From: Megasphaera stantonii
GTDB taxonomy: Bacteria > Bacillota > Negativicutes > Veillonellales > Megasphaeraceae
DNA: 64,000 nucleotides
Assembly (NCBI RefSeq): GCF_003367905.1
Contig: NZ_CP029462.1
Location: 930,001 to 994,000, forward strand
Direction of reading: 5' to 3'
A program made the translations under genes and the position numbers. Shown one piece after another: positions 1 to 64,000 of this stretch. How positions within the stretch are numbered: the stretch's first letter is position 1; each line of letters opens with the position of its first letter. Below the pieces are notes generated by a model. The model had not been told where the DNA came from and did not search any database. It was given only the letters and a program-made list of their open reading frames with translations.

Positions 1-1847
1 TCCGTAGTCATCGTCCCGCTGACGGCTCGCGTATCTAAATCTACCGTTCCCGACAGTGTATGAACGCCGTCTTTATATCGCCAGTATGCAGCGGGGATTT
101 CAATGCGACGGCCGACACCGCGAAGGGTTCCGTCGATAGAATCAAAGGCCAAGTGCTGAATCGAGCCGTTCCGCCCGCTGACAGACAGTTCCCACTGCAG
201 GTCGGGGCCGTATACATGGCCTGCAGCCGACACAGAGCCGCTCATAGGCACGGAGGCGGCAGAGCTCAGCACGTCGAGGGACACGTTTTCTGCCGTAAAG
301 GCAATGTTCGGCGCGCCCGTATGCATATCATAGGTACCGCCGCCCCGAATCGTGCCGCCGCCGACAGCCATGTCCAATTTCGACAGGGTAATAACTCCGT
401 CGGTGTAGGAAAAATCGGCAGAACTGCGATCCGATTCTATGCCGTTGTATGAAAGGCCGTAGGCTTCCGCTCGGCCCAAGGCCTGCACCGTACCGCTCTG
501 GAGATTGCCGGCCGCCTGGACTTCTGCCGAAACAGACCCCAATACAGAAACGGGGACCGCAGGAAGCTGCGACAAGTCGACAGACGCAGCCTTCGCCTCG
601 GCGGTGAAATCGCCCGTATCGGCATGATAAGCGCCGCGGCCCGTAATCTCGCCTCCGGCGGCATGGGCTTTTAGATTTTCGATCTGCGCCACGTGGTCTG
701 CGTAGGAAATATCCGCCACGCCGTCGTCGAGAAGCCAGCCGTCGTAAGCGACGTTCGAAGCGGTGAGCTTGCCCTTGCCGCTTACGTCGTCGGCCGTCCC
801 CCACAGGGTTCCCTTAAATCCGACTGTACCGGAAACGGGAGCCGGTATAAATTCAGAAAAAGCGTCCAGCGCCGCACCCGGCACGTCGACGTCTATATTG
901 AATACAGGAGACGCGCCGTTGGTCTTCACAATGCCGTCGGCCTGAAATTCCTGGCCGTTGATCGTCCCCGATACACCTTTCAGCAGCACATCGTCCGTCC
1001 CCAGGGAAACATGGCCCGTAAGCCCGTCTACGCTGAGGCCGTACGCGGCGGCTGCGCCGTCTGCAATGTCGGCCTGCCCCGATACGAAGAGGCCGTCTTT
1101 GCCGTCGGCTACCCGCGCTTTTACATTCTCGGCAGCGCCGCCGAGAATCGTCACGTCTACGTCCTTTGGAATAAAGGGAGCGGCATACGACGCGTCGATG
1201 CGTTCGGCCTGTATCGTCATATCATATTGCCGCGCCGACGTATACGTTCCCGAAAGAATCAGGTCGTAGCCGTCCAGCGAGGCATCGGCTGTCAAGGCGA
1301 TGGCCTTGGGGTATTCGGCAAAGGACACAGAGCCATCTACGTCTTCCAAAGCCACCGTCCTGCCGCTTCCATCAGGCAGCAGCACGCGCACGACGCCGTC
1401 GCTCAGGCGCACGACGCCGTAAAAATCTGCGCCTCTTTCCGTATCACTCGGTTTAATAAGGGCAGCAACATTCCACGAGCCGTCTTCATTTTCCCAGAGA
1501 TGCACTACGGGCTTGTCGACGGCTACTGTATCCAGCGACGCCAATACGTTCCCATCCCATAGAGAAGGCAGTATTTTGACGGGATTGACATACACGTCGA
1601 TATCTTCGCTTTCCAGCACGATCCGCCCCTTCGCGTCGCGGATAACCGGACGGGATATGGTCACCTTCCCCGTCAGGGAAATATCCATCGACGCGAAGGA
1701 TAAGGTTCCGTTTAGCTTGCTATTTGCTGTTGTCGTTACGATTTCGCTCAGCTGCTGCGTTAAAGCCGGTTTTTCCATCCAAAAAGCCGCCGTGGCCGAC
1801 AGAAAAAAGGCCGATGCAGCGCAGCCGGCTATCCATTTTTTCTTCAC
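1..1847 (-). CDS. tamB: TamB/AsmA-like envelope protein, N-terminal part (cut by window edge)
   Basis: The frame is open from a GTG at 1847 (GGGAG upstream) to the left edge, so about 615 N-terminal residues are visible and the C-terminus is missing. The protein starts with a basic stretch and one hydrophobic segment (about residues 6-22), then becomes a long polar, beta-rich chain with repeated short patterns such as GTVDLDTRAVSG. This is the pattern of the AsmA/TamB (DUF490) family: an inner-membrane anchor followed by a periplasm-spanning beta groove that moves lipids or helps outer-membrane protein insertion. It lies downstream of mlaEFD-tolC on the same strand, fitting an outer-membrane biogenesis role. 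TamB is favoured over other AsmA-like proteins because of length and context, but the diagnostic C-terminal domain lies outside the window. Confidence 0.72.
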   Translation of the reverse strand, partial: MKKKWIAGCAASAFFLSATAAFWMEKPALTQQLSEIVTTTANSKLNGTLSFASMDISLTGKVTISRPVIRDAKGRIVLESEDIDVYVNPVKILPSLWDGNVLASLDTVAVDKPVVHLWENEDGSWNVAALIKPSDTERGADFYGVVRLSDGVVRVLLPDGSGRTVALEDVDGSVSFAEYPKAIALTADASLDGYDLILSGTYTSARQYDMTIQAERIDASYAAPFIPKDVDVTILGGAAENVKARVADGKDGLFVSGQADIADGAAAAYGLSVDGLTGHVSLGTDDVLLKGVSGTINGQEFQADGIVKTNGASPVFNIDVDVPGAALDAFSEFIPAPVSGTVGFKGTLWGTADDVSGKGKLTASNVAYDGWLLDDGVADISYADHVAQIENLKAHAAGGEITGRGAYHADTGDFTAEAKAASVDLSQLPAVPVSVLGSVSAEVQAAGNLQSGTVQALGRAEAYGLSYNGIESDRSSADFSYTDGVITLSKLDMAVGGGTIRGGGTYDMHTGAPNIAFTAENVSLDVLSSAASVPMSGSVSAAGHVYGPDLQWELSVSGRNGSIQHLAFDSIDGTLRGVGRRIEIPAAYWRYKDGVHTLSGTVDLDTRAVSGTMTT

Positions 1848-1980
1848 GCCGAGTCTCCCGCATGTACATATAAAAAACAAAAGTGTATGAATCTCTTTTT
1901 ATTCTACCTAGGCCGGTACATAAAATCAAGAAATATATGGCGTCCTTCAAAAATTGTTTAAAACTTGTGACACGCCGTCT

Positions 1981-2041
1981 GTATTGCAAAGAAGGTCATA
2001 AGCCGCCGTCCCGATGGACAGCGCTTATGACCTTGCAATAC
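1981..2041 (-). promoter_or_regulatory. Long inverted repeat between tolC and tamB-like gene
   Basis: Two 19-base arms (GTATTGCAA..GGTCATAAGC and its complement) pair perfectly except for a 4-base AGAA bulge in one arm, around a loop of about 19 bases. It starts 14 bases after the tolC stop codon. No U-run follows on the minus strand, so it is not a canonical terminator. It could be a Rho-type or mRNA-stability element that tunes tamB expression relative to tolC. Confidence 0.6.
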
Positions 2042-2054
2042 GCCTGTATATAAT

Positions 2055-3581
2055 TTATTCCGTCATGGACGGGATGACGACGCCGGACCGAACGTCTACG
2101 CCCATCGCCTGTTCCAGCTGGGCAATGCCGACGTTATAGTCGTACAGCGCCTGAATGTAGTTCGTCTGCGCCTGATTCAGGTTTAACTGCGCGTCGAGAA
2201 CGTCCAAGTTGATGCCGACGCCGGCCTGATAGCGGACGCGGGCAATCTTGAAGCTTTCTTCGGCTTCAGCGACGGCAGACTGGCTGGCTTCTACGCGCTG
2301 CGCGGCGCTGCGGATGTTCAGGTAAGCCTGCTTAACGGCCAGCTGAACGGCTTCGCGGGTCTGCTGTTCCGTTTCACGGGCAGCCAGCAGGGCCTGCTTG
2401 GCTTGTTTAACGCGGGCGTTCGTCGCGCCGCCGTCAAAGAAGCTGAACGTAATGCCGCCCGTTACGCGCCATGCACTGTTGCCCGAGCCGGGGAAATCTT
2501 CGTCGCTCCAGTCGTTGCCGGCTCCGATAGATACGCTTGGCATATTGCCGGCGTTGGCGATGCCGATATTTTCTTCAGCCTGACGGACGCTCAGCGCGGC
2601 CTGCAGGACTTCCGGCCGGTATTTCATGGCGTAGTCCAAGGCTTCCTGAAGGGAAATATCATACGATTCGAAGGGAAGATGATGGTCTACGAGCTCCAGC
2701 TTCGTCTGCAGCGGCAAGCCGAGGATGTTGTTCAGGTTCGCTTCGGCAACGGCGACGTTGTTGTCTGCCGTGACGGCGTTCGTCTTGGCGTCGGCCAGGG
2801 AGACGTTCGACGTGAGGACGTCGAGCTTGGCGACGGTGCCGACATTGTACTGGGCCGTGACGTTGTCGACGTGGCCCTGCATATTCGTGACCGCTTCATG
2901 GTATACGTCGCGCAGCTCTTCATATGCCAGCAGGCCGAAATAGCCCTGAACGGCCGAAAGCTTTGTCGCCTGTTCTACCCGCAGGATTTCTTCCTGGGCG
3001 CTGGTCTTGCCCAACTTAGCCACGGCAATCTGCCCTTCTACGCGGCCGCCCGTATAGAGGGGAATATTGACGCTCAGGCCGTGACCGAAGGAGTTGGTAA
3101 TGCTGTCCCGGTTATTCATGCCGGAGCTGCCGCTGTTTTCACGGCGCGACGCGTCGAAGGTGTAGCTGAACTGAGGCATTTTGCCGGCCCGCGCTTCATC
3201 GATGTAGTATTCGGCGCTCTTCAAGTCATAATGGGCGACCTTGATATCGCGGTTATAATCCAAGGCCATCTGCACAGTCTTGGGCAGCGTCAGTTCGACG
3301 GCCTGATCCGGAGCTACCCGGCCGATGACGATAACCGGGTCCTGCTCTTTTTTAGCGGCGCGCTTCTGCGCTTTCTTTTCCGATTCCGCCGCAATCTGGC
3401 GGGCTAATTCTTCCCGCAGAGCCGGCGTCACGTCGACAGGACGCACTTTCGCGACGCTTACCGGCGCTTTCGGCGCCGCTTCAGCCGATGCCTGGGCAGT
3501 GTCTTCCGCAAAGGCCGACGCGCCTCCCAAAGTCGTTACCATCATGGCGATGATTATCTTTCTGTACAAATTCTTATTCAT
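2055..3581 (-). CDS. tolC: TolC-family outer-membrane efflux protein
   Basis: About 508 residues. A signal peptide (MNKNLYRKIIIAMMVTTLGG, cleavage near ASAFA-E) is followed by a basic, alanine-rich linker to about residue 85 and then the duplicated helical/strand TolC fold: long heptad-rich helices and repeated motifs such as ALDYNRDI and ARVRYQAGVG. TolC trimers form an outer-membrane channel-tunnel for type I secretion and drug efflux. The ATG at 3581 is chosen because the signal peptide begins there; a TTG at 3599 is also in frame. It follows mlaD by 54 bases, so it is probably co-transcribed with mlaEFD. No RND or HlyD partner is present here, so its inner-membrane pump is not identified. 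Confidence 0.92.
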   Translation of the reverse strand: MNKNLYRKIIIAMMVTTLGGASAFAEDTAQASAEAAPKAPVSVAKVRPVDVTPALREELARQIAAESEKKAQKRAAKKEQDPVIVIGRVAPDQAVELTLPKTVQMALDYNRDIKVAHYDLKSAEYYIDEARAGKMPQFSYTFDASRRENSGSSGMNNRDSITNSFGHGLSVNIPLYTGGRVEGQIAVAKLGKTSAQEEILRVEQATKLSAVQGYFGLLAYEELRDVYHEAVTNMQGHVDNVTAQYNVGTVAKLDVLTSNVSLADAKTNAVTADNNVAVAEANLNNILGLPLQTKLELVDHHLPFESYDISLQEALDYAMKYRPEVLQAALSVRQAEENIGIANAGNMPSVSIGAGNDWSDEDFPGSGNSAWRVTGGITFSFFDGGATNARVKQAKQALLAARETEQQTREAVQLAVKQAYLNIRSAAQRVEASQSAVAEAEESFKIARVRYQAGVGINLDVLDAQLNLNQAQTNYIQALYDYNVGIAQLEQAMGVDVRSGVVIPSMTE

Positions 3582-3635
3582 CTTGGGTACCCCCGTCAAT
3601 TATTTTCTATCCTTTATCATAAAACTGGAAATATG

Positions 3636-4871
3636 CTAAAAAGCATAGTTGATGCCGTAATAATTGCCGCCGTCGCTCCTGTCCATGGGACGGGTAAACT
3701 GGCCGAATAAATAAATATCCGGCAAGATGCGGTACTGGGCCTTCACGCGGTACCGCCAGTCGTTGGGGTCGTACCCTTCCAGACTCAGGCGGAACGGCCC
3801 GTCGGCGAATAAATCGACGCCGACGCCCAAATCGCCGTTGATCAGGCCGAAGCGGCTGTCAAACCAGGAACTGCGGCGTCCAAACTGCAAGTTTAGATTC
3901 GTACCGTTGCCAATACTTTCAGCTCCGACCAAAGCGAAGGAATTGTTCCGGTACAACCTAAAATTTGCATGGGCCCCGCTTTCACTTTGCGTATCATTAT
4001 ACAGGAAGCCCGCTTCTCCTTCAAACTTCACGTCGCCGCTGCCGCCGAGGATATTGTTGACCTTCGTCGTGATCTCAGCCGTATTGTGCAGCGTCGTCTG
4101 AATGTCTGCCTGGCTCTGCGGATTGGTCGTCATCGTTTCCATAGAGCGGGCAATTGTATCGAAGCGTTCCGTAATATTTTTCATATTGGCGGCCATTTCC
4201 CGGACGTTGGCCGACGTGGCCCCGTCTCCGTCCAGCTGCTGCAGCGACGCGTTCATCTGCGCCGTCATCGCCGCCATATTGGCCGTAATCTGCTGAATAT
4301 TCGCGGCGTTGGCCTCCATCATGGCGCTGGTCTGTCCCGTAATGGCTTCTACATTTTGAATAGAACCGCGCATCGCCGCCTGGGTCTTGGCGTCGCCGAG
4401 GATAGCGTTGATATTTTTTATCATATCGTTGGCGCCGCTGATCAGCGTGCCGGCGCTGTTCATCATGTCGTCCATGGTTTTGCCCTGATTGCTGTTCAGG
4501 GTATCGCCGTCGGCCAGGATATTGTTTTTATCATTGCCCGGCGTGATCGCTACGATTTTTTCGCCCAGCAGGCCGTCCGTCGTAATTGCCACCCGCGAAT
4601 CCTTGGGAATTTCCGTCCCTTCATCAATCCGCAGCACGATATCCACGCCGTTCCGAAGGGGCGTGACCTTTTCTACCTTGCCGACATGGACGCCTACGTA
4701 GCGTACGGAATTCCCCTGCTGCAAGCCGTTGGCGTCATGAAATACGGTGTGAACCTCGAAGCCGGGATTGCCGAATATCTCGGCGTGGGCCAAGGTGATG
4801 ATGACATATGTAAATACCAGGACGCCGACAATGGTTACGAGGCCGACCTTGGCTTCCGCACTCCATCTCAT
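3636..4871 (-). CDS. mlaD: MlaD-like MCE protein with C-terminal beta-barrel-like region
   Basis: 411 residues. There is one N-terminal transmembrane helix (about residues 9-28), an MCE domain (about 35-115, including the LLGEK/GLL pore-loop region), a long helical stretch (130-275) rich in Ala, Asn, Met and Gln, and a C-terminal region (280-411) of alternating hydrophobic and aromatic residues that ends in Phe, like an outer-membrane strand. Proteobacterial MlaD (about 180 residues) lacks the last two parts. Long MlaD proteins predicted to bridge both membranes have been described in Veillonella, and this one fits that architecture. The start ATG overlaps the mlaF stop (ATGA), so the two are translationally coupled. 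Role: phospholipid transport between inner and outer membranes. Confidence 0.9.
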   Translation of the reverse strand: MRWSAEAKVGLVTIVGVLVFTYVIITLAHAEIFGNPGFEVHTVFHDANGLQQGNSVRYVGVHVGKVEKVTPLRNGVDIVLRIDEGTEIPKDSRVAITTDGLLGEKIVAITPGNDKNNILADGDTLNSNQGKTMDDMMNSAGTLISGANDMIKNINAILGDAKTQAAMRGSIQNVEAITGQTSAMMEANAANIQQITANMAAMTAQMNASLQQLDGDGATSANVREMAANMKNITERFDTIARSMETMTTNPQSQADIQTTLHNTAEITTKVNNILGGSGDVKFEGEAGFLYNDTQSESGAHANFRLYRNNSFALVGAESIGNGTNLNLQFGRRSSWFDSRFGLINGDLGVGVDLFADGPFRLSLEGYDPNDWRYRVKAQYRILPDIYLFGQFTRPMDRSDGGNYYGINYAF

Positions 4872-5620
4872 AGCATCGTCTCCCTTTCCTCGGGCAGCTC
4901 GCCGCCGTAAATAAACTGCAGTACTTCCCGATCTTCTGTATGTTTAAATTCTTCCTTCGGCGCGATCAGCCTGAACCTGCCGCCCTGCAGGAAGGCTATC
5001 CTGTCTGCGGCATAAAAGGCCGACCGCATATCGTGGGTAACGAGAATCGACGTGGCTTTCAAATGCCGCTGCATGCCGACAATAAGGCGGTTAATATCCA
5101 TGCTCCGCAGCGGGTCGAGCCCGGCCGTCGGTTCGTCGTATAAAATAGTCTTCGGGTCCAGGGCGATTGCCCGGGCCAGGCTGACGCGCTTTTTCATGCC
5201 GCCGGACAAATCGTTGGGCATCATGTCCTCAATGCCCTCCAATCCGACGAGGCTGAGCTTTTCCCTGACGATTGCCTGTATTTCCTCCTCGCTGCAGCGC
5301 GTACGCTGCCGCGGGCCGAAAGCCACGTTCTCCCCTACGGTCATAGAGTCGAACAGCGCCGAGTATTGAAACACCATACCCATATTCCGGCGCATTTCAT
5401 TGAGCTGCTCTTCATCATACGGCGTAATATCTGCGCCATCCACAAAAATGCGGCCCCTTGTCGGCTTCTGCAGGCCGATGATCAGCCGCAGGATCGTACT
5501 TTTCCCCGAACCGCTGGCCCCTAAAATGGCCAGCGTCTCCCCGTCGCAGATGTCGAGGTCGACGCCGTCCAGGACAACCTGGCTTCCATAGGCTACGGTT
5601 ACATCGCGCAAACTAATCAT
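4868..5620 (-). CDS. mlaF: Mla phospholipid ABC transporter ATPase
   Basis: 250 residues, the normal size for MlaF. Walker A is GASGSGKST (about residues 34-42), the signature is LSGGMKKRVSLARAI, Walker B is ILYDEPTAGLD, and the switch histidine is in LVTHDM. The LSGGM variant and the TAGLDP sequence are typical of Mla/Ttg2A-type ATPases. It energises the MlaE permease for phospholipid transport through MlaD. The ATG at 5620 lies 8 bases after the mlaE stop and the end overlaps mlaD by 4 bases. Confidence 0.95.
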   Translation of the reverse strand: MISLRDVTVAYGSQVVLDGVDLDICDGETLAILGASGSGKSTILRLIIGLQKPTRGRIFVDGADITPYDEEQLNEMRRNMGMVFQYSALFDSMTVGENVAFGPRQRTRCSEEEIQAIVREKLSLVGLEGIEDMMPNDLSGGMKKRVSLARAIALDPKTILYDEPTAGLDPLRSMDINRLIVGMQRHLKATSILVTHDMRSAFYAADRIAFLQGGRFRLIAPKEEFKHTEDREVLQFIYGGELPEERETML

Positions 5621-5628
5621 AGGCTCTC

Positions 5629-6399
5629 CTAATACAAAATGACAGACAATAGATAATTACATATAAAGATAAAAATAATAGAGGTGACGACAGACTTTGT
5701 CGTCGCCTGGCCTACGCCCTCTGCGCCGCTCTTGGCGTGCATGCCTTCATAGCAGGCTATCAGGGCGATAATGCCGCCGAAAAACATGGCCTTGATCAGG
5801 CCGTATACGATGTCTCCTACCTCGGTAAACAGCTCGACGGAATTCATATACGTAAAATGAGTCAGGCCGGCGCCAAAGGTCGCTACGGCGTAGCCTCCGG
5901 CCGTACCGATGACATACCCGTAAAACGACAGGATCGGCACCATGATGACGCAGGCGACGAAACGGGGTACGACGAGGTAGGCAATCGGATTGACGGCCAT
6001 GCAGCGCAGGGCGTCGATTTGCTCCGTAACCTTCATCGTGCCCAATTCGGCCGTCATGGCCGCACCTACGCGGCCGGCGACGACGACGCCGGTCAGAATC
6101 GGCCCCAGCTCGCGGCCCATGGCGATAGACATGACGCCGCCCAAGGTAGACTGGGCGCCGTACCGCAGCAGGATATCCACGATCTGCAGGGTCATGACCA
6201 TGCCGGCAAAGAGAAGGGTCAGGCTGACGATGGGCAGGGAATTGACCCCCAGATGAGCCATCTGCGCGACCGTCAGGCCGCGCTGAATTTTGGGAAGCTG
6301 TCTCAGGGTTTGGATGAATAAAATAGCTAGAACGCCGACCTGTTCAAAGATATGAAGGGTAAAGCGCCCTACTCTCTCCAATGCCTCCTGCACCGACAA
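5629..6399 (-). CDS. mlaE: MlaE-family phospholipid ABC permease
   Basis: About 256 residues with five to six hydrophobic segments and the conserved MlaE core: the GRELGPILTGVVVAGRVGAAMTAE region, EQIDALRCMAVNP and YLVVPRF. It forms the inner-membrane channel of the MlaFEDB-type complex. The start is uncertain. A TTG at 6399 is used here, but a GTG at 6393 has better spacing to the GGAGAGGAG ribosome site. First gene of the envelope operon, behind a promoter at 6436-6464. No mlaB or mlaC gene follows, consistent with a minimal MlaEFD system. Confidence 0.94.
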   Translation of the reverse strand: MSVQEALERVGRFTLHIFEQVGVLAILFIQTLRQLPKIQRGLTVAQMAHLGVNSLPIVSLTLLFAGMVMTLQIVDILLRYGAQSTLGGVMSIAMGRELGPILTGVVVAGRVGAAMTAELGTMKVTEQIDALRCMAVNPIAYLVVPRFVACVIMVPILSFYGYVIGTAGGYAVATFGAGLTHFTYMNSVELFTEVGDIVYGLIKAMFFGGIIALIACYEGMHAKSGAEGVGQATTKSVVTSIIFIFICNYLLSVILY

Positions 6400-6435
6400 C
6401 CACTCCTCTCCGGCTTTGATTTCTCCGTCTATTTT

Positions 6436-6464
6436 ACTATACCATCAATAATGGGCCGCTGTAA
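6436..6464 (-). promoter_or_regulatory. Promoter of the mlaE operon
   Basis: On the minus strand TTACAG (6459-6464) and TATAGT (6436-6441) are separated by 17 bases, with TGG directly before the -10 box (extended -10). Confidence 0.5.
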
Positions 6465-6604
6465 AACGAGAAACGAGAATTGTTAAAAAATTGTTAGAAA
6501 ACTGAAAAAACCTTTTGAGTTTTCTTATAAATAAGATAATAGCATTTTATCCTGCAAATGGCAAGAAAAAAGATGGCTCCGTCCCGTCCCGCCAAAAACA
6601 GATG

Positions 6605-6613
6605 TGGTATAAT
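6605..6613 (+). promoter_or_regulatory. Extended -10 promoter of the nitroreductase gene
   Basis: TGG followed by a consensus TATAAT lies about 48 bases upstream of the ATG. No good -35 box is visible at 17 bases, which suits an extended -10 promoter. Confidence 0.5.
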
Positions 6614-6660
6614 ACATACAGACAAGTATAGTTATATTTCTATTAAAAGGAGCGATACGC

Positions 6661-7185
6661 ATGAACGAAACGATACAAACCTTAATTTCCCGCCGCAGCA
6701 TCCGCAAATACAAAGCGGAACAAATTCCCGAAAGCGACTTGCAGCAAATCCTGGAAGCAGGCATGTACGCCGCCAGCGGCATGGGCATCCAGCCCGTCAC
6801 GATGGTCGTCGTGCAGGACAAGGAGACGATTGCTAAATTAACCGCCATGAACGCTAAAATCATGGGAACGGACAGCGATCCCATGTACGGCGCGCCAACC
6901 ATTGTCGTCGTGTTGGCCGACATGGAAAAATCGGCCAACGCCTGGTCCGACGGCTGCCTGGTCATGGGCAACCTCATGAATGCCGCCGCTTCCTTAGGCA
7001 TCGGCTCGTGCTGGATCAACCGGGCCAAGGAAGAATTTGAATCAGCCGAAGGCAAAGCGCTGCTCCGCCAGTGGAACCTGCCGGAACACCTCGTAGGCGT
7101 CGGCCACTGCATCCTCGGCTACGCCGACGGCCCTGTGCCGGCAGCAAAACCGCGCAAGGCCGACTTCGTAACTTACGTCCGCTAA
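6661..7185 (+). CDS. Nitroreductase-family flavoprotein
   Basis: 174 residues, one compact nitroreductase domain. The N-terminal SRRSIRKYKAEQIP is the FMN-phosphate-binding signature (Arg-rich loop), APTIVVV is a core strand, and GSCWINRAKEEF is the region that closes over the flavin. Such enzymes use NAD(P)H to reduce nitro compounds, quinones or enones; the physiological substrate cannot be told from sequence. It starts at an ATG with AAAAGGAG eight bases upstream, is monocistronic, and faces a shared terminator at 7198-7246. Confidence 0.9.
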   Translation: MNETIQTLISRRSIRKYKAEQIPESDLQQILEAGMYAASGMGIQPVTMVVVQDKETIAKLTAMNAKIMGTDSDPMYGAPTIVVVLADMEKSANAWSDGCLVMGNLMNAAASLGIGSCWINRAKEEFESAEGKALLRQWNLPEHLVGVGHCILGYADGPVPAAKPRKADFVTYVR

Positions 7186-7197
7186 TTTCATACCGTT

Positions 7198-7246
7198 AAA
7201 AAAACTGCAGCAATGCCCTATGCGCCGGCACTGCTGCAGTTTTTAT
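7198..7246. terminator. Bidirectional terminator
   Basis: AAAAACTGCAGCA and its complement TGCTGCAGTTTTT flank a short loop, with A and T runs on both sides. It lies between convergent genes and serves both the nitroreductase and the serine hydrolase. Confidence 0.85.
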
Positions 7247-8013
7247 ATTTCATCATATAGGAAGCGCGCCAAATACGACATATCGTAAATGGCCTGGGCT
7301 TCATGGACTATCCCGTCGGCCATGAGGCAGCACACATAGGGCCGGCCCTGCTTCCAGACGAGGCCGCAGTCATGATATATGCCGTCCAGCTCGCCTGTCT
7401 TATGCTCTACTGTTACGGTATGGGGAATCTGCGCCGGCAAAATGCAGTTATCCTCCTGCTGGGCCAGGATAGCCCGCATCGCCTCGTCGCGCCGCCCGTC
7501 GACGCAGGTCCCGGAGGCCAGGCGCAGAAACAAGCGCCCCATATCGCCGGGAGACGTTACGTTTTCTTTCCCCTGGCGGGCCGCTTCGAAATCCATCATC
7601 TTGCGCCGCAGCAGCGTATGCTCCATGCCCTGCCGCCGGATTTCCTCGTTAATGGCGTCGAAGCCCAGCACATCGATGAGCATATTCGTACACGTGTTGT
7701 CGCTTTCGACGATCATGTGAAACACCAGCGTACGAAGAGATACTTCCGTCCCCTCCGGCAGGCCGTAAAACGAACCGCCTTCGACGCCGCCGTAAACGGG
7801 ATAAGTTGTATCAAAGGACAACTGTCCCTCTTTTTCCTGACGGAAGACGCAGGCCATGATGGGCACCTTGATCAAGCTGGCCGACGGCATGACCCGGTCG
7901 CGATAGAAAAAGTCGTCGCCTCCGTCCAGAGGACGGCAGTACACGGACACGGCGGCCTTGTCCTGCCAATGCGTTTCTATATAGTTCTCCAGCCGTTCTT
8001 TGCATAAGGCCAC
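7243..8013 (-). CDS. Class A beta-lactamase-like serine hydrolase, no signal peptide
   Basis: About 256 residues. The three class A motifs are present: S46-L-I-K49, S104-D105-N106 and K205-T206-G207, with an omega-loop-like segment around residue 142. The family includes beta-lactamases and related serine hydrolases of unknown substrate. The GTG at 8013 is chosen because GGAGGAG precedes it by five bases; no signal peptide is visible from this start, so a periplasmic lactamase role is doubtful. It begins three bases after the zur stop, so it is probably part of the zinc-regulated operon. Resistance should not be inferred from the fold alone. Confidence 0.82.
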   Translation of the reverse strand: MALCKERLENYIETHWQDKAAVSVYCRPLDGGDDFFYRDRVMPSASLIKVPIMACVFRQEKEGQLSFDTTYPVYGGVEGGSFYGLPEGTEVSLRTLVFHMIVESDNTCTNMLIDVLGFDAINEEIRRQGMEHTLLRRKMMDFEAARQGKENVTSPGDMGRLFLRLASGTCVDGRRDEAMRAILAQQEDNCILPAQIPHTVTVEHKTGELDGIYHDCGLVWKQGRPYVCCLMADGIVHEAQAIYDMSYLARFLYDEI

Positions 8014-8015
8014 AT

Positions 8016-8498
8016 CTACTCCTCCTTCACCGTCTTTATCGTTTTGTCTTCTCCGCAAGGCGCAAGGCCGCGGCATTCCGGGCAATACCCGTACCATTCC
8101 AAATTGTGCCCGACAATATCGAACTGGGTCTTCTCAGCTAATTCCGCTTCAAATCCCGCCAGGGGACAGTGGTCGATTTCCACGATGCGGCGGCATTTCA
8201 GGCAAATCAAGCGGTGCCGATGGCCCATTGCCCGCAGGGAAAAGCCGTATTTCCGGGAATCAGGCAGATAATGCTTTTCCGTCAGCTCCTTGGCCGTAAA
8301 CATTTCCAGTATGCGGTACACCGTGGAAAAGTTGATGCCCTGTCCTTGGCCGATGAGCTCCTGATAAATATCTTCCGCCGTCAATACGCCGCCGTGCCGG
8401 TACAGCGCATCCAGGACCAGCTTTCGGGTCCGGGTGCTCTTTAATCCGCAGCGGTGAAGGCATTCTTCACGGGCCTCATTATGTATTATGTCGTCCAT
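8016..8498 (-). CDS. zur: Fur-family metalloregulator, probably zinc-responsive Zur
   Basis: 160 residues. A winged-helix domain (about residues 15-85, including STRTRKLVLDAL and FSTVYRILEMF) is followed by a dimerisation domain with the metal ligands HRHRLICLKCRR and a second CPEC pair, i.e. the two CxxC motifs of a structural zinc site. Zur represses zinc uptake when zinc is plentiful. Zinc specificity is inferred from its place in the znuCB operon; a PerR or Fur role is less likely. The start has a strong AAGGAGG site. Confidence 0.85.
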   Translation of the reverse strand: MDDIIHNEAREECLHRCGLKSTRTRKLVLDALYRHGGVLTAEDIYQELIGQGQGINFSTVYRILEMFTAKELTEKHYLPDSRKYGFSLRAMGHRHRLICLKCRRIVEIDHCPLAGFEAELAEKTQFDIVGHNLEWYGYCPECRGLAPCGEDKTIKTVKEE

Positions 8499-8510
8499 AG
8501 CTGTACCTCC

Positions 8511-9314
8511 TTACGGCCGCCGGGCCTGCGCCGTTTCTTTATATGCAATGACGGCCAGCAGCATGAGAACGGAAACAATCGCCGTCACGCCGCCTGGCGC
8601 GGCGTCGATTCCGTAGGCGATGCCCAGGCCCAGAATAATATCTAAAAAGCTGAACAGGACGGACCATACCATAGTCCGGCGAAATCCCTTCCGCAGCTGC
8701 AGCGCCGTAGCTACCGGCAATGCAATGAGCGAACTGATGACCAGGATGCCGACGATGCGGATGGACACGGAAATCGTCGCCGCGACGAGGACGGCAAAGA
8801 CGTAGTTGATCAGACGGCTTTTTACGCCGGCGATCTTCGCCCCGTCTTCGTCAAAGGTCAGCATGACCAGCTGGGGGTACAGCTTGATAATCGTCAAAAT
8901 CGACACGATGCTGAGCAGCAGGACCGCCCACACGTCTTCCCGCGTCACCGTCAGGATGCTGCCGAATAAAAAGGACTCCACGTTGGTATGCACCATGCCG
9001 GAGCTGATAATTGTAATGGCGATGCCGACGGATAAGGACAGGATAATCACCAGTATCAGCTCGGCGTACTGACGGAACCGCTGGCGCAGCACTTCGATGA
9101 GAATGCCGAAGACCGACGTAAGGCCGAAGGCGCTGAGGATGGGATTGGCGTCCAGCAAAAGGCCGATGGCTACACCGGCCAGGGACGCATGGGATAAGGC
9201 GTCGCCGATCATGGAATAGCGGCGCAGCACGAGGAATATGCCGATGAGAGGGCATACGATGGAAATCAGCACGGCCACGATAAAGGCGTTCTGCATAAAA
9301 GCGTACTCAAACAT
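8511..9314 (-). CDS. znuB: Zinc (metal) ABC transporter permease
   Basis: 267 residues with about eight hydrophobic segments and the ABC-3 family signatures (PLIGIFLVLRRYSMIGDALSH near the N-terminus and SSLIALPVATAL late in the chain). It forms the membrane channel for Zn(II), or possibly Mn(II), uptake with ZnuC and ZnuA. It overlaps znuC by 8 bases and is followed by zur 12 bases later, so the order is znuC-znuB-zur. Confidence 0.9.
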   Translation of the reverse strand: MFEYAFMQNAFIVAVLISIVCPLIGIFLVLRRYSMIGDALSHASLAGVAIGLLLDANPILSAFGLTSVFGILIEVLRQRFRQYAELILVIILSLSVGIAITIISSGMVHTNVESFLFGSILTVTREDVWAVLLLSIVSILTIIKLYPQLVMLTFDEDGAKIAGVKSRLINYVFAVLVAATISVSIRIVGILVISSLIALPVATALQLRKGFRRTMVWSVLFSFLDIILGLGIAYGIDAAPGGVTAIVSVLMLLAVIAYKETAQARRP

Positions 9315-9981
9315 TGCCGTCCCTCCCCATGTTGTCCGATACGTATTCGCGGATATAGTCTTCCGGCGAGCAGAAATGGCCGCCGCCGTTGACGACGTGA
9401 AACATCTTCGTCGAATTCTTAGCGGCGAACTTCAGGTTATGCTCTACCGTCAGGACCGTTACGCCCCGGTCCTGATTCAAATGGCGGATAAAGGGATACA
9501 GCTCCATCTGGCTCTTGACGTCGATGCCCGTCGACGGCTCGTCAAAAATGAGCAGATCAGGCTCGCCCATGAGGGCCCGGGCAATGAGCACCTTCTGGCA
9601 TTGGCCGCCTGACAAGTTGCCTATGAGCTGGTCCTTTAACTCATATACGTTCATTTGCTCCAGCGAGCGTCGGATAATATCCTTATCCTTATATCCCAAT
9701 ATTCTGCGCTGGCAGTTCAGCACCTCGTAGACTGTAATGGGAAACTGGCTGTTCAGCGTTTCAAACCGCTGGGGCACGTATGCGCAGCGGCGGAAGGTAT
9801 TGGAAATCGTGCCGCGGCTCGGCGACAGCAGCCCCAATATCAGCTTTATGAGGGTGCTCTTGCCGCTGCCGTTTTCCCCGACGACGGAAATATAATCGCC
9901 GTCCTGCACGGTCATCGTAACATCCTGCAGTAAATAGGGCCCATGCTCATAGGCAAAGGACACCTTTTCTAATGAAATCAT
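9307..9981 (-). CDS. znuC: Zinc (metal) ABC transporter ATPase
   Basis: 224 residues: Walker A GENGSGKST (about 35-43), signature LSGGQCQKVLIARAL, Walker B LLIFDEPSTGID, switch histidine in TVEHNL. The C-terminus has a His/Cys-containing stretch (MFHVVNGGGHFC) that could sense metal. First gene of the minus-strand zinc operon, transcribed from a promoter whose -35 box lies inside the candidate Zur operator. Confidence 0.9.
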   Translation of the reverse strand: MISLEKVSFAYEHGPYLLQDVTMTVQDGDYISVVGENGSGKSTLIKLILGLLSPSRGTISNTFRRCAYVPQRFETLNSQFPITVYEVLNCQRRILGYKDKDIIRRSLEQMNVYELKDQLIGNLSGGQCQKVLIARALMGEPDLLIFDEPSTGIDVKSQMELYPFIRHLNQDRGVTVLTVEHNLKFAAKNSTKMFHVVNGGGHFCSPEDYIREYVSDNMGRDGNV

Positions 9982-10016
9982 AGCAGCTCCTTCTTATCAT
10001 ATAAAATACCTGCTCT

Positions 10017-10045
10017 ATTATATAGTCGTGAAAAGGAAAATGCAA
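10017..10045 (-). promoter_or_regulatory. Promoter of znuC-znuB-zur
   Basis: On the minus strand TTGCAT (10040-10045) and a perfect TATAAT (10017-10022) are 17 bases apart. The -35 box is part of the inverted repeat at 10038-10058. Confidence 0.6.
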
Positions 10046-10058
10046 GGCATTTGCATTT
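10038..10058. promoter_or_regulatory. Candidate Zur operator shared by divergent promoters
   Basis: Perfect 8-base arms AAATGCAA and TTGCATTT are separated by GGCAT, giving a 21-base near-palindrome of the size bound by Fur-family dimers. It covers the -35 box of the znuC promoter and ends two bases before the -35 box of the znuA promoter, so one bound repressor could shut both. The assignment to Zur is inference from position and size. Confidence 0.6.
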
Positions 10059-10059
10059 A

Positions 10060-10089
10060 TTGACAAGGGACAACGGTTAGTGCTATGAT
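10060..10089 (+). promoter_or_regulatory. Promoter of znuA
   Basis: Consensus TTGACA (10060-10065) and TATGAT (10084-10089) are separated by 18 bases. Confidence 0.65.
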
Positions 10090-10137
10090 ACAGTTTATAC
10101 TATACGTATATATTCCTATTTCAGAGGAGGATATGTT

Positions 10138-11046
10138 ATGAAATCATGGCTTACAGCCTGTATCACAATGATAGCAGCGGCCGTGCTCCTTGCGGGCTGC
10201 GGCGCCCAATCCGACGGCTCCGTCCAGTCCGACGGCAAACTGAAAGTCGTCGCCTCTTTCAACGCGATGAAAGAATTTACCCAGGCCGTCGGCAAGGATA
10301 AGGTCGACGTCGTCACCTTGATTCCCGACGGCACGGAGCCCCACGATTTTCAGCCGACGACGAAAAATCTCAAGGAATTGAGCCATGCCCGCTTATTCGT
10401 GTACAACGGCCTGGGCATGGAGCCCTGGGCGGATAAAACGCTGGAAGTCGTAGACAATAAAAACCTCGTCGCCGTCGACGCTTCGAAAGGCGTCCAGGTA
10501 ATCGCCAATACAGACAAGCACGATATACACGAACACGGCCGCGACGATCCCCACTGCTGGCTCAGCCTGCAGGCCGCTCAGACGGAAGTACAGAACATCG
10601 CCGCCGCCCTGGCTGAAGCCGACCCGGCCAACGCCGAATTTTACCGCGAAAACGCCGCCGCTTATAACGAACAGCTCCAGCAGGTGCTGGCGGAATATCA
10701 GGAAAAATTCCAATCCGTCCCGAACCGGCAGTTCGTCACAGGCCACGCCGCCTTCGCCTACTTGTGCCGCGATTTCGGCCTGACGCAGCGCAGCGTCGAG
10801 TCGGTCTTTGCCAGCGGCGAGCCGAGCCCTCAGCAGCTTGCCAGCCTGGCTGATTTCTGCAAGCAGCATAAGGTGAAGACAATTTTTTCCGAAACCATGG
10901 TCAGCCCCAAGATTTCGGAAACCCTGGCCAAGGAAGTAGGCGCGTCGGTCAAAACGATCCACACCATCGAAAGCGCCGAAGGAAAGGCAACCTATATAGA
11001 CCGCATGCGCGACAATATCGAACAGATTTACCAAAGCCTGAAATAG
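10138..11046 (+). CDS. znuA: Zinc-binding lipoprotein of the ABC transporter
   Basis: 302 residues. A lipoprotein signal (lipobox LLAGC, Cys about residue 21) precedes a cluster A-I metal-binding fold. Likely metal ligands are His in EPHDF, His in DPHCW, His in GHAAFAYL and the late acidic site. A short His-rich loop (HDIHEH) sits before DPHCW, as in ZnuA proteins, and favours zinc over manganese. The strong AGAGGAGG site supports the ATG at 10138. It is transcribed divergently from znuCB and ends at a strong terminator. Confidence 0.92.
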   Translation: MKSWLTACITMIAAAVLLAGCGAQSDGSVQSDGKLKVVASFNAMKEFTQAVGKDKVDVVTLIPDGTEPHDFQPTTKNLKELSHARLFVYNGLGMEPWADKTLEVVDNKNLVAVDASKGVQVIANTDKHDIHEHGRDDPHCWLSLQAAQTEVQNIAAALAEADPANAEFYRENAAAYNEQLQQVLAEYQEKFQSVPNRQFVTGHAAFAYLCRDFGLTQRSVESVFASGEPSPQQLASLADFCKQHKVKTIFSETMVSPKISETLAKEVGASVKTIHTIESAEGKATYIDRMRDNIEQIYQSLK

Positions 11047-11050
11047 AAGA

Positions 11051-11092
11051 CGCGCCGGCAGACAGAAAAAGACTGTCTGCCGGCGCGTTTTA
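11051..11092 (+). terminator. Rho-independent terminator of znuA
   Basis: A perfect 15-base-pair stem (CGCGCCGGCAGACAG and its complement) with an AAAAAGA loop is followed by TTTT. Confidence 0.93.
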
Positions 11093-11659
11093 TCATTTGG
11101 CGCTAGGCTTCCTCCATCGGCGCCGCTGCGCTTCAATGAGGGCCCAAACGGCGTCGACATCGTCGATAGCGGCGTATTCATATTCCCGTTCCCGTATGAG
11201 TTCATTAAAAAAAGTAAAATGAAAATCATGCCAGTCCACAGGCCTCTTGTCGAAAAGAATCGTCCCCGACCCGTCGCCATTCTCCCTCTTCTCCAAATAC
11301 CGCAGGGTATGATAAAACCGGCAAACCAGGCGGCTGCGGTACACCGTAAGAATCCGCTCGCTCGTCAGCACGTAGGCAATCTGCCGCCGCTGCCAGCGGC
11401 GATGGACAAAGCGGCCGACGCTGCAATATGCTCCTGCCGCTATAAAAGGCAGGCCGAATAAGGGCGCGACGAGACCCCACAGGCCCGGAACAGACAAGGC
11501 TGCGCCTTCCCAACTCAGGGCAAACAGAAAAAACAATAGTCCTATAGGAACCTTCAGTATATCCGATGGTTTGACCAGGTTGCGCCACGAGCAGCCCGGC
11601 TTGCCCTGCCACAAAATCCGTTCTCCTTCGTACAGCGAAATCGCCGTTCCTTTCTCCAT
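11093..11659 (-). CDS. Membrane protein with bacterial PH-like domain
   Basis: 188 residues from the ATG at 11659 (GAGGTG upstream). Residues 1-30 are polar (EGERILWQGKPG, a pattern typical of bacterial PH-domain membrane proteins), two hydrophobic segments follow (about 38-85), and after them comes IAYVLTSERILTVYRSRLV, the first strands of a YdbS/YdbT-like PH domain. Function is unknown in this family; an envelope or stress role is sometimes suggested. It stands alone between terminators. Confidence 0.6.
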   Translation of the reverse strand: MEKGTAISLYEGERILWQGKPGCSWRNLVKPSDILKVPIGLLFFLFALSWEGAALSVPGLWGLVAPLFGLPFIAAGAYCSVGRFVHRRWQRRQIAYVLTSERILTVYRSRLVCRFYHTLRYLEKRENGDGSGTILFDKRPVDWHDFHFTFFNELIREREYEYAAIDDVDAVWALIEAQRRRWRKPSAK

Positions 11660-11731
11660 CGCCGACACCTCTTTATCTCCGCTGCGCCCGGCAGCTTTAC
11701 CCTGCCGGAACCAGCATACAATCAGCTGCAC

Positions 11732-11769
11732 AAAATCCCTGCAAAGGAATTTACTTTACAGGGATTTTT
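11732..11769 (-). terminator. Likely terminator of the symporter gene
   Basis: AAAATCCCTG and CAGGGATTTT form a 10-base-pair stem around a 17-base loop, about 60 bases after the stop at 11832. The U-run on the minus strand is short. Confidence 0.6.
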
Positions 11770-11831
11770 CATATGCAGGTTATTTAATTATACCATAGGA
11801 TCTGCCGCGGGGAAACTCGCGAAGCCTACCG

Positions 11832-13280
11832 TCAATGCTGAGCCGGTACGGCCTTCGTCTTGCCTTCCTGTACGGCAGCCGGTTCGACGCCTTCCATGTG
11901 GATGGCGTTGCTGCGCGTCACGGCGCTGATGCCGACAAAGAGGACGCCGCAGACAATCCATTCGGCATAAATGACATGCGGCAGAACGCGGACGGCCGGT
12001 ACGAACATCCAGGCTACGAGAACGACGACCGAAGCCAGAATCGTATAGAAGGCGGCTGCGCGGGAGCAGTATTTCGGCGCATACATCGTCATGAGAACGA
12101 TGACGCTGAACGCCGTCATGAGGCTGAGGCCGGCCATGAGCGTGGAGATGATGCCGCTGATGGTCAAGGCAAAGCTCAGCGTAAGCAGGCCGAGGAGGAA
12201 TACGGAAATACGGGTAACGTTGAGATACTTGCTGTCGGACATATTCGGGTCGACGAAGCGTTTGTGAATGTCATGGGAATACAGCGTCGCCGAGCTGAGC
12301 AGGAGATTGCAGGCGCAGCTGACGTCGGCTGCCCAAAGAGCCGCCAAGGTAATGCCGGCCAGCCACGGGTCGAGGGACATGATGACCTGGGGCAATGCAG
12401 CCGTAGCCGAAATGTTGGGATATAATTCCGAAGCGATGACGCCGAGGAGGGCGCTGACGAAACCAATCGGCAGCATGAGCAGTCCGCCGATGATGAAGCC
12501 TTTGCGGGCCGTGTGCACGTCTTTTGCACCAAGGGAAATCTGGATGATGCTCTGAAGGGACAGGTTGACCGTAATGAGGACGATAATCCACGTAACGATG
12601 GTCATGGGTCCTACGCCGTCGATGAAATCGAGGCCGTGAGGCATGGGCAGGTTCATCTGGATTTGATCCATGCCGCCGGCCATGCGCACTGCCAGTACGA
12701 CGGCCATGAGGATGCCGGCGTATTTCAGGGACACGTTCATGAGGTTCGTAATGCTGGCCGACCACATGCCGCCGATCAGGGTTACACCGATGAAGACGAC
12801 AGCGCTCATGAGCATCCCTGTCGTCGGCGTGAAGATTTCCGGCATAAGGGCGGCGAGAATCATGCCGCCGGCAACGTACTGCATGCTCATGACGACGAGC
12901 TGTACGATGATCTGGCAAATGATGCCGATAATCATGCTCTTCTTATCGTAATACCGTTCCAGCATTTCGGGAATCGTCGTGATGTTGAGGCTGCGGTATT
13001 TTTTAGCGACGGTCATGCCCATGACGATCGCGCCGATGCCCCAGGCCGTCGTGTACCAGCCGGCGGAAAGACCGGCTTTATAGGCCTGTTCGGCAACGCC
13101 GATAGTCGACGCGCCGCCGACGGCCAGGCCGACGATAGAAACCATGATAAGCGGCGTCGTGAGCTGACGGCCGGCCAGGATATAGTTTTCCGCCTTCCCG
13201 GCAGCGCGGTGCTTCGTGTACCAGCTGATTAAGAAAATCGTACAAATGTACAAACCTACGACAATAACTGAACTGTTCAT
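11832..13280 (-). CDS. Sodium:solute symporter (SSF family), predicted phenylalanine/aromatic transporter
   Basis: 482 residues with about 13 hydrophobic segments, the normal SSF size. Typical family segments are the N-terminal YILAGRQLTTP, the Gly/Ala-rich VGGASTIGVAEQAYKAG, and MWSASITNLMNVSLKYAG. SSF proteins couple Na+ to uptake of amino acids, sugars or carboxylates, and the family alone does not give the substrate. The leader is a T-box whose specifier reads UUC, which suggests induction by uncharged tRNA-Phe and therefore uptake of phenylalanine or a precursor. The ATG has an AGGAGG site. The gene appears to be the only one in its transcript. Confidence 0.85.
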   Translation of the reverse strand: MNSSVIVVGLYICTIFLISWYTKHRAAGKAENYILAGRQLTTPLIMVSIVGLAVGGASTIGVAEQAYKAGLSAGWYTTAWGIGAIVMGMTVAKKYRSLNITTIPEMLERYYDKKSMIIGIICQIIVQLVVMSMQYVAGGMILAALMPEIFTPTTGMLMSAVVFIGVTLIGGMWSASITNLMNVSLKYAGILMAVVLAVRMAGGMDQIQMNLPMPHGLDFIDGVGPMTIVTWIIVLITVNLSLQSIIQISLGAKDVHTARKGFIIGGLLMLPIGFVSALLGVIASELYPNISATAALPQVIMSLDPWLAGITLAALWAADVSCACNLLLSSATLYSHDIHKRFVDPNMSDSKYLNVTRISVFLLGLLTLSFALTISGIISTLMAGLSLMTAFSVIVLMTMYAPKYCSRAAAFYTILASVVVLVAWMFVPAVRVLPHVIYAEWIVCGVLFVGISAVTRSNAIHMEGVEPAAVQEGKTKAVPAQH

Positions 13281-13342
13281 TTGGGTTGCCTCCTAACGGA
13301 TGATATAAAGAAATATAATAGCTAGATTCCCGTTTGATGTAT

Positions 13343-13371
13343 AAAAAAATCGCCCCTCCATGAGGGACGAT
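13343..13371 (-). terminator. Second T-box terminator
   Basis: ATCGTCCCTC and GAGGGGCGAT form a 10-base-pair stem (one G-U) with an AUG loop, followed by seven U. It competes with the antiterminator formed by the second T-box sequence (13377-13390). Confidence 0.85.
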
Positions 13372-13412
13372 GAACTCGCGGTACCACCCTGCTTACCTGC
13401 ATTCCAGAATAC

Positions 13413-13458
13413 AAAAAGGGTGATACCCAAGGGACGAACATCTCCGCGGTACCACCCT
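13413..13458 (-). terminator. First T-box terminator
   Basis: The AGGGUGGUACC of the first T-box pairs with GGUAUCACCCU (one G-U), followed by five U. The T-box nucleotides are therefore used either in the tRNA-stabilised antiterminator or in this terminator stem. Confidence 0.7.
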
Positions 13459-13670
13459 AATAATCTCGAATCAGATCAACTCATAGCAATGTAACGGTCG
13501 CCATACCGGATCGGCCTACTGATTTCTGTTCAGCCTCACAGTTCAGGAAAGAACTTCACGCTGCATCACCTGCCGGTTTACACCGCCCACCGGCTCTCTG
13601 CGAGGGTATTTGCAGCCCTACTTTTTTCCGTCTATACCTTTATCGGGAACTTATATTGTGTCGTGATTTC

Positions 13671-13698
13671 ATTATACGAAAAATAAGAGAATTGTCAA
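13671..13698 (-). promoter_or_regulatory. Promoter of the T-box leader
   Basis: Minus-strand TTGACA (13693-13698) and TATAAT (13671-13676), 16 bases apart, both consensus. Confidence 0.8.
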
Positions 13699-13742
13699 TA
13701 TGCTTTTCTGTAATTTTTCTTATCTCTCAAACGTTAAAGGTT

Positions 13743-14927
13743 TTACTTTGCATGAGCGGAAGACCGGGCGGAAAATACGCGCCGCCGGCCATACCAATAA
13801 ATGGCCGCTGCCGCCGGCAGCGACGTCAGGAGAACGGGATAAAAGAAGGAAATCGGCAGCGCGCCGAACAGCAGGCCGCCGAACAAGGGCCCTAAGGCCA
13901 TGCCTAAATCGATGCCGATATAATAGGTGCTGTTCGCCAACCCCCGCTTCCCTCCGACGGCCACGACGATAGCCAAGGCTTGGCACACGGAACACATCAC
14001 GCCGTAGCTGCCGGCCATGAGCACCGCCGCCGCGATCATTTCCCAAAAGCTGTCCATGACAGCCAACAGGAGGATGCTGCCCGCCGTACAGAGGCAAGCC
14101 ATGAGGAAGAAAAACTGAAAGGATAAGCGGTCGAACAGGTCGCGCATCGCCGTCCGCAGCAACAATAGGGCTACGGCATAAGCCGGAAAAAACATGCCGG
14201 CAGAAAAGGGCAGCCCCTTCGCCTGCACGTACTGTACCAGAAAGGACTGGGTAGCGCAATACGGAATGGTAAACACCATGATGAGGAACGATACGGGCAG
14301 GACGCCTGTATCGACAAACTGATCGGGCAGAAAGCCCTTGCCGGCCGGCGGCAACGGTTCGTTTTTATACGATACGAACTGGATAAGGACGATGATCGCT
14401 GCGGCAAAGGCCGTGGCGACACAGAACGCCGCCCGGTAGCCGAGATGATGATAGCAGTAAATCCCAATGGCCGGCGCCAGGGCCATGGCCAGGGCGTTCA
14501 TCGTACCGTACACGCCCATGCCGGCGCCCATATGCTCTTTCGGCAGCAGCAGGGAAAACCATGTCGACAGGCTGATAGAGCACAGGGCAAAACCAAAGCC
14601 GTTGATAACGCGGGCCGCCATGACGACCTGCGGGCTCCAGGCGAAGACGTATCCGAGGCAGGACGCGATCAGGCACACTGCGCCGATACAGGATAATATG
14701 TATTTCCTCACCCTGTCGGAAAAAGCTCCTACAAAGGACCGTCAGCACAGGGAGCAAAGATTCATCAGGCCGCCGATAAGGCCCATCAGGGCCGCGCTCG
14801 CCCCCAACGAGCCGGAAAATCCGGTAATGATCGGCGTAACTGCCATGGGGCTGGAAAAATAAAAGAATCCCGCCGCCAACAAAAGAACTTGGTCTCTCCG
14901 CTTTCCATCACGCATATGCTCTTTCAC
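13743..14927 (-). pseudogene. MFS transporter interrupted by an in-frame TGA
   Basis: One continuous frame encodes about 394 codons from the GTG at 14927 (GGAG upstream; an ATG at 14915 is also possible), but codon 62 is TGA (14742-14744). Upstream is the first hydrophobic segment (LLLAAGFFYFSSPMAVTPII) and the start of the second; immediately after the stop comes RSFVGAFSDRVRKYIL, the MFS motif A loop, followed by ten more hydrophobic segments. No bases are lost and the frame is unchanged, so one base change explains it. The family exports drugs, sugars or metabolites. UGA recoding is conceivable but unlikely at this loop position. Confidence 0.8.
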
Positions 14928-15010
14928 TCTTTTCTCCGTCCGCCTGCTGCTGTCCATAGCAAGACAGGCCGTTTTTCTGCCTTTATCATATTCCTCCCCG
15001 CCGCCGGCTG

Positions 15011-16123
15011 TCAAGGAATCTCCTCCCGGACGAAGGAACGCAGCAGGATGACCACTTCCGTCTCCTTGGACGACGTATAATGGCTGCGGAATAATTTCCC
15101 CAGCAGCGGAATATCTCCCAATATCGGCACCTTGCGCAGGCTCTCCACGTCTTCCTTGCGGATGAGTCCGCCCAATACCAGCGTCCTTCCGGGCAGCATG
15201 CGAACGACCGTCTTGGCCTGACGCGTGGCGATGCGGTAGGCCTTCATTTCATTGACAAATACAGGCGTGCTGACTTCAGCCTCGATAGCCGCCGTCACCG
15301 TCCCGTCGTCGTGAATGCGCGGCACATAGCGGAGCTTCACGCCGACGTCCTTGTACTCCGTCGTCGCCGTTTTTTCACCGCCGCTCATGTATTCCGTCAC
15401 GACGGGAATTTTATCGCCGATAAGGACGCTCGCCTCCCTGCCGTTCAGGGCAGCCATGCGAGGCCTGGCCAGTACGGAGGCCTGGCCCTTTTCTTCCAGC
15501 GCCTGTATTTGGGTGGCGAAGGAAAATCCCTCATGTCCGGCGCCGCCGCTCACGCTGGACCAATTCCATTCGACGCCGGCATGGCGCAGGGCGCTCCGAT
15601 CAATAGAGGCAATCTCTACCTCGACGTCGACCTGCCGCGGCTTCGTATCCAGCGCCGTGACGAGGTCCTGCACGGCGCGATGCTCCCGCGGCGTCGCGCC
15701 GACGACGAGCGTATTCGTATCGTCGTAGCAGCGGACGTCTCCGTCGGGCACCATAGCCCGGACGGCCTCCTGCACGTCTGTCGGGACGGCGTAGCGGAGC
15801 CTCCACGTCCGCAGGGATTTCGCTCCATCCCGTTTCTTCCCGGCCGTCATGGTCCGCACAGGCCCCTCTTTTTCGTAATACAGGTTTTGACTTGCAGCGA
15901 TAGCGTCCAGCGCGTCCTCAACGGTAACGTCGTTTATATGCATGGTCATCGTCCCCTGCACCGTATCGTCGACGATGAGGTTTATATTGCCGCTGCGGGC
16001 CAGCCCTTCCAGCACGGAGCGGATAGGAGCCTCGCGGACGTGAACGGACAAGGAACTGCCAGCCCAAACCGGCCCGTACCATGCGATAGCCATCATAATG
16101 AGGATATATCGGCAAACTTTCAT
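15011..16123 (-). CDS. Compact secretin (PilQ/GspD family)
   Basis: 370 residues, far shorter than PilQ or GspD. It has a signal peptide (IMMAIAWYGPVWAG), an STN/N0-like domain (about 22-78, INLIVDDTVQG), one N1/NolW-like domain (about 105-160, NTLVVGATPREHRAVQDLV), then the secretin core (from VDVEVEIASIDRSALRHAGV) ending with the family signature VPILGDIPLLGKLFRS. Secretins form outer-membrane gates for type IV pili, type II secretion or filamentous phage. The ATG at 16123 has AAGGAG seven bases upstream, better than the ATG at 16129. It follows a PilP/GspC-like protein by 11 bases. No pilin, ATPase or platform gene is near. Confidence 0.88.
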   Translation of the reverse strand: MKVCRYILIMMAIAWYGPVWAGSSLSVHVREAPIRSVLEGLARSGNINLIVDDTVQGTMTMHINDVTVEDALDAIAASQNLYYEKEGPVRTMTAGKKRDGAKSLRTWRLRYAVPTDVQEAVRAMVPDGDVRCYDDTNTLVVGATPREHRAVQDLVTALDTKPRQVDVEVEIASIDRSALRHAGVEWNWSSVSGGAGHEGFSFATQIQALEEKGQASVLARPRMAALNGREASVLIGDKIPVVTEYMSGGEKTATTEYKDVGVKLRYVPRIHDDGTVTAAIEAEVSTPVFVNEMKAYRIATRQAKTVVRMLPGRTLVLGGLIRKEDVESLRKVPILGDIPLLGKLFRSHYTSSKETEVVILLRSFVREEIP

Positions 16124-16134
16124 AGTCATCTCCT

Positions 16135-16686
16135 TTACATGCTTACGGCCGCGCAGATTCCGTCTTTTTCCAGCTGCGCGCCGTCTTGATATACGCTGAC
16201 GACGGTATATCCATCGAAACTGTCCCCTGCGGCGCAGACCAGCGTTTCCCCGCGATGGCGGAACAAAGCCAGATAGGCTCCGTTATGCTCCATCGTGCCG
16301 CAAAGGACGGGAAGCTCCGCAGCCGGAGCCGCCGCGACGGGCCGCGCCTTCTCTGCAGAATCGGCAGCGCTCTTCGGCGCGCTGCCGGCAAATATATCGG
16401 GCAGGGGCCTGCGCCGCAGAGACGGCGCAGTACCTTCGACCAGCCTGCCTTCAGGACGCTCCTCTTCTTCATCCCTGTCAGAGGAAGAAAAAACGGGAGG
16501 CGAAGAACTGATATCGTTCTTCGTCTCCCGTATGATTTCCTGCCGCCCTGACGGAACGCCATCCCAGCCCCACCAGATACCTGCCAAACAAAGCAGGATG
16601 ACTCCATACGGGAGCCATGTGTTTCTGTGATGAGCTGCTGCGTTCCTTACCAGATGCCGAAGGGCCGACAGATTACGCTTTATCAT
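16135..16686 (-). CDS. PilP/GspC-like inner-membrane protein, secretin partner
   Basis: 183 residues from the ATG at 16686: a basic cytoplasmic N-terminus, one transmembrane helix (about 27-43, GVILLCLAGIWWGWDG), a charged low-complexity linker, then a small C-terminal domain (about 125-183) with LPVLCGTMEHNGAYLALFRHRGETLVCAAGDS. That is the layout of GspC/PilP proteins, whose HR-like domain binds the N0 domain of the secretin. Weak primary similarity makes the family call tentative; the position directly before the secretin is the main support. It overlaps the end of galE by 14 bases. Confidence 0.6.
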   Translation of the reverse strand: MIKRNLSALRHLVRNAAAHHRNTWLPYGVILLCLAGIWWGWDGVPSGRQEIIRETKNDISSSPPVFSSSDRDEEEERPEGRLVEGTAPSLRRRPLPDIFAGSAPKSAADSAEKARPVAAAPAAELPVLCGTMEHNGAYLALFRHRGETLVCAAGDSFDGYTVVSVYQDGAQLEKDGICAAVSM

Positions 16687-17668
16687 CGTATCCGTTCGGA
16701 TGGCCGCTGTGCCATTTCCAGGCGTCGGCAATAATCGTTTCAATTTGGCTGTACTGGGGCTGCCAGCCCGTCAGTCGGCGGATTTTTTCCGACGACGCGA
16801 CGAGGGCCGCCGGATCGCCGGCACGGCGCGGGCCTTCTTCGACGGCAAAATCTCGTCCTGTCACGGCCTTCGCCGCCCTTATCATATCGCGCACGCTGAA
16901 CCCGTGCTGCGAGCCCAGGTTGAAGGCCTGAGACTGCCCGCCTTCCGCCAGGTACTGGAGGACGCGGCAATGGGCGTCGGCTAAATCGACGACGTGAATG
17001 TAGTCGCGGATACAGGTGCCGTCTTCTGTAGGATAGTCCGTACCGAAAATAGTGATATGATCCCGTATCCCCTGGGCCGTCTGCAAAATAAGCGGAATGA
17101 GGTGCGTTTCCGGCGTATGGTCCTCGCCGATGCTACCGTCGCGGGACGCGCCGGCAGCGTTGAAATACCGCAGCGCCGCATACCGCAAGCCGTAGGCCCG
17201 GCTGAACTGCGCCAGCATCTGCTCGATCATGAGCTTCGTCTGGCCGTATACGTTCGTCGGGCAATAGGGCATATCTTCCGTAATCGGCGTCTGCTCCGGC
17301 TCGCCGTACACAGCTGCCGTCGAGGAAAATACAACATATTTCACTCCGGCCCGGCGTACGGCTTCCAGCAGGCAGTACGAACCGACGACGTTGTTGTCAT
17401 AGTAAATCGTCGGTTTTTCCATCGATTCGCCGACCTGGCTGTGGGCGGCGAAATGCATGACCGCGTCGATGCCTTCTTCTGTCAAAAGAGCTCTCACGGC
17501 GTCGACGTGATGAATATCTTCGACGACGAGGCGCACGCCGTCGGGCACGGCGCCGCGATGGCCCCGCGATAAATTATCGAGGACGACGACGCGGCAGCCC
17601 CGTTCGAGCAAGGCCCGCACGGTATGGCTGCCAATGTACCCGGCGCCGCCTGTAACTAATACGTTCAT
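16673..17668 (-). CDS. galE: UDP-glucose 4-epimerase
   Basis: 331 residues, the full GalE length. It has the Rossmann motif GGAGYIGSH (about 7-15), the catalytic Ser/Tyr/Lys set in SSTAAVYG and YGQTKLMIE (YxxxK), and the substrate region RYFNAAGA. It interconverts UDP-glucose and UDP-galactose with bound NAD, supplying galactose for surface glycans. It starts one base after the pgi stop, so pgi-galE form a sugar-nucleotide operon that continues into the secretin pair. Confidence 0.96.
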   Translation of the reverse strand: MNVLVTGGAGYIGSHTVRALLERGCRVVVLDNLSRGHRGAVPDGVRLVVEDIHHVDAVRALLTEEGIDAVMHFAAHSQVGESMEKPTIYYDNNVVGSYCLLEAVRRAGVKYVVFSSTAAVYGEPEQTPITEDMPYCPTNVYGQTKLMIEQMLAQFSRAYGLRYAALRYFNAAGASRDGSIGEDHTPETHLIPLILQTAQGIRDHITIFGTDYPTEDGTCIRDYIHVVDLADAHCRVLQYLAEGGQSQAFNLGSQHGFSVRDMIRAAKAVTGRDFAVEEGPRRAGDPAALVASSEKIRRLTGWQPQYSQIETIIADAWKWHSGHPNGYDDKA

Positions 17669-17669
17669 A

Positions 17670-19109
17670 TTAACCTTCCTGCAGTTTCTTCAAGCGGCCG
17701 CCGAGGAATTTCTTGTACACTTCCACGCCGGGCTGATTGAAAGCGTCGACGTTGGCAAATTCGCCTTCGTACGCAATGGACAAGCACAGCATAAACATGA
17801 CTTCACCCAAATGATAGGGCGTCAGTTCGGGCAAAATGTAGTTGGCGTTGGGACGGCCGTCGCCGATCAGGGCTTCCGCATTCGAGCTGCGGGCCGCTTC
17901 CAAAATGCTGCTCAGGGGCAAACCGCTGAAGGCAGCCAGCTTCGGATATTCGTCGTACATGTGGGGAACGACGACGTCGTCCTTCCAGTTGGCGATGGAA
18001 ACGAACTGGACGACCTTATCCTTCGGGCCTTCCTGGTGTTCCTGCGTCTGGGCGTGCATGTCCGTCGTGCCGACGGCGACGATAGGCGTGCGGCCGTAGT
18101 TGACGACGTTGCCCTGCTTGTCGAGGCGTTTGCCCAAAGATTCGGCCAGGAGCTGAATGTACCATTCCGACAGGGATTTCAGGCTGTCCGCATAGGGCAT
18201 GAGAACTTCCAGGTCGCGGCCGTATTTTGCGCCGGAAATATATTTCAGCACGCTGTTCAGCAAGGCCGGATTCTGCCAAATATCGGGATTCTGGCAGGCC
18301 TTGTCCATATCCCTTGCGCCGGCTAAGAACTGGCGGATATCAAAGCCGACCAGAGCGCCGACGAGGAGGCCCACTTCGGAGAACACGCTGAACCGGCCGC
18401 CGACTCCATCGGGGACATAGAAAATAGGCCAGCCCGATTTTCTCGCCAATCCGTGCAGGAGCGTTTCTTTTTCGCCTTCATGGGGATCTGTCACGGCGAC
18501 GGTTTCAAATTTGATGCCTGCGTCTTCCATCGCCTGGCGGACGACCATGTAATTGGACATCGGTTCGATAGTCGAGCCCGATTTGGAAATGACGACGCCC
18601 ATGACGGTATACCCGGACTTCGCAGCGCTGTCCGCCTTGAGGAATTCGATGAGGCCGCTGACTTTATGGGAATCGACGTTGTTGCCGGCAAAGAAGGCCT
18701 TCGGATAGCCTTTGCGGGCTTCCGTGCTCTTGAGGTTCCAAAATTCGCCGCACTGCACGTCGAAGAGGACCTTGCCGCCTAAATAAGAACCGCCGATACC
18801 GAAGAATACGACTGCGTCGACGCGGTTGCGCACCTGGCGGGCCAATTCTTCCATTGCCATGATCCGTTCCGGATTGTTGATATTGCCTTCCACGATGTAG
18901 GGAAGCTGCGGGAACAGTACGGCTTCCGGTTCGCCGTCTTTAGATAAATGACCTGCCATGATGCCGGTCTTGCGCATTTCCATAACCGCTTCATGGGCTT
19001 TCGTATAGGCCGGCTCCATGGCCTTGACGTCTTCTTCCGTCACCTTGCCCGGGCCGTATAAATTTTCTACGTCAAATACAAAACCAGATTTTAAAGTAAT
19101 CTTTGCCAT
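17670..19109 (-). CDS. pgi: Glucose-6-phosphate isomerase
   Basis: 479 residues. Recognisable are GIGGSYLGGK (phosphate-binding region), VVISKSGSTIEPMSNYM, the GGRFSVFSEVG segment and HQEGP near the C-terminal active site. It interconverts glucose 6-phosphate and fructose 6-phosphate. It is of the shorter, Firmicute-like class rather than the 550-residue proteobacterial type. First gene of pgi-galE-pilP-like-secretin, behind an extended -10 promoter. Confidence 0.96.
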   Translation of the reverse strand: MAKITLKSGFVFDVENLYGPGKVTEEDVKAMEPAYTKAHEAVMEMRKTGIMAGHLSKDGEPEAVLFPQLPYIVEGNINNPERIMAMEELARQVRNRVDAVVFFGIGGSYLGGKVLFDVQCGEFWNLKSTEARKGYPKAFFAGNNVDSHKVSGLIEFLKADSAAKSGYTVMGVVISKSGSTIEPMSNYMVVRQAMEDAGIKFETVAVTDPHEGEKETLLHGLARKSGWPIFYVPDGVGGRFSVFSEVGLLVGALVGFDIRQFLAGARDMDKACQNPDIWQNPALLNSVLKYISGAKYGRDLEVLMPYADSLKSLSEWYIQLLAESLGKRLDKQGNVVNYGRTPIVAVGTTDMHAQTQEHQEGPKDKVVQFVSIANWKDDVVVPHMYDEYPKLAAFSGLPLSSILEAARSSNAEALIGDGRPNANYILPELTPYHLGEVMFMLCLSIAYEGEFANVDAFNQPGVEVYKKFLGGRLKKLQEG

Positions 19110-19150
19110 ACGTACTCACTGCCTTTCGAAAATATTGCTTCATAAAAAGT

Positions 19151-19159
19151 ATTATACCA
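19151..19159 (-). promoter_or_regulatory. Extended -10 promoter of pgi
   Basis: Minus-strand TGG-TATAAT lies about 42 bases before the pgi ATG; a weak TGACGA-like -35 is near the expected distance. Confidence 0.55.
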
Positions 19160-19255
19160 TATATATAAGTAATCGTCATCATGACTAAAACGGTACTTAC
19201 AGAAAACTTACAAAATATATGCATACTATTACGATAAAGCAAAGGCAAACAAACA

Positions 19256-19289
19256 GCGCCCCACAGGGACCCCTTTCCCCGTGAGGCGC
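19256..19289 (-). terminator. Terminator of the AGCS symporter gene
   Basis: GCGCCCCAC and GTGAGGCGC form a 9-base-pair stem with one mismatch, followed on the minus strand by a U-rich stretch (CTGTTTGTTTG). Confidence 0.65.
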
Positions 19290-19344
19290 GTAACTTCCTA
19301 ATGCAGTTGTATCATACCCCTATGATAAAAGCCCTATCTTATAT

Positions 19345-20733
19345 TTAGTGTCCCGCCGTTACCTTCTGGTCTACGAGAGCCGCCTTTTCTGCTTCCTTTT
19401 CAGCAGCTAAATGAGCGTAGTACCGTTTCGTTTCGGCTACGACGACGCCGCTGAGGCCGATGAGGGCGATCAGGTTCGGCACAGCCATCAGACCGTTGAC
19501 GATATCAGCTAAAATCCAGATAACTTCCAATTTGATGAAGGCGCCGCAGGCTACGAGGGCGATGAAGATGATGCGGTACGGCATGATCCCCTTGACGCCG
19601 ACTAAGTATTCCACGCACCGTTCGCCGTAATAATTCCAGCCCAGGATCGTCGTAAAGGCAAAGAGCGTCAAGCCGATGCAGAGGATGAAGCTGCCCCAAG
19701 TCGGATAAGCCTGCAGGAAGGCGGCGTTCGTCAGAGCCGTGCCGTTCAGGTCGCTCGTCCACAAGCCGCTGACAACGAGGACTAAGCCCGTCATCGTGCA
19801 GATGATAATCGTATCGATAAAGGTACCCGTCATGGATACGAAGCCCTGTTCAGCAGGCCATTTCGTCTTAGCCGCCGCCGCTACGATAGGCGCGCTGCCG
19901 AGGCCCGATTCGTTAGAGAAGACGCCGCGGGCAATCCCGTTGCGCATTGCCATCATGACCGTCGCGCCGAGGAAGCCGCCGGAAGCAGCCGTCGGCGTAA
20001 AGGCGCAGACGAGAATCTGTTCGATAGCCGCCGGAATCTGTTCGTAGAACATGATGAGGAAGCCAGCCGCCGAAACGACGTAGATGACGGCCATAGCCGG
20101 AACGATTTTCGACGCCGCCCGGGCGATGGACTGGAGGCCGCCGATGGTGACAGCCGCGACGACGATAGTCAGGACAATCGCCGTATATTCTACAGGAACG
20201 TCGGCCGTAAGGCGCGTAATTTCTACAATCGAATTGACCTGGGCGAAGGTGCCGATGCCAAAGAAGGCGACGAGAACGCCGAAGAAGGCGAAAATGCAGG
20301 CCAGCGGCTTGAATTTAGGTCCCAAGCCCTTTTCGATATAGTACATCGGGCCGCCGGAAATTTCGCCGTTTTTATCGACGGTGCGGTATTTGACGGCCAG
20401 CAGGCATTCGGCGTATTTCGTCGCCATGCCGACGAGCGCTGCCATCCACATCCAGAAAACGGCGCCCGGGCCGCCGGCATGGACGGCCGTAGCGACGCCG
20501 ACGATGTTGCCGGTGCCGACAGTCGCCGCCAAGGCCGTGCACAGCGCCTTAAAGCTGTCGATATCGCCTTCGCCCTGATTCTTTGCCGTAAAGATCAGCT
20601 TCAGCGCATGAGGAAGGCGGAAAATCTGCAGCAGGCGCAGGCGGATCGTCAGCATGATGCCCGTGCCGATCAGCAGCACCAATAAAGGCGGTCCCCACAC
20701 AAAGCTGTCAATTTGGTTCAAAATGTCTACCAT
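19345..20733 (-). CDS. AGCS-family Na+:alanine/glycine symporter
   Basis: 462 residues with about 11 hydrophobic segments and family signatures: ALAATVGTGNIVGVATA, GGPGAVFWMWMAA, GGPMYYIEKGL, FSNESGLGSAPIVAAAA. Members use Na+ (or H+) to import alanine or glycine. The gene is preceded by a tandem glycine riboswitch and terminator, so glycine is the probable substrate. The C-terminal tail (AEKEAEKAALVDQ) is cytoplasmic and charged. Confidence 0.94.
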   Translation of the reverse strand: MVDILNQIDSFVWGPPLLVLLIGTGIMLTIRLRLLQIFRLPHALKLIFTAKNQGEGDIDSFKALCTALAATVGTGNIVGVATAVHAGGPGAVFWMWMAALVGMATKYAECLLAVKYRTVDKNGEISGGPMYYIEKGLGPKFKPLACIFAFFGVLVAFFGIGTFAQVNSIVEITRLTADVPVEYTAIVLTIVVAAVTIGGLQSIARAASKIVPAMAVIYVVSAAGFLIMFYEQIPAAIEQILVCAFTPTAASGGFLGATVMMAMRNGIARGVFSNESGLGSAPIVAAAAKTKWPAEQGFVSMTGTFIDTIIICTMTGLVLVVSGLWTSDLNGTALTNAAFLQAYPTWGSFILCIGLTLFAFTTILGWNYYGERCVEYLVGVKGIMPYRIIFIALVACGAFIKLEVIWILADIVNGLMAVPNLIALIGLSGVVVAETKRYYAHLAAEKEAEKAALVDQKVTAGH

Positions 20734-20774
20734 AATACCATACTCCTTTACACTGTTATTTTAGGAATAAATAC

Positions 20775-20811
20775 AAAAAACCTGTCGTCAGCATACCTCT
20801 GAAGACAGGTC
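20775..20811 (-). terminator. Riboswitch-controlled terminator
   Basis: ACCTGTC and GACAGGT form a stem followed by six U, between the glycine aptamers and the symporter gene. Its 5' arm (CUGUCUU) can instead pair with AAGGACAG (20853-20860) at the end of the second aptamer. Confidence 0.8.
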
Positions 20812-20848
20812 AAAAACAGCATAAAGAAATAATGAAATAATTGCGCTA

Positions 20849-21006
20849 TTCTCTGTCCTTTTGCCTGAGAGATTAGATATCGTCAAGATACCCTGCACCT
20901 TCGGCGCCCATACGGGACTCTCCAGAGTCGTGTCCATTCACGGTCCTGCCTCCCGGCACCTGAGAGTTTAACTCCTTCGGTAGGTCTGCGACCTTCTCCC
21001 GTAAAC
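20849..21006 (-). promoter_or_regulatory. Tandem glycine riboswitch
   Basis: On the minus strand two glycine aptamers follow each other. The first has CGGGAGAAGG, ACCGAAGGAG and AACUCUCAGG; the second has CUCUGGAGAG, GCCGAAGGUGCA and CUCUCAGGCAAAAGGACAGAG (read as two blocks). P1 of aptamer 2 pairs CUCUG with CAGAG (20851-20855). That CAG also belongs to the antiterminator strand AAGGACAG, so glycine binding should free the terminator: the layout suggests an OFF switch that reduces symporter synthesis when glycine is high. Confidence 0.92.
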
Positions 21007-21036
21007 TTCATCCACTCACTATGTGACTTGCTTGTC

Positions 21037-21065
21037 ATTATACGGCATACAAATGTATTTTGCAA
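21037..21065 (-). promoter_or_regulatory. Promoter of the glycine-riboswitch transcript
   Basis: Minus-strand TTGCAA (21060-21065) and consensus TATAAT (21037-21042), 17 bases apart. Confidence 0.7.
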
Positions 21066-21181
21066 GTACTAATTTGATAAAATAGGAAAATACACCTGTC
21101 TGCCGCCAATGTATCAAATTTAATATTTTAAATATACGCCACACAGTATTTAAAAGTATAATTATGTGTTTCCAAGTTATC

Positions 21182-21214
21182 AAAAAAATCCAAGAATCTG
21201 CAATAGAATTCTTG
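21182..21214 (-). terminator. Terminator after surE
   Basis: CAAGAAT and ATTCTTG form a stem, followed on the minus strand by GGA and seven U. It closes the guaB-to-surE gene run. Confidence 0.8.
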
Positions 21215-21229
21215 ACTTTTTATGTTTTT

Positions 21230-21982
21230 TTATAAACAGCTCTTTACGTCGTCAATAGCCGCCATGGCCGTCTGCTGCCACCGCAGCGGCGTCACGGCGA
21301 TGCGGCCGCTCCGTATGCAGGCCACGTCGCTGTTTTCCGGCGCGCCTTCCATGTCGATATCGCCTACGATATGATAGCACAGGCTGCCGTCCAAATCGCG
21401 TTTTTCTGCTACGACGTTGTGATAAATCTGTACGGTCTGCGGCACGACGCAGACGTTATCGAGGCTGATATCGCCAGCCGGCGGTACGTTGACGTTCAAT
21501 ATGCCGGGGAAACGGCCCCTTACGACGACCTTTTCCACTAATTCATGGACGAGACGGGCCGTCTGGGCGCACCGTTCTTCCTCCAGGGGATACATCGATA
21601 CGGCCAGAGCTGGAACCTGGTAGTACGGCCCTTCCATAGCTGCCGACACCGTCCCGGAATACAAGACGTCGCTGCCCAGATTATAGCCGTTGTTGATGCC
21701 CGATATGATGAGCTGCGGCTTGTCCTCAGCCAAGAAGTATTCCATAGCCATTTTTACGCAGTCTACAGGCGTACCGGACACGGCGATTTCGCGAATCCCC
21801 GCTTCGTCGGTCTCTTCCCGGCAGTACAAGGCCTTATTGATCGTCATGGAATGGGACGCGGCGCTGCGCTGGCCGTTAGGCGCAACGACAGTCAGCCTGT
21901 ACCCGCAGGCCGCCAGCTCGCGCTTCAGGATCTGCAGTCCCGGCGCGCGGAGGCCGTCGTCATTGGTCAACAGAATATGCAT
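21230..21982 (-). CDS. surE: 5'/3'-nucleotidase SurE
   Basis: 250 residues. The N-terminus MHILLTNDDG contains the metal-binding DD pair. Also diagnostic are APNGQRSAASHSMT, SGTPVDCVKMA and ISGINNGYNLGSDVLYSGTVSAAMEG. It removes phosphate from nucleoside monophosphates and short polyphosphates. Its start directly follows the stop of the glycosyltransferase gene, so it is the last gene of the run. Confidence 0.97.
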   Translation of the reverse strand: MHILLTNDDGLRAPGLQILKRELAACGYRLTVVAPNGQRSAASHSMTINKALYCREETDEAGIREIAVSGTPVDCVKMAMEYFLAEDKPQLIISGINNGYNLGSDVLYSGTVSAAMEGPYYQVPALAVSMYPLEEERCAQTARLVHELVEKVVVRGRFPGILNVNVPPAGDISLDNVCVVPQTVQIYHNVVAEKRDLDGSLCYHIVGDIDMEGAPENSDVACIRSGRIAVTPLRWQQTAMAAIDDVKSCL

Positions 21983-23233
21983 CTATTTTTTATTCTCCTT
22001 TCGCAGCAGCACGGCGCTGTCATAGGATACAGCCCTCGTATGTTCCGTATGGCTCCATTTCATCTTATGGCGGTCCTTAAAGCCGAGAAAATTGACGGGA
22101 ATCCAGCTGTACATAAACAGGGGATATACGACGAGATAGGCCCATGATTTTAAGGGCACCTTAATCTGCAGCAGCACGATAACCGGAATAAGGTACTGGA
22201 CGACGCCGATGACCGTCCACATCTGTACCGGCACGATTTGGTACAAGATGTTGGTGTACAAGGGAATGTACGAATTGATATACGCCATCAGGGCGTATAT
22301 CGTCGACATCATCATGAAAAAGGGCTGGGACAAGGTAATGATGCCGTCGAGCATGCGGATATTCCCCGTCTTGATGCCGCGGACAAACAGCTTGGGAATA
22401 AAGCGCTCGCCGCAGTCGCACTGCCCCTGAGCCCACCGCTTGCGCTGCCGGCACGACTGCATGAACCCCAGAGCCTTTTCATCGTAAATGATCGCGTCGT
22501 GGGCCCAGCAGGTCCGCACGCCTTCCAGCAGCACTTTCATGGAAAATTCCATATCTTCCGTCAGGCAGTCGCATCCCCAGCCGTACTTCCGCACGATATC
22601 CGTCGCGATGCACATGCCCGTGCCGCCGAGGGCCGTAGACAAGCCGATATTATATTTTGCCAGGTGCCACATGTGGTTGATGAGCCAGAAGGCGATGGCA
22701 AAGGTCCCGGCCACCCAGGTATCGGTCGGATTTTTAGCGTCCATATACCCTTGTATGACCTGCTCGCCCTTGCACAAGTGGTTGTTCATTTCCCGCAAAA
22801 ATTCCGGGTGGACGAGGTTGTCGGCATCGAAGACGACGAAGGCGTCGTACTGCTTTTCCTGAGCCAGCATCTGCGCAAACATCCAGTCCAAAGCGTAGCC
22901 CTTGCCGACTTCGTCCTTGTTCGTCCGCACCTTGACGATCGCGCCGTGTTCCCGGCAGATCTTTTCCGTATTGTCCGTACAGTTATCGGCCACGACGTAT
23001 ACGTCGTACATGTCCTTCGGATAATTCAGGTCTTTCAGGTTATCGATCAGCTGCCCGACGACGCGTTCCTCATTATGCGCGCAAATTACGGCAGCAAAGG
23101 TATTCTTAGGTGCTGCCGTAACGTGCTCTCTTCGCTTCATCAGGCCGAAAACAGCCAAGGTAACATAATACAGCGTATAAAATACAATGATAACTTGTAT
23201 GGGTATCATAATGATATCCAATATATGTTCCAT
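21983..23233 (-). CDS. Membrane glycosyltransferase, family 2
   Basis: 416 residues: an N-terminal transmembrane helix (about 7-30), a GT-A domain (about 45-275) with ICAHNEERVV, FDADN (metal-binding DxD), TEDMEFSMK (catalytic acidic residue) and QRKRWAQGQ (a Q-x-x-R-W motif of processive synthases), then four C-terminal membrane helices. The layout is that of polysaccharide synthases such as PgaC, BcsA or HasA. The product is unknown; it could be a surface polysaccharide or a glycolipid, given the neighbouring phospholipid and tagA genes. Confidence 0.88.
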   Translation of the reverse strand: MEHILDIIMIPIQVIIVFYTLYYVTLAVFGLMKRREHVTAAPKNTFAAVICAHNEERVVGQLIDNLKDLNYPKDMYDVYVVADNCTDNTEKICREHGAIVKVRTNKDEVGKGYALDWMFAQMLAQEKQYDAFVVFDADNLVHPEFLREMNNHLCKGEQVIQGYMDAKNPTDTWVAGTFAIAFWLINHMWHLAKYNIGLSTALGGTGMCIATDIVRKYGWGCDCLTEDMEFSMKVLLEGVRTCWAHDAIIYDEKALGFMQSCRQRKRWAQGQCDCGERFIPKLFVRGIKTGNIRMLDGIITLSQPFFMMMSTIYALMAYINSYIPLYTNILYQIVPVQMWTVIGVVQYLIPVIVLLQIKVPLKSWAYLVVYPLFMYSWIPVNFLGFKDRHKMKWSHTEHTRAVSYDSAVLLRKENKK

Positions 23234-23252
23234 ACGCGATCTCCCTAATATA

Positions 23253-23927
23253 TCAACGCGCAGAAGCGGCGTTCATGGCCGTATTGACTAATCCAAATAC
23301 GATATACAACAAGAAGGGCATCGTAAAGACGAGGTGCCAGTCGACGAAAACCAGCACGACGGCGCCGAAAATCAGAGAAATCGCCAATGCCGATTTATGG
23401 AGGACATCCGGGCTGGCCCCTTTGAAATCAGGATTATGGATCTTGCTTACCAGATGATACCCCAGGGCGACGACAAAAATGCCGATCAGCCACGCCGGCA
23501 GATGGACGCCGGAAATGACGTACGTAGCGATGAGGCAGCCGCCGTTAGGAATCGGCATGCCCTGGAAATAGCCGTGAATGACGCCGGTATTCAAGTTGAA
23601 GCGGGCCAGACGGATACCGCCCAAGGCCGCGTAAATAATAGCCGGCACGACGCCGATCCAGCCCAATTCCTGCAACGAATAGGTGTAAATCAAAAACGCC
23701 GACGCCGCGCCGAAGGAAACTACGTCGGACAAGGAGTCCAATTCTTTGCCGAACTCGCCGGCAACGCCCAGGGCGCGGGCCGAACGGCCGTCGCAGGCAT
23801 CGCAGGCCATGGCCAGCAGGATGCATATGCCGGCGGCGGTAAACATGCCATGCAGCGTCATAATCATACTTAATACGCCGAACCCGAGGTTTCCCGACGT
23901 AAAAAGACATGGAATTATATTTTTCAT
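23253..23927 (-). CDS. pssA: CDP-diacylglycerol-serine O-phosphatidyltransferase
   Basis: 224 residues with six to seven hydrophobic segments and the CDP-alcohol phosphatidyltransferase motif with its DG-AR-G-D-D residues (about 43-66: DACDGRSAR then KELDSLSD). It makes phosphatidylserine from CDP-diacylglycerol and serine in the inner membrane. It overlaps psd by 4 bases, and psd decarboxylates its product to phosphatidylethanolamine. Confidence 0.95.
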   Translation of the reverse strand: MKNIIPCLFTSGNLGFGVLSMIMTLHGMFTAAGICILLAMACDACDGRSARALGVAGEFGKELDSLSDVVSFGAASAFLIYTYSLQELGWIGVVPAIIYAALGGIRLARFNLNTGVIHGYFQGMPIPNGGCLIATYVISGVHLPAWLIGIFVVALGYHLVSKIHNPDFKGASPDVLHKSALAISLIFGAVVLVFVDWHLVFTMPFLLYIVFGLVNTAMNAASAR

Positions 23928-24562
23928 TTGACAATCCTCCCAATGATAGTTTCTCCGCCGCGCACGCGATCGCCCTTTTGGACCAGAATTTCCACGTCGT
24001 CGCCGACGTATACTTCTGCGCAGGAGCCAAACTTGATCATTCCGTACAGCTGACCGTGAGACAAGGTGTCGCCCAGCGTTACCCAGGATACGATTCGCCG
24101 GGCCAATATGCCGGCGATAACTGTTACCAATATCCGCGTCCGATTGTTTTCAATCCCTACAGAATACCGTTCGTTTTCATACCCGACGCCGTCCTTATAG
24201 GCCGGCCGGAAGCCGCCGCACGTATACTGCTGAAAGTCGATCGTCCCGGCTAAGGGAGCCCGGTTGACGTGAACGTCGAAAACAGATAAGAAGATGACGA
24301 TTTTTCTGCACTTCTTATCGAGGTATAAATCTTCGTACACTTCTTCGACGCTCATGACCTTGCCGTCGGCAGGCGACAGCAGCGCCGTATCGTCTTCCGG
24401 AATCGTACGATGAGGATTCCTGAAAAAATAGGCGAAATACAAGGCGAGCAGCGCCGGAACCGCCGCCGCGTAGGCGTTGACGAAATACCCTGCCAACACG
24501 GCCAGCAGCGCCGGAACTGCGATGAATATATAGCCATCTTCAATTATAAGCGGTTTATTCAA
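23924..24562 (-). CDS. psd: Phosphatidylserine decarboxylase proenzyme
   Basis: 212 residues, the short archaeal/Firmicute-like type. Two N-terminal hydrophobic segments, LSPADGKV, the conserved FLSVFDVHVNRAP and the self-cleavage site in KFGSCAEVYV, where the Ser becomes the pyruvoyl group. It converts phosphatidylserine to phosphatidylethanolamine. The start is a TTG at 24562 with GAGGTG six bases upstream. Confidence 0.95.
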   Translation of the reverse strand: MNKPLIIEDGYIFIAVPALLAVLAGYFVNAYAAAVPALLALYFAYFFRNPHRTIPEDDTALLSPADGKVMSVEEVYEDLYLDKKCRKIVIFLSVFDVHVNRAPLAGTIDFQQYTCGGFRPAYKDGVGYENERYSVGIENNRTRILVTVIAGILARRIVSWVTLGDTLSHGQLYGMIKFGSCAEVYVGDDVEILVQKGDRVRGGETIIGRIVK

Positions 24563-24576
24563 GACATCACCTCAAA

Positions 24577-25308
24577 TCACTTTGCCTCTTTGTCCCGTTT
24601 TACGGCGGCGACAAACTGAGGCAAAGCCATCATGCGTTTGATTCTGGTCGGCTCCTTCAGCAGCCGGTAAAGCCATTCCAGGCGGTGCTCCTGCATCCAC
24701 TTCGGAGCCCGGTCGAGACGGCCAGACAGCACGTCCAGGGAACCGCCGACGCCCATGCAGACGCAGGGTCCCAGCTCATACAGGTGGTCGCGTATCCATT
24801 TTTCCTGCTTGGGGACGCCCAGGGCGACAAACAGGAGCTGCGTGCCGCCTGAACGGATTTCCTCAATGATCTGCTTTTCTTCCTCGTCGGTAAAAAATCC
24901 CGAATGGGTGCCTACGATATGCAGCTTGCCTACCTGTTTTTCCAAATTGGCCGCCGCGTCCCTGGCGACGCCTTCGGCTCCGCCGAAAAAGTACACCGGC
25001 GTCTGCCGCAGCGCCGCTTCGCCGACGAGACGGCAGGCCAAATCGATGCCGGCGACCCGCTCCTTAAACTGCTTCCCTATCTGCTCGGCAGCCCACAGCA
25101 CGCCGGCCCCGTCAGGAACGACTAAGTCCGCGTGCCGCAGGATATCTGCCAGTTCTTCATCTGACTGCGCTCTCATGACCATCTCCGCATTGGCCGTCGC
25201 GATAGAAGCCGCCCTGCCTTCTTCAATGCATTTAAAGGCAAAGGCGCAGGCTTCTTCCTTCGTGACGTTTCCAATGGGGACGGACAGGATATGTATCGTG
25301 CTAGTCAA
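24577..25308 (-). CDS. tagA: WecG/TagA/CpsF glycosyltransferase
   Basis: 243 residues covering the whole family: TANAEMVMRAQSD, VVPDGAGVLWAA (putative catalytic Asp/UDP-sugar region), VYFFGGAEGVA, LLFVALGVPKQEKWI and the Arg-rich C-terminus EWLYRLLKEPTRIKRM. These enzymes add N-acetylmannosamine or a ManNAc uronate to lipid-linked GlcNAc. In a diderm Firmicute the acceptor is uncertain (secondary wall polymer or an ECA-like glycan). The TTG at 25308 has a GGAGG site at good spacing. 21 bases after guaB. Confidence 0.93.
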   Translation of the reverse strand: MTSTIHILSVPIGNVTKEEACAFAFKCIEEGRAASIATANAEMVMRAQSDEELADILRHADLVVPDGAGVLWAAEQIGKQFKERVAGIDLACRLVGEAALRQTPVYFFGGAEGVARDAAANLEKQVGKLHIVGTHSGFFTDEEEKQIIEEIRSGGTQLLFVALGVPKQEKWIRDHLYELGPCVCMGVGGSLDVLSGRLDRAPKWMQEHRLEWLYRLLKEPTRIKRMMALPQFVAAVKRDKEAK

Positions 25309-25329
25309 CGTATATCCTCCACCTTGCCC

Positions 25330-26898
<1,569 letters not shown>

Positions 26899-28941
26899 TT
26901 AGTTATTTAGCAAACCTTGAAAACGCGTTCCGAACCGCCGCTCCAGAGCCGCGTAAATCGTCTCTTCGTCGACGGGGCCCTTCAAATAGTCTGCCGCCTT
27001 GTCCCTGGCGGCCGTCAGCAGCGAAATATCGCGGACGATATCGGCGGCCTTCAAATCGGGCAGCCCGTGCTGGGCGTACCCGAACAGCCGCCCTGCGCCG
27101 CGCAGGAGCAAATCCTTTTCCGCCAGCTCGAAGCCGTCGTGTATTTTTTCCATCCACTGCAGGCGCTGCCGCGTCTCTTCGCTTCCGCCTTTGGACAGCA
27201 GGATACAGTACGCCTGCTGGCTGCCGCGGCCGACGCGGCCCCGCAGCTGATGGAGCTGGGCCAGGCCGAACCGCTCCGCCCCGTCGATCAGCATGACCGT
27301 CGCGTTGGGCACGTTGACGCCCACTTCGATGACGCTCGTCGCGACGAGCAGGGATATACGGCCGTCCTGAAAGTCCTCCATAACGGCGGCCTTTTCCTTG
27401 CCGGTCATGCGGCCGTGGACGAGGCCGCACGGCCTGTTTTTAAAGACCGTCGCGCGCAGCTCTTCATACAAAGCCGTCGCCGCCTGCAAATCTACCGTTT
27501 CCGACTCTTCTACGAGGGGGCACACTACGTAGCACTGCTGCCCCTGGGCCATGAGCTTTTCCATAAAAGCGTATACGCGGCGGCGCATCGCCTCGCCGAC
27601 GGCGTAGGTTTTGACAACCTTGCGGCCTGGAGGCATTTCCCGTATGGACGATACGTCCAAGTCGCCGTATACAGACAAGGCCAGGGTCCGCGGAATCGGC
27701 GTCGCCGTCATGAACAGCGCGTGGGGAGCCCGGCCCTTTCCCTGCAAGGCGGCCCGCTGCCGCACGCCGAAGCGGTGCTGCTCGTCCGTCACGACGAGGC
27801 CTAAGTCACAGAACGCGACGTCCTTCTGAATCAGCGCGTGCGTGCCGATAAGAATCTGAATGTTTCCACGGCGCAGGTCTTCCAGCAAGGCGTCCCGCTC
27901 CTTGGCCGTCGTACGGCCGGTCAGCACGGCGACGCGCACGGGAAGGCCGCGAAACAGCTTGAGAAATTCCTCGTAATGCTGGATTGCCAAAATCTCCGTC
28001 GGAGCCATCAAAGCGCCCTGATATCCGTTTTCGACGATTTTCGTCAGGGCCATGGCCGCTACGACGGTTTTCCCCGAGCCCACGTCGCCCTGTACCAGCC
28101 GCTGCATAGGCACTTCGCTTTCCATATCGGCCTGTATATCTAAAAAAGCCTGCGTCTGCCCCCTGGTCAAGGAAAAGGGAAGCTGGGATATAAACTGCTT
28201 GAGCAGGCTGCCGTTCGGCCCGCATTTAATCCCCATTTGTTTTCCTTCCTGACGGCGGCGCAGCAAAAGGCCCAGCTGCATGTCGAAGAGCTCCTCGAAG
28301 GCCAGCTGCTCCCGCGCCTTGCGGCGCACTTCCATAGACGGCGGAAAATGCATGGCCTCATACGCCTGCAGCTCCGGCATGAATCCGCCGCAGACGCTTC
28401 TGCCTCCGTCCCATCCCGGCAGCAGGGAGGGACAGCGCTCCGCCTCCGCCAAGGCTTCCCTCACGGCCTTGCGCACGTCGTTCTGCCGCAGGCCGTCCGT
28501 CAGGCCGTATACGGGAACGAAGCCCTGTTCCGGCGACAGGCCGCCCTGCTCCGTTTCAGGAGAATTCATCTGCCGCCTTCCGTAGGCCCATTCGATCTTG
28601 CCAAAGGCCGCTACGTCCATACCGACGTGAAATACTTTCTTTTTAAAGGGCTGGTTGAACCAGGTCAGCTCGACGGCGCCGCTGTCGTCGGCGATGAGCA
28701 CCTTCAATATAGTCATGCCCCGCCGCGGTCGCAGCTCCTGTACGCTGCGGACCGTGCCGCAGACCAATACGGGCGTCGGCGACGGCGTCGGCGCGCTGCC
28801 AATAGGCCATATGCGGCTGCGGTCCTCGTACTCCCTCGGAAAATACTGCAGCAAATCGCTGATCGTCTGAATTCCCAGCCGGGCAAACAGCGCTTCTTTC
28901 CGCGCGCCGATGCCCTTCAGCCGGCGAAGTGTCCCATCCAT
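26899..28941 (-). CDS. recG: ATP-dependent DNA helicase RecG
   Basis: 680 residues. An OB-fold wedge domain (about 55-150), helicase motif I GDVGSGKT, DEQH (motif II), MTATPIPRTL (motif III), motif V/VI with LVATSVIEVGVNVPNA and QLHQLRGRVGRG, and the C-terminal TRG region. It regresses stalled replication forks and processes recombination intermediates. 111 bases separate it from guaB, so guaB probably has its own promoter. Confidence 0.97.
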   Translation of the reverse strand: MDGTLRRLKGIGARKEALFARLGIQTISDLLQYFPREYEDRSRIWPIGSAPTPSPTPVLVCGTVRSVQELRPRRGMTILKVLIADDSGAVELTWFNQPFKKKVFHVGMDVAAFGKIEWAYGRRQMNSPETEQGGLSPEQGFVPVYGLTDGLRQNDVRKAVREALAEAERCPSLLPGWDGGRSVCGGFMPELQAYEAMHFPPSMEVRRKAREQLAFEELFDMQLGLLLRRRQEGKQMGIKCGPNGSLLKQFISQLPFSLTRGQTQAFLDIQADMESEVPMQRLVQGDVGSGKTVVAAMALTKIVENGYQGALMAPTEILAIQHYEEFLKLFRGLPVRVAVLTGRTTAKERDALLEDLRRGNIQILIGTHALIQKDVAFCDLGLVVTDEQHRFGVRQRAALQGKGRAPHALFMTATPIPRTLALSVYGDLDVSSIREMPPGRKVVKTYAVGEAMRRRVYAFMEKLMAQGQQCYVVCPLVEESETVDLQAATALYEELRATVFKNRPCGLVHGRMTGKEKAAVMEDFQDGRISLLVATSVIEVGVNVPNATVMLIDGAERFGLAQLHQLRGRVGRGSQQAYCILLSKGGSEETRQRLQWMEKIHDGFELAEKDLLLRGAGRLFGYAQHGLPDLKAADIVRDISLLTAARDKAADYLKGPVDEETIYAALERRFGTRFQGLLNN

Positions 28942-29008
28942 AAAAAAACTCCTTGTCTTTTTCTCACATTTATTGTATCATATCTTGTAGACTTTTTATA
29001 AATAAAAC

Positions 29009-29037
29009 TTGATTTACCTTATGTTTTATGATAGGAT
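29009..29037 (+). promoter_or_regulatory. Promoter of rpmB
   Basis: TTGATT (29009-29014) and TAGGAT (29032-29037), 17 bases apart, just before the rpmB ribosome-binding site. Confidence 0.5.
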
Positions 29038-29076
29038 TTATATGTTGTACTGTGATGGTGCAGGGAGGTGTAACCA

Positions 29077-29268
29077 ATGGCAAACTATTGCGAAATTTGC
29101 GGCAAAGGAATGATGACCGGCATGAACGTCAGCCATTCCCATTTGAAAACAAAAAGAACCTGGAAACCGAACATCCAGAGAGTACGCGCTATCGTAGACG
29201 GCGAAGTAAAACGTATCAACGTCTGCACTCGCTGCCTTCGTTCCGGCAAAGTACAGCGCAATGCTTAA
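29077..29268 (+). CDS. rpmB: 50S ribosomal protein L28, zinc-binding type
   Basis: 63 residues: ANYCEICGKGMMTG, SHSHLKTKRTWKPNIQ and the C-terminal VCTRCLRSGKV. Two CxxC pairs make it a C+ (zinc-ribbon) paralogue. Full length for Firmicute L28. It has its own terminator. Confidence 0.97.
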   Translation: MANYCEICGKGMMTGMNVSHSHLKTKRTWKPNIQRVRAIVDGEVKRINVCTRCLRSGKVQRNA

Positions 29269-29276
29269 TTTCATAT

Positions 29277-29313
29277 AAAAAAAGATGATTCCCTATCGAA
29301 TCATCTTTTTTTA
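29277..29313. terminator. Bidirectional terminator after rpmB
   Basis: AAAAGATGATTC and GAATCATCTTTT pair around a CCTATC loop with A and T runs on both sides, between convergent genes. Confidence 0.88.
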
Positions 29314-29327
29314 TTGCCATTGTTCAG

Positions 29328-30410
29328 TTATACGCCGGCAATGCGCCCGGCCATGGCGGCTGCCCGTTCTTCCACGCCAGGACACTGCAGAATGCTGTTC
29401 GGGTCGTTTGCCGTTTCGATCTGGGCAAAGCGCGGCGGCAGGGCAAAATTCTTATTGCAGTTCATCGCGTCGATGACCTGCTCGGCTACGATGTCGCCGC
29501 CGCTGTATCCGGAAACGACGAGAGCATAGACCCTCTTCTGTGAAAAGGATGCGAAGTCCTTGCGGAACAAAGCCGTCAGGCGATTGAAAAAAGCCGTAAT
29601 ATTGGCGCTCACGGCGTCGTTGTAATTGGGGCAAATCAAGACGACGGCGTCGCCGGCGCGAATGGCCGGATAGACCCGCTCGACGATGACGCCGCCGTAA
29701 AAGCATTCGCCCTTTTCACCGAAATGGCGGCACGCTTCGTAGCTGCAGCCCCGGCAGTCGACGACGGCTCCGTTGCGCAGGGAAATTTCTTCGACATCTA
29801 CGTCCGCAGGCAGCTTCTTCCGTATCATTTCCCACAGCAGCAGCGTATTCGACGTCTTGCGGCTGCTGGCGTGGAGCACGACGACGCGGCGCGCCGGACG
29901 GCCTCCTTGGGAAAGTTCCGCGGCAAAGGCCGCCGTCTTACGTACCAGACAGGCCGCGCTTTCTTTATAGGCCTGCAAGTTCGTCTCTCCCAGCAGCATG
30001 GCCTGCGTATTAAAATTATACAGAGAGCCCGTCGCTTCGACGAGAGGCTTCCCCGGAAAGGCGCAGCCAGCCTGATTTGCCATGAAAATCAGCTCGCGGC
30101 CTATTTTTTTTGTGAATAATTCGCCCGGCCCGTCGACGAGGACCGCGCCGGCCCAGCCGTCCAGACAGTCTGCCTGAAGGGCTAAGGCCGAAATCAGCTG
30201 CGCGTATTCGCAGCTGAAGCCGCCGGCAGGCAGGGCTACGGCAAACAACACGGCCCGTCCCGCCGGCAGGGCGGCGGAGCTGCAGGCCTCGGCAAAGGCT
30301 GCGCCGTCGACGGCACGGTATTCCCATCCATGCAAAGCATAGGTCAGCACGCTTTCTAGCCGACTCGTATCGGCGCATTCGCGCCAGCCGATCTTCACGA
30401 CTGTCAACAT
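29328..30410 (-). CDS. Two-module flavodoxin-like oxidoreductase (iron-sulfur flavoprotein-like)
   Basis: 360 residues. The C-terminal half (about 170-360) is an NADPH-dependent FMN reductase/iron-sulfur flavoprotein domain: LHASSRKTSNTLLL (FMN phosphate loop), a cysteine cluster C-RGC-..C-..C (about residues 220-238) and CPNYNDAVSANITAFFNRL. The N-terminal half (1-160) has strand-helix repeats (AVLVDGPGEL, MANQAGCAFPGKPLVEATGS) resembling a degenerate flavodoxin-like fold. Substrate is unknown. It follows the dehydrogenase-like gene by 14 bases and is the last of the three genes that begin with the 1625-residue protein, which suggests a shared redox pathway. Confidence 0.7.
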   Translation of the reverse strand: MLTVVKIGWRECADTSRLESVLTYALHGWEYRAVDGAAFAEACSSAALPAGRAVLFAVALPAGGFSCEYAQLISALALQADCLDGWAGAVLVDGPGELFTKKIGRELIFMANQAGCAFPGKPLVEATGSLYNFNTQAMLLGETNLQAYKESAACLVRKTAAFAAELSQGGRPARRVVVLHASSRKTSNTLLLWEMIRKKLPADVDVEEISLRNGAVVDCRGCSYEACRHFGEKGECFYGGVIVERVYPAIRAGDAVVLICPNYNDAVSANITAFFNRLTALFRKDFASFSQKRVYALVVSGYSGGDIVAEQVIDAMNCNKNFALPPRFAQIETANDPNSILQCPGVEERAAAMAGRIAGV

Positions 30411-30424
30411 GCTTCATTCCCCCT

Positions 30425-31411
30425 TTACACCAGACGGCACAGGTTGAGATACGCCGTTTTCAGCCGCTCGTACAGGGCGTCGCAGACTGCAGCGTCTTCA
30501 TATACGACGCCGTCCCGGGTCATCTGATTCCGGATGCCGAAAAACGCGCCGGCCCCTTCGTCTCCCAAGTACACGGAGCCGTAATGCCACTGTTCCCGCA
30601 GGGTCAGGAGAATCGATAAGGCCGCCGACGACAAGGCCGGAGCAATGTACGGCTTATATCCCAATTCGCGGACAGCCATGTTGGCCCCGATGACCAAGTC
30701 GGTCAGGGCGCGGGAGCGCCCGTCGTCGTAGTCTGTCAGGCTGTCGGCCAGCACCAAGTCCCCGCCGTGAGGCCCGAAGGCCCGCCCTTCGGTCAGGTAG
30801 GAGCGGAATTCTTCGCGGCGTTCCGCATAGTAGCAGGCCCGGGCGTTCATGACGCCTAAGCCGTAGCCCTGTACCTGCGCCGGCCTGAGCCCCGACGCCA
30901 TCCAAAAGGCCTTGCACAACGGGTCTACCGGGTCGGACACGATGCAGGCCAGGCCGGCAAATTTCGCCGCCTTGGCCAGCCCGGCAAAATGGCGTACCAA
31001 TTCTGTATTCGCCGCCAGCTGGGCCATGCGCACGTCGCCCTGGGCGCCGACAGGCGGCACGCCCTTGCTGGCGCAGAAGACGAATACGTCGCAGTCAAAC
31101 AGCGCTTCTTCCCCGACGGCGTACACGGGAGGCAGCGACGGCATGCCGCTTCCCTCCCAATCGGCGAAGGGATATCGAATCTGATTGATTTCCATTTCCA
31201 GCCGCCTGATATTTTGTTCATTAATATCGCAGATGCCGATGGATTCGACGACGCCGGCTCCCAGAAGGCGCAGGCCGATGAGCATGGTCATGCCCACGTC
31301 TCCCAAGGCTAAAATATGAACTCTATACGTTTGTTTCCCTAAGGGGCTGCCCGTCAGCGGCAAGGGCGACGTCACCGCCGCCTCGCCGGGCAATTCATGA
31401 ATATACCGCAC
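30425..31411 (-). CDS. Lactate/malate dehydrogenase-like NAD-binding protein
   Basis: 328 residues. A Rossmann fold starts at about residue 31 (VHILALGDVGMTMLIGLRLLGAG) with an acidic residue ending strand 2 (GICDIN), then VFVFCASKGVPP (family loop) and SDPVDPLCKAFW. The usual LDH/MDH catalytic signatures (DxxR and GEHGDS) are altered: FGPHGGDLVLADSL stands where GEHGDS would be. Thus the fold is LDH/MDH-like but the substrate is probably different. GTG start at 31411, one base after the stop of the large gene, with the ribosome site inside its end. Confidence 0.65.
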   Translation of the reverse strand: MRYIHELPGEAAVTSPLPLTGSPLGKQTYRVHILALGDVGMTMLIGLRLLGAGVVESIGICDINEQNIRRLEMEINQIRYPFADWEGSGMPSLPPVYAVGEEALFDCDVFVFCASKGVPPVGAQGDVRMAQLAANTELVRHFAGLAKAAKFAGLACIVSDPVDPLCKAFWMASGLRPAQVQGYGLGVMNARACYYAERREEFRSYLTEGRAFGPHGGDLVLADSLTDYDDGRSRALTDLVIGANMAVRELGYKPYIAPALSSAALSILLTLREQWHYGSVYLGDEGAGAFFGIRNQMTRDGVVYEDAAVCDALYERLKTAYLNLCRLV

Positions 31412-31412
31412 C

Positions 31413-34400
31413 TTATCGTCCTTCCCTTCCAGCGGCGCTCCGCATCAGATCTTCTTCCATAGAGCCTTCCTTCCACTGCATGCGCAGGAGCCGCTCAATA
31501 TCGTTTTCAATGAACCGGGTCGGGTCCATGTTTTCATCGAATTTTACGCCCACGTCGATGTCGGGAATCCGGGGATACGTAAAGACCTCGCCGAGGCGTT
31601 TCAGCGTCAGGCGGCGTTCGTACGTTTCCTGATAGACGTCCTGCAATACCCGCATGATGTGGGCGGCGTTCTGCAGGCACGTCAGGGAATACCAGTAATG
31701 AGCCAGGAAATCGCCGCGGCTGACAAACTCGGGATTGACGTAGGGCAGGATCAGGTTGATAGCCGGGTTGCTGTCGTAGCCGCTGTAGTTGTGGGCGTTG
31801 TCGATGCTGTCGCCGCCGATATAAGGATAGCAGTCCTTTTCGTTGAGCCAGACTTCCAGCGTCGGCAGGAAATAGGCGCTTTCGGCCTTCATGTTCTTTT
31901 CGACCATCATGTCCATGGCCTGTCCGGTCATGACGCCGACGAGAACCTCCTTGACTTCGATGTCGCACTTGTCCAGGTACGGCGTGAGCATCCGCATGCG
32001 GTGGCCCTTGTGCAGCAAGTCGTCGATGAGGATGACCGGCCTGTCAAAGGACTTGATCGTCCGGACCTGATTTTCTACAGGCGAATAATGATGTGATTCG
32101 GCCAGGGTAAATTCCTTGACGTACCGGTCGAAGTACTTGCCGATGTGCAGGCTCTTCGTCACCGTATTCGGCACCAGGACGTTGCTCAGAGCCTTGCCGA
32201 AGGGCACGGACATATAGGGGCCGCGCCGCTTTTTCTTGTCCTCGACAGTGGAGACGCCGTTGATTTCAGCGACTTTGTTGATGATCTTGTTGTGGAAGGA
32301 GCTCATGTTAAAGGACAGGAGCAGCTTGCCCGGGTAAATCAGCTTGAGCACGGCCAGCAAGTTGTTGTGGGCTTCGTGCAGGGCTTCGCGGACGAGAGGA
32401 TTCTTGTTGAAGGGGTTTTTGATGACCGTTTCGACGTCCTTAAACAAGACGATAGGCGACTTCATATCTACGACGTACAGGGGATGCTCGCTGCCTTCCG
32501 GCGCGATGTTGACGAAGCCCTGCAGCTCGAGGGCGTCGATGATTTCGGCATCGTAGCCCGCTTCGTCTACAGGACGGTACACGGCGTAGGCAAAGTCGCG
32601 GGAAATGAGCTCCGTCAGAATTTCCGTAATGGTAATCTGGGCCACGTTGTCGATAGTCGACGTGTCGTCGGCGTAGAAGAAGCCAATGCAGGCGATGCTG
32701 CCGCCGGCGGCGTTGCGGATATGCGAGGCCAGCTGGGAATCGCCGATTTCCTTCAGCAAATCCCGCGTGCCGATGCGGTGGGCCGCGGCATAGGCGATCA
32801 TCGTCCGTTCCTGCCGGGCGTCGTCGACGTACAGAGTCCGCACGGTTTCCCGCTCGATGTACTTGTCGAGGATATCCATGTTGTACCCCTTATTCCACAG
32901 CTTGTTGCAGATCGGCCACAGGCTTTCGGCGCCGCGGGGCTTAAAGGCGCCGATGCCCAGCTCCCGCGCTTCCAGGACGTGCTTATAGGCCGGTTCGCGC
33001 AGGTACATGTTGTTGTCGTAAATGAAATTCTGGGCTACGGCGTCGATGAGGTTGGATATGTCGCGATTCAGGTCGATGTTTTCGCGGATCTTCGTCGAGC
33101 TGATATCTTCGTAGAATTTGTCGAGAGTCAAATACACGACCTTTCCCGTAATGCCGTGGCCGCCGTCGTCGTGGTCCCGCCCTTCATTTTCCCTCGTCTC
33201 GCGGGCGAAGGCGATATGGTTTACCGTATGGATGGAATCCTTCGTCGGCGCGGCCTTGTAAGCCGAAGCGTTTTCGATGACGTCGGTCCCGACGGCGATG
33301 TACAGGTCCTTCTTGGCAAAAATCGCCTTCAGCCGGGCTACGTCCTTCGGATTGGCAATGTTGACGGGAATATCGTCGGGGAAGGGATACATGTCCTCTT
33401 CGTCGGCGACGGACATATTCATGATCTTGCGCCGCATGAGGCGGGGCTGGGTATGCTTGGACCAGGAAAATTCATCGAGGGCCAGATATACGTCGAAGCC
33501 CAGGTCGCGAATCTTGCAGGCCACGGCCTTATGCCCCAGGCTGAAGGGGTCGAAGGTCCCCGGGTAGAAGCAGGCCTTGCGGGCCGGCGGGAAGGAAAAG
33601 GCGCCGTTCTGGAACTCATGATGGCCGATATAGCGGTAAATATGATTCAGGACGGCGGCGTTGCTGTAGAAATCCAGAACACCTTCGGGATTTTCGTCGA
33701 GCAGGACCAGGAGCTTTTTGTAGCAGTGCAGGAATAAAAAGTCCTTCTGCTCCATGGCCATGACCGGGCTGTGAAAGATAAACTTCCCGATATCGCGGAA
33801 GGCGTCACGGCTCAGCTCGTCGTCGTAGTGGGCGTAAGCCTTGATCATGATGTACAGCAGGCGGCGCTGACGCCGTTCGTTGACGTCCCCATCGTCGCCG
33901 AACTCCTCGGCAAATTCGGAGAAGTTTTCCAAAATGACGCCGACGGTGTTGACGATAGACGACGCCAGCTGGATGTTGACCGTCAAAATCTGCGACGAAA
34001 TCGTATTGATAAATTCGTCAAATTCCTGCGGCGGCAGCTTCAGAATCATGCGGCCCAGGAATTCCGGCACGTACTTCGATATCTGGGGGTCGCCGATTTC
34101 CAGGCCGTTGAACAGTTCGACGGCCAGCTCATTGCGCTGCGAGTACGTCATGTTGGCAGCGATGCGCAGCAGGCTTTCCCCTGCCGCCTGGCGGACAAAG
34201 ATGGACTCGCTGATTTTCAGAAGGTTCGTCAGATGCATGCCCAGATGCATGACGTCGCCCTTGTCGCACGTATCGTCCATATACCGCATCATCAGCTCTA
34301 TATTGGCGACCTTGATGCCCCAGTGGGTCCCCATCTTCAAGTCGATGAGGAACAGGCTGCCTTCATGCTCGGAAAAGGCCTTTTTATCGGCGGGCAAATT

Positions 34401-36290
34401 CATCACCGACAGGAGGTCGTCGTAATATTGTTCCTCCGTATATCCGTCATAGAGGCAGCGCTTCGTGTTCAGGGCGGCGACGCGCAGGTTCTGGGAGGAA
34501 GACTGCAGGGCCGTTTCTATAAAGGGGCGGACTGCCGTCATAAATTCCTCAGGAATGTCGCTGCGCTTCATGTCGTCCAGGACCTTCAGGAGCATGATAT
34601 ACCGCTCTTCCGGATAATTGCGGCGCTCGAAATACTTGGCCATCACGCGGATGTAATCGCCGCGGTCCTTCGCCGGGCAGGAATCCAGTACGGCTTCGAC
34701 GAAGCTGCTCAGGCAATAGCCGATCCACAGCTTGTGCTGCTCCGTAAACCGCATTTCCGGATAGATGATCATGTCCAGATACTGATCAAACAGGGACAGG
34801 CTCGTGACGACCTTATGGGGAAGGGACACGCCCTCAGGCAGCTCCTTTGTGTATTTTTCGTTGAAATTAGCGACAATGCGCCCCATGAGGGCCGCCGACT
34901 GGAAGCGGATGTCCCCTTCTTTATGAGACAGCAGCTCGTACAGGAATTTCAGCGTCATGACCTTTTGATGCTCTGTCATGTACGTCGAGTACTCTTCGAA
35001 AATGCCGATATAGGTGCGGACGTTTTTCCACAGCTGCTCGCTGCGGGCCGCTTCGATGAGGTTGCCGAAATCGCTGTCGTCGCGGAAGATACTCATGAGG
35101 CGGATGTTGTGGGCAATGGCCGCGTACTTCAGCTGTTCGACGACTTCTCCCTCCGCCAGGAGCACCATTTCCCGCGGCTCTGGAACGTCGGGCTGGACGT
35201 GGTCCCGCGAAAGGTCGGCCGGCAGCTCGACGACGCCCTTTTCCCGCATGAACGACTCGAAATCGGCCAGCTTGGCGTATACCTTCTGGTACCGGTGGCG
35301 CTTCGCCTCGTCTACGTTATCCAATTTTCCTAAAATGACGTCGAAGGCTTCCTTCAGAGTATAGAAATGAACGACTTCCCTGCCCTGGGCGTCGCGGCTG
35401 CTCTTGACCCGGAAATCGGCGTAGATGAGCAGCAGCGATTCGACGGAAAGATTTTCCAGCTCCAAATCCCAGACGGAATGGTTAGCCGCGATGTGTCCGA
35501 TGCCGGACAAGCCGACGCGGCGGCAGCAGGCGTCGGTATAGTAATAGTGCAGGTAGGGCACGCGCTTTTCTTCGTTTTTCTTGCAGCCGTATTTCCCCAG
35601 GTCATGGCACAGAGCCGCGCCGGAAATGAGGGCCAGGTCGACGGGCTCGCCGAGGAAGGCCAGCTGACGCGCCGCATGCAGGGCGACGTAATGGACGCCG
35701 GCAATATGGCCCAGCGTGTTGAAGGGGGAAATTTCCGAGCCGATGCGCATGAATTCATAGATATACTGATCTTCCAGCATCTTGATCATGTGCAGGTATT
35801 CCCGCGTATAGCCCTGCTTCATAATTTCTTCATCGTCGAGAAAATCGAAATCGACGGTCGGGTCAAAGGGCAGCACGGCCCGTTCGTACTGATACAATCC
35901 GTGCAGCAGCTGCATGAGCACGAGGCGCCCCAGGCGGAATTCGCCGTCGCCGCTGTGCGCTACGGGCTTGCCGTCCCAGCCTTCCCACTGAGCCGCCGTA
36001 ATCGGAAAGAGCCTCTCTAAGACGGCGCAGTAGCAATGGGCCAGCCAGCCGCCTTCCGGCTCTTCGGCCAAACAGGATATGTACCGCCACGCCGCCTCCA
36101 GCACTTTGGCGGAAACATACCGTCCCCGGCTGTCGCGGCACCCTTCCAATTCGCCGGCCAGCTTCATGACGCCGTTGGCCTTCATAAACGCCGGGCCGTC
36201 GCCGGGCTTCATGCCGGCAGCCTTTAAAAAGGCCGAATCAGACAAGGCCTTGTACAAAAAGGTCTTCAGGTCTAATTTTTTTTCTTCCAT
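31413..36290 (-). CDS. 1625-residue multidomain protein: HD, helical repeats, nucleotidyltransferase and PRTase-like domains
   Basis: The longest gene in the window. Visible parts in order: unknown helical N-terminus (1-170); an HD phosphohydrolase-like region with HVALHAARQ-like helices and HDLGK (about residue 228); a long alpha-helical repeat region resembling HEAT/ARM repeats (about 370-890); an NMN-adenylyltransferase-like domain starting FYPGTFDPFSLGH (about 909, H-x-x-H-like motif) and ending SSTKIREN (about 1067); a mixed region with GNAT-like strands (about 1140-1270); and a phosphoribosyltransferase-like segment VILIDDLLHKGHRM (about 1415), in which the usual T-G-x-T PRPP loop is changed. 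The ATG has AAGGAGAAGG upstream. NAD or nucleotide salvage is only a guess. Confidence 0.8.
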   Translation of the reverse strand: MEEKKLDLKTFLYKALSDSAFLKAAGMKPGDGPAFMKANGVMKLAGELEGCRDSRGRYVSAKVLEAAWRYISCLAEEPEGGWLAHCYCAVLERLFPITAAQWEGWDGKPVAHSGDGEFRLGRLVLMQLLHGLYQYERAVLPFDPTVDFDFLDDEEIMKQGYTREYLHMIKMLEDQYIYEFMRIGSEISPFNTLGHIAGVHYVALHAARQLAFLGEPVDLALISGAALCHDLGKYGCKKNEEKRVPYLHYYYTDACCRRVGLSGIGHIAANHSVWDLELENLSVESLLLIYADFRVKSSRDAQGREVVHFYTLKEAFDVILGKLDNVDEAKRHRYQKVYAKLADFESFMREKGVVELPADLSRDHVQPDVPEPREMVLLAEGEVVEQLKYAAIAHNIRLMSIFRDDSDFGNLIEAARSEQLWKNVRTYIGIFEEYSTYMTEHQKVMTLKFLYELLSHKEGDIRFQSAALMGRIVANFNEKYTKELPEGVSLPHKVVTSLSLFDQYLDMIIYPEMRFTEQHKLWIGYCLSSFVEAVLDSCPAKDRGDYIRVMAKYFERRNYPEERYIMLLKVLDDMKRSDIPEEFMTAVRPFIETALQSSSQNLRVAALNTKRCLYDGYTEEQYYDDLLSVMNLPADKKAFSEHEGSLFLIDLKMGTHWGIKVANIELMMRYMDDTCDKGDVMHLGMHLTNLLKISESIFVRQAAGESLLRIAANMTYSQRNELAVELFNGLEIGDPQISKYVPEFLGRMILKLPPQEFDEFINTISSQILTVNIQLASSIVNTVGVILENFSEFAEEFGDDGDVNERRQRRLLYIMIKAYAHYDDELSRDAFRDIGKFIFHSPVMAMEQKDFLFLHCYKKLLVLLDENPEGVLDFYSNAAVLNHIYRYIGHHEFQNGAFSFPPARKACFYPGTFDPFSLGHKAVACKIRDLGFDVYLALDEFSWSKHTQPRLMRRKIMNMSVADEEDMYPFPDDIPVNIANPKDVARLKAIFAKKDLYIAVGTDVIENASAYKAAPTKDSIHTVNHIAFARETRENEGRDHDDGGHGITGKVVYLTLDKFYEDISSTKIRENIDLNRDISNLIDAVAQNFIYDNNMYLREPAYKHVLEARELGIGAFKPRGAESLWPICNKLWNKGYNMDILDKYIERETVRTLYVDDARQERTMIAYAAAHRIGTRDLLKEIGDSQLASHIRNAAGGSIACIGFFYADDTSTIDNVAQITITEILTELISRDFAYAVYRPVDEAGYDAEIIDALELQGFVNIAPEGSEHPLYVVDMKSPIVLFKDVETVIKNPFNKNPLVREALHEAHNNLLAVLKLIYPGKLLLSFNMSSFHNKIINKVAEINGVSTVEDKKKRRGPYMSVPFGKALSNVLVPNTVTKSLHIGKYFDRYVKEFTLAESHHYSPVENQVRTIKSFDRPVILIDDLLHKGHRMRMLTPYLDKCDIEVKEVLVGVMTGQAMDMMVEKNMKAESAYFLPTLEVWLNEKDCYPYIGGDSIDNAHNYSGYDSNPAINLILPYVNPEFVSRGDFLAHYWYSLTCLQNAAHIMRVLQDVYQETYERRLTLKRLGEVFTYPRIPDIDVGVKFDENMDPTRFIENDIERLLRMQWKEGSMEEDLMRSAAGREGR

Positions 36291-36315
36291 AACCTTCTCC
36301 TTGCTTGCAGATACG

Positions 36316-36346
36316 AAAAAAGACGCCGAAAATGGCGTCCTTTTTT
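36316..36346. terminator. Terminator between ppsR and the large gene
   Basis: GACGCC and GGCGTC pair around GAAAAT with runs of A and T on both sides. It stands only about 26 bases before the ribosome site of the 1625-residue gene, so that gene depends on read-through or on a promoter I cannot identify. Confidence 0.75.
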
Positions 36347-36355
36347 CATGCCATT

Positions 36356-37177
36356 TTACTCGTGATACAACTCTTTATTGCGTTTGACGATTTCCATGAC
36401 AAGATTTGCTGTTTCTTCAATTGCTTTCGACGACACGTCGATAATCGGGCAATGAAGACGGCGCATGACGTTGCGGGCATACGTCAGTTCTTCATTGATC
36501 CGCTCGATGTTGGCGTAGCTGGCGTTCGAATCGAGGCCCATGCTGCGCAGCCGTTCCGAACGGATAAAATTCAATTTAAAGGGATCGATAATGAGGCCGA
36601 CGATTTTACGGGCCGGCACCTGGAATAATTCCGGAGGCAAGGCTACTTCCGGCACCAAGGGCAGGTTGGCAGCCTTGATCCGCTTATGAGCCAAATACAT
36701 AGATAAGGGCGTCTTAGACGTACGGGATACGCCGACGATGACGATATCAGCCTTTAAGAAGCCCATCGGATTTTTGCCGTCGTCAAATTTGACGGCGAAT
36801 TCAATCGCTTCGACGCGCTTGAAGTATTCTTCGTCGAGCTGATGAATCATGCCCGGCTTCATCGTCGGTTCCGTATGGGTCAGCGTGCCTACGCCGGCCA
36901 GCATCGGGCCGATGATGTCGACGAGGGTAACGTTCTGCGCGTTAGACAACTCCTGCAGCTTGCGCCGCAGCGTCGGGGATATAATAGTACAGCAGATCAT
37001 CGCGCTGTGTTCTTTCGCCTTTTGTACGATTTCTTCGACCTGCTGTTCCGTACGAATATAGGGCATGCGCACGATATCAAATTCCTGTTTGTCGTACTGG
37101 CAGGCCGCCGCCCGGGCTACGCGTTCCGCCGTATCTCCCAGCGAGTCCGAGCAGGCGTAAATGATCGGTTTTGCCAC
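36356..37177 (-). CDS. ppsR: PEP synthase / PPDK regulatory protein
   Basis: 273 residues of the DUF299 family: YACSDSLGDTAERVARA at the N-terminus, the P-loop GVSRTSKTPLS (about 152-162) and the C-terminal ARNVMRRLHCPIIDVSSKAIEE. These bifunctional kinase/pyrophosphorylases switch PEP synthase or pyruvate phosphate dikinase on and off by threonine phosphorylation. It follows ccpN by one base, the same pair found in Bacillus (ccpN-yqfL), and its target ppsA lies just beyond the IS element. Confidence 0.95.
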   Translation of the reverse strand: MAKPIIYACSDSLGDTAERVARAAACQYDKQEFDIVRMPYIRTEQQVEEIVQKAKEHSAMICCTIISPTLRRKLQELSNAQNVTLVDIIGPMLAGVGTLTHTEPTMKPGMIHQLDEEYFKRVEAIEFAVKFDDGKNPMGFLKADIVIVGVSRTSKTPLSMYLAHKRIKAANLPLVPEVALPPELFQVPARKIVGLIIDPFKLNFIRSERLRSMGLDSNASYANIERINEELTYARNVMRRLHCPIIDVSSKAIEETANLVMEIVKRNKELYHE

Positions 37178-37178
37178 C

Positions 37179-37820
37179 TTACGTTCTCCTTCCTAATCCA
37201 CATTCAACAAATAACCGCGTAATGTTTGTTTTCGATATTCTTCCGACAATCTGTAAATCCTTCTTATCTTCCTCATCCGTATCGAGAACATGAACTACCG
37301 GCAGACAATCAATTTCATATTCTATCATGCGCTGCGCCGCTGCCAGCGCCTTTTCATCAGCCTGCACGTAAATGACCTTGCTGACCGGCGTCATGACCAT
37401 ACGCACCGGCAGAGCTCTCAAATCGTTGTTGCCCATAGCCGTCTTCAACAAATCCTTTCGGGATACGACACCGGCCAGAATATTATCCGTCGCGACAAAT
37501 ACCGTTCCCGCATCTTCCGTAAACATAGCGATGACCGCGTCGTAGGCGCTGGTGTGCTCGCCGACGATGACCGGCTGCGATAAGCACGACTCAATGCTGA
37601 TATCCATGATCTTTTGAGACAGCAAGTCCTTTTCCTTATCGCCGATAAAGAAATATCCCAGCTTTGGCCGCGCGTCTATCAGTCCCAGCATCGTCAATAT
37701 CGCCAGGTCGGAGCGCAGCGCTGCCCGCGTCACGTGCAGCTGGTCGGCAATGTGCTGTCCCGTAATCGGACTATGCTCCTTGACGATATTCAAAATCGTT
37801 CCCTGCCGTTCCGATAACAT
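37179..37820 (-). CDS. ccpN: CcpN-like repressor (HTH plus two CBS domains)
   Basis: 213 residues: a DeoR/HTH_11-like winged helix (1-60, TGQHIADQLHVTRAALRSDLAIL), then two CBS domains (about 75-200). In Bacillus, CcpN represses gluconeogenic genes on glycolytic substrates and responds to ATP/ADP. Directly upstream of ppsR and next to ppsA, which is the expected target. The start at 37820 is a GTG/ATG within AGGAGG-type spacing (CAGGAGGTG). The promoter may be hybrid with the IS end. Confidence 0.88.
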   Translation of the reverse strand: MLSERQGTILNIVKEHSPITGQHIADQLHVTRAALRSDLAILTMLGLIDARPKLGYFFIGDKEKDLLSQKIMDISIESCLSQPVIVGEHTSAYDAVIAMFTEDAGTVFVATDNILAGVVSRKDLLKTAMGNNDLRALPVRMVMTPVSKVIYVQADEKALAAAQRMIEYEIDCLPVVHVLDTDEEDKKDLQIVGRISKTNITRLFVECGLGRRT

Positions 37821-37852
37821 ATTGTGGTTTCACCTCCTGATAATCGCTTATT

Positions 37853-37882
37853 ATCATACCATATTTTACGGTTAATTGTAAA
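37853..37882 (-). promoter_or_regulatory. Candidate hybrid promoter of ccpN at the IS end
   Basis: On the minus strand a -10 TATGAT (37853-37858, preceded by TGG) belongs to the chromosome, while TTTACA (37877-37882) lies in the terminal repeat of the IS, 18 bases away. The original chromosome had only ATGCAT at about this distance, a worse -35 box. Its activity is inferred. Confidence 0.5.
37857..37869. repeat. Left target-site duplication of the IS30 element
   Basis: TACCATATTTTAC, identical to 39089-39101, directly abuts the left terminal repeat. Confidence 0.85.
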
Positions 37883-39088
37883 ATGAATTTGAACAGGTAA
37901 TCAAAAAAACAAAAATCCATAGTGAAGCTTCATGTTAAAATGGTTTTGCGAGAAATCATCAACAAAGGAGCAATCACTATGGATCACATCCATTCTAACA
38001 CAATTGAGGACGTACGTACACCCGGCCGCCATCTTTCTTTGGAGGAACGTGGCATGATTCAGGCCCTGCATCGCCAGGGGCTTTCCCTTCGCAACATCGC
38101 TGCTGCAGTAGGATGTGCTCATACGACTGTTTTCTATGAACTTCGGCGTGGAACGCCGGATCGGAAAAGCAAGCACGGTCGTGCCCCTCAGTATATGGCA
38201 AAGCGCGGTCAGAAGGCTTATGCAGAGAATCGCAAGAACTCCAGGAAGCCTTGTAAAATCGATCATGACGACTGCGAGCTGTTTATCCAATGGATGGTGG
38301 AACGAGTCCGCCAGGAACGCTGGTCACTGGATGCCTGCGTTGGCTATGCTAGGCGAAATAAGCTATTTACTCCGGAACAGATTCCCTGTACCAAGACGCT
38401 CTACAACATGCTTTGGGCTAACAAACTTCCACTGTCACTCTTCGAGGTACCGCAGGTCTTGAAGCACAAACGCCGCCGCAAATGGGTGCGTAAGAACAAA
38501 CGTATGAAGGGCCGCTCCATTGAGGAACGTCCTGCCGTCGTCGATGATGGTACCGAGATGGGCCACTGGGAAGTGGATACGGTCGTTGGTCGGCGCGCAG
38601 GTCGTGAAGCAGTAGTCTTCACCGCTGTTGAAAAGGTTACGCGCAACTACATCGCTATCCGAATTCCTGGACGTACCTGCGCCGGCGTTGAAGCTGCTCT
38701 TGCACAGTTGCAGGAGCGATATGGCGCAGAGTACTTCAGCCAGATCTTTAAGACGATGACGGCCGATAACGGTCCAGAGTTTGAGAACTTATCGCAGTTC
38801 GAGAGCCTCGGTACTAAGATATACTTTACACATCCGTACAGCTCATGGGAGCGGGCTCAGAACGAACGCCACAATGGCCTGCTGAGGGATTTCATCCCAA
38901 AGGGCATGTCCATGGAGCGGTTCTCTGATGAGGATATCCTGAACATGGCAGATACGCTGAACCAGCGCCCACGGCGTGTTTTGGGCTACCATACGCCGTC
39001 AGAGCTATTTGATGCATTCCTCGATGAAGTTTATGCTAGTGAGTGTGTTTCCTGATTATGGTTGTTCAAATTCAACTTGCAATTTACC
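37870..39088 (+). mobile_element. IS30-family insertion sequence, 1219 bp, complete
   Basis: Terminal inverted repeats of about 26 bases with 4 mismatches begin GGTTAATTG on the left and GGTAAATTG on the right (as complement) and share the block TGAATTTGAACA. They abut 13-base direct repeats exactly. One intact transposase gene fills it. It lies between ppsA and ccpN in opposite orientation to both. Confidence 0.93.
37979..39055 (+). CDS. IS30-family transposase
   Basis: 358 residues from the ATG at 37979 (AAAGGAG eight bases upstream). N-terminal HTH_38 (LSLEERGMIQALHRQGLSLRNIAAAVGC) and the DDE core: Asp in EMGHWEVDTVVG, Asp in TADNGPEF, Glu in WERAQNERHNGLLRD. The frame is complete with no stops, so it could be active. 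Confidence 0.95.
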   Translation: MDHIHSNTIEDVRTPGRHLSLEERGMIQALHRQGLSLRNIAAAVGCAHTTVFYELRRGTPDRKSKHGRAPQYMAKRGQKAYAENRKNSRKPCKIDHDDCELFIQWMVERVRQERWSLDACVGYARRNKLFTPEQIPCTKTLYNMLWANKLPLSLFEVPQVLKHKRRRKWVRKNKRMKGRSIEERPAVVDDGTEMGHWEVDTVVGRRAGREAVVFTAVEKVTRNYIAIRIPGRTCAGVEAALAQLQERYGAEYFSQIFKTMTADNGPEFENLSQFESLGTKIYFTHPYSSWERAQNERHNGLLRDFIPKGMSMERFSDEDILNMADTLNQRPRRVLGYHTPSELFDAFLDEVYASECVS

Positions 39089-39101
39089 TACCATATTTTA
39101 C
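39089..39101. repeat. Right target-site duplication of the IS30 element
   Basis: TACCATATTTTAC, identical to 37857-37869, directly after the right end. Confidence 0.85.
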
Positions 39102-39115
39102 TCCAAGATGCATAA

Positions 39116-39165
39116 GAAAAAGGCGGACCAAAAGAAATAATTTACTCTTTTGGCGCCGCCTTTTC
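39116..39165 (-). terminator. Terminator of ppsA
   Basis: On the minus strand GGCGG-GCCAAAAGA pairs with TCTTTTGGTCCGCC (one bulge), followed by TTTTT. It ends just before the site where the IS is inserted. Confidence 0.88.
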
Positions 39166-39178
39166 TCATATCATCGAC

Positions 39179-41578
39179 TTACCATGTATAATCTTCTGTA
39201 TCTGCGCGGCCTTTTCCGGTCAGGGAATCCATCAGCATACGCTGTTCGATCTGCGCGACGTTCTTGCGCGTCGATACAACGGCGTCGGGATTGACGGAAA
39301 TAGAATCGATGCCGCTCTTAACGAGAAATTCCGTAAAATCAGGATATACGCTCGGCGCCTGGCCGCAGATGGAAACGGTCTTTCCATCCCGGTGAGCTAC
39401 TTCGATCAAGTGGCGAATAGCCCGCTTAACGGCTAAGTTGCGTTCGTCAAACAGAGGAGCTACCGTTTCGTTATCGCGGTCGCAGCCCATGACGAGCATC
39501 GTCAGGTCGTTGGAACCGATGGAATACCCGTCGACAAACTTATTGAACTGATCCGCCAGGATGATGTTGGAAGGAATTTCAGCCATCAGCCATACTTTGA
39601 AGTCCGGTCCGCGGTGGAGTCCTTCTTCAGCCATGAGGCCGACGATCTTTTCCATTTCGTCGACGCGGCGGCAGAAGGGAACCATGACGTTCAGATTCTT
39701 GAAGCCGTATTCTTCGCGGACTTTGCGGACGGCCTGCAATTCCAGGCGGAAGGCTGCGACGTATTTCGGGTCGTAGTAGCGGGATGCGCCGCGCCAGCCT
39801 AAGAGAGCGCTGCTTTCCTGCGGTTCATACTTGTCGCCGCCCTTGAGGTTGCGGTATTCGCTGGATTTGAAATCGCTGAGGCGAAGCGTTACCGGGCGCG
39901 GAGCCAATGCCTGGCAAACCTTGCGCATGCCGTCGGCCAGCTGGTCGACGACGCGTTCGGGATGGCCGATTTCGATGAGATACAAGGGATGTTCGTGAAT
40001 GAACGTCGTCCAGATGAATTCTTCGCGCATGAGGCCGATGCCGTCGCAGGGCAGCTTACCGTGTTTTTCCGCCAAGTCGGGGTTGCCCAGGTTCATGTAA
40101 ATCTTCGTGCCCGTAATGGGAACCGGTTCGGACATGACGACTGTCGCCTGGCCGCCGGCCTGAGCTGCTTCTTCCTTCGGTTTTACGATATCGGCGACGG
40201 TGCCTTCGTATACGATGCCGTTCGTCGCGTCGACAGTAATATCCGCACCGTCGGGAATCGTCGTCGTCGCTTCAACGCTGCGGCTCTTCGTGCCGACGAT
40301 GCAGGGGATGCCCAGCTCGCGGCTGACGATCGACGCGTGGCAGGTCATGCCGCCGGCGTCGGTGACGATGGCTCTGGCCTTCTTCATAGCCGGCACCCAG
40401 TCAGGGGCGGTCATCGTCGTAACGAGGATTTCCCCTTCCTTAAATTCTTCGATCTTCGACGGATCGAGGATGACGTGGGCTTTGCCGGCGGCGCTGCCCG
40501 GGCTGGCCGGCAGGCCCTTTACGATGACCTTGCGGTCCGTCGTCACGGCTGCAGGAGCCGCTTCGGCCTGTCCCTTTTCCTGATTTTTCTTGGACCATAC
40601 CGTTTCGGGGCGGGCCTGGAGGAGCCATACCTTGTTATCCCGTTCGTCGACGCCCCATTCCATATCCATGTAGCAGCCGTAATGCTGTTCGATAGCCTTG
40701 GCGTACGTTGCCAGTTCTTTTACCTGTTCGTCCGTAATGACCTGCATCTTCTGTTCTTCTTCCGGCACGAGCTGTTCTTCGCAGTCGCCGCCGGGCTTGC
40801 GGACGAGCTTCACGGGCTTCGTATTGATCATCTTGTCCAGAATCGTCAAATCGTCCTTCTTGACGCGGAAGTTATCCGGCGTAACCGTACCCTGTACGAC
40901 GTATTCGCCCAGGCCCCAGGCGCCTTCGATCGTAATCGTCGAATCGTCGCCCGTCACGAGGTCGACCGTAAACATAACGCCGGCAGCCTTGGAGAATACC
41001 ATCATCTGGACGGCGGCGCTCAAGGCGACGGACAGATGGTCGAAGCCTTTCTTCGTCCGATAGTACGTAGCGCGGTCGGTAAACGTAGAGGCATAGCATT
41101 CCTTGACCTTCTGGATTACCATATCGGCGCCCTGGACGTTCAGATACGTATCCTGCTGTCCGGCAAAGCTGGCGTCGGGAAGGTCTTCTGCCGTAGCGCT
41201 GGAACGGACGGCGACAAAGGGATTGTCTTCGCCGACTTTTTTGCCCAGTTCTGCATAGCTGGCCCGAATCGCTTCGGCCAGGTCAGCCGGCATATCGGCA
41301 GCGCAAATTGCTTCGCGGACAGCTGCCGTGACGCTGCGGAGCTGAATGGGGTCTTCTACATCGGTCAGGCCCTGGAGAAGTTCTTTAATCTTTTCATCCA
41401 AGCCCGTTTCGCGCATAAAATGACGGTACCCTTCGGCCGTCGTAGCGAAGCCGTAAGGTACGGGTACGCTCGTCTGCGACGTCAGTTCGCCCAGCGAAGA
41501 AGATTTCCCGCCTACGAGAGCGACGTCCTCGCGGCGCAGTTCATCAAACCATAATACAAAAGCCTTATCTCTATCCAT
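39179..41578 (-). CDS. ppsA: Phosphoenolpyruvate synthase
   Basis: 799 residues: an N-terminal ATP-grasp domain (VGGKSSSLGEL, VRSSATAEDLPDASFAGQQDTYLN), the swivelling domain with the phosphorylated His414 in GGMTCHASIVSREL, and the C-terminal PEP/pyruvate barrel with Cys738 in SICGQAPS. It makes PEP, AMP and phosphate from pyruvate and ATP; the GGMTCHA motif fits PEP synthase rather than PPDK. The neighbouring ppsR is its regulator. Promoter at 41635-41663. Confidence 0.95.
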   Translation of the reverse strand: MDRDKAFVLWFDELRREDVALVGGKSSSLGELTSQTSVPVPYGFATTAEGYRHFMRETGLDEKIKELLQGLTDVEDPIQLRSVTAAVREAICAADMPADLAEAIRASYAELGKKVGEDNPFVAVRSSATAEDLPDASFAGQQDTYLNVQGADMVIQKVKECYASTFTDRATYYRTKKGFDHLSVALSAAVQMMVFSKAAGVMFTVDLVTGDDSTITIEGAWGLGEYVVQGTVTPDNFRVKKDDLTILDKMINTKPVKLVRKPGGDCEEQLVPEEEQKMQVITDEQVKELATYAKAIEQHYGCYMDMEWGVDERDNKVWLLQARPETVWSKKNQEKGQAEAAPAAVTTDRKVIVKGLPASPGSAAGKAHVILDPSKIEEFKEGEILVTTMTAPDWVPAMKKARAIVTDAGGMTCHASIVSRELGIPCIVGTKSRSVEATTTIPDGADITVDATNGIVYEGTVADIVKPKEEAAQAGGQATVVMSEPVPITGTKIYMNLGNPDLAEKHGKLPCDGIGLMREEFIWTTFIHEHPLYLIEIGHPERVVDQLADGMRKVCQALAPRPVTLRLSDFKSSEYRNLKGGDKYEPQESSALLGWRGASRYYDPKYVAAFRLELQAVRKVREEYGFKNLNVMVPFCRRVDEMEKIVGLMAEEGLHRGPDFKVWLMAEIPSNIILADQFNKFVDGYSIGSNDLTMLVMGCDRDNETVAPLFDERNLAVKRAIRHLIEVAHRDGKTVSICGQAPSVYPDFTEFLVKSGIDSISVNPDAVVSTRKNVAQIEQRMLMDSLTGKGRADTEDYTW

Positions 41579-41923
41579 TCCCTCTTACCTCCTAGAACAA
41601 GCAGATATGCTATTTATTTGTTTCCTTTACATTTATGGTACTTTATTTGTTAGAAAAAGTCAACACATTTTCAGTATCTATTGTACATTTCTTTTATATA
41701 TTATATACTATTTGTGCGGTATTGCTTATGTAACTATCTAAAAATAGTATAATGCCCCTTCCGGCAATGATTTTCGCCCCTTTCCGGCTTTTCCCGCCGC
41801 AAAAGTCCCTTCCGCATATAGGATAATGTATATAAATATGCTATAATAAGAAATTAGCAAAGATTCATTTCTGCTTATTGAAAGTTATATATTATATTTA
41901 TGTTTTATAATATAGGAGGATCT
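41579..41923. other. Divergent intergenic region, ppsA / PBP1A
   Basis: No gene. It holds the ppsA promoter on the minus strand and AT-rich sequence with two TATAAT hexamers on the plus strand (41748-41753 and 41842-41847), neither with a convincing -35 at 17 bases. A CcpN operator would be expected near 41635-41663 but I cannot recognise one. Confidence 0.5.
41635..41663 (-). promoter_or_regulatory. Promoter of ppsA
   Basis: Minus-strand TTGACT (41658-41663) and TACCAT (41635-41640), 17 bases apart. Confidence 0.55.
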
Positions 41924-43987
41924 ATGTATACGCCTAGACGGAGAGCTAAACATGCTAAAAAATCATCAGGACCTATGCACCGTCTGCGACTCCTGATTAT
42001 CTTATGCGTCGTCGTAATCGCCGGCCTGACCTTCGGCTACATTTTCGCCGCCTATCAAAGCCTGCCTACGGTAGGCAACAACATGCGGCCTGCCGTGTCG
42101 TCGCAGGTCTTCGATATTCACGGCCGCCTCGTGACGACCCTGCATTCCGACCAAAACCGCCTGCCTATCGACATCAACAAGGTGCCCCAGCATTTGCAGA
42201 ACGCCTTTATCGCCGCGGAAGACAACCGCTTCTACGACCATATCGGTATCGACCCCATCGGCATCGGCCGGGCCATCGTGACGAACATTACCAGCGGCGG
42301 CATCGCCCAGGGCGGCAGCACCATTACGCAGCAGCTGGCGAAAAACGCCTTCCTGTCGCAGGAACAGACGCTGAAACGCAAAATCCAGGAAGCCATGCTG
42401 GCCCTGGAAATCGAACGGAAATACAGTAAAAAAGAAATTCTGGAAATGTACATGAACCAGATTTATTTCGGCCAGGGCGCGTACGGCATCCAGACGGCAG
42501 CCCGCACGTACTTCGACAAGGACGTCGACCAGCTGAACCTCAAGCAGTGCGCTATGCTGGCCGGTCTGCCCAAGAGCCCTAATTACTACTCGCCCTTCAA
42601 TAATCTGGAAGAAGCGAAAAAACGCACGAACACCGTCTTAGACCAAATGGTGAAATACGGCTATATTTCTCAGGATGAATGTACGGAAGCGAAAAACGCC
42701 GACTTAGAATTGACGCAGATGAAGCAGACCGACGACAACGCCGATACGGCTTCCTTCGTCGACTATGTGTCGCAGCTCGTGGCCTCCAAATACGGCGACG
42801 ACGCCCTGTACAAGGAAGGCCTGAAGATTTACACCACCATGGACTTGGAAAAACAGCGCGCCGCAGCAGAAGCCCTGCGCCAGCTGCCGGACAACTACAA
42901 GGACGAAAACGGCTTGACCCAGCCGCAGGGCGCCCTCGTCTCCATCGACCCGAGAAACGGCCACATCCTGGCTATGGTCGGCGGCCGCGGCCAGGACAGC
43001 TTCAACCGCGCCACCATGGCCGTCCGCCAGCCCGGTTCGGCTTTCAAGCCCTTCGTATACATGACGGCCCTGCAGCACGACATGTCGCCGTACTCGACAA
43101 TGGAAGACAAGGCCATCTCGTACGGCTCGTGGAGCCCGCAGAACTCCGATATGACCTTCCGCGGCAAGATATCTCTGGCCGACGCCCTGGCCCTTTCGGT
43201 CAACACCGTCGCCGTCCAGCTGGCTGACGAAGTCGGTCCCTCCAATATCATCGCCAACGTCAAGAAAATGGGCATTACGACGATGGAAAAGGACGACGAC
43301 AACCTGGCCATGGCCTTAGGCGGCCTGACCCGGGGCGTAACGCCGCTGGAAATGGCCAGCGCCTACGGCACCTTCGCCAACAGAGGCGTCCACGTCAAAC
43401 CCGTCGCCATCGTCAAGATCCTGGACCGCAACGGCAACGTCCTGGAAAACGAATCCACCCTGAATCAGGATAAAAACAAGACCCAGGTCATGTCGGAAAA
43501 AGAAGCCTATGAAATGACCTATATGCTCGAAGGCGTCATCGATCACGGCACCGGCACAGGCGCCGCCATCGGCCGGCCCGCAGCCGGCAAGACCGGCACG
43601 ACGGACAACAACGTCGACGCCTGGTTCGTCGGCTATACGCCGACCATTGTCACGGCCGTCTGGATCGGCGACGACTCGGGCTCGCACAGCCTGGGCGAAG
43701 TATACGGCGGTACGATTCCGGCAGCTATCTGGCGCGATTACATGACCGTCGCCACGCAGGACGAATCGTACGAAGGCTTCGCCATCCCGGCCGGCATGGA
43801 ACCGATTGCGCCGCCGCCGAAAGAAGAACCTAAACCCAAAGCGGATGACAAAAAAGACGCGGCTAAGGACAAGGGGAATAAATCGCGCGAACCGGCAGCG
43901 CAAAACGACGAATCTTCTGATACCGGCGAACGAGCCGCCGAAGAACGGGCCGTCCAGCAGGCCGCGCGCAACAACAAGGAAGAATAA
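41924..43987 (+). CDS. Class A penicillin-binding protein 1A
   Basis: 687 residues. A basic N-terminus and one transmembrane helix (about 19-42) are followed by a glycosyltransferase 51 domain (EDNRFYDHIGIDPIGIGRAI and QGGSTITQQLAKN, catalytic Glu in EDN) and a transpeptidase domain with S372-x-x-K (GSAFKPF), S-x-N (SVNTVAV) and K556-T-G (GKTGTTD). The C-terminal tail of about 60 residues is Lys/Glu/Pro-rich and disordered. It polymerises and cross-links peptidoglycan. The ATG at 41924 has an AGGAGG site. Confidence 0.95.
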   Translation: MYTPRRRAKHAKKSSGPMHRLRLLIILCVVVIAGLTFGYIFAAYQSLPTVGNNMRPAVSSQVFDIHGRLVTTLHSDQNRLPIDINKVPQHLQNAFIAAEDNRFYDHIGIDPIGIGRAIVTNITSGGIAQGGSTITQQLAKNAFLSQEQTLKRKIQEAMLALEIERKYSKKEILEMYMNQIYFGQGAYGIQTAARTYFDKDVDQLNLKQCAMLAGLPKSPNYYSPFNNLEEAKKRTNTVLDQMVKYGYISQDECTEAKNADLELTQMKQTDDNADTASFVDYVSQLVASKYGDDALYKEGLKIYTTMDLEKQRAAAEALRQLPDNYKDENGLTQPQGALVSIDPRNGHILAMVGGRGQDSFNRATMAVRQPGSAFKPFVYMTALQHDMSPYSTMEDKAISYGSWSPQNSDMTFRGKISLADALALSVNTVAVQLADEVGPSNIIANVKKMGITTMEKDDDNLAMALGGLTRGVTPLEMASAYGTFANRGVHVKPVAIVKILDRNGNVLENESTLNQDKNKTQVMSEKEAYEMTYMLEGVIDHGTGTGAAIGRPAAGKTGTTDNNVDAWFVGYTPTIVTAVWIGDDSGSHSLGEVYGGTIPAAIWRDYMTVATQDESYEGFAIPAGMEPIAPPPKEEPKPKADDKKDAAKDKGNKSREPAAQNDESSDTGERAAEERAVQQAARNNKEE

Positions 43988-44014
43988 CATACTGGCATGC
44001 AATGCCGAGGCTGC

Positions 44015-44067
44015 AAGCCCGTCCCTTCAGCAGATCTGCTCTGCCGAAGGGACGGGCTTATTTTATT
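44015..44067 (+). terminator. Terminator of the PBP1A gene
   Basis: AAGCCCGTCCCTTC and its complement form a 14-base-pair stem followed by ATTTTATTT. Confidence 0.88.
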
Positions 44068-44085
44068 TCACACACTATATACGAC

Positions 44086-44131
44086 AAAAACGCCATAGGG
44101 CTTGGCCGAAACCAATGCCGCTATGGCGTTT
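44086..44131 (-). terminator. Terminator of the pyruvate kinase gene
   Basis: AACGCCATA and TATGGCGTT pair around a 24-base loop; on the minus strand TTTTTGTC follows. Confidence 0.7.
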
Positions 44132-44183
44132 ATAATATACCTATGATATTGTCAGCCCTATGTGCTGGAGGGCGAAGAGGAGA

Positions 44184-45932
44184 TTACCGCGCGTTGGCTT
44201 CGCCGCGGAAAATCGTGCCGCGGCTGGCATCTACCGTGACGACTTCGCCGTTTTCCAGCGCATCGGCAGCATGGGGAGCTCCGACGATCGTCGGGATGCC
44301 GAGGGTAATGGCAACGATGGCCGATTCGCTCGTAAGGCCGACTTCTTCCGATACGATAGCGCCGGCTTTCTTCATGTATTCTACCCATTCTGCTTTAGCC
44401 GAACGGACGACGAGGATGCAGCCCGGCGTAAAGTTCTTTTCCAGCGATTCCGTATCGGTTGCGATGCAGACCTTGCCGATAGCCGAATTGCGGCCGATGC
44501 CCGTGCCGCGGATGAGGATATCGCCTACGACCTGTACGCGAATCATATTCGTCGAGCCGGACTTGGCAACGGGAACGCCGGCCGTGAGGACGACGAGGTC
44601 GCCGGCCTTGATGAGGCCGCTGTCGAGAGCGGCAAAGATGCCGTTGTCGACGACTTCATCCGTATCGCTGGCTTCCTTGCCGACGATAGCCTGGACGCCC
44701 CAGTTCAGCTGGAGGCGGCGGACGACGCTTTCATGAGGGGATACGGCGACGACGGGACATTCCGGACGGAATTTGGAAATCGTCTGGGCTGTGCTGCCTC
44801 GTTCCGTCGACGCGATAATAGCTGCGGCGTGGAGGTCTTCAGCAATTTTTACGACGGCCTTGCCGATGGATTCCGTCGTCGTAGACGACGAAGCGTGTTC
44901 GTCCTGGTGGGACGGCGGCGTGAACTGGCTTTCCGTAAACATAGCTACGCGGGCCATCGTTTCTACGGCTTCGACAGGATACATGCCGCTGGCCGTTTCG
45001 CCGCTGAGCATAACGGCGTCCGTGCCGTCGAGAATGGCGTTGGCGACGTCGCTCGTTTCCGCACGGGTCGGGCGGGGATTGCTGCACATGGATTCCAGCA
45101 TCTGCGTCGCCGTAATGACCGGCTTGCCTGCGGCCTGACATTTGTGAATGAGCATCTTCTGCAGCGTCGGTACTTCTTCTGCCGGCACTTCGACGCCCAA
45201 ATCGCCGCGGGCAACCATGATGCCGTCGCTCATCTTAATGATTTCATCAATATTGTTGACGGCAGCCTGACATTCGATCTTGGAAATAATCTTCATCTGG
45301 CTGTTGTGCTTTTCCAAAATCTTGCGAATCGTCACGACGTCCTTACCGCGCTGAATAAAGGAAGCGGCAATCCAGTCCATATTCATGCGGATGCCGAATT
45401 CAATGTCTGCAGCGTCCGTTTCCGAAACGGCCGGCAGGTTGATGGCGATGCCCGGCACAGCGACGCGCTTGCGGTCGCTCATCTTGCCGCTGTTGAGGAT
45501 TTTCGTATGGATATCCTGGTCTTCGACGCTGATGACTTCCAAGTTTACCAGTCCGTCGGACAAGAGGATATGGTCGCCGGCCTTTACGTCCTGGGGCAGT
45601 TCTTTATAATTTACGGAAACGATCGTTTCGTCGCCTTCGACGTCGCGGGCCGTCAAGGTAAATTTCTTGCCTTCTTCCATTTGGATGGAGCCGTTTTTAA
45701 ACTTGCCGAGGCGGATTTCCGGGCCCTTCGTATCGAGAAGCAGGGCTACGGGAATGCCTACCTTTTTAGAAGCGGCGCGGACCATGTCCATGCGCGCCTT
45801 GTGTTCTTCGTGGGAACCGTGGGAAAAATTAAAGCGGGCAACGTTCATGCCAGCCAGAATCATCTGTTCGACGACTTCCTGGGAATTCGAGCTCGGGCCG
45901 AGCGTGCAGACAATTTTCGTTTTTTTCAACAT
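44184..45932 (-). CDS. pyk: Pyruvate kinase with C-terminal PEP-utilising domain
   Basis: 582 residues. The core (1-475) has TKIVCTLGPSS, LLDTKGPEIR, the catalytic-site MVARGDLGVE and MLESM. An extra domain (about 480-582) ends TLGIPTIVGAPHAADALENGE, like the PEP-utiliser mobile domain found in Bacillus/Geobacillus pyruvate kinases, without an obvious phospho-His. It makes ATP and pyruvate from PEP, the reaction opposed by ppsA in the same neighbourhood. ATG with AAAGGAG upstream. Confidence 0.95.
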   Translation of the reverse strand: MLKKTKIVCTLGPSSNSQEVVEQMILAGMNVARFNFSHGSHEEHKARMDMVRAASKKVGIPVALLLDTKGPEIRLGKFKNGSIQMEEGKKFTLTARDVEGDETIVSVNYKELPQDVKAGDHILLSDGLVNLEVISVEDQDIHTKILNSGKMSDRKRVAVPGIAINLPAVSETDAADIEFGIRMNMDWIAASFIQRGKDVVTIRKILEKHNSQMKIISKIECQAAVNNIDEIIKMSDGIMVARGDLGVEVPAEEVPTLQKMLIHKCQAAGKPVITATQMLESMCSNPRPTRAETSDVANAILDGTDAVMLSGETASGMYPVEAVETMARVAMFTESQFTPPSHQDEHASSSTTTESIGKAVVKIAEDLHAAAIIASTERGSTAQTISKFRPECPVVAVSPHESVVRRLQLNWGVQAIVGKEASDTDEVVDNGIFAALDSGLIKAGDLVVLTAGVPVAKSGSTNMIRVQVVGDILIRGTGIGRNSAIGKVCIATDTESLEKNFTPGCILVVRSAKAEWVEYMKKAGAIVSEEVGLTSESAIVAITLGIPTIVGAPHAADALENGEVVTVDASRGTIFRGEANAR

Positions 45933-45960
45933 GCGTAATCTCCTTTACACAATACCAAAT

Positions 45961-46353
45961 CTATGACTGAAACAAATCTAATGATGTATCTAGCGAAGTT
46001 AATAAAATACGGGCGCTGGTTACATTCGTCGCCAGCGGAATACAGTGCACGTCGCACAGGCGAAGGAAGGCCGATACGTCCGGTTCGTGAGGCTGCGCCG
46101 TCAGCGGGTCCCGCAGGAATACAACGGCGACGACTTCGCCCGACGCGATCATGCCGCCGATCTGCTGGTCGCCTCCCAGCGGTCCAGGCTGCATTTTTCT
46201 GACGGATAATCCCGTCGCGTCTTCAATCCGCTTTCCCGTTTCCCCCGTTCCGACCAAAGGGAACTTCTGCAATACGTGTTTAAACTGACAGGCCAATCCT
46301 ACCATATCCTGTTTCTTTGCATCATGGGCAATGAGCGCAACATACTTTTCCAA
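45961..46353 (-). CDS. mgsA: Methylglyoxal synthase
   Basis: 130 residues from the TTG at 46353, chosen because GGAGGTAAAG lies at proper spacing and the conserved N-terminus (KYVALIAHDAKK) starts there. GPLGGDQQIGGMIASGEV contains the catalytic Asp and phosphate-binding residues, and VVFLRDPLTAQPHEPDV is conserved. It turns dihydroxyacetone phosphate into methylglyoxal, a bypass used when sugar phosphates build up. Followed by pyk 28 bases later. Confidence 0.93.
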   Translation of the reverse strand: MEKYVALIAHDAKKQDMVGLACQFKHVLQKFPLVGTGETGKRIEDATGLSVRKMQPGPLGGDQQIGGMIASGEVVAVVFLRDPLTAQPHEPDVSAFLRLCDVHCIPLATNVTSARILLTSLDTSLDLFQS

Positions 46354-46555
46354 GGCTTTACCTCCTTTTTCTGTATCCGTAGCAATACTGTTCCAACTGG
46401 TACGTTTTTCGTCCCATGTGGGCAATATATACAGTGCCCGGCGTTGCTCGAGCACTGTTCGTCTTTGATTGTACCGTATCCCTTTCAATAATGCAAGTCC
46501 TAAATACGGCATTATCTCCAAAAACTATAGATTCTATGCAAGTATTACAAACCTA

Positions 46556-48541
46556 TTACCAAAGCTTTACCCGCTCTTCCGGCGCGACGTACATGCCGTC
46601 GCCGTCCTCTACGTCATAGGCCTCGTAGAACGAATCTGTCGCCGAAAGAGCGCCGTTGACCCGGGCCTGCATGATGGGATGGGGGTCGGTCTGCACGCTT
46701 TGCAGGAGCAGCTGCGGCGTCATTTTGCTGGCAAAAATAGCGGCAAAATTGCGGTACAAATCGCGCAGTGCTGCTTCGTCGCCGCCGGCGATTTCCGTCG
46801 CGACGGACAAGCCGCCGCAGTCGGCAATGGCTTCGTTGGCGACGAGGGCCCCGTTTTCATATAGGCCTTCAGCTACCTCATAGCGGCTGTAATAGGGGGC
46901 GAAGGCCGCGGCTTTTTGCTGAAACATCGCATAATCGCCGGCAGTCCACCAGTTCTTCATATTGCCGTCCTTATCGTACTGGCTGCCGTTGGGGTCAAAG
47001 GCATGGGAAATTTCATGGCCGATGACCACGCCGATGCCGCCGAGATTCGCGCCGTACGAGGCGTCGGGACTGTAAAAGGGCGGATTTAAGATGCCGGCGG
47101 GAATCGTAATGCTGTTGTTCGCCGGGATATACGCGGCGTTGACGTCCTGCGGCTGGAAGGCGTACCATTTATCCGGGTCAAAATCAGTCCCAATAAGCCG
47201 ATGTACCTGACCCTGTACCAGCACGGCGTTGTGCATGATATTGCGCAGCAAATCGCCGCCGTCCCCTTCGGATACGACGTCAGGCATATCCTCAATGATC
47301 GGCTTGTCGTCCGCCGCCGGACCGCCGACAAACACGCGCAGGGCGTCGAGCTTGCCTACGGCTTCTTTCTTCGTATCCTCATCGAGCCAGTCGTTTTTCA
47401 GCAAGCGCTCCCGATATACGCCGCGGATTTCGTCGATCATCGCCGTCACGTCCCGCACGGCGTCAGGAGAACAATGGTCCTTCATGTAGATTTGGCCAAA
47501 TTCATAGGGAAGAAGCGCCTGAACCATGCGGCTCGCCGTCTCTTCGTCGCTGCGGCTCTTCTCGATGCCGAAGCGGTACTGCGTATAGCTCCGCTGCAAA
47601 TCGCGAAGCCGCCTGTCGGCGTAAGGAGCGAAGCCGTCCATAATGCGGAACACGGCGTAGCTTTTCAACAGGGGCAGATTGTCCTGGACGTACGCCTCGT
47701 CTAGCTTCTGAAGATAGGCCGCGTCGGCCAGAAACAGCTTCTTCTCCTTTGTCAGCTTCCACGACGACAGCAGTCGGCGGCCGTCCATATGAGGCATGAA
47801 GGCTTCGATCTCTTTCCGCGTATACATCGTATTCAACACGGCAAAGTCATTGCGTTCTTCGCTGCTCAGCATGACCGGTGCCCAGCTCCGTTCCATGGCA
47901 AAAATAGCTTTGGCCTGCCGGACTGCTTCCTCTTCCGGGCACCCCGCCTCGGTTAGTACATCAGCAATATACTTCTTATAGGCCTGCCATGCGCCAGGCT
48001 GGGGCTCCTTTTCCAGCTCGTATTTGCTCAAAATCGTCCCCGCCGGCACGATGCGGGCGGCATAGCGCAGCGAATCGGGCATGCGGTCCGCCGTATAATC
48101 GACGAATACGGACGCGCCGGACACTTCCCTCACCTGGAGCAGGGCCTGGGTCAGCTCGTCCGTCGTTCCGGCCTGCCGCACGGGAGCCAGCACGTCCTGC
48201 AGATGCTGCCGCGCCGTCGCGTCGCGCCGTTCCATGTCGACAGCACAGCGATATAAATCGGCGATTTTCTGCTCCGGCGTCCCCTTCGCGTACGAGCCTT
48301 CCTTGGCAGCGATTTCATGCAGCTCCTGTTCTAAAATTTTCGTATTTTTCAGCGATTGTTCCTTAAACCAGGACCAGGATGGCTCGGTCGGCTCAATCTT
48401 TTTTTCCTCCAGCGTCGGCCCGTTGACGGCTAAGTAAAAGTCGTCCCGTTCCGAAACGGGCTCCTGGGCCTGGGCCGTGCCGAAACCCAGCAGCGCCGTC
48501 AGCACCAGCGCGGCCAGGCGTTGTTTCGTCCCATATCTCAT
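46556..48541 (-). CDS. M13-family zinc endopeptidase (PepO/neprilysin-like)
   Basis: 661 residues: a signal peptide (ALVLTALLGFGTAQA), the N-terminal M13 helical domain (DDFYLAVNGPTLEE), NAAYIPANNSITIPAGIL, the zinc site HEISH (about residue 508), the third ligand in NEAIADCGG and a C-terminus ending RVKLW, close to the family's C-x-x-W end but without the Cys. It degrades small peptides and is probably periplasmic or surface-attached. Stop codon 30 bases before the start-less region leading to mgsA; monocistronic or with queC upstream. Confidence 0.93.
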   Translation of the reverse strand: MRYGTKQRLAALVLTALLGFGTAQAQEPVSERDDFYLAVNGPTLEEKKIEPTEPSWSWFKEQSLKNTKILEQELHEIAAKEGSYAKGTPEQKIADLYRCAVDMERRDATARQHLQDVLAPVRQAGTTDELTQALLQVREVSGASVFVDYTADRMPDSLRYAARIVPAGTILSKYELEKEPQPGAWQAYKKYIADVLTEAGCPEEEAVRQAKAIFAMERSWAPVMLSSEERNDFAVLNTMYTRKEIEAFMPHMDGRRLLSSWKLTKEKKLFLADAAYLQKLDEAYVQDNLPLLKSYAVFRIMDGFAPYADRRLRDLQRSYTQYRFGIEKSRSDEETASRMVQALLPYEFGQIYMKDHCSPDAVRDVTAMIDEIRGVYRERLLKNDWLDEDTKKEAVGKLDALRVFVGGPAADDKPIIEDMPDVVSEGDGGDLLRNIMHNAVLVQGQVHRLIGTDFDPDKWYAFQPQDVNAAYIPANNSITIPAGILNPPFYSPDASYGANLGGIGVVIGHEISHAFDPNGSQYDKDGNMKNWWTAGDYAMFQQKAAAFAPYYSRYEVAEGLYENGALVANEAIADCGGLSVATEIAGGDEAALRDLYRNFAAIFASKMTPQLLLQSVQTDPHPIMQARVNGALSATDSFYEAYDVEDGDGMYVAPEERVKLW

Positions 48542-48571
48542 CGGTATCCTTACTCCTTTACAGTCGGAAAT

Positions 48572-49261
48572 CTATCTCGCCGTCAGCGCCGGATCGGCTG
48601 CGCCGTTGGCGGCAAAGGCCTTGGCCCGGTCGATGCAGGTCGCGCAGACGCCGCAGGGCCTGTCGCCGCCTTCATAGCAGCTCCAGGTCAGTTCGTACGG
48701 AGCACCCAGCCGCAGCCCTTCCTTGACGACGCCGGCCTTGTTCCACGACAGCAGCGGCGCTTCCAGGCGGCACGTGCGGCCCGAGCCTTCGTAAATAGCC
48801 GTCGCCATGGCCTGTTCAAATTCGGGCGTACAATCCGGATAAGCCCGTCCCGCCGCGTCGTCGGCGTGGGCACCGTAATAAATTACTTCAGCGCCGACGC
48901 TGACGGCAATTGCCGCGGCATAGGATAAAAATAAGCCGTTGCGGAAGGGCACGTACGTATCAACGGTCCCTTCGCCGCCTAATTCCTTCAGCTGCTCCGC
49001 ATAGGATTCATGGCGGATTTCCCTGCCCCTTCCCTGCAGCAGGGAGCTGTCACTCAGGGCGAAGGCCTGGGATAAATTCGTTTCTTTATGAGCCACGCCG
49101 TAATGGGCGGCTACCTGGCGGGCCGCCTGTATTTCCTTCGCGTGCTTTTGCCCGTAATAGGCCGTCAGGGCCATTACCTCACCGGCGCCGTATCGTTCCA
49201 CAGCCATAGCCAGGCAGGTCGTCGAATCGACGCCGCCGCTCAGCAGTACAATGCATTTCAT
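48572..49261 (-). CDS. queC: 7-cyano-7-deazaguanine synthase
   Basis: 229 residues: the PP-loop LLSGGVDSTTCLA at the N-terminus, YGQKHAKEI, and the C-terminal zinc site C-x8-CGVCATC. It makes preQ0 from carboxydeazaguanine, ATP and ammonia in queuosine synthesis. The ATG at 49261 is chosen because the P-loop follows at once. Other queuosine genes are not in the window and I see no preQ1 riboswitch upstream. Confidence 0.96.
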   Translation of the reverse strand: MKCIVLLSGGVDSTTCLAMAVERYGAGEVMALTAYYGQKHAKEIQAARQVAAHYGVAHKETNLSQAFALSDSSLLQGRGREIRHESYAEQLKELGGEGTVDTYVPFRNGLFLSYAAAIAVSVGAEVIYYGAHADDAAGRAYPDCTPEFEQAMATAIYEGSGRTCRLEAPLLSWNKAGVVKEGLRLGAPYELTWSCYEGGDRPCGVCATCIDRAKAFAANGAADPALTAR

Positions 49262-49295
49262 ATGTATTCTTCCTTTCCATCTGTACGATGACCCT

Positions 49296-49304
49296 ATTAT
49301 ACCA
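49296..49304 (-). promoter_or_regulatory. Extended -10 promoter of queC
   Basis: Minus-strand TGG-TATAAT, 35 bases before the queC start; no clear -35 box. Confidence 0.5.
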
Positions 49305-49403
49305 TATTTTGCCAAGCCGTTTTTCTGACGAAATCCCTTGCATTCCCCTAGCCGTCCTATATAATAAAAACCATAACGCACTATACTAAAGGGAGAAGAT
49401 ATC

Positions 49404-50294
49404 ATGATCAAAGCGCTGCTGCTCATATACGCCATTTGGGGATTTAACTGGGTCGCCATGAAGGAGGCGACGCTCTTTTTCCCTCCGGTCCTCTTTGCCT
49501 GCTACCGCTTCGCTGTCGGCGCGGCCATCCTGCTGGCCGTCAACGTCTGGCTGAAGCTGCCCCTTCCGCCGCGGCGGTACTGGAAATGGATCGCCCTGAC
49601 GGGACTGCTGCAGATCGCCGGCAACAACGCAGCCATGCAAATGGGCATTAAAGATCTGGACGCCGGCCTCGTCGCCGTCCTGAATTACAGCATGCCCGTG
49701 TGGGTCGCCATCCTGGCCCATTTCTTTTTAAATGAAAAGCTGACGAAGCGCAAGGCCTTAGGCGTCGTCGTCAGCATGGTCGGCCTGGTCATCCTCATGC
49801 ACATCGACTCCCTCGGCAACGCCTCCAGCCTGTTCATCACCATCGGCGGCGCCATTTCCTGGGCCGTGGCCAACGTCGTCATCAAGTATCAAAACAGCAA
49901 GCTGAAAAGCAAGGACTGCAATATGATTCAGTACACGGCCTGGCAGATGACCATCGGCTCTATCATCTTATTCGTCTACACCAGCTGTATGGAAACAGGC
50001 CAGGTACACTGGACGCCTATGGCCGTCGCCTGCCTGGCCTACAACGGCATCCTGGCCTCCGCCCTGGCCTTTTTCCTCTGGAACTACGTCCTCACCTGCA
50101 TGGAAGCCAGCAAGGCCTCTATTGCCGTCTTGGCCGTCCCTGTCGTCGGCGTCGTCTGCGGCATCCTCTTCTTAGGCGAAAGGCTGTATGTCAGCACTGC
50201 CGCCGGCATGGTTCTGATACTGGCCGGCATTATTCTCATCGTAGCGCAGAACTCAAAGCCCCTGTCCTCACGGTTTCATCGCTCAAAATCGTAA
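49404..50294 (+). CDS. EamA/DMT-superfamily transporter
   Basis: 296 residues with ten hydrophobic segments arranged as two EamA repeats; WGFNWVAMKEA at the N-terminus and the second repeat beginning near GGAISWAVANVV are typical. Members export amino acids or other metabolites; the substrate cannot be told. The ATG has GGGAGAAG upstream. A Lys/Arg/Ser-rich tail ends the protein. Confidence 0.9.
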   Translation: MIKALLLIYAIWGFNWVAMKEATLFFPPVLFACYRFAVGAAILLAVNVWLKLPLPPRRYWKWIALTGLLQIAGNNAAMQMGIKDLDAGLVAVLNYSMPVWVAILAHFFLNEKLTKRKALGVVVSMVGLVILMHIDSLGNASSLFITIGGAISWAVANVVIKYQNSKLKSKDCNMIQYTAWQMTIGSIILFVYTSCMETGQVHWTPMAVACLAYNGILASALAFFLWNYVLTCMEASKASIAVLAVPVVGVVCGILFLGERLYVSTAAGMVLILAGIILIVAQNSKPLSSRFHRSKS

Positions 50295-50380
50295 CAACAC
50301 CGAACATATACGAGCTTACGTAAAGCCACTGTATTCGAATTGCTATAAAAATTCGTATTCTTGTGCTTCCCATAATATGA

Positions 50381-50418
50381 CTGAACCCCGCTTGCTATAA
50401 ACAGCAGGCGGGGTTCAG
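50381..50418. terminator. Hairpin between convergent genes
   Basis: CTGAACCCCGC and its complement form a perfect 11-base-pair stem around a 16-base loop. There is no U-run on either side, so it may be a Rho-type or weak terminator. Confidence 0.5.
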
Positions 50419-50467
50419 CGTATGCATGTCAGTATATCATTATCAGAAAAAGGCTGGCTACTGTAAC

Positions 50468-51931
50468 TTAATGCCCCTTCGTCGGCTGCGCAGCCGGATT
50501 CATATTGGCAGCGGCAGAGCCGGCAGGAACGGTGCTTCGTCTCGTCTTAGAAATGATGCTGTGGCTGTAGCCATAGCCGAAATAGATAGCCAGGCCGACG
50601 AGGAGCCAAACGATGAAGCGAATCTGCGTAACGAGCGGCAGCATGTAAATCAGGATACCGCAGAAGACGATAGCCAGGGCCGGTACGAGCGGCACGAGCG
50701 GGCATTTGAAAGCACGCTGCTGGTTGGGGTTCTTCTTCCGCAGGATGATAACGGCCGCCGAAACGATGATGAAAGCGCAGAGCGTGCCGATGTTAGTCAT
50801 TTCCGCTACGGCGTTGATGGGCAGGAAGCCTGCCGTAATGGCCGTAATCACACCGACGAGAGCGGAGCTTCTGGCCGGAGTTTTATACTTCGAATGAACG
50901 TGGCCGAAGAATTTCGGCAGCAAGCCGTCGCGGGACATGACGAACAGCACGCGGCTCTGACCAAAGCTCATGACCAGCAGTACGGACGTAAGGCCGCAGA
51001 TAGCGCCGACCGATACGGCCGCAGCGCCCCAGTGATAGCCGACAGCCTGCAAGGCGAAGGCAACGGGAGCCGCCGTCGTCTGGAACTGCATAAAGGGAAC
51101 CATGCCGGTCAATACGGCGGAAACGGCAATGTACAAAATCGTGCAGATAATCAAGGATAAGATAATACCGCGAGGCAGCGATTTCTGGGGGTCTTTTACT
51201 TCTTCTGCCGCCGTGGAAACAGCGTCAAAGCCAATGTACGCAAAGAAGATAATCGATGCGCCGGCGAATACGCCCGACCAGCCGAAAGGCATGAACGGAA
51301 CCCAGTTCGAGGCGTCGACGTGGCTGAAGCCCAGCGCAAGGAACAATGCGACAACGGCCAGCTTAATGGCAACGATGACGTTGTTGACGAAGGAACTCTG
51401 CTTGACGCCGCGGATGTTGACAAAGGCGACGACAGCTAAGATGAGAACAGCCGGCAAGTTGACGATGCCGCCGTCATGGGGAGCCATTGTCAGTGCCGCC
51501 GGCAAGGTAATTCCCAAATTCATGAGAATATTGTTAAAATACCCGGACCAACCGATGGCGACAGTCGATACGGCGAAGGCATATTCCAAAATCAAATCCC
51601 AGCCGATGACCCAAGCCCAAAATTCCCCTAACGCTACATATCCATAGGTGTACGCGCTGCCGGCAACGGGAACCATTGCGGCAAATTCAGCGTAACATAA
51701 GGCGGCGCATCCGCAGGCTAAGGCGGCGATAATAAATGAAATAACCAGTGCAGGACCAGAATAATTTGCCGCAGCTACGCCTGTCAGGACGAAAATCCCC
51801 GTCCCTACGATGGCGCCGATCCCCAGCATGGTCAAACCGAACGTGCCGAGGAACTTGTTCATCCCGCCGTCCATTTTGGTTTCGGAGATGAACTCGTTAA
51901 TACTTTTCGTTCTAAATATTTTTTTAGTCAT
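50468..51931 (-). CDS. APC-superfamily amino-acid permease (CAT-like)
   Basis: 487 residues with 12 to 13 hydrophobic segments. GIGAIVGTGIFVLTG (the unwound helix that binds the amino-acid backbone), AGSAYTYGYVALGEFWAWVIGWDLILEY and FFAYIGFDAVSTAAEEVKDPQKSLPRGI are signatures of the cationic amino-acid transporter group (YfnA-like). Substrate is likely an amino acid but not defined. The 5' leader carries an 11-base-pair hairpin at 51955-51995. Confidence 0.93.
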   Translation of the reverse strand: MTKKIFRTKSINEFISETKMDGGMNKFLGTFGLTMLGIGAIVGTGIFVLTGVAAANYSGPALVISFIIAALACGCAALCYAEFAAMVPVAGSAYTYGYVALGEFWAWVIGWDLILEYAFAVSTVAIGWSGYFNNILMNLGITLPAALTMAPHDGGIVNLPAVLILAVVAFVNIRGVKQSSFVNNVIVAIKLAVVALFLALGFSHVDASNWVPFMPFGWSGVFAGASIIFFAYIGFDAVSTAAEEVKDPQKSLPRGIILSLIICTILYIAVSAVLTGMVPFMQFQTTAAPVAFALQAVGYHWGAAAVSVGAICGLTSVLLVMSFGQSRVLFVMSRDGLLPKFFGHVHSKYKTPARSSALVGVITAITAGFLPINAVAEMTNIGTLCAFIIVSAAVIILRKKNPNQQRAFKCPLVPLVPALAIVFCGILIYMLPLVTQIRFIVWLLVGLAIYFGYGYSHSIISKTRRSTVPAGSAAANMNPAAQPTKGH

Positions 51932-51954
51932 AATACCCCTCTTTCCCCTATCTT

Positions 51955-51995
51955 CGTAATCGGAGTTATACGTATAACCCCCTGCTCCGATTACG
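51955..51995 (-). promoter_or_regulatory. 5'-terminal hairpin in the permease leader
   Basis: CGTAATCGGAG and CTCCGATTACG are perfect 11-base arms separated by 19 bases that contain GTTATACGTATAAC, itself a palindrome. The likely transcription start falls at the outer arm, so the RNA would begin with this stem-loop; as DNA it could equally be an operator. Confidence 0.5.
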
Positions 51996-52001
51996 TTCTC
52001 T

Positions 52002-52029
52002 ATTATACTCCCTTATTTTAATTTGTAAA
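52002..52029 (-). promoter_or_regulatory. Promoter of the APC permease
   Basis: Minus-strand TTTACA (52024-52029) and TATAAT (52002-52007), 16 bases apart. Confidence 0.65.
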
Positions 52030-52357
52030 GGTTATTTTCGTGTTTTATTTTATATTTTTATAGTTTTAGCGTTTTTATTTAGAAAATATTCTAAAAAACA
52101 GGTATTTTAGTTAATTTTATATATTTAATATTCATTTTTTGTATGACATTTATGAATAGAGCTGCCTTTACCGTATATAGAAAAGCTTTACTACTATTTC
52201 ATCTTTATATTGTATATAAATTTCGTATTTTACAAAAATCCTGCTAGGTTTCTTCACACCAGCATACGTGATTTCCCTCTATATAAAAACGCTGCAAAAA
52301 AAGCGTCGCCAAAAACGAGGATAGCTGACCAAGTCCTCACTGCCATCATTTCACCCA

Positions 52358-52393
52358 TAAAAATAAGCGCTGGATTTTCTAATCCAAGCGCTT
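52358..52393 (-). terminator. Terminator of the molybdenum operon
   Basis: AGCGCT-GGATT and AATCC-AAGCGCT form a stem overlapping the mocA stop codon, followed on the minus strand by TATTTTTA. Confidence 0.8.
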
Positions 52394-52999
52394 TCTTTCT
52401 AACTGTCTTTCCGTCGCTTCCCAATCGTCTCTCGTATCGATATCGCAAAGCTCGCCTTCCGGCACGGCGAACTGCCATAGGTCGTCCTCGTATGTCTCCA
52501 ATATCGCCCTGCCGCCTCTATCGCCTTGCAGGGCCAGCAACTCGTCTTTATAAACATGGGAAAAAATCGCCGGACTGCCGCGGCGGCTGCCCGATACGGC
52601 GCAGCCTATGCCGCATCCCGACTGCGCGTATTGCTTGACGAAATCGCTTATGATCTCGCTGGAAAGAAAGGGCTGGTCGGCGGCGAAAAAGGCCCAAGCA
52701 TCAGCGGCGGCAGACGTCTCTACTCCCAGGCGGACAGATGCAGCCATGCCTTCTCCGGCGGCCGTATTTTTCACGGCAATCGCACCATGAGCCCGGCACC
52801 ACGACAGAATTTCGTCATACTGGCTGACGACGTATAGGCAGCACGAGCACGACAAGGAAACGCTGATACGCCGCGCTGCGTCCTGCAGCTGGTCAAAGCC
52901 ATGGCGATACAGGGGCTTGCCGGCCAGCGGGGCCAGCAGCTTATTGCCGCCAAAGCGTCGGCTGAAGCCCGACGCCATGTAAATCAATGCGATATGCAC
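52379..52999 (-). CDS. mocA: MocA-like molybdenum cofactor cytidylyltransferase
   Basis: 206 residues of the MobA-like NTP-transferase fold: IYMASGFSRRFGGNKLLAPLAGKPL (nucleotide-binding loop, variant of LAAGxSxRxG), FFAADQPFLSS (metal-binding DxP) and RGSPAIFSHVY. These enzymes turn Mo-molybdopterin into its CMP form for xanthine-dehydrogenase-type hydroxylases. Start is a GTG at 52999 inside the end of yqeC (16-base overlap). Last gene of the molybdenum operon. Confidence 0.85.
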   Translation of the reverse strand: MHIALIYMASGFSRRFGGNKLLAPLAGKPLYRHGFDQLQDAARRISVSLSCSCCLYVVSQYDEILSWCRAHGAIAVKNTAAGEGMAASVRLGVETSAAADAWAFFAADQPFLSSEIISDFVKQYAQSGCGIGCAVSGSRRGSPAIFSHVYKDELLALQGDRGGRAILETYEDDLWQFAVPEGELCDIDTRDDWEATERQLERKRLD

Positions 53000-53751
53000 C
53001 GTATGTCCCCCCGTTCCTCTATATCGAAAAAAGTCGTCAGCCCTATGGGCTCGGCCATGCGGCGCAGCAAAGCCTGTCCCCCCAGCCGGACCGCTTCACC
53101 ATCGGCCTGATTGAAAACAGGTACGACCGGCACCTTCCAATTTCGGCGCAAGGCTGCCAAACACGAAGTGACGACGGCGGCAAATACGTCGTCCGTAACG
53201 ACTTGCCGTCGAGCCCATCGGCTTCGTTCCCAGCGGAAACAGACCTCGTCCAGAGGACGGCTCAAGGCAGACAATCCCGCCACATGGACGATGCAATCAG
53301 TACGCGGCGGAATAACCGGCTCGTGCGGACCGAAGCATTTCAGCGGCTGCCGCCGCGACCCGTCGGCTTCGACGAGGACGACGTCGGCTAAGGTCCGGCA
53401 TACAGCAAAGAGAGCGTCGCCGCCGTAGCCAATCTTACCCCGGCCGTCCCGACGGCCGACGACTGCGAAGCCTTGCCCTTCCAGCAGCGATTTCACCGTC
53501 TCGGTATCGTCAGCCAGTAGTTCCGACGGCGGCTCGTACATATGGGTCGTCGTCGCTATGGCGACTCGTTTGCCCTGCCGGCGCAGCTCCTCAGCCAGCC
53601 GATAGATCCATGTCGTCTTGCCGCCTGAGCCGGTAAAGGCGACGACGGTTTTTTTCTTCTGCGCCAAGGACGAACAGCCATATGCCAATCCCTGCCGCAG
53701 CGACGGCATCTCTTCAGCCGCCCCGTTACGGCAGGCGAATATGCGGCACAT
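52984..53751 (-). CDS. yqeC: YqeC-type maturation protein of (selenium-dependent) molybdenum hydroxylases
   Basis: About 255 residues from the ATG at 53751, chosen for its GGAGGG site; it overlaps the end of xdhC by 26 bases. A P-loop FTGSGGKTTWIYRLAEEL and a strand VVLVEADGSRRQPLK (Walker B-like) are the marks of the YqeC family, which occurs with selenium-dependent molybdenum hydroxylase genes. The exact reaction is not established. Adjacent to xdhC and mocA. Confidence 0.8.
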   Translation of the reverse strand: MCRIFACRNGAAEEMPSLRQGLAYGCSSLAQKKKTVVAFTGSGGKTTWIYRLAEELRRQGKRVAIATTTHMYEPPSELLADDTETVKSLLEGQGFAVVGRRDGRGKIGYGGDALFAVCRTLADVVLVEADGSRRQPLKCFGPHEPVIPPRTDCIVHVAGLSALSRPLDEVCFRWERSRWARRQVVTDDVFAAVVTSCLAALRRNWKVPVVPVFNQADGEAVRLGGQALLRRMAEPIGLTTFFDIEERGDIRCISH

Positions 53752-54814
53752 CGGCGGCCCTCCACTTCTTCGCGTCGGCCTTTTCCCGACCTTCCCGCCG
53801 AGCCCTGACAGCGATGAGCTCCGCTGCAATGCTGACGGCGATTTCCTCCGGCGTCGCCGCAGAGATGGGAAGGCCGATGGGGCCGTACGTATTATCTATT
53901 TCTTCTGCTGCAAAGCCGTCGGCCAGCAGCTTTTCCCTCACGAAATGCAGCTTATTTCGGCTGCCGATGACCCCGATGTACTGAGGCCGCAGCGGCAATA
54001 TCTGCCGCTCTACGACGTAGTCGCCTACATGGCCCCTCGTCATGATGCAGACGTAATCATCTTCACCGATGTGGAAATCCGGCAGGTGCTCCAAGTCGGC
54101 GACGACGACGGACTCGGCGTCGGGAAACCGTTCGGCATTGGCAAAGTCTTCCCGGTCGTCTACGACGACGCAGGAAAAGCCAACGCGGGCTAATAGGGGA
54201 ACCAGGGCGCAGGCTACATGGCCGCCGCCGAAGATAAAGGCTCTGCTTGATGGAAAAAAGGACTCAGCGTATAGTAATCTCCCACTATACTGTATTAACT
54301 GCGGCTTATATGTAGTATTTTCTCCACAATCCTGTAAAAAACGCTGCAAATCCGCCGCATGTCGTCCATCGCCGCAGTATATCGTTTCCGGCCCGGAAAC
54401 GGCCATAGCCCACCGCTCAGGCTCCGTCATATCGCACAGGAGCAGATAGGGCCTGCGATTTCGGCCAGATTCAACCATAGCTCCGATACAGGCTGCCGCA
54501 TCGGGCCCGATATACTGGCAAAAGACCGTAACCGTACCGCCGCACACGGCCCCCATATCCGCCGCCGCGCCGGGGCTCAAATCATATGCCAGCAGCGTGG
54601 AAACACCGTCCTGCAAAACCCGTCTCGCCGCCTCGCAAGCCTTATACTCGCCGATGCCGCCGCCAATTGTCCCCACCGTATCGCCGGAGGCCAATACGAG
54701 CTGGCGACTGCCGGCGCCGCGGGGCGTCGCGCCGTGACTTTCCACTACCGTCAGCAGCGCCGCCGGCCGGCCGGCGCGGAGTTCTTCTTCCAATCTCAGA
54801 AATACGTCGTCCAT
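53726..54814 (-). CDS. xdhC: XdhC-family molybdenum hydroxylase maturation factor
   Basis: 362 residues. N-terminal XdhC domain (LLTVVESHGATPRGAGSRQLV, GTIGGGIGEYKA) and C-terminal Rossmann domain (FIFGGGHVACALVPLL, VDDREDFANAERFP, IMTRGHVGDYVV, YIGVIGSRNKL). XdhC binds the molybdenum cofactor, supports its sulfuration and inserts it into xanthine-dehydrogenase-like enzymes. The ATG at 54814 has AAAGGAT upstream. The target hydroxylase is not in the window. Confidence 0.9.
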   Translation of the reverse strand: MDDVFLRLEEELRAGRPAALLTVVESHGATPRGAGSRQLVLASGDTVGTIGGGIGEYKACEAARRVLQDGVSTLLAYDLSPGAAADMGAVCGGTVTVFCQYIGPDAAACIGAMVESGRNRRPYLLLCDMTEPERWAMAVSGPETIYCGDGRHAADLQRFLQDCGENTTYKPQLIQYSGRLLYAESFFPSSRAFIFGGGHVACALVPLLARVGFSCVVVDDREDFANAERFPDAESVVVADLEHLPDFHIGEDDYVCIMTRGHVGDYVVERQILPLRPQYIGVIGSRNKLHFVREKLLADGFAAEEIDNTYGPIGLPISAATPEEIAVSIAAELIAVRARREGREKADAKKWRAADVPHIRLP

Positions 54815-54839
54815 ATATCCTATCCTTTCCGCATAGTCC

Positions 54840-55862
54840 TTATCGGTATAACAGCAATATATCCTCAGGCCGCACGCCCAACGTATCGGCGCGCCCGCCT
54901 TCGGCCAGCCAGACGAGGGGCGGCGCGTCGGGCCTCTGGCCGTCGCAGCGAAAGGCGACCAAGGTCCCAAAGGGCAGCTTCGTCTCTTCTGTAATCGAAA
55001 CGGCGTGCGAATTGACGGGCACGGCTGGGCTGAACGAACGCTCCCGGATGCCGACGGCGCATAATTCATCCTTCACGTCGCAGGCCGCCGTAAATTCGCA
55101 GTTCCACGACGGCACGAAGACAGTCCTCCGCCCCGTTTTCCGGGCTGGCGCGATGTTGCGGCAACCCATGAGGGACGCCGCCGTCTTCGATTGGGGTTGG
55201 GCGAATACAGCGTCCCGCTCGCCGATGATGTCGATGCGCCCGTCATGGAGGACGGCGATGGTGTGGCACAGGCGGTACGCTTCTTCGTAGCTGTGGGTTA
55301 CGACGACGACATCCTTGTCGAATTGGCGCAGCACGCCGGTCAGTTCTGCCATGACCTGTTCCTTCAAGGCGTCATCCAAGGCGCTGAAGGGCTCGTCCAG
55401 CAGCAGAATATCCGGCTCGTTGACCAATATGCGGGCCAGGGCCACGCGCTGCTGCTGCCCTCCCGACAGCTGGGACGGCTTATGGTGTTCTAGTCCCGTC
55501 AAGCCGAGCCGCTCCATCATCGCCGCGACGATGGGACGCCGTTCGCTCCGGCCGACATGCCGGCGGACGCCGCAGGCGATATTTTCGGCCGCCGTCATAT
55601 TGGGGAATAAGGCGTAATGCTGAAACAAATAGCCGACGCGCCGCTCCTGCACCGCCAGATTTACGCCCGTTTCCCCGTCGAAAAAGACGCGGTTCCCGAC
55701 GGCGATGCGCCCCCGGTCGGGACGCTCGATGCCGGCGATGCACTGCAAGGTCTTGCTCTTGCCGCTTCCCGACGGCCCCAGCAGGCCCAGCACGCCGCAG
55801 GCCTGAAATTCCACGTCCAGGCAAAACTGACCGAGCCGTTTATAACACTGCACGTCTATCAC
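54840..55862 (-). CDS. modC: Molybdate ABC transporter ATPase
   Basis: 340 residues from the GTG at 55862 (AGGAGG seven bases before; overlaps modB). Walker A GPSGSGKSK with Lys in place of the usual Thr/Ser at the last position, signature LSGGQQQRVALARIL, Walker B ILLLDEPFSALD and VTHSYEEA. A C-terminal TOBE-like region (about 250-340) probably binds molybdate. It powers ModB. Confidence 0.9.
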   Translation of the reverse strand: MIDVQCYKRLGQFCLDVEFQACGVLGLLGPSGSGKSKTLQCIAGIERPDRGRIAVGNRVFFDGETGVNLAVQERRVGYLFQHYALFPNMTAAENIACGVRRHVGRSERRPIVAAMMERLGLTGLEHHKPSQLSGGQQQRVALARILVNEPDILLLDEPFSALDDALKEQVMAELTGVLRQFDKDVVVVTHSYEEAYRLCHTIAVLHDGRIDIIGERDAVFAQPQSKTAASLMGCRNIAPARKTGRRTVFVPSWNCEFTAACDVKDELCAVGIRERSFSPAVPVNSHAVSITEETKLPFGTLVAFRCDGQRPDAPPLVWLAEGGRADTLGVRPEDILLLYR

Positions 55863-56530
55863 GACCAAACCTCCTTCCGGCGGCGTTTCCGTTCCATCAG
55901 GCTGACCGTCACCAGGACGGCGGCGCTGATCGCGATGTTGACGAGAACCCAGATGAAGGCGCCGTACTCGTCGTTCGTCCGCCACAACTGATACACCGTC
56001 GTCGATATCGTCGCCGTGTTCTTGGGAATATAGCCGATGAGCATGCTCGTCGCGCCGTATTCCCCCAGCGCCCGGGCAAAGGCCAGGACGAGGCCGGCCA
56101 AAATACCCTGCTTGCAATAGGGCATGCGGATGCGCCAAAAAATATACGTATTAGATAATCCCAGGGTCTGCCCGCTCCAGGCCAGTGTCTCGTCAAAACT
56201 TTCAAAGGCGCCGCGGGCCGTCCGGTACATGAGGGGAAAGGCGACGACAGCCGAAGCCGCGACGCCGCCGTACCAGGTCATGACCAAGGGAAAACCTATA
56301 TCGTACAGGAACATGCCGACGGGATGGCGCAGGCCGAATACCAGCAGCAGGAGCCAGCCGCATACCGTCGGCGGCAGGACCAGGGGCAGCGTCAGGACTA
56401 CGTCGAGGACGCCCTTGACGAGGCGCGGCGCTTTCGCCACATAGTAGGCGGCGGCGATGCCGCAGAAAAAGACGAGGACCGACGAAATCGCGGCGATGCG
56501 CAGGCTGTTCCAAAGGGGATACCAGTCCAT
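55859..56530 (-). CDS. modB: Molybdate ABC transporter permease
   Basis: 223 residues with five to six hydrophobic segments; LPLVLPPTVCGWLLLLVFG and the EAA-loop ARALGEYGATSMLIGYIP are standard ModB sequences. Inner-membrane channel for molybdate. It starts 3 bases before the modA end-region and overlaps modC by 4 bases. Confidence 0.94.
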   Translation of the reverse strand: MDWYPLWNSLRIAAISSVLVFFCGIAAAYYVAKAPRLVKGVLDVVLTLPLVLPPTVCGWLLLLVFGLRHPVGMFLYDIGFPLVMTWYGGVAASAVVAFPLMYRTARGAFESFDETLAWSGQTLGLSNTYIFWRIRMPYCKQGILAGLVLAFARALGEYGATSMLIGYIPKNTATISTTVYQLWRTNDEYGAFIWVLVNIAISAAVLVTVSLMERKRRRKEVWS

Positions 56531-56533
56531 GCC

Positions 56534-57367
56534 TTACCCTGCCCTGCTGAAGCCGACATCTTCAAAGACGGCCATAGCCTTTTCGCCCTGAAGATAGGTG
56601 AGGAAAGCCTTAGCCGCATCCTGATGGGCGCTGGTCTTCAATACGGCCGCCGGATAGACGACCTGCCCGCACATGTCCTTCGTCGCTTCGCCGACGGGCT
56701 TCAAGCCGGCGCTGTAGGCGTCGGTACCGTAAATGACGCCGCAGTCGGCGCTGCCTTCCTTGACCTGCGTCGTGACTTCCTTGACGTTCGAACCGTACGT
56801 GATACGGCCCTGCTCAGCAATAGCCTGTTCGTCTAGCCCGTAATAAGCCAATATCTTCTGTGTATACTGGCCTACGGGCACGTCGCTGTTGCCCATGACC
56901 AGGCGGATGGAGCCGTCTTCAAGCTTCTGCGCCATGTCGTCGAAGCTGGCAATCTGCTTTGGATTTCCCTCCGGCGTCGCTAAAACGACCTTGTTTTCCA
57001 GCAAATCAATCCGCGTCCCCGGAAGCACAAAATCCAGCCGTTCCGGATTAGCCCGTTCATCCTTCGACGCATCGAGCTGGTCCATCTGCTTCTGGGCCGC
57101 CGAAATGAATACGTCGCAGGCCGCGCCGTTTTGAATCTGATGCTTCAGCGTCCCTGACGAGTCAAAATTATAGACGATTTCTACATCGGGATGCTCCTGC
57201 TGATACGCCTTAGCGATTTCGTTCATCGTCTCAGTCATGCTGGCCGCCGCAAAGACGGTGAGCATTGTCTTCCCATGCTCCGCTCCGTTTTGCCCGCCGC
57301 AGCCGGCCAGTACGGCCATGCCCGCAAGCAGCAGCGCGACGCCCAACGCGCGTTTCCACTTCATCAT
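56534..57367 (-). CDS. modA: Molybdate-binding lipoprotein
   Basis: 277 residues: lipoprotein signal (lipobox VLAGC, Cys about residue 23), then the ModA fold with VFAAASMTETMNEIA, YNFDSSGTLKHQIQNGAACDVFISAA and NSDVPVGQYTQKIL, i.e. the Ser/backbone oxyanion site. Captures molybdate or tungstate in the periplasm. Directly followed by modB (3 bases). Confidence 0.94.
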   Translation of the reverse strand: MMKWKRALGVALLLAGMAVLAGCGGQNGAEHGKTMLTVFAAASMTETMNEIAKAYQQEHPDVEIVYNFDSSGTLKHQIQNGAACDVFISAAQKQMDQLDASKDERANPERLDFVLPGTRIDLLENKVVLATPEGNPKQIASFDDMAQKLEDGSIRLVMGNSDVPVGQYTQKILAYYGLDEQAIAEQGRITYGSNVKEVTTQVKEGSADCGVIYGTDAYSAGLKPVGEATKDMCGQVVYPAAVLKTSAHQDAAKAFLTYLQGEKAMAVFEDVGFSRAG

Positions 57368-57397
57368 ACAGCCATCCTTTCCATTACGCTCCCGGCC

Positions 57398-58330
57398 TCA
57401 TCGGGCGCAGTCGCCGCCGTCGCCGCGGAGCAAATCCAGTCCATGAGGAATCGTATCTAAAAAAACGTCCATACATTCCCGGCAGGCCTTGGGGCTGCCC
57501 GGCAGGTTGACGATAAGGGTCTTGCCGCGAATGACGCTGACAGCCCGGGAAAGCATGGACCGCTTCGTCACGGCCAGGGATGCGGCCCGCATAGCCTCGG
57601 CGATGCCCGGAGCCTGCCGCGTCGCCACAGCGAGAGTCCCTTCGGGCGTCATGTCGCGCGGCCCGAATCCCGTGCCGCCTGTCGTCAAAATCAAATCCAG
57701 CTGCCGCTGGTCGGCCAACCGCATCAATTCCTTTTTGAGAGGCTCCATGCCGTCGGGCAGCAGCAGCTCCTCTACGACGTCGTAGCCCCGCTGCCGCAGC
57801 GCTTCGGCGACGACAGGGCCGCTTTCGTCCTTGCGCTCGCCGCGGCTGCCCTTATCGGACAAGGTAATCACCGCCGCCTGATAGGGCCTCTTTCCCCACC
57901 GCGGTTCCACGACGATTTCGTCGCCAGGACGGATGACGCCGCCTTCCAGCACACGGGCGAAGACGCCCTCACGAGGCATGATGCAGTCGCCCACGGCCTG
58001 ATAAATGGCGCAGTGGCTATGGCATTCCTTGCCGATCTGGGTCATTTCCAGCAAGACGTCGCCGCATCGAAACAGCGTGCCTACAGGCAGAGACGAAAAA
58101 TCAATGCCTTCGGCGACGATATTCTCGCCGAAATCGCCGTACGATACAGGCGCGCCGCGGCGGCGGAATTCTTCTATTTTTTCCAGAGACAACAAACTTA
58201 CCTGACGGTGCCAAGGGCCGCCGTGGGCGTCGCCTTCAATCCCCCAATTCACAAGACAACGGACAAAGGGCTCCGGCCGCTTCTGCGTCCCCTTGACCTT
58301 GCTCGTACAAACAGCTCTTACAATTCCCAT
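57398..58330 (-). CDS. MOSC-domain / MogA-like fusion protein
   Basis: 310 residues from the ATG at 58330 (GGAGG six bases upstream, inside the moaA end). Residues 1-140 are a MOSC domain (GDAHGGPWHRQVSLLS, GDFGENIVAEG, CHSHCAIYQAVGDCIMPREGVFA with Cys residues); residues 155-310 are a MoaB/Mog domain (VITLSDKGSRGERKDESGP, LILTTGGTGFGPRDMTPEGT, VNLPGSPKACRECM). The Mog part adenylylates molybdopterin; MOSC parts bind or carry sulfur/Moco. The fusion suggests handing over of the cofactor within one chain. Confidence 0.9.
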   Translation of the reverse strand: MGIVRAVCTSKVKGTQKRPEPFVRCLVNWGIEGDAHGGPWHRQVSLLSLEKIEEFRRRGAPVSYGDFGENIVAEGIDFSSLPVGTLFRCGDVLLEMTQIGKECHSHCAIYQAVGDCIMPREGVFARVLEGGVIRPGDEIVVEPRWGKRPYQAAVITLSDKGSRGERKDESGPVVAEALRQRGYDVVEELLLPDGMEPLKKELMRLADQRQLDLILTTGGTGFGPRDMTPEGTLAVATRQAPGIAEAMRAASLAVTKRSMLSRAVSVIRGKTLIVNLPGSPKACRECMDVFLDTIPHGLDLLRGDGGDCAR

Positions 58331-58331
58331 A

Positions 58332-59297
58332 CTAGCCTCCAATTTCATTCATAGCCTTCCGTTCCGTCACAGCCTGACCCTGTCCAAAGCAATGCCGGGC
58401 CGGTTTGCGGAGTATGGCCTGCTCTATGGCCTGCGCCAGCAAGCCTTCCCCTTGGCCGGAGCGGACGACAGCCCGTAAATCCACGCCGTTGTCGTAGCAG
58501 AGGCAGGGCTTTAAAAATCCTGTGCTCGTCAGCCGCAGGCGGTTGCACTGCCGGCAGAAGACGTGCGAATTGGCCGCGATCATCCCAATATATCCTTTCA
58601 GCCTGCGGCTGGCGTAATACGCTGCCGGGCCGTTGCCCCGCCGAACTGACAGGGGCGCTAAATCGGGATAAGCGCCGCGCAGGACCGCCAAGGCCTCGTC
58701 GGCGCTGCCGCCCTGCTGGTATGCGCCGCAGCCGATGGGCATGAGCTCGATAAACCGCACGTCCACCGGCAGCTCTTCTGCCAAACGGGTCAGGGGCGCA
58801 AGCTGCTCCTTCGTCTCGGCCAGCAGGACGGCGTTGATCTTTGTCGGCAAGCCCGACGCCGCGCACTGCCGAAGCGCCTGCAGCACCTCAGGCAGGGCGT
58901 CGACGCCCGTAATAGCCCGGTACTGGACCCTGTTCAGGCTGTCCAGGCTGATGTTCACGCCGTTTACGCCGATGCGCCGCAGCTCCGGCACTACCTGCGC
59001 CAAGAGCCAGCCGTTCGTCGTCACCGTCACGGACTCAACGCCCGGCAAGCTCCGCAGCTCCCGTATAAAGCCGACGGCTCCTTTGCGAACGAAGGGCTCG
59101 CCGCCTGTGACCTTGAACTTCGTAATGCCGACGCGCAGGGCCGCCCGGCAGATTTCCATGATTTCTTCATAATGCAGGACATCTCCATGTCCCACAGAGG
59201 ATATGCCGTCGGGCATGCAGTAACGGCAGCGCATGTTGCAGCGGTCCGTAATCGAAATGCGCAGGTAGTCGATACGGCGTCCAAATGTATCTATCAT
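58332..59297 (-). CDS. moaA: GTP 3',8-cyclase (radical SAM)
   Basis: 321 residues. The radical-SAM motif CNMRCRYC (about 20-27), GGEPFVRKG, and the second cluster C-x2-C-x13-C in CRQCNRLRLTSTGFLKPC. First step of molybdenum cofactor synthesis: GTP to 3',8-cyclo-GTP. It overlaps moaC by 4 bases. Confidence 0.96.
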   Translation of the reverse strand: MIDTFGRRIDYLRISITDRCNMRCRYCMPDGISSVGHGDVLHYEEIMEICRAALRVGITKFKVTGGEPFVRKGAVGFIRELRSLPGVESVTVTTNGWLLAQVVPELRRIGVNGVNISLDSLNRVQYRAITGVDALPEVLQALRQCAASGLPTKINAVLLAETKEQLAPLTRLAEELPVDVRFIELMPIGCGAYQQGGSADEALAVLRGAYPDLAPLSVRRGNGPAAYYASRRLKGYIGMIAANSHVFCRQCNRLRLTSTGFLKPCLCYDNGVDLRAVVRSGQGEGLLAQAIEQAILRKPARHCFGQGQAVTERKAMNEIGG

Positions 59298-59785
59298 ACC
59301 GCGTCCTGTCCGTCAAAAGAAAAATATCCGCTTTTGCCGCCGATTTTTTCCAGCAAATGAATATCCCTAATCACCATCCGCTTATCGACGGCCTTGCACA
59401 TATCGTATATCGTAAGCAGAGCCGCCGACGCGCCCGTCAGGGCTTCCATTTCCACGCCCGTCTGCCCCTGGCATTTGACGGTGCAGCGGCATTCGATGGC
59501 TCCTTCTTCGTCGTGAAAGATGAAATCGACGGCGCATTTGCTTAAATTTAATATGTGACACAGCGGGATGAGCTCGCTCGTCCGCTTCGCCCCCATGATG
59601 CCGGCGACGCGGGCCGTACCGAGGACGTCTCCCTTGACAATCGTTCCAGCCGTCACCGCCTCATAGCATTCCCGGCTCATGACGATACGCCCGGCCGCCG
59701 TCGCTTCTCGCGCCGTCGCCGCCTTGCCGCTCACGTCGACCATGACGGCGTTTCCTGTATCGTCTATATGGGTAAATCCTTCCAT
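59294..59785 (-). CDS. moaC: Cyclic pyranopterin monophosphate synthase
   Basis: 163 residues from the ATG at 59785 (GGAGGG upstream): MVDVSGKAATAREA, GIMGAKRTSELIPLCH, ECRCTVKCQGQTGVEMEALTGAS and the end MVIRDIHLLEKIGGKSG. Converts cyclo-GTP to cPMP. Lies between the MoeA-like gene and moaA. Confidence 0.97.
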   Translation of the reverse strand: MEGFTHIDDTGNAVMVDVSGKAATAREATAAGRIVMSRECYEAVTAGTIVKGDVLGTARVAGIMGAKRTSELIPLCHILNLSKCAVDFIFHDEEGAIECRCTVKCQGQTGVEMEALTGASAALLTIYDMCKAVDKRMVIRDIHLLEKIGGKSGYFSFDGQDAV

Positions 59786-59793
59786 AGTCCCTC

Positions 59794-60813
59794 CTATTTT
59801 CCAAAGCCGCAGTTCGGAAAAGTACATACGGGGCAGTTCAGGCACAGCCCGCCTTCGCCGAGGCGCGCCAGCTCGTCGGCTTTGACTTCCACGCCGGCAG
59901 CCAGCGACGGCAGAACCAAATCAAAAATCGTCCGCTTGCTGTACATGACGCAGCCCGGCAAGCCGGCGACGGGACGGCCGTCGCCCGTATAGGCCAGCAA
60001 AAACATTGCTCCCGGCAGCACCGGCGCGCCGTACGACACGATGCGCGCCCCCGTATTCTTGATAGCCAGCGGCGTCTGGTCGTCAGGGTCGACGCTCATG
60101 CCGCCCGTGCAGAATACCATATCGACGCTCTGAGCCAGCATATCCTGAATCGCCGCCGTAATGGCCGCCGGGTCGTCGGCCAGCGTGACGTGCTGCGTCA
60201 CGGCGATGCCGTACTCAGCCAGCTTGTCTTCGATGACCGGCGTAAACGTATCGGCAATGCGGCCCTTAAACACTTCGCTGCCCGTCGTGACGACGCCGGC
60301 CGTCTTAGCCGTAAAGGGCAATACGTTGAACAACGGCTCCGTTCCGGCCGCTGCCTTGGCCGCTTCCATCTTCGCCTTGGAAATGACCAGGGGGATGACC
60401 CGCATCCCTGCCAGTACGTCGCCTTGTTTGACGGCAAAGCCGCCGTGGCGCGAGGCAATCATCATTTCACCTAAGGAATTGACGGCCTGCAAGCCCTGCC
60501 AGCGAATCGTAAGCAGGCCGTTGCGGTCGGCGATAAGCTCGATTTTCCCTTCCTTCGCTTCCGTGGCATGCATGTTCGCGCCCAGGGAAATGTCCCGCAG
60601 GATGGCCGCCGCATCGTTTTCATGAAGCGTCGAGTCGTCGCACTCCCATATATATACGTGCTCCTTGCCGACAGACAGCAGCACGGGAATATCTTCCTCC
60701 CGAATGATATGGCCCTTGCGGAATACGGGCCCCTTGGACACGCCTTTTATGATCTGCGTAATGTCGTGGCACAATACGTGGCCTACGGCCTCTTCTGTCT
60801 TGATTTTCTTCAT
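59794..60813 (-). CDS. MoeA-like molybdopterin-binding protein with Cys-rich tail
   Basis: 339 residues. N-terminal EEAVGHVLCHDITQI and GPVFRKGHIIREEDIPVLLSVGK resemble MoeA-type domains; the MoCF domain (about 165-310) has TTGSEVFKGRIADTFTPVI, VFCTGGMSVDPDDQTP and VAGLPGCVMYSKRTIFD. It should bind molybdopterin and may insert metal. The C-terminus holds four cysteines in CLNCPVCTFPNC, which normal MoeA lacks and which could bind Zn or Fe-S. Shorter than MoeA (about 400). Confidence 0.82.
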   Translation of the reverse strand: MKKIKTEEAVGHVLCHDITQIIKGVSKGPVFRKGHIIREEDIPVLLSVGKEHVYIWECDDSTLHENDAAAILRDISLGANMHATEAKEGKIELIADRNGLLTIRWQGLQAVNSLGEMMIASRHGGFAVKQGDVLAGMRVIPLVISKAKMEAAKAAAGTEPLFNVLPFTAKTAGVVTTGSEVFKGRIADTFTPVIEDKLAEYGIAVTQHVTLADDPAAITAAIQDMLAQSVDMVFCTGGMSVDPDDQTPLAIKNTGARIVSYGAPVLPGAMFLLAYTGDGRPVAGLPGCVMYSKRTIFDLVLPSLAAGVEVKADELARLGEGGLCLNCPVCTFPNCGFGK

Positions 60814-60814
60814 A

Positions 60815-61192
60815 TCACACCTCGCCTGCTTTTATCTTTTCCAGTTCTTCGCGGCTGAAAAAGCGGTCGAACTGTTCCGCCGCCACGGCTTTAACCGCTT
60901 CCTCCATGTCGTCGTACCGCCGCAGTACCGCTTCGCCCTGGGCTGTCAGGACCGACCCGCCGCCGCGCTTGCCGCCGACGCGGCATTCCGTCAGGGGAAA
61001 TCCCCAAATGCGCTCGGCCTCGCGGATGACCGTCCAGGCCTTGGAGTAGGACATATCCATCTGCCGCGCCGCGCCCTGGAGGGAACGGCAGTCCCGCACG
61101 CCCCGCAGCAAGGCCGCCACGCCGGGCCCAAAGGCCTTTTTATCGGCCAGAATGCGCACCGTCACCTTGCAGTGCAATTCTCTCTCTTCCAT
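60815..61192 (-). CDS. modE: ModE-like molybdate regulator, DNA-binding domain only
   Basis: 125 residues: a LysR/ModE-type winged helix (GVAALLRGVRDCRSLQGAARQMDMSYSKAWTVIREAE, VGGKRGGGSVLTAQG). The TOBE molybdate-binding domains of E. coli ModE are absent, so molybdate sensing must be different or supplied by a partner. First gene of the operon, so it may control its own transcription. Confidence 0.88.
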   Translation of the reverse strand: MEERELHCKVTVRILADKKAFGPGVAALLRGVRDCRSLQGAARQMDMSYSKAWTVIREAERIWGFPLTECRVGGKRGGGSVLTAQGEAVLRRYDDMEEAVKAVAAEQFDRFFSREELEKIKAGEV

Positions 61193-61238
61193 CGTAAGAT
61201 TCTCCTTATCGTTATTCTCGCATACGAATATCGGATTC

Positions 61239-61251
61239 TATACAAAGTATA
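61239..61251. promoter_or_regulatory. Candidate operator upstream of modE
   Basis: TATAC-AAA-GTATA is a perfect palindrome about 47 bases before the modE start, close to the region where its promoter must lie. The link to ModE is inference from position. Confidence 0.35.
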
Positions 61252-61254
61252 AAC

Positions 61255-61291
61255 GAAAACGCCCGGACAATCAACTTGTCCGGGCGTTTTG
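61255..61291 (-). terminator. Terminator after the zinc-finger gene
   Basis: AACGCCCGGACAA and its complement pair perfectly around a 4-5 base loop, followed on the minus strand by TTTTCGTTTAT. Confidence 0.85.
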
Positions 61292-61304
61292 CTCTCCGTC
61301 TTAT

Positions 61305-61739
61305 TTACGGCTTTGCCCTGTATGTTTGTACATTTTTTCTATGCAAGGAAAACCATTGCTTGCGGCAGTCGGCGCTGCAGAAGGCCGTCCGCCTGTCCTT
61401 GGCGTCCCGTATTTCCACGAGGACGCCGCAGTTCCGGCAATAGAAGCTATGCTGTACGGGCTGGGACTCCACGTTCTTGGAATGCTTCCAGTACAGCCGC
61501 TCGCAATGGGGCGAGCAGAATTTTCTCCGCTTATCCGCTCCTTGCGTCACGACGACCCACTTGCCGCAGCGGATGCAGCGGAAGGAGCGCAGCGTCTTTC
61601 CTCCGGCTCGCTGAGACGGCGGCGCTTCGTCCCGATGGCGGTAGGCGTAACGCCGGCATGCCGCGCTGCAGTACCGCTCCGTCGCGCGGTGCGCCGTAAA
61701 GACCTTGCCGCAGACCGGGCATTTCGCTTCCCGTTCCAC
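61305..61739 (-). CDS. Small protein with three tandem zinc-finger-like modules
   Basis: 144 residues. Three repeats of C-x-x-C followed after about 14-18 residues by C-x-x-x-C: CPVCGK..CSAAC (about 7-28), CIRCGK..CSPHC (55-80), CRNCGV..CSADC (100-125). They resemble treble-clef/FCS-type fingers. The linkers are very basic, which suggests nucleic-acid binding. The GTG start at 61739 lies six bases after the autotransporter stop, with GGAG only two bases away, so translation may be coupled. I do not recognise a named family. Confidence 0.7.
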   Translation of the reverse strand: MEREAKCPVCGKVFTAHRATERYCSAACRRYAYRHRDEAPPSQRAGGKTLRSFRCIRCGKWVVVTQGADKRRKFCSPHCERLYWKHSKNVESQPVQHSFYCRNCGVLVEIRDAKDRRTAFCSADCRKQWFSLHRKNVQTYRAKP

Positions 61740-61745
61740 TGCTCC

Positions 61746-64000
61746 TTAGACCTTCCAGTTCATGCCAAAGTTGAACTGGTACGTGTCTTCATTGTCGTTG
61801 CCGATGGATTTTTCCATGTCCAGGTACATATAGGTGCCCTTGCTGAACTGATGGGAGAAGCCGAGGCCGATGTCGTACCACGTGCCTTCGTTTTCGTAAG
61901 TCGTGCTGAGAAGGCCCGTGGCGTCGCGGGCTTCAATGTCCTGATCGCCGAGGAATTCATGGAGCACGTCGGCCTTGATGTAGAAGGTGCTCTTTTCGCC
62001 GACGTCCTTACCGAGACGGAAGCCGACGCGGCCAATCAGGCTGTCGATGGCGTCGAGCTGGACGTGCGTATCCTGGCTCGTCGTGTAGTCGGCGTCGGTG
62101 ACATGAGCGTACTGGATCTGAGCCTGCGGCTCGATGTACCAGTTGTTGCCCAGGTCTTTCTTGCGGCCGTATTCGGCGCTGGCCGAGTAGACAAAGTTGC
62201 TGTAATCGCCAGTGACTTTTTCGCCGAGAGTTCTCGTGTACAGTTCGAAATCATTGGACAATCTGCCGAATTTCAAGACGTAGTCCGTGTAATGGCCCTT
62301 ATTGCCCAGCCACGTATCGTAGAACCAGATGCCGCCGCGGCGAACGTCGCCTTCACCGGCTACGTTCTTGTAGTCCGCCGTGCCGCGCATGTAGTCGATG
62401 GCCACTCCCTGACGGTGTTCGCCGTCTTCACGGTCGTTCACCCGCGTATCATAGCCCAGTTCCATCATGGTGTTCATACTGCGGAAGGCGTCGGACTTGC
62501 CGATGCGGTCGTGACGCATACGAACCCAGAGGCCTTCGTCGCCATCGATGTAACGAGCTTCGCCCATGCGCTTGTTCAGGCGGTCCATGTATACGGCGTT
62601 GGAGTAGTTAATTCGCGACATGGCAACGACAGTTTTACCGGCGTCAGACGTCGTATCGCCAGACGACGTACGGGTCAGATACCAGTTCGTACCATCAGTA
62701 TACGTTTCATCTACATATTCATCGCCCGGTTTCGTTTCTGTAAAGTCAGTACCATTATAGCCTGTATTTTCCGTGTCTGCCGTCGTGTATTTTTCATTTT
62801 CAATGGTAAGCGCCATATCCATAACGCCGATATCCCGCATCATGACGCGCGCTTTATTTCCATATCCATTTTCGCCTTCATACTGGCCCACGAAGGATAA
62901 CTTATCCGTCGAGGCGTTTACCGTAGCAAAACGGAGTTTTTCGCCGTCAGCCATGTCTTCCACGCCCGTAAGGCGATTGATAAATATGGTTTGTTCCCCT
63001 GCCGAGGCATTCGGGTCTTTGATGTACAGCATATCGCTGACATTATGATTATCATGGTTCAAGTCCATGACAAAGGTATGATTCCCCGTAATCGTATCGA
63101 CATGTACGGCATGAGACGTTGTCTTTTCATTCTCGCTGTTGCGCATGTCGATAATACCGCCGTCACCCTTTAAGCTGGTCAGCCAGCTCTGACCCGTAAC
63201 ATCCCAGTACGAACCGCTGCCCATCGTGAGGTTGACTTCGCCGCCGCGATAAATCGTACTGCTGAAGGCCGGGTTAAAGAACTGGATATGCTCGTCATTT
63301 ACAATCTTATCGTTGGCGTCACCATAATCGTCCGTACGGCCTACCAACGAGCCGCCGTTGCCCAGATCGACGTTCAGTACGCCGTTGTTACCGGCAAGGA
63401 GGTTGCCCGTAATAGAAATACCGGCCGAATTGCTCCTCGTCGTCGATTCCTGCGGCGCAATATCTACTTTTCCAGCATATGCTGACAACACATCGCCAGT
63501 AATGGAACTACCTGCGCCGTAATGCAACGTAACCTTTGCACGGTCTGCCTCATCTACACCTGCTTCTACCTTAGTTTCATCAAGATTTACAGCCGTACCA
63601 GCAGCAATAGCAATGTCCGCGCTGTTATGTGGCTGAAGTGCAGACGTTTCTGCGTACCGATCCGTACTAATAAGCGTACTGCCGTTGATTTCAATATTCG
63701 CACCCTCATAGGCCCAAATCGTTCTTTCTAATGTCGTATCATCATCAGGATCATCGGCGTATGTTCTAAATTCATTCCAATCGCCAGATACGGTAATATT
63801 GGCACTGTCTTCTGCATACAAGGAAGAAATAACTTTTCTGTTTTTGAATGAAGTTTCTGGGTCTGTATTTTTATCTTCATTCAAATCCCCCGCATTAGCA
63901 ATAATTGCAGCAGAATAAACTTCGTTTTTCTTTGACGCGGTTTCCTCCAAACCATTTACAATGATAGTCGTATTTTCACCACTCCCATAAACTGCACCAG
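61746..64000 (-). CDS. Autotransporter, C-terminal part (cut by window edge)
   Basis: At least 750 residues; the frame is open to the right edge so the N-terminus and signal are missing. The passenger (to about residue 440 of the visible part) is Gly/Asn/Thr/Ser-rich with short beta-helix-like repeats (GDWNEF, GNLLAGNNGVLNVDLGNGGSLVG). The last 280 residues are a type V beta-barrel (from MSRINYSNAVYMDRLNKRMGEARY) ending in YQFNFGMNWKV, with aromatic alternation. It delivers its passenger to the cell surface; the function of the passenger is unknown. Confidence 0.92.
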   Translation of the reverse strand, partial: GAVYGSGENTTIIVNGLEETASKKNEVYSAAIIANAGDLNEDKNTDPETSFKNRKVISSLYAEDSANITVSGDWNEFRTYADDPDDDTTLERTIWAYEGANIEINGSTLISTDRYAETSALQPHNSADIAIAAGTAVNLDETKVEAGVDEADRAKVTLHYGAGSSITGDVLSAYAGKVDIAPQESTTRSNSAGISITGNLLAGNNGVLNVDLGNGGSLVGRTDDYGDANDKIVNDEHIQFFNPAFSSTIYRGGEVNLTMGSGSYWDVTGQSWLTSLKGDGGIIDMRNSENEKTTSHAVHVDTITGNHTFVMDLNHDNHNVSDMLYIKDPNASAGEQTIFINRLTGVEDMADGEKLRFATVNASTDKLSFVGQYEGENGYGNKARVMMRDIGVMDMALTIENEKYTTADTENTGYNGTDFTETKPGDEYVDETYTDGTNWYLTRTSSGDTTSDAGKTVVAMSRINYSNAVYMDRLNKRMGEARYIDGDEGLWVRMRHDRIGKSDAFRSMNTMMELGYDTRVNDREDGEHRQGVAIDYMRGTADYKNVAGEGDVRRGGIWFYDTWLGNKGHYTDYVLKFGRLSNDFELYTRTLGEKVTGDYSNFVYSASAEYGRKKDLGNNWYIEPQAQIQYAHVTDADYTTSQDTHVQLDAIDSLIGRVGFRLGKDVGEKSTFYIKADVLHEFLGDQDIEARDATGLLSTTYENEGTWYDIGLGFSHQFSKGTYMYLDMEKSIGNDNEDTYQFNFGMNWKV

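Follow-up and report, generated by a model that had tools for sequence, protein, structure and literature searches.

We read the leader of a sodium symporter gene in the window (the whole 64,000-nucleotide stretch of Megasphaera stantonii DNA analysed here) as a partially tandem phenylalanine T-box, in which one tRNA-binding arm is followed by two tRNA-sensing platforms in series. This reading is likely, and the transporter would probably be specific for phenylalanine or aromatic substrates. All elements lie on the minus strand, in the order promoter, single Stem I with specifier UUC, Stem II and Stem IIA/B, two antiterminator/terminator platforms, and symporter gene:

13671-13698, minus strand: promoter, with TTGACA (13698-13693), a 16-nt spacer and TATAAT (13676-13671); consensus matches 12/12.
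13541-13637, minus strand: Stem I (decoding arm), with an AGUA/GAA specifier loop and AGAGA/GGUG apical motifs (Rfam RF00230 alignment; conserved in orthologs).
13551-13553, minus strand: specifier UUC (Phe), from the Rfam alignment.
13492-13538, minus strand: Stem II and Stem IIA/B region, with the CCGUUA F-box at 13497-13492 (Rfam alignment; once per array).
13463-13476, minus strand: short Stem III, AUCU (13476-13473) with AGAU (13466-13463), read from the sequence where Rfam places Stem III.
13445-13458, minus strand: T-box sequence 1, AGGGUGGUACCGCG (sequence and Rfam).
13430-13458, minus strand: antiterminator 1, with A1 helix AGGG/CCCU, bulge UGGUACC (13454-13448) and A2 helix (fold).
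13413-13458, minus strand: terminator 1, 5'-strand type, U-run 13417-13413 (minimum free energy (MFE) fold and comparison of arrays).
13417-13427, minus strand: partner strand p, GGUAUCACCCU, also able to pair with T-box 2 (pairing and duplex folds).
13391-13412, minus strand: linker between the platforms, without a conserved stem (linker folding test negative).
13377-13390, minus strand: T-box sequence 2, AGGGUGGUACCGCG (sequence reading).
13361-13390, minus strand: antiterminator 2, topology as in antiterminator 1 (centroid fold).
13343-13371, minus strand: terminator 2, canonical 3'-strand type, U-run 13349-13343 (terminator scan and fold).
11832-13280, minus strand: regulated gene, an SSS-family sodium:solute symporter of 482 aa (Pfam PF00474), with ribosome-binding site AGGAGG at 13294-13289.

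The first-pass annotation had described one promoter and one Stem I (UUC) before two T-boxes, each with a terminator, and both Rfam and the folds bear out this layout and its coordinates. A single promoter, at 13698-13671 (minus strand), stands ahead of both platforms. The only T-box leader that Rfam RF00230 finds in the window, at 13643-13427 (minus strand; 120.7 bits, gathering score 93), matches the full model (1-219), has UUC in the specifier position and ends just past antiterminator 1. Between the first U-run, which ends at 13413, and T-box 2, which starts at 13390, lie 22 bases rather than the approximately 27 given earlier. Because this 22-nt linker is too small for a second Stem I and there is one Rfam match, the leader is not of the full tandem class; one Stem I with two terminator/antiterminator units is the arrangement of a partially tandem T-box. 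A hidden second Stem I was considered and rejected, with one match in the window and, over 18 scanned loci that hold 22 arrays, 21 T-box matches. The linker folding test, applied to 80 distinct linkers, found no private Stem III for platform 2 (median p 0.495). With one Stem I per array and two folded terminators, the earlier proposal of a single decoding arm and two terminators in series stands.

Elsewhere in the window, a glycine riboswitch (RF00504, 20935-20843, minus strand, 55.5 bits) lies upstream of a 462-aa membrane protein (20733-19345), which we take to resemble a sodium:alanine/glycine symporter. The genes at 8511-11046 presumably resemble those of a metal ABC transporter (permease, ATPase, divergent binding protein).

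In a T-box leader, Stem I is the docking site of uncharged tRNA, whose ACCA end base-pairs with UGGU; the terminator is usually the 3' strand of the antiterminator, which is no strict family criterion. Both platforms here carry a UGGU bulge complementary to the A-CCA end of tRNA-Phe, and in both the antiterminator and terminator are mutually exclusive via shared strands. T-box 2 (13390-13377) is an exact 14-base repeat of T-box 1 (13458-13445). When a short stretch is folded, the MFE structure of antiterminator 1 consists of the A1 helix, the 7-nt UGGUACC bulge and the A2 helix (-6.8 kcal/mol), and the centroid of antiterminator 2 has the same A1, bulge and A2 (about -6.5 kcal/mol); neither value stands out from those of shuffled sequences.

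Rather than using the 3' strand of the antiterminator, as a canonical T-box does and as platform 2 does here, terminator 1 is made from the T-box 5' strand, which contains the tRNA-pairing UGGU, and a downstream partner strand, p. Its 11-bp stem pairs AGGGUGGUACC (13458-13448) with GGUAUCACCCU (13427-13417) and is followed by U5; the MFE of -22.5 kcal/mol (z -3.4) was equalled by 0 of 200 shuffles. In the window, the inner loop of this terminator is long, and its U-run ends at a G after just five U. For terminator 2 (13371-13349, then U7), the folded stretch has an MFE of -19.8 (z -2.8), equalled by 3 of 200 shuffles. A simple terminator scan listed terminator 2 only, because its loops were limited to 3-8 nt. 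With a terminator of the 5'-strand type, platform 1 is thus a variant and no typical unit. The two platforms had been taken as equivalent, an assumption that fails for the first terminator, built as it is from the tRNA-binding strand.

The strand type can be assigned across related leaders by pairing the strand before the U-run with either the T-box 5' strand (GGGUGGUACC) or the antiterminator 3' strand and requiring a margin >1 kcal/mol. Among 85 distinct double arrays, which include four from outside the class (L116-L119) with canonical 3'-strand first terminators, and whose counts are non-independent because many arrays are close relatives, 76 first platforms are assigned to the 5' strand and 5 to the 3' strand; for second platforms the respective counts are 2 and 82. 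Of 16 single T-boxes, 14 are assigned to the 3' strand. The complementarity of p to the T-box 5' strand averages -12.6 kcal/mol, vs -7.0 kcal/mol for dinucleotide shuffles. At p<=0.05 against such shuffles, first platforms (L116-L119 omitted) score for the 5' strand in 39/57 distinct sequences and for the 3' strand in 1/57; last platforms score for the 3' strand in 43/65 and for the 5' strand in 6/65. In Clostridium arrays p pairs weakly (-7.2), and in an f18 clade its pairing is ambiguous. In two distinct triple arrays (L096 and L097), platforms 1 and 2 are of the 5'-strand type, and the third parsed poorly.

The symporter was searched for in 120 related genomes, 79 of which gave a match at E<=1e-30, and the 30 best matches, one per genome and with the window's own genome included, were taken as loci L019-L048. 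Two T-box cores (<=2 mismatches each) lie upstream of the symporter in all 30 (65-100% identical), so the loss of T-box 2 in close relatives, which the first-pass annotation had named as evidence against its reading, is not seen. A GTDB scan of 34 loci, from genomes overlapping the 30, gave two cores in 29, one core in 1 (Clostridium magnum) and none in 4. One of these four, from Allisonella (L082), has the double array in its locus and was scored without cores because a partial match misplaced its gene start; the other three are Synergistales homologs with ~45% identity. Carriers of the double array include Megasphaera, Veillonella, Propionispora, Sporomusa, Pelosinus and three Clostridium species. 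The pattern of two UGGU cores occurs in 78/380 genomes of the class (36/102 genera; control patterns gave zero) and in 6/398 genomes of a phylum sample, three of them from the window's own genus. Family f14, the largest group sampled, yielded one pattern match only. In the stretches read before symporter homologs, a T-box is absent from four f18 genomes (56-58% identity) and from before a 50% homolog. One symporter leader (L176, the same place as L030) has a drifted T-box 1 (GGUGGUCCCUCG) with an intact T-box 2.

The A1 helix is intact in 48/48 distinct first platforms and 49/49 distinct second platforms. In A2, pairs 1, 4 and 5 swap between GC, GU, AU, UA and CG, with pairing retained in most. 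The motif CGYCYC, in the antiterminator 1 3' strand and unused by terminator 1, is found in 87/87 first platforms. Because A1 is kept, A2 is compensatory and CGYCYC is retained in first platforms, selection acts on both antiterminators. A duplicated platform in decay is rejected, since the two copies are conserved and covary; on this comparison of sequences, the double array is neither chance nor decay.

A regular-expression parse of 89 arrays returned the specifier UUC in 79 and UAC in 6, left 3 without a call and misparsed 1 as UCC; the latter (L129) is UUC by eye, which brings the Phe/Tyr specifiers to 86/89. The host genome encodes a tRNA-Phe with anticodon GAA and an A73-CCA end, which fits both UUC and UGGU (Rfam, ARAGORN). 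The earlier assignment to the phenylalanine type is thus upheld by the retention of UUC, by UAC on sister genes and by the host tRNA. A serine frame (UCN, one base on) is not favoured: in sister arrays UAC takes the place of UUC, the regulated genes are aromatic ones and UGGU suits A73. It is further disfavoured by the arrays before what we recognise as serC genes, which carry UGGC first. Partially tandem T-boxes before serC-like genes (L184-L194, e.g. L189, L190, L192 and L194) include some with UGGC first and UGGU second; in such a leader, one tRNA-Ser would therefore need to fit two different discriminator partners.

The symporter itself matches Pfam PF00474 with 89.8 bits (cut-off 22.8) and falls under every NCBIfam subfamily cut-off; the substrate suggested above comes from the T-box specifier, the protein match being at the SSF family level only. 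Double arrays with UUC (Phe) or UAC (Tyr) also precede other aromatic amino acid genes. Their targets include TrpX-like substrate-binding proteins (so named from the top NCBIfam match, which scores under the cut-off), proteins most closely related, among solved structures, to cyclohexadienyl dehydratases (5jos, E 3.4e-79) and, behind a triple array, DAHP synthase (above the NCBIfam cut-off). The TrpX-like genes (L121, L122, L123, L124) occur as neighbouring pairs with double-platform T-boxes, often one with UUC and the other with UAC, a split that suggests duplication with change of specificity. The DAHP synthase gene has three serial T-box platforms with one Stem I (L096, L097 and L120 = G103:C132:30901-31041); the triple-array pattern is found in three genomes (G087, G096 and G103). 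The array also predicts membership of the phenylalanine/tyrosine regulon for these symporters and their companion genes.

How could one arm work with two platforms? From what is known of the family, Stem I would dock tRNA-Phe during its transcription. An uncharged tRNA would pair by its ACCA end with the UGGU of T-box 1, holding antiterminator 1 and blocking terminator 1; with a charged one, p would capture the whole T-box 1 5' strand, UGGU included, and RNA polymerase would stop near 13413. T-box 2 would then repeat the test, with the canonical terminator near 13343. Since there is only one Stem I, the same tRNA would serve both platforms; in the least certain step, T-box 1 would be released after polymerase passage and the tRNA handed to T-box 2. 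Terminator 1 might help this hand-over, because its formation hides the UGGU of T-box 1. The expected outcome is less leakage, and the charging of the tRNA would be verified again before any transporter is synthesized. The tighter repression proposed in the first-pass annotation may also result. The proposed mechanism comprises two serial tests, in which a single tRNA end would pass from the first platform to the second. A two-step ratchet is a possibility that we hold to be doubtful: p would displace the tRNA end from T-box 1, hide T-box 1 and pass the same tRNA to T-box 2, so that charging is verified in two rounds (kinetic proofreading), and the role of the 5'-strand terminator would be to remove a T-box already used.

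With two identical T-boxes, p has a choice of partners, and the stretch GUGGUACCRC also permits T-box 1 to pair with T-box 2 (10 bp, about -19 kcal/mol). On average over 75 arrays, just-transcribed p forms 9.6 pairs with T-box 1. Once T-box 2 is transcribed, the equilibrium folds of the 75 arrays are dominated by terminator 1 (10 arrays), p:T-box 2 (28) or T-box 1:T-box 2 (37), and the full stretch of the window favours p:T-box 2 at equilibrium. As hairpins, p:T-box 2 and terminator 1 have -22.9 vs -22.1 kcal/mol in the window. These equilibrium pairings speak against a simple picture of terminator 1 staying put. In such folds T-box 2 may be hidden by default without tRNA, and the p:T-box 2 and T-box 1:T-box 2 pairings, by covering T-box 2, would oppose hand-over unless kept from forming by tRNA or by kinetics.

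The first-pass annotation had offered either a weaker control of the second platform or two tRNAs. This choice was incomplete, and hand-over of one tRNA end after platform 1 is a third option. With two tRNAs, the one bound to Stem I would serve platform 1, and a second uncharged tRNA would bind T-box 2 by its acceptor end alone. Two complete, conserved UGGU bulges and a linker without a second decoding arm are what such a scheme predicts; however, a tRNA without Stem I undergoes no anticodon selection, and any A73 tRNA fits UGGU, so Phe specificity would be destroyed. A four-base acceptor contact alone is also weak, and we regard this explanation as very unlikely. Somewhat less improbable, yet still unlikely, is that platform 2 alone responds to tRNA in practice and platform 1 is a fixed, leaky attenuator lowering basal transcription. 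The long loop and partial weakness of terminator 1 would suit that role, as would the mostly canonical design of single T-boxes, but it leaves the universal CGYCYC, outside terminator 1, and the compensatory changes in A2 as marks of selection on antiterminator 1.

The pairing of p with both T-boxes also raises the possibility of a logic element. Here p would toggle between T-box 1 and T-box 2, and a stable tRNA on T-box 1 would free p to hide T-box 2 and turn the gene off again, with the consequence that expression occurs only within a limited range of tRNA charging or transcription speed. Over 79 arrays, p:T-box 2 hairpins are almost as stable as terminator 1 (mean -15.9 vs -18.4 kcal/mol). 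However, this pairing is automatic given identical T-boxes. In 26 of the 79 arrays the duplex of p with T-box 1 is the more stable by >1 kcal/mol, and in 7 the duplex with T-box 2 is. A selected p:T-box 2 switch is thus not favoured, and we give the logic element as little chance as the two tRNAs. We therefore retain serial testing of one tRNA as the best explanation.

Vitreschak et al. reportedly described, in 2008 (RNA 14:717), a T-box class with duplicated terminator-antiterminator elements. The canonical T-box (RF00230) shares with our leader the Stem I, specifier, Stem II/IIA-B and UGGN-bulge antiterminator; the second platform is extra. Full tandem T-boxes (trpE, thrS/thrZ and others) likewise place repeated tRNA-controlled terminators in one leader, but each unit has its own Stem I, whereas in the symporter set Stem I is shared and the platforms are 58-84 nt apart. 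A sharper response has been proposed for full tandem T-boxes (PMC9413887, PMC12452182).

Partially tandem T-boxes, which likewise have one Stem I followed by two terminator/antiterminator units, are known, and a 2020 review calls their mode of action unknown (PMC7583486). A 2025 survey (PMC12452182) divides contiguous riboswitches into two sorts, namely units in complete tandem and neighbouring aptamers that have a single platform; its accessible portion contains no treatment of one aptamer with two platforms. Sodium symporters are named among genes with distant T-boxes in Wels 2008 (PMC2494555). In the open-licence literature, outside which most subscription papers lie, the parts available do not describe a first terminator of the 5'-strand type. 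Both this conserved element and its association with a Phe/Tyr regulon appear, tentatively, to be new.

The other partial tandems, before genes that we recognise by sight as serC, trpE, argG and others, likewise have one Stem I region and two T-box cores, 69-99 nt apart. Their first terminator is of the ordinary 3'-strand type by eye, as it is in the four that were scored (L116-L119), and they mostly serve other amino acids. The leaders described here, with two platforms on many genes and three on the DAHP synthase gene, provide a natural conserved series for partially tandem T-boxes, in which each step is separately breakable because the two terminators draw on opposite strands of one switch.

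Follow-up and report, generated by a model that had tools for sequence, protein, structure and literature searches.

Among the described systems closest to the locus studied here is the pairing of an NMNAT-type nucleotidyltransferase, NadD, with the HD phosphohydrolase YqeK. The two are fused in mycoplasmas, a precedent for joining an HD domain to NadD, and the fusion proteins proofread NAD synthesis (PMC9426524). In GlnD, the PII uridylyltransferase/uridylyl-removing enzyme, a nucleotidyltransferase shares one chain with an HD domain of opposite activity, which takes the group off again (PMC4285133). Further relatives of parts of the locus are the DVU_1551 family NTP transferases (NF045665), the L-lactate/malate dehydrogenase superfamily, and the NADPH-dependent FMN reductases (PF03358).

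The locus comprises three genes within the window, the 64,000-nucleotide stretch of Megasphaera stantonii DNA analyzed here. An earlier note had described a three-gene unit from the sequence, and all three open reading frames were found in place on the minus strand:

31413-36290, minus strand: gene A, 1625 aa, with HD, HEAT, NMNAT-like, GNAT-fold and PRTase-like domains in that order
35166..35948, minus strand: HD phosphohydrolase domain, A residues ~115-375 (Pfam HD 0.015), metal ligands conserved
33606..35153, minus strand: all-helical HEAT/ARM-type solenoid, A residues ~380-895 (Pfam HEAT 3e-4 at 447-475)
32991..33578, minus strand: NMNAT/NadD-like nucleotidyltransferase, A residues ~905-1100, with GxFDPF..H, SWSK, GxD and SSxxIR invariant or nearly so
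32457..32963, minus strand: GNAT fold, A residues ~1110-1278, by structure match (best Z 13.9, rmsd 2.9 over 149 residues)
31791..32438, minus strand: PRTase-like domain (tentative), A residues ~1285-1500, with the loop DDLLHKGxR
30425-31411, minus strand: gene B, 328 aa, LDH/MDH-superfamily protein
29328-30410, minus strand: gene C, 360 aa, two-module flavoprotein with a C-terminal FMN_red domain

Gene B begins with a GTG one base past the stop codon of gene A, and gene C starts 14 bases past the stop of gene B. A terminator scan of the A-B-C region gave hits that were not above those in shuffled sequence. Recomputed motif positions in A differ by only a few residues from those first noted: HDLGK lies at 229-233, YPGTFDPFSLGH at 909-920, SSTKIREN at 1064-1071, and VILIDDLLHKGHRM at 1419-1432.

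Domains of the large protein

The HD, helical-repeat, and NMNAT-like domains proposed for A in the earlier note were all recovered by Pfam models. In the HD domain, H195, H229, D230, H271, and D292 are invariant and H266 nearly so across 53 diverse A homologues, fitting the metal-ligand pattern of YqeK (COG1713), H..HD..H..H..D. The NCBIfam HD families listed for the A HD domains are, however, families other than YqeK. All 30 of the 30 HD domains tested match the C-terminal part of the DVU_1551 family model (positions ~189-315 of 359, best 1.1e-8). The match is confined to that part, and A differs from this family in having an NMNAT-like nucleotidyltransferase together with HEAT, GNAT-fold, and PRTase-like parts. 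The solenoid that follows was modeled by AF2 as helices only, with a mean pLDDT of 83, and its best Foldseek matches were karyopherins and the PP2A scaffold.

The nucleotidyltransferase domain matches CTP_transf_like (PF01467, 1.6e-9, A 908-1071) and carries both HIGH-superfamily motifs, GxFDPxxxxH and SSTxxR; G911, F913, D914, H920, S1064, S1065, and R1069 are invariant in the 53 homologues. It is related to NadD by Foldseek (2e-6), by comparison with NadD in the PDB (7.5e-9), and by hhalign to the genome's own NadD (96%). Against the NadD equivalog model (TIGR00482, NCBIfam), A scores 31.4 bits, far below the cut-off of 112.45. The analogy with nadD and yqeK, which had been drawn at the outset, can be upheld at the superfamily level only, as the HD domain aligned with the genome's YqeK over no more than 35 columns (hhalign probability 5%). 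At another site the genome encodes a canonical NadD of 213 aa with YqeK after it, and A was rejected on this ground as the cell's NadD-YqeK. Like that pair, A brings together an HD phosphohydrolase and an NMNAT-type nucleotidyltransferase, but it sets a HEAT solenoid between the two, adds GNAT-fold and PRTase-like domains, and coexists with the normal enzymes.

The GNAT fold, absent from the earlier note, was modeled with pLDDT mostly 68-94, and the structural match list (VIA) for the C-terminal half of A was filled by GNAT hits. Inspection by eye of 30 aligned members found none with the acetyl-CoA pyrophosphate loop (R/QxxGxG/A). At the level of sequence and predicted structure, the HEAT, NMNAT, and GNAT folds of A are established, as are the conserved active-site residues of its HD and nucleotidyltransferase domains.

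The PRTase assignment is a weak one. The proposal of a PRTase-like domain stood insofar as 24 of 35 A members touch PF00156 (Pribosyltran) at E<1, with a best E of 2.7e-4, though the window's own A stays below the cut-off (0.15; 15 bits against a gathering score of 26.3). It did not stand as to the classical PRPP loop, which we take to be DDxxxTGxT and which none of the 35 members fits, the loop being mostly the non-canonical DDLLHKGxR. A sequence profile of the region found no significant relative in the PDB, and AF2 modeled the region with low confidence (mean pLDDT of the C-half model, 59.6).

An altered LDH-fold protein and a two-module flavoprotein

B meets the Pfam cut-off for Ldh_1_N (3.1e-6; 27.7 bits against 27). 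It shares with the L-lactate/malate dehydrogenase superfamily the fold family, the substrate arginines, and the catalytic histidine: the equivalents of LDH Arg109, Arg171, and His195 are invariant in 67 homologues, with the histidine retained within GPHG. It departs from that superfamily in that Asp168 is replaced by Met188 and Asn138 by Asp160 in 67/67 homologues, leaving the catalytic Asp168-His195 pair of LDH/MDH incomplete, and in an N-terminal extension of ~90 residues in deeper lineages. Because both replacements occur in all 67 homologues, turnover of lactate or malate by B is doubtful, in line with the original suggestion that its substrate is probably neither. With Asp168 lost, B may even have some function other than that of a dehydrogenase.

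C has a C-terminal domain well above the FMN_red cut-off (PF03358, 5.3e-20; 72 bits against 24), which it shares with the NADPH-dependent FMN reductases. Unlike them, it adds an N-terminal module and, within the FMN_red domain, an invariant CX2CX4CX8C motif (C219, C222, C227, and C236). A search of the PDB with a C profile gave no match at E<0.001. Across the sampled Bacillota genomes, C in its complete two-module form is confined to those that also carry A and B.

Conservation and spread of the three genes

Full-length A homologues with 57-75% identity were found in 17 further Negativicutes genomes, and in all 17 loci A is followed by B and C with order and strand unchanged, so the arrangement is not due to chance. 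This was the check that the earlier note had proposed for the class. That note had also named the absence of the partners beside A homologues as what would tell against it; in public genomes, B comes next after A in 61 of the 62 loci that are sequenced far enough, and C next after B in 57 of 61. A single-sequence query against genome contigs returned no match; an alignment query returned 59 loci. The conserved unit first proposed was borne out over a range far beyond Negativicutes, taking in Megasphaera, Acidaminococcus, Anaerovoracaceae, Sedimentibacter, Acetoanaerobium, and Atribacteria. Within the window's own genus the distribution is patchy, with A in 11 of 15 genomes.

Among 398 sampled Bacillota genomes, those with strong matches were the identical 7 for A, for B, and for full-length C. 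One of these (G615) carries B-C on a separate contig from A, so linkage alone cannot account for the co-occurrence. Trees of the three proteins have 15-25 of 46 splits in common, against ≤3 with shuffled labels. Judged from genome sequences, A, B, and C are a real conserved and co-inherited gene unit. Since they co-occur and travel together in many amino-acid-fermenting anaerobic bacteria, they very probably share one job there. The architecture of A and the three-gene unit were not described in the open-access literature searched. A viral origin was rejected, with no match among viral contigs, and so was a role in anti-phage defense, as none of the three proteins matches a PADLOC model.

Genomic context and possible roles

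Genes of the pyruvate node, namely those for the PEP synthase regulator, Pta, serine dehydratases, and malic enzyme, are frequent neighbors of the unit, a theme recognized post hoc. PpsR, with PEP synthase, lies near the unit in the window and five Megasphaera loci, and the window also encodes an HTH-CBS protein. Pta is nearby in five loci. At single loci, sdaAA overlaps the start of A (L058), malic enzyme lies 50 bases upstream (L090), oxaloacetate decarboxylase alpha 292 bases upstream (L108), and D-serine ammonia-lyase downstream (L070). Directly upstream in L070, L075, L080, L082, L088, and L107 is a sigma-54 activator whose N-terminus resembles 3,5-diaminohexanoate dehydrogenase. Several lineages run counter to the pyruvate theme, with unrelated neighbors such as dnaX in L117 and transporters in L068 and L092, and with an uninformative context in Acetoanaerobium.

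With a probability of about 0.36, we read A, B, and C as one functional unit in which a nucleotidyl write/erase enzyme is coupled to 2-oxo-acid and flavin redox at the pyruvate node. The three proteins would probably form a complex built upon the HEAT scaffold of A. The NMNAT-like domain would nucleotidylate a phosphorylated small molecule, probably with AMP taken from ATP, and the HD domain would hydrolyze products of this kind, so that a single polypeptide would both make and break them. Binding or positioning of the substrate would probably fall to the GNAT-fold and PRTase-like domains, for which catalysis is not required. B, with its carboxylate-binding arginines and histidine, and C, with FMN and possibly iron-sulphur, would perform or sense a linked 2-oxo/2-hydroxy-acid and flavin redox step, and the unit would work at the pyruvate node of amino-acid-fermenting anaerobes. 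We infer the complex, its substrate, the direction of the reaction, and the pyruvate role. In our judgment, the chance is not far short of even that the unit is an undescribed nucleotide system (a new adenylylated metabolite or cofactor, or a nucleotidyl switch) in which one giant scaffolded enzyme carries out both synthesis and breakdown, coupled to an altered LDH-fold protein and a flavoprotein, and that this system serves the pyruvate node in anaerobes that ferment amino acids and is passed as a block between classes. When large fusions of several enzymes keep their active sites strictly and are co-inherited with two partners across classes, they usually belong to a pathway or regulatory circuit that has yet to be described. 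In this case the domains and partners suggest transfer and removal of nucleotides linked to redox chemistry, in anaerobes common in the gut, the mouth, and digesters (Megasphaera, Acidaminococcus, Emergencia, Anaeroglobus, and Acetoanaerobium).

A regulatory switch is an unlikely but credible alternative. A would then attach nucleotidyl groups to proteins and remove them through its HD domain, following the logic of GlnD (PMC4285133), and B and C would sense 2-oxo acid/NADH and flavin redox and set the direction, the targets being pyruvate-node enzymes. Protein partners would fit well with a HEAT scaffold, neither the GNAT-fold nor the PRTase-like domain has the look of a catalyst, B is LDH-like without Asp168, and regulators (PpsR, the HTH-CBS protein, the sigma-54 activator) are frequent beside the unit. 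Yet no conserved target protein was found beside it, and to our knowledge HIGH-superfamily NMNAT-type enzymes act on small molecules and not on proteins, which counts against a switch. GlnD itself belongs to another nucleotidyltransferase superfamily and targets the protein PII, whereas the domain in A is HIGH-type, and no GlnD model was among the family-model matches reported for A. We think it unlikely too, and slightly more so, that A builds an NAD-like dinucleotide: the PRTase-like domain would make a ribotide for subsequent adenylylation, the HD domain would proofread, and B and C would use or finish the product. The domain set is akin to ribotide and NMNAT steps, the three genes co-occur strictly, and the separate, normal NadD-YqeK means that A need not make NAD; set against this are the non-canonical PRPP loop in 35 of 35 members and the lack of any transporter or base-making gene common to the loci.

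Proofreading by NadD-YqeK fusions (PMC9426524) lends some appeal to metabolite repair, in which A would be an extra specialized NadD plus hydrolase clearing faulty dinucleotides, and B and C would mend damaged nicotinamide or flavin species. The apparent distance of the HD domain from YqeK, the 31 bits of A against the NadD equivalog cut-off of 112, and a patchy spread odd for general repair make this improbable. Least probable is an operon for the breakdown of a single amino acid (lysine or serine), in which A would be a large enzyme dedicated to that task. In some Clostridia, serine dehydratases, a lysine-fermentation-like regulator, and, by eye, a BKACE-like gene lie near the unit, but neighbors vary between lineages, the lysine-fermentation dehydrogenase family (KDD) is above cut-off in just 1 of 20 genomes examined, and lysine fermentation was rejected as a general role. 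A tellurium-resistance link was also rejected: TerD/TelA-like genes adjoin A in one genome (L056), but the Ter PRTase_2 family (PF15609) is above cut-off in only 1 of 20 genomes.

Organization and distribution of the unit

Re-deriving the open reading frames from the window, which covers positions 930001-994000 of a complete genome of 2,652,760 bases, reproduced exactly the positions that the earlier note had assigned to three genes, all on the minus strand:

31413-36290, minus strand: A, a multidomain protein of 1625 residues
30425-31411, minus strand: B, an LDH/MDH-superfamily protein, with a GTG start one base past the stop codon of A
29328-30410, minus strand: C, a two-module flavoprotein, 14 bases past B

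The nearest named homologue of A is from M. cerevisiae (75% identity). Full-length A was present in 18 of the 300 Negativicutes genomes searched, the window's own included: 11 of the 15 genomes in the window's genus carry it, as do two genera from another family. At all 17 other Negativicutes loci, B and then C lay directly downstream of A with order and strand kept, bearing out the earlier note's reading of the three genes as a unit; the intergenic gaps mostly ranged from slight overlap to ~33 bases. A broader scan, using an alignment of the C-terminal part of A as query and one genome per species, yielded 59 loci from Megasphaera, Anaeroglobus, Colibacter, Acidaminococcus, Aminicella, Emergencia, Hornefia, Mogibacterium, Mobilibacterium, Baileyella, Eubacterium pyruvativorans, Sedimentibacter, Tissierellales, and Atribacteria. 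Where sufficient sequence was available, B followed A in 61 of 62 loci and C followed B in 57 of 61, the full order failing at locus L056 and at L112, L113, and L116, which are Atribacteria loci with B present and C absent nearby. The genes are also consecutive in Acetoanaerobium noterae (L168, 11614-18753), on the 2.63-Mb sequence NZ_CP154629.1, which PLSDB lists as a plasmid and which resembles a chromosome. Disrupted genes, attributable to either sequencing error or decay, occur at L033/L063 and L047/L089: Megasphaera sp. NM10 has interrupted copies of A and C, and Anaeroglobus geminatus has a split A.

Strong matches to A occurred in seven of 398 sampled Bacillota genomes. B matched strongly in the identical seven (240-594 bits; runner-up 32), and so did full-length C (278-613 bits; runner-up 36, covering the C-terminal domain only). 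One of them, G615, carries A on contig 1 (L056) and B and C together on contig 29. The three genes are therefore bound by more than position, on a seven-genome count that ignores kinship. In the tree of A, Negativicutes branch from within Clostridia, chiefly Anaerovoracaceae, and Eubacterium pyruvativorans falls inside the Negativicutes part, a placement that suggests lateral transfer. Pairwise, the A, B, and C trees agreed at 25, 20, and 15 of 46 splits (≤3 with shuffled labels), from which we infer that the genes moved together, the trees being quick ones with some long branches.

Domains and conserved residues

Across 53 diverse homologues, the HD domain of A never varies at H195, H229, D230, H271, or D292 and hardly varies at H266. 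Its nearest NCBIfam match is part of the DVU_1551-type NTP transferases (30/30 members, best 1.1e-8), along with TIGR00295; YqeK was not among its near relatives when the two were compared. An all-helical solenoid spans residues 380-895 (mean pLDDT 83 for the model of the N-half); its top Foldseek matches are karyopherins and the PP2A scaffold. Residues 905-1100 are NMNAT/NadD-like (Pfam 1.6e-9; profile against PDB 7.5e-9; Foldseek 2e-6; hhalign 96% against the genome's own NadD), with the core motifs invariant in the same 53 homologues. A GNAT fold at 1110-1278, overlooked in the earlier note, emerged from structure comparison (Z 13.9), though the acetyl-CoA loop was not visible in the aligned members. 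The PRTase-like domain proposed there survives as a weak resemblance: at 1285-1500, PF00156 gives hits in 24 of 35 members (best 2.7e-4) and most have the loop DDLLHKGxR, but none of the 35 fits the classical signature, and we call the region PRTase-like only tentatively.

Aligned with solved LDHs, B keeps the equivalents of Arg109 (R128), Arg171 (R191), and His195 (H215). In 67/67 homologues, however, Met188 replaces Asp168 and Asp160 replaces Asn138; the catalytic acid may have moved elsewhere, or B may serve in binding and have no enzymatic role. Deep-branching B proteins (L110, L113, L058, L059, L060, L108, L109, and L147) have an extra ~90 N-terminal residues, lost or strongly shortened in Megasphaera and Anaerovoracaceae. 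C contains an FMN_red domain (5.3e-20) and four cysteines invariant in 60/60 sequences, a pattern that would fit an Fe-S or redox-active site.

Gene neighbourhood and possible function

The window and five further Megasphaera share the order PEP synthase-HTH/CBS regulator-PpsR-A-B-C, followed by rpmB and recG, with PpsR directly adjacent to the unit in all six. Pta lies beside the unit at other Negativicutes loci and directly adjoins it in L038, L065, L069, L074, and L089; the second family's neighbours are unrelated. Elsewhere the adjoining genes encode the alpha subunit of an Fe-S L-serine dehydratase (L058), malic enzyme (L090), oxaloacetate decarboxylase alpha (L108), or D-serine ammonia-lyase (L070); a sigma-54 activator whose N-terminus resembles 3,5-diaminohexanoate dehydrogenase adjoins the unit in L070, L075, L080, L082, L088, and L107. 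In other lineages the neighbours are transporters, dnaX, or uninformative genes. Some neighbour names were assigned by eye from homologous sequences. Several unrelated pyruvate-forming or -consuming enzymes accompany the unit in one lineage or another; this pattern, spotted post hoc, points to a possible role at the pyruvate node.

We favour, with a probability of about 0.36, a reading in which A would both make and break a nucleotidyl group on a phosphorylated small molecule, its HEAT scaffold would hold this enzyme together with B and C, and B and C would serve as redox or 2-oxo-acid partners. The unit, its joint inheritance, the folds, and the conserved residues are established, and all of the chemistry in this reading is inferred. 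Such a pairing has precedents: in mycoplasmas HD and NadD share one chain, and the HD domain has a proofreading role in NAD synthesis (PMC9426524); GlnD pairs a removing HD domain with a nucleotidyltransferase (PMC4285133). These are precedents for the logic; A joins neither family, and the nucleotidyltransferase of GlnD is of another type. Of the main rival readings, both of which we rate as less likely, one is a protein-directed switch and the other, slightly behind it, is synthesis of an NAD-like cofactor. The unit is not the standard NAD route: the window's genome separately encodes a 213-residue NadD followed by a 200-residue YqeK. Every part of A-B-C stems from known families. The open-access literature yielded no description of the architecture of A, nor any described system that the fusion, the unit of three genes, and the task presumed for it would match.

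Three further features of the neighbourhoods were observed. The sigma-54 activator of L070 (4637-6718, ~693 residues), directly upstream of A in Anaerovoracaceae, has an N-terminal part related to L-erythro-3,5-diaminohexanoate dehydrogenase (NF052381, 6.8e-40), resembling an enzyme-like sensor. In G615 (L056, 2381-8800), A lies beside several TerD-like genes, one TelA-like gene, and one citrate-lyase-like gene, all named by eye. Between the HTH-CBS regulator and PEP synthase genes, the window holds an IS30-type element (37870-39088) with a 377-residue transposase, named by eye, and 26-nt terminal inverted repeats (85% complementary); it is missing from related Megasphaera loci.
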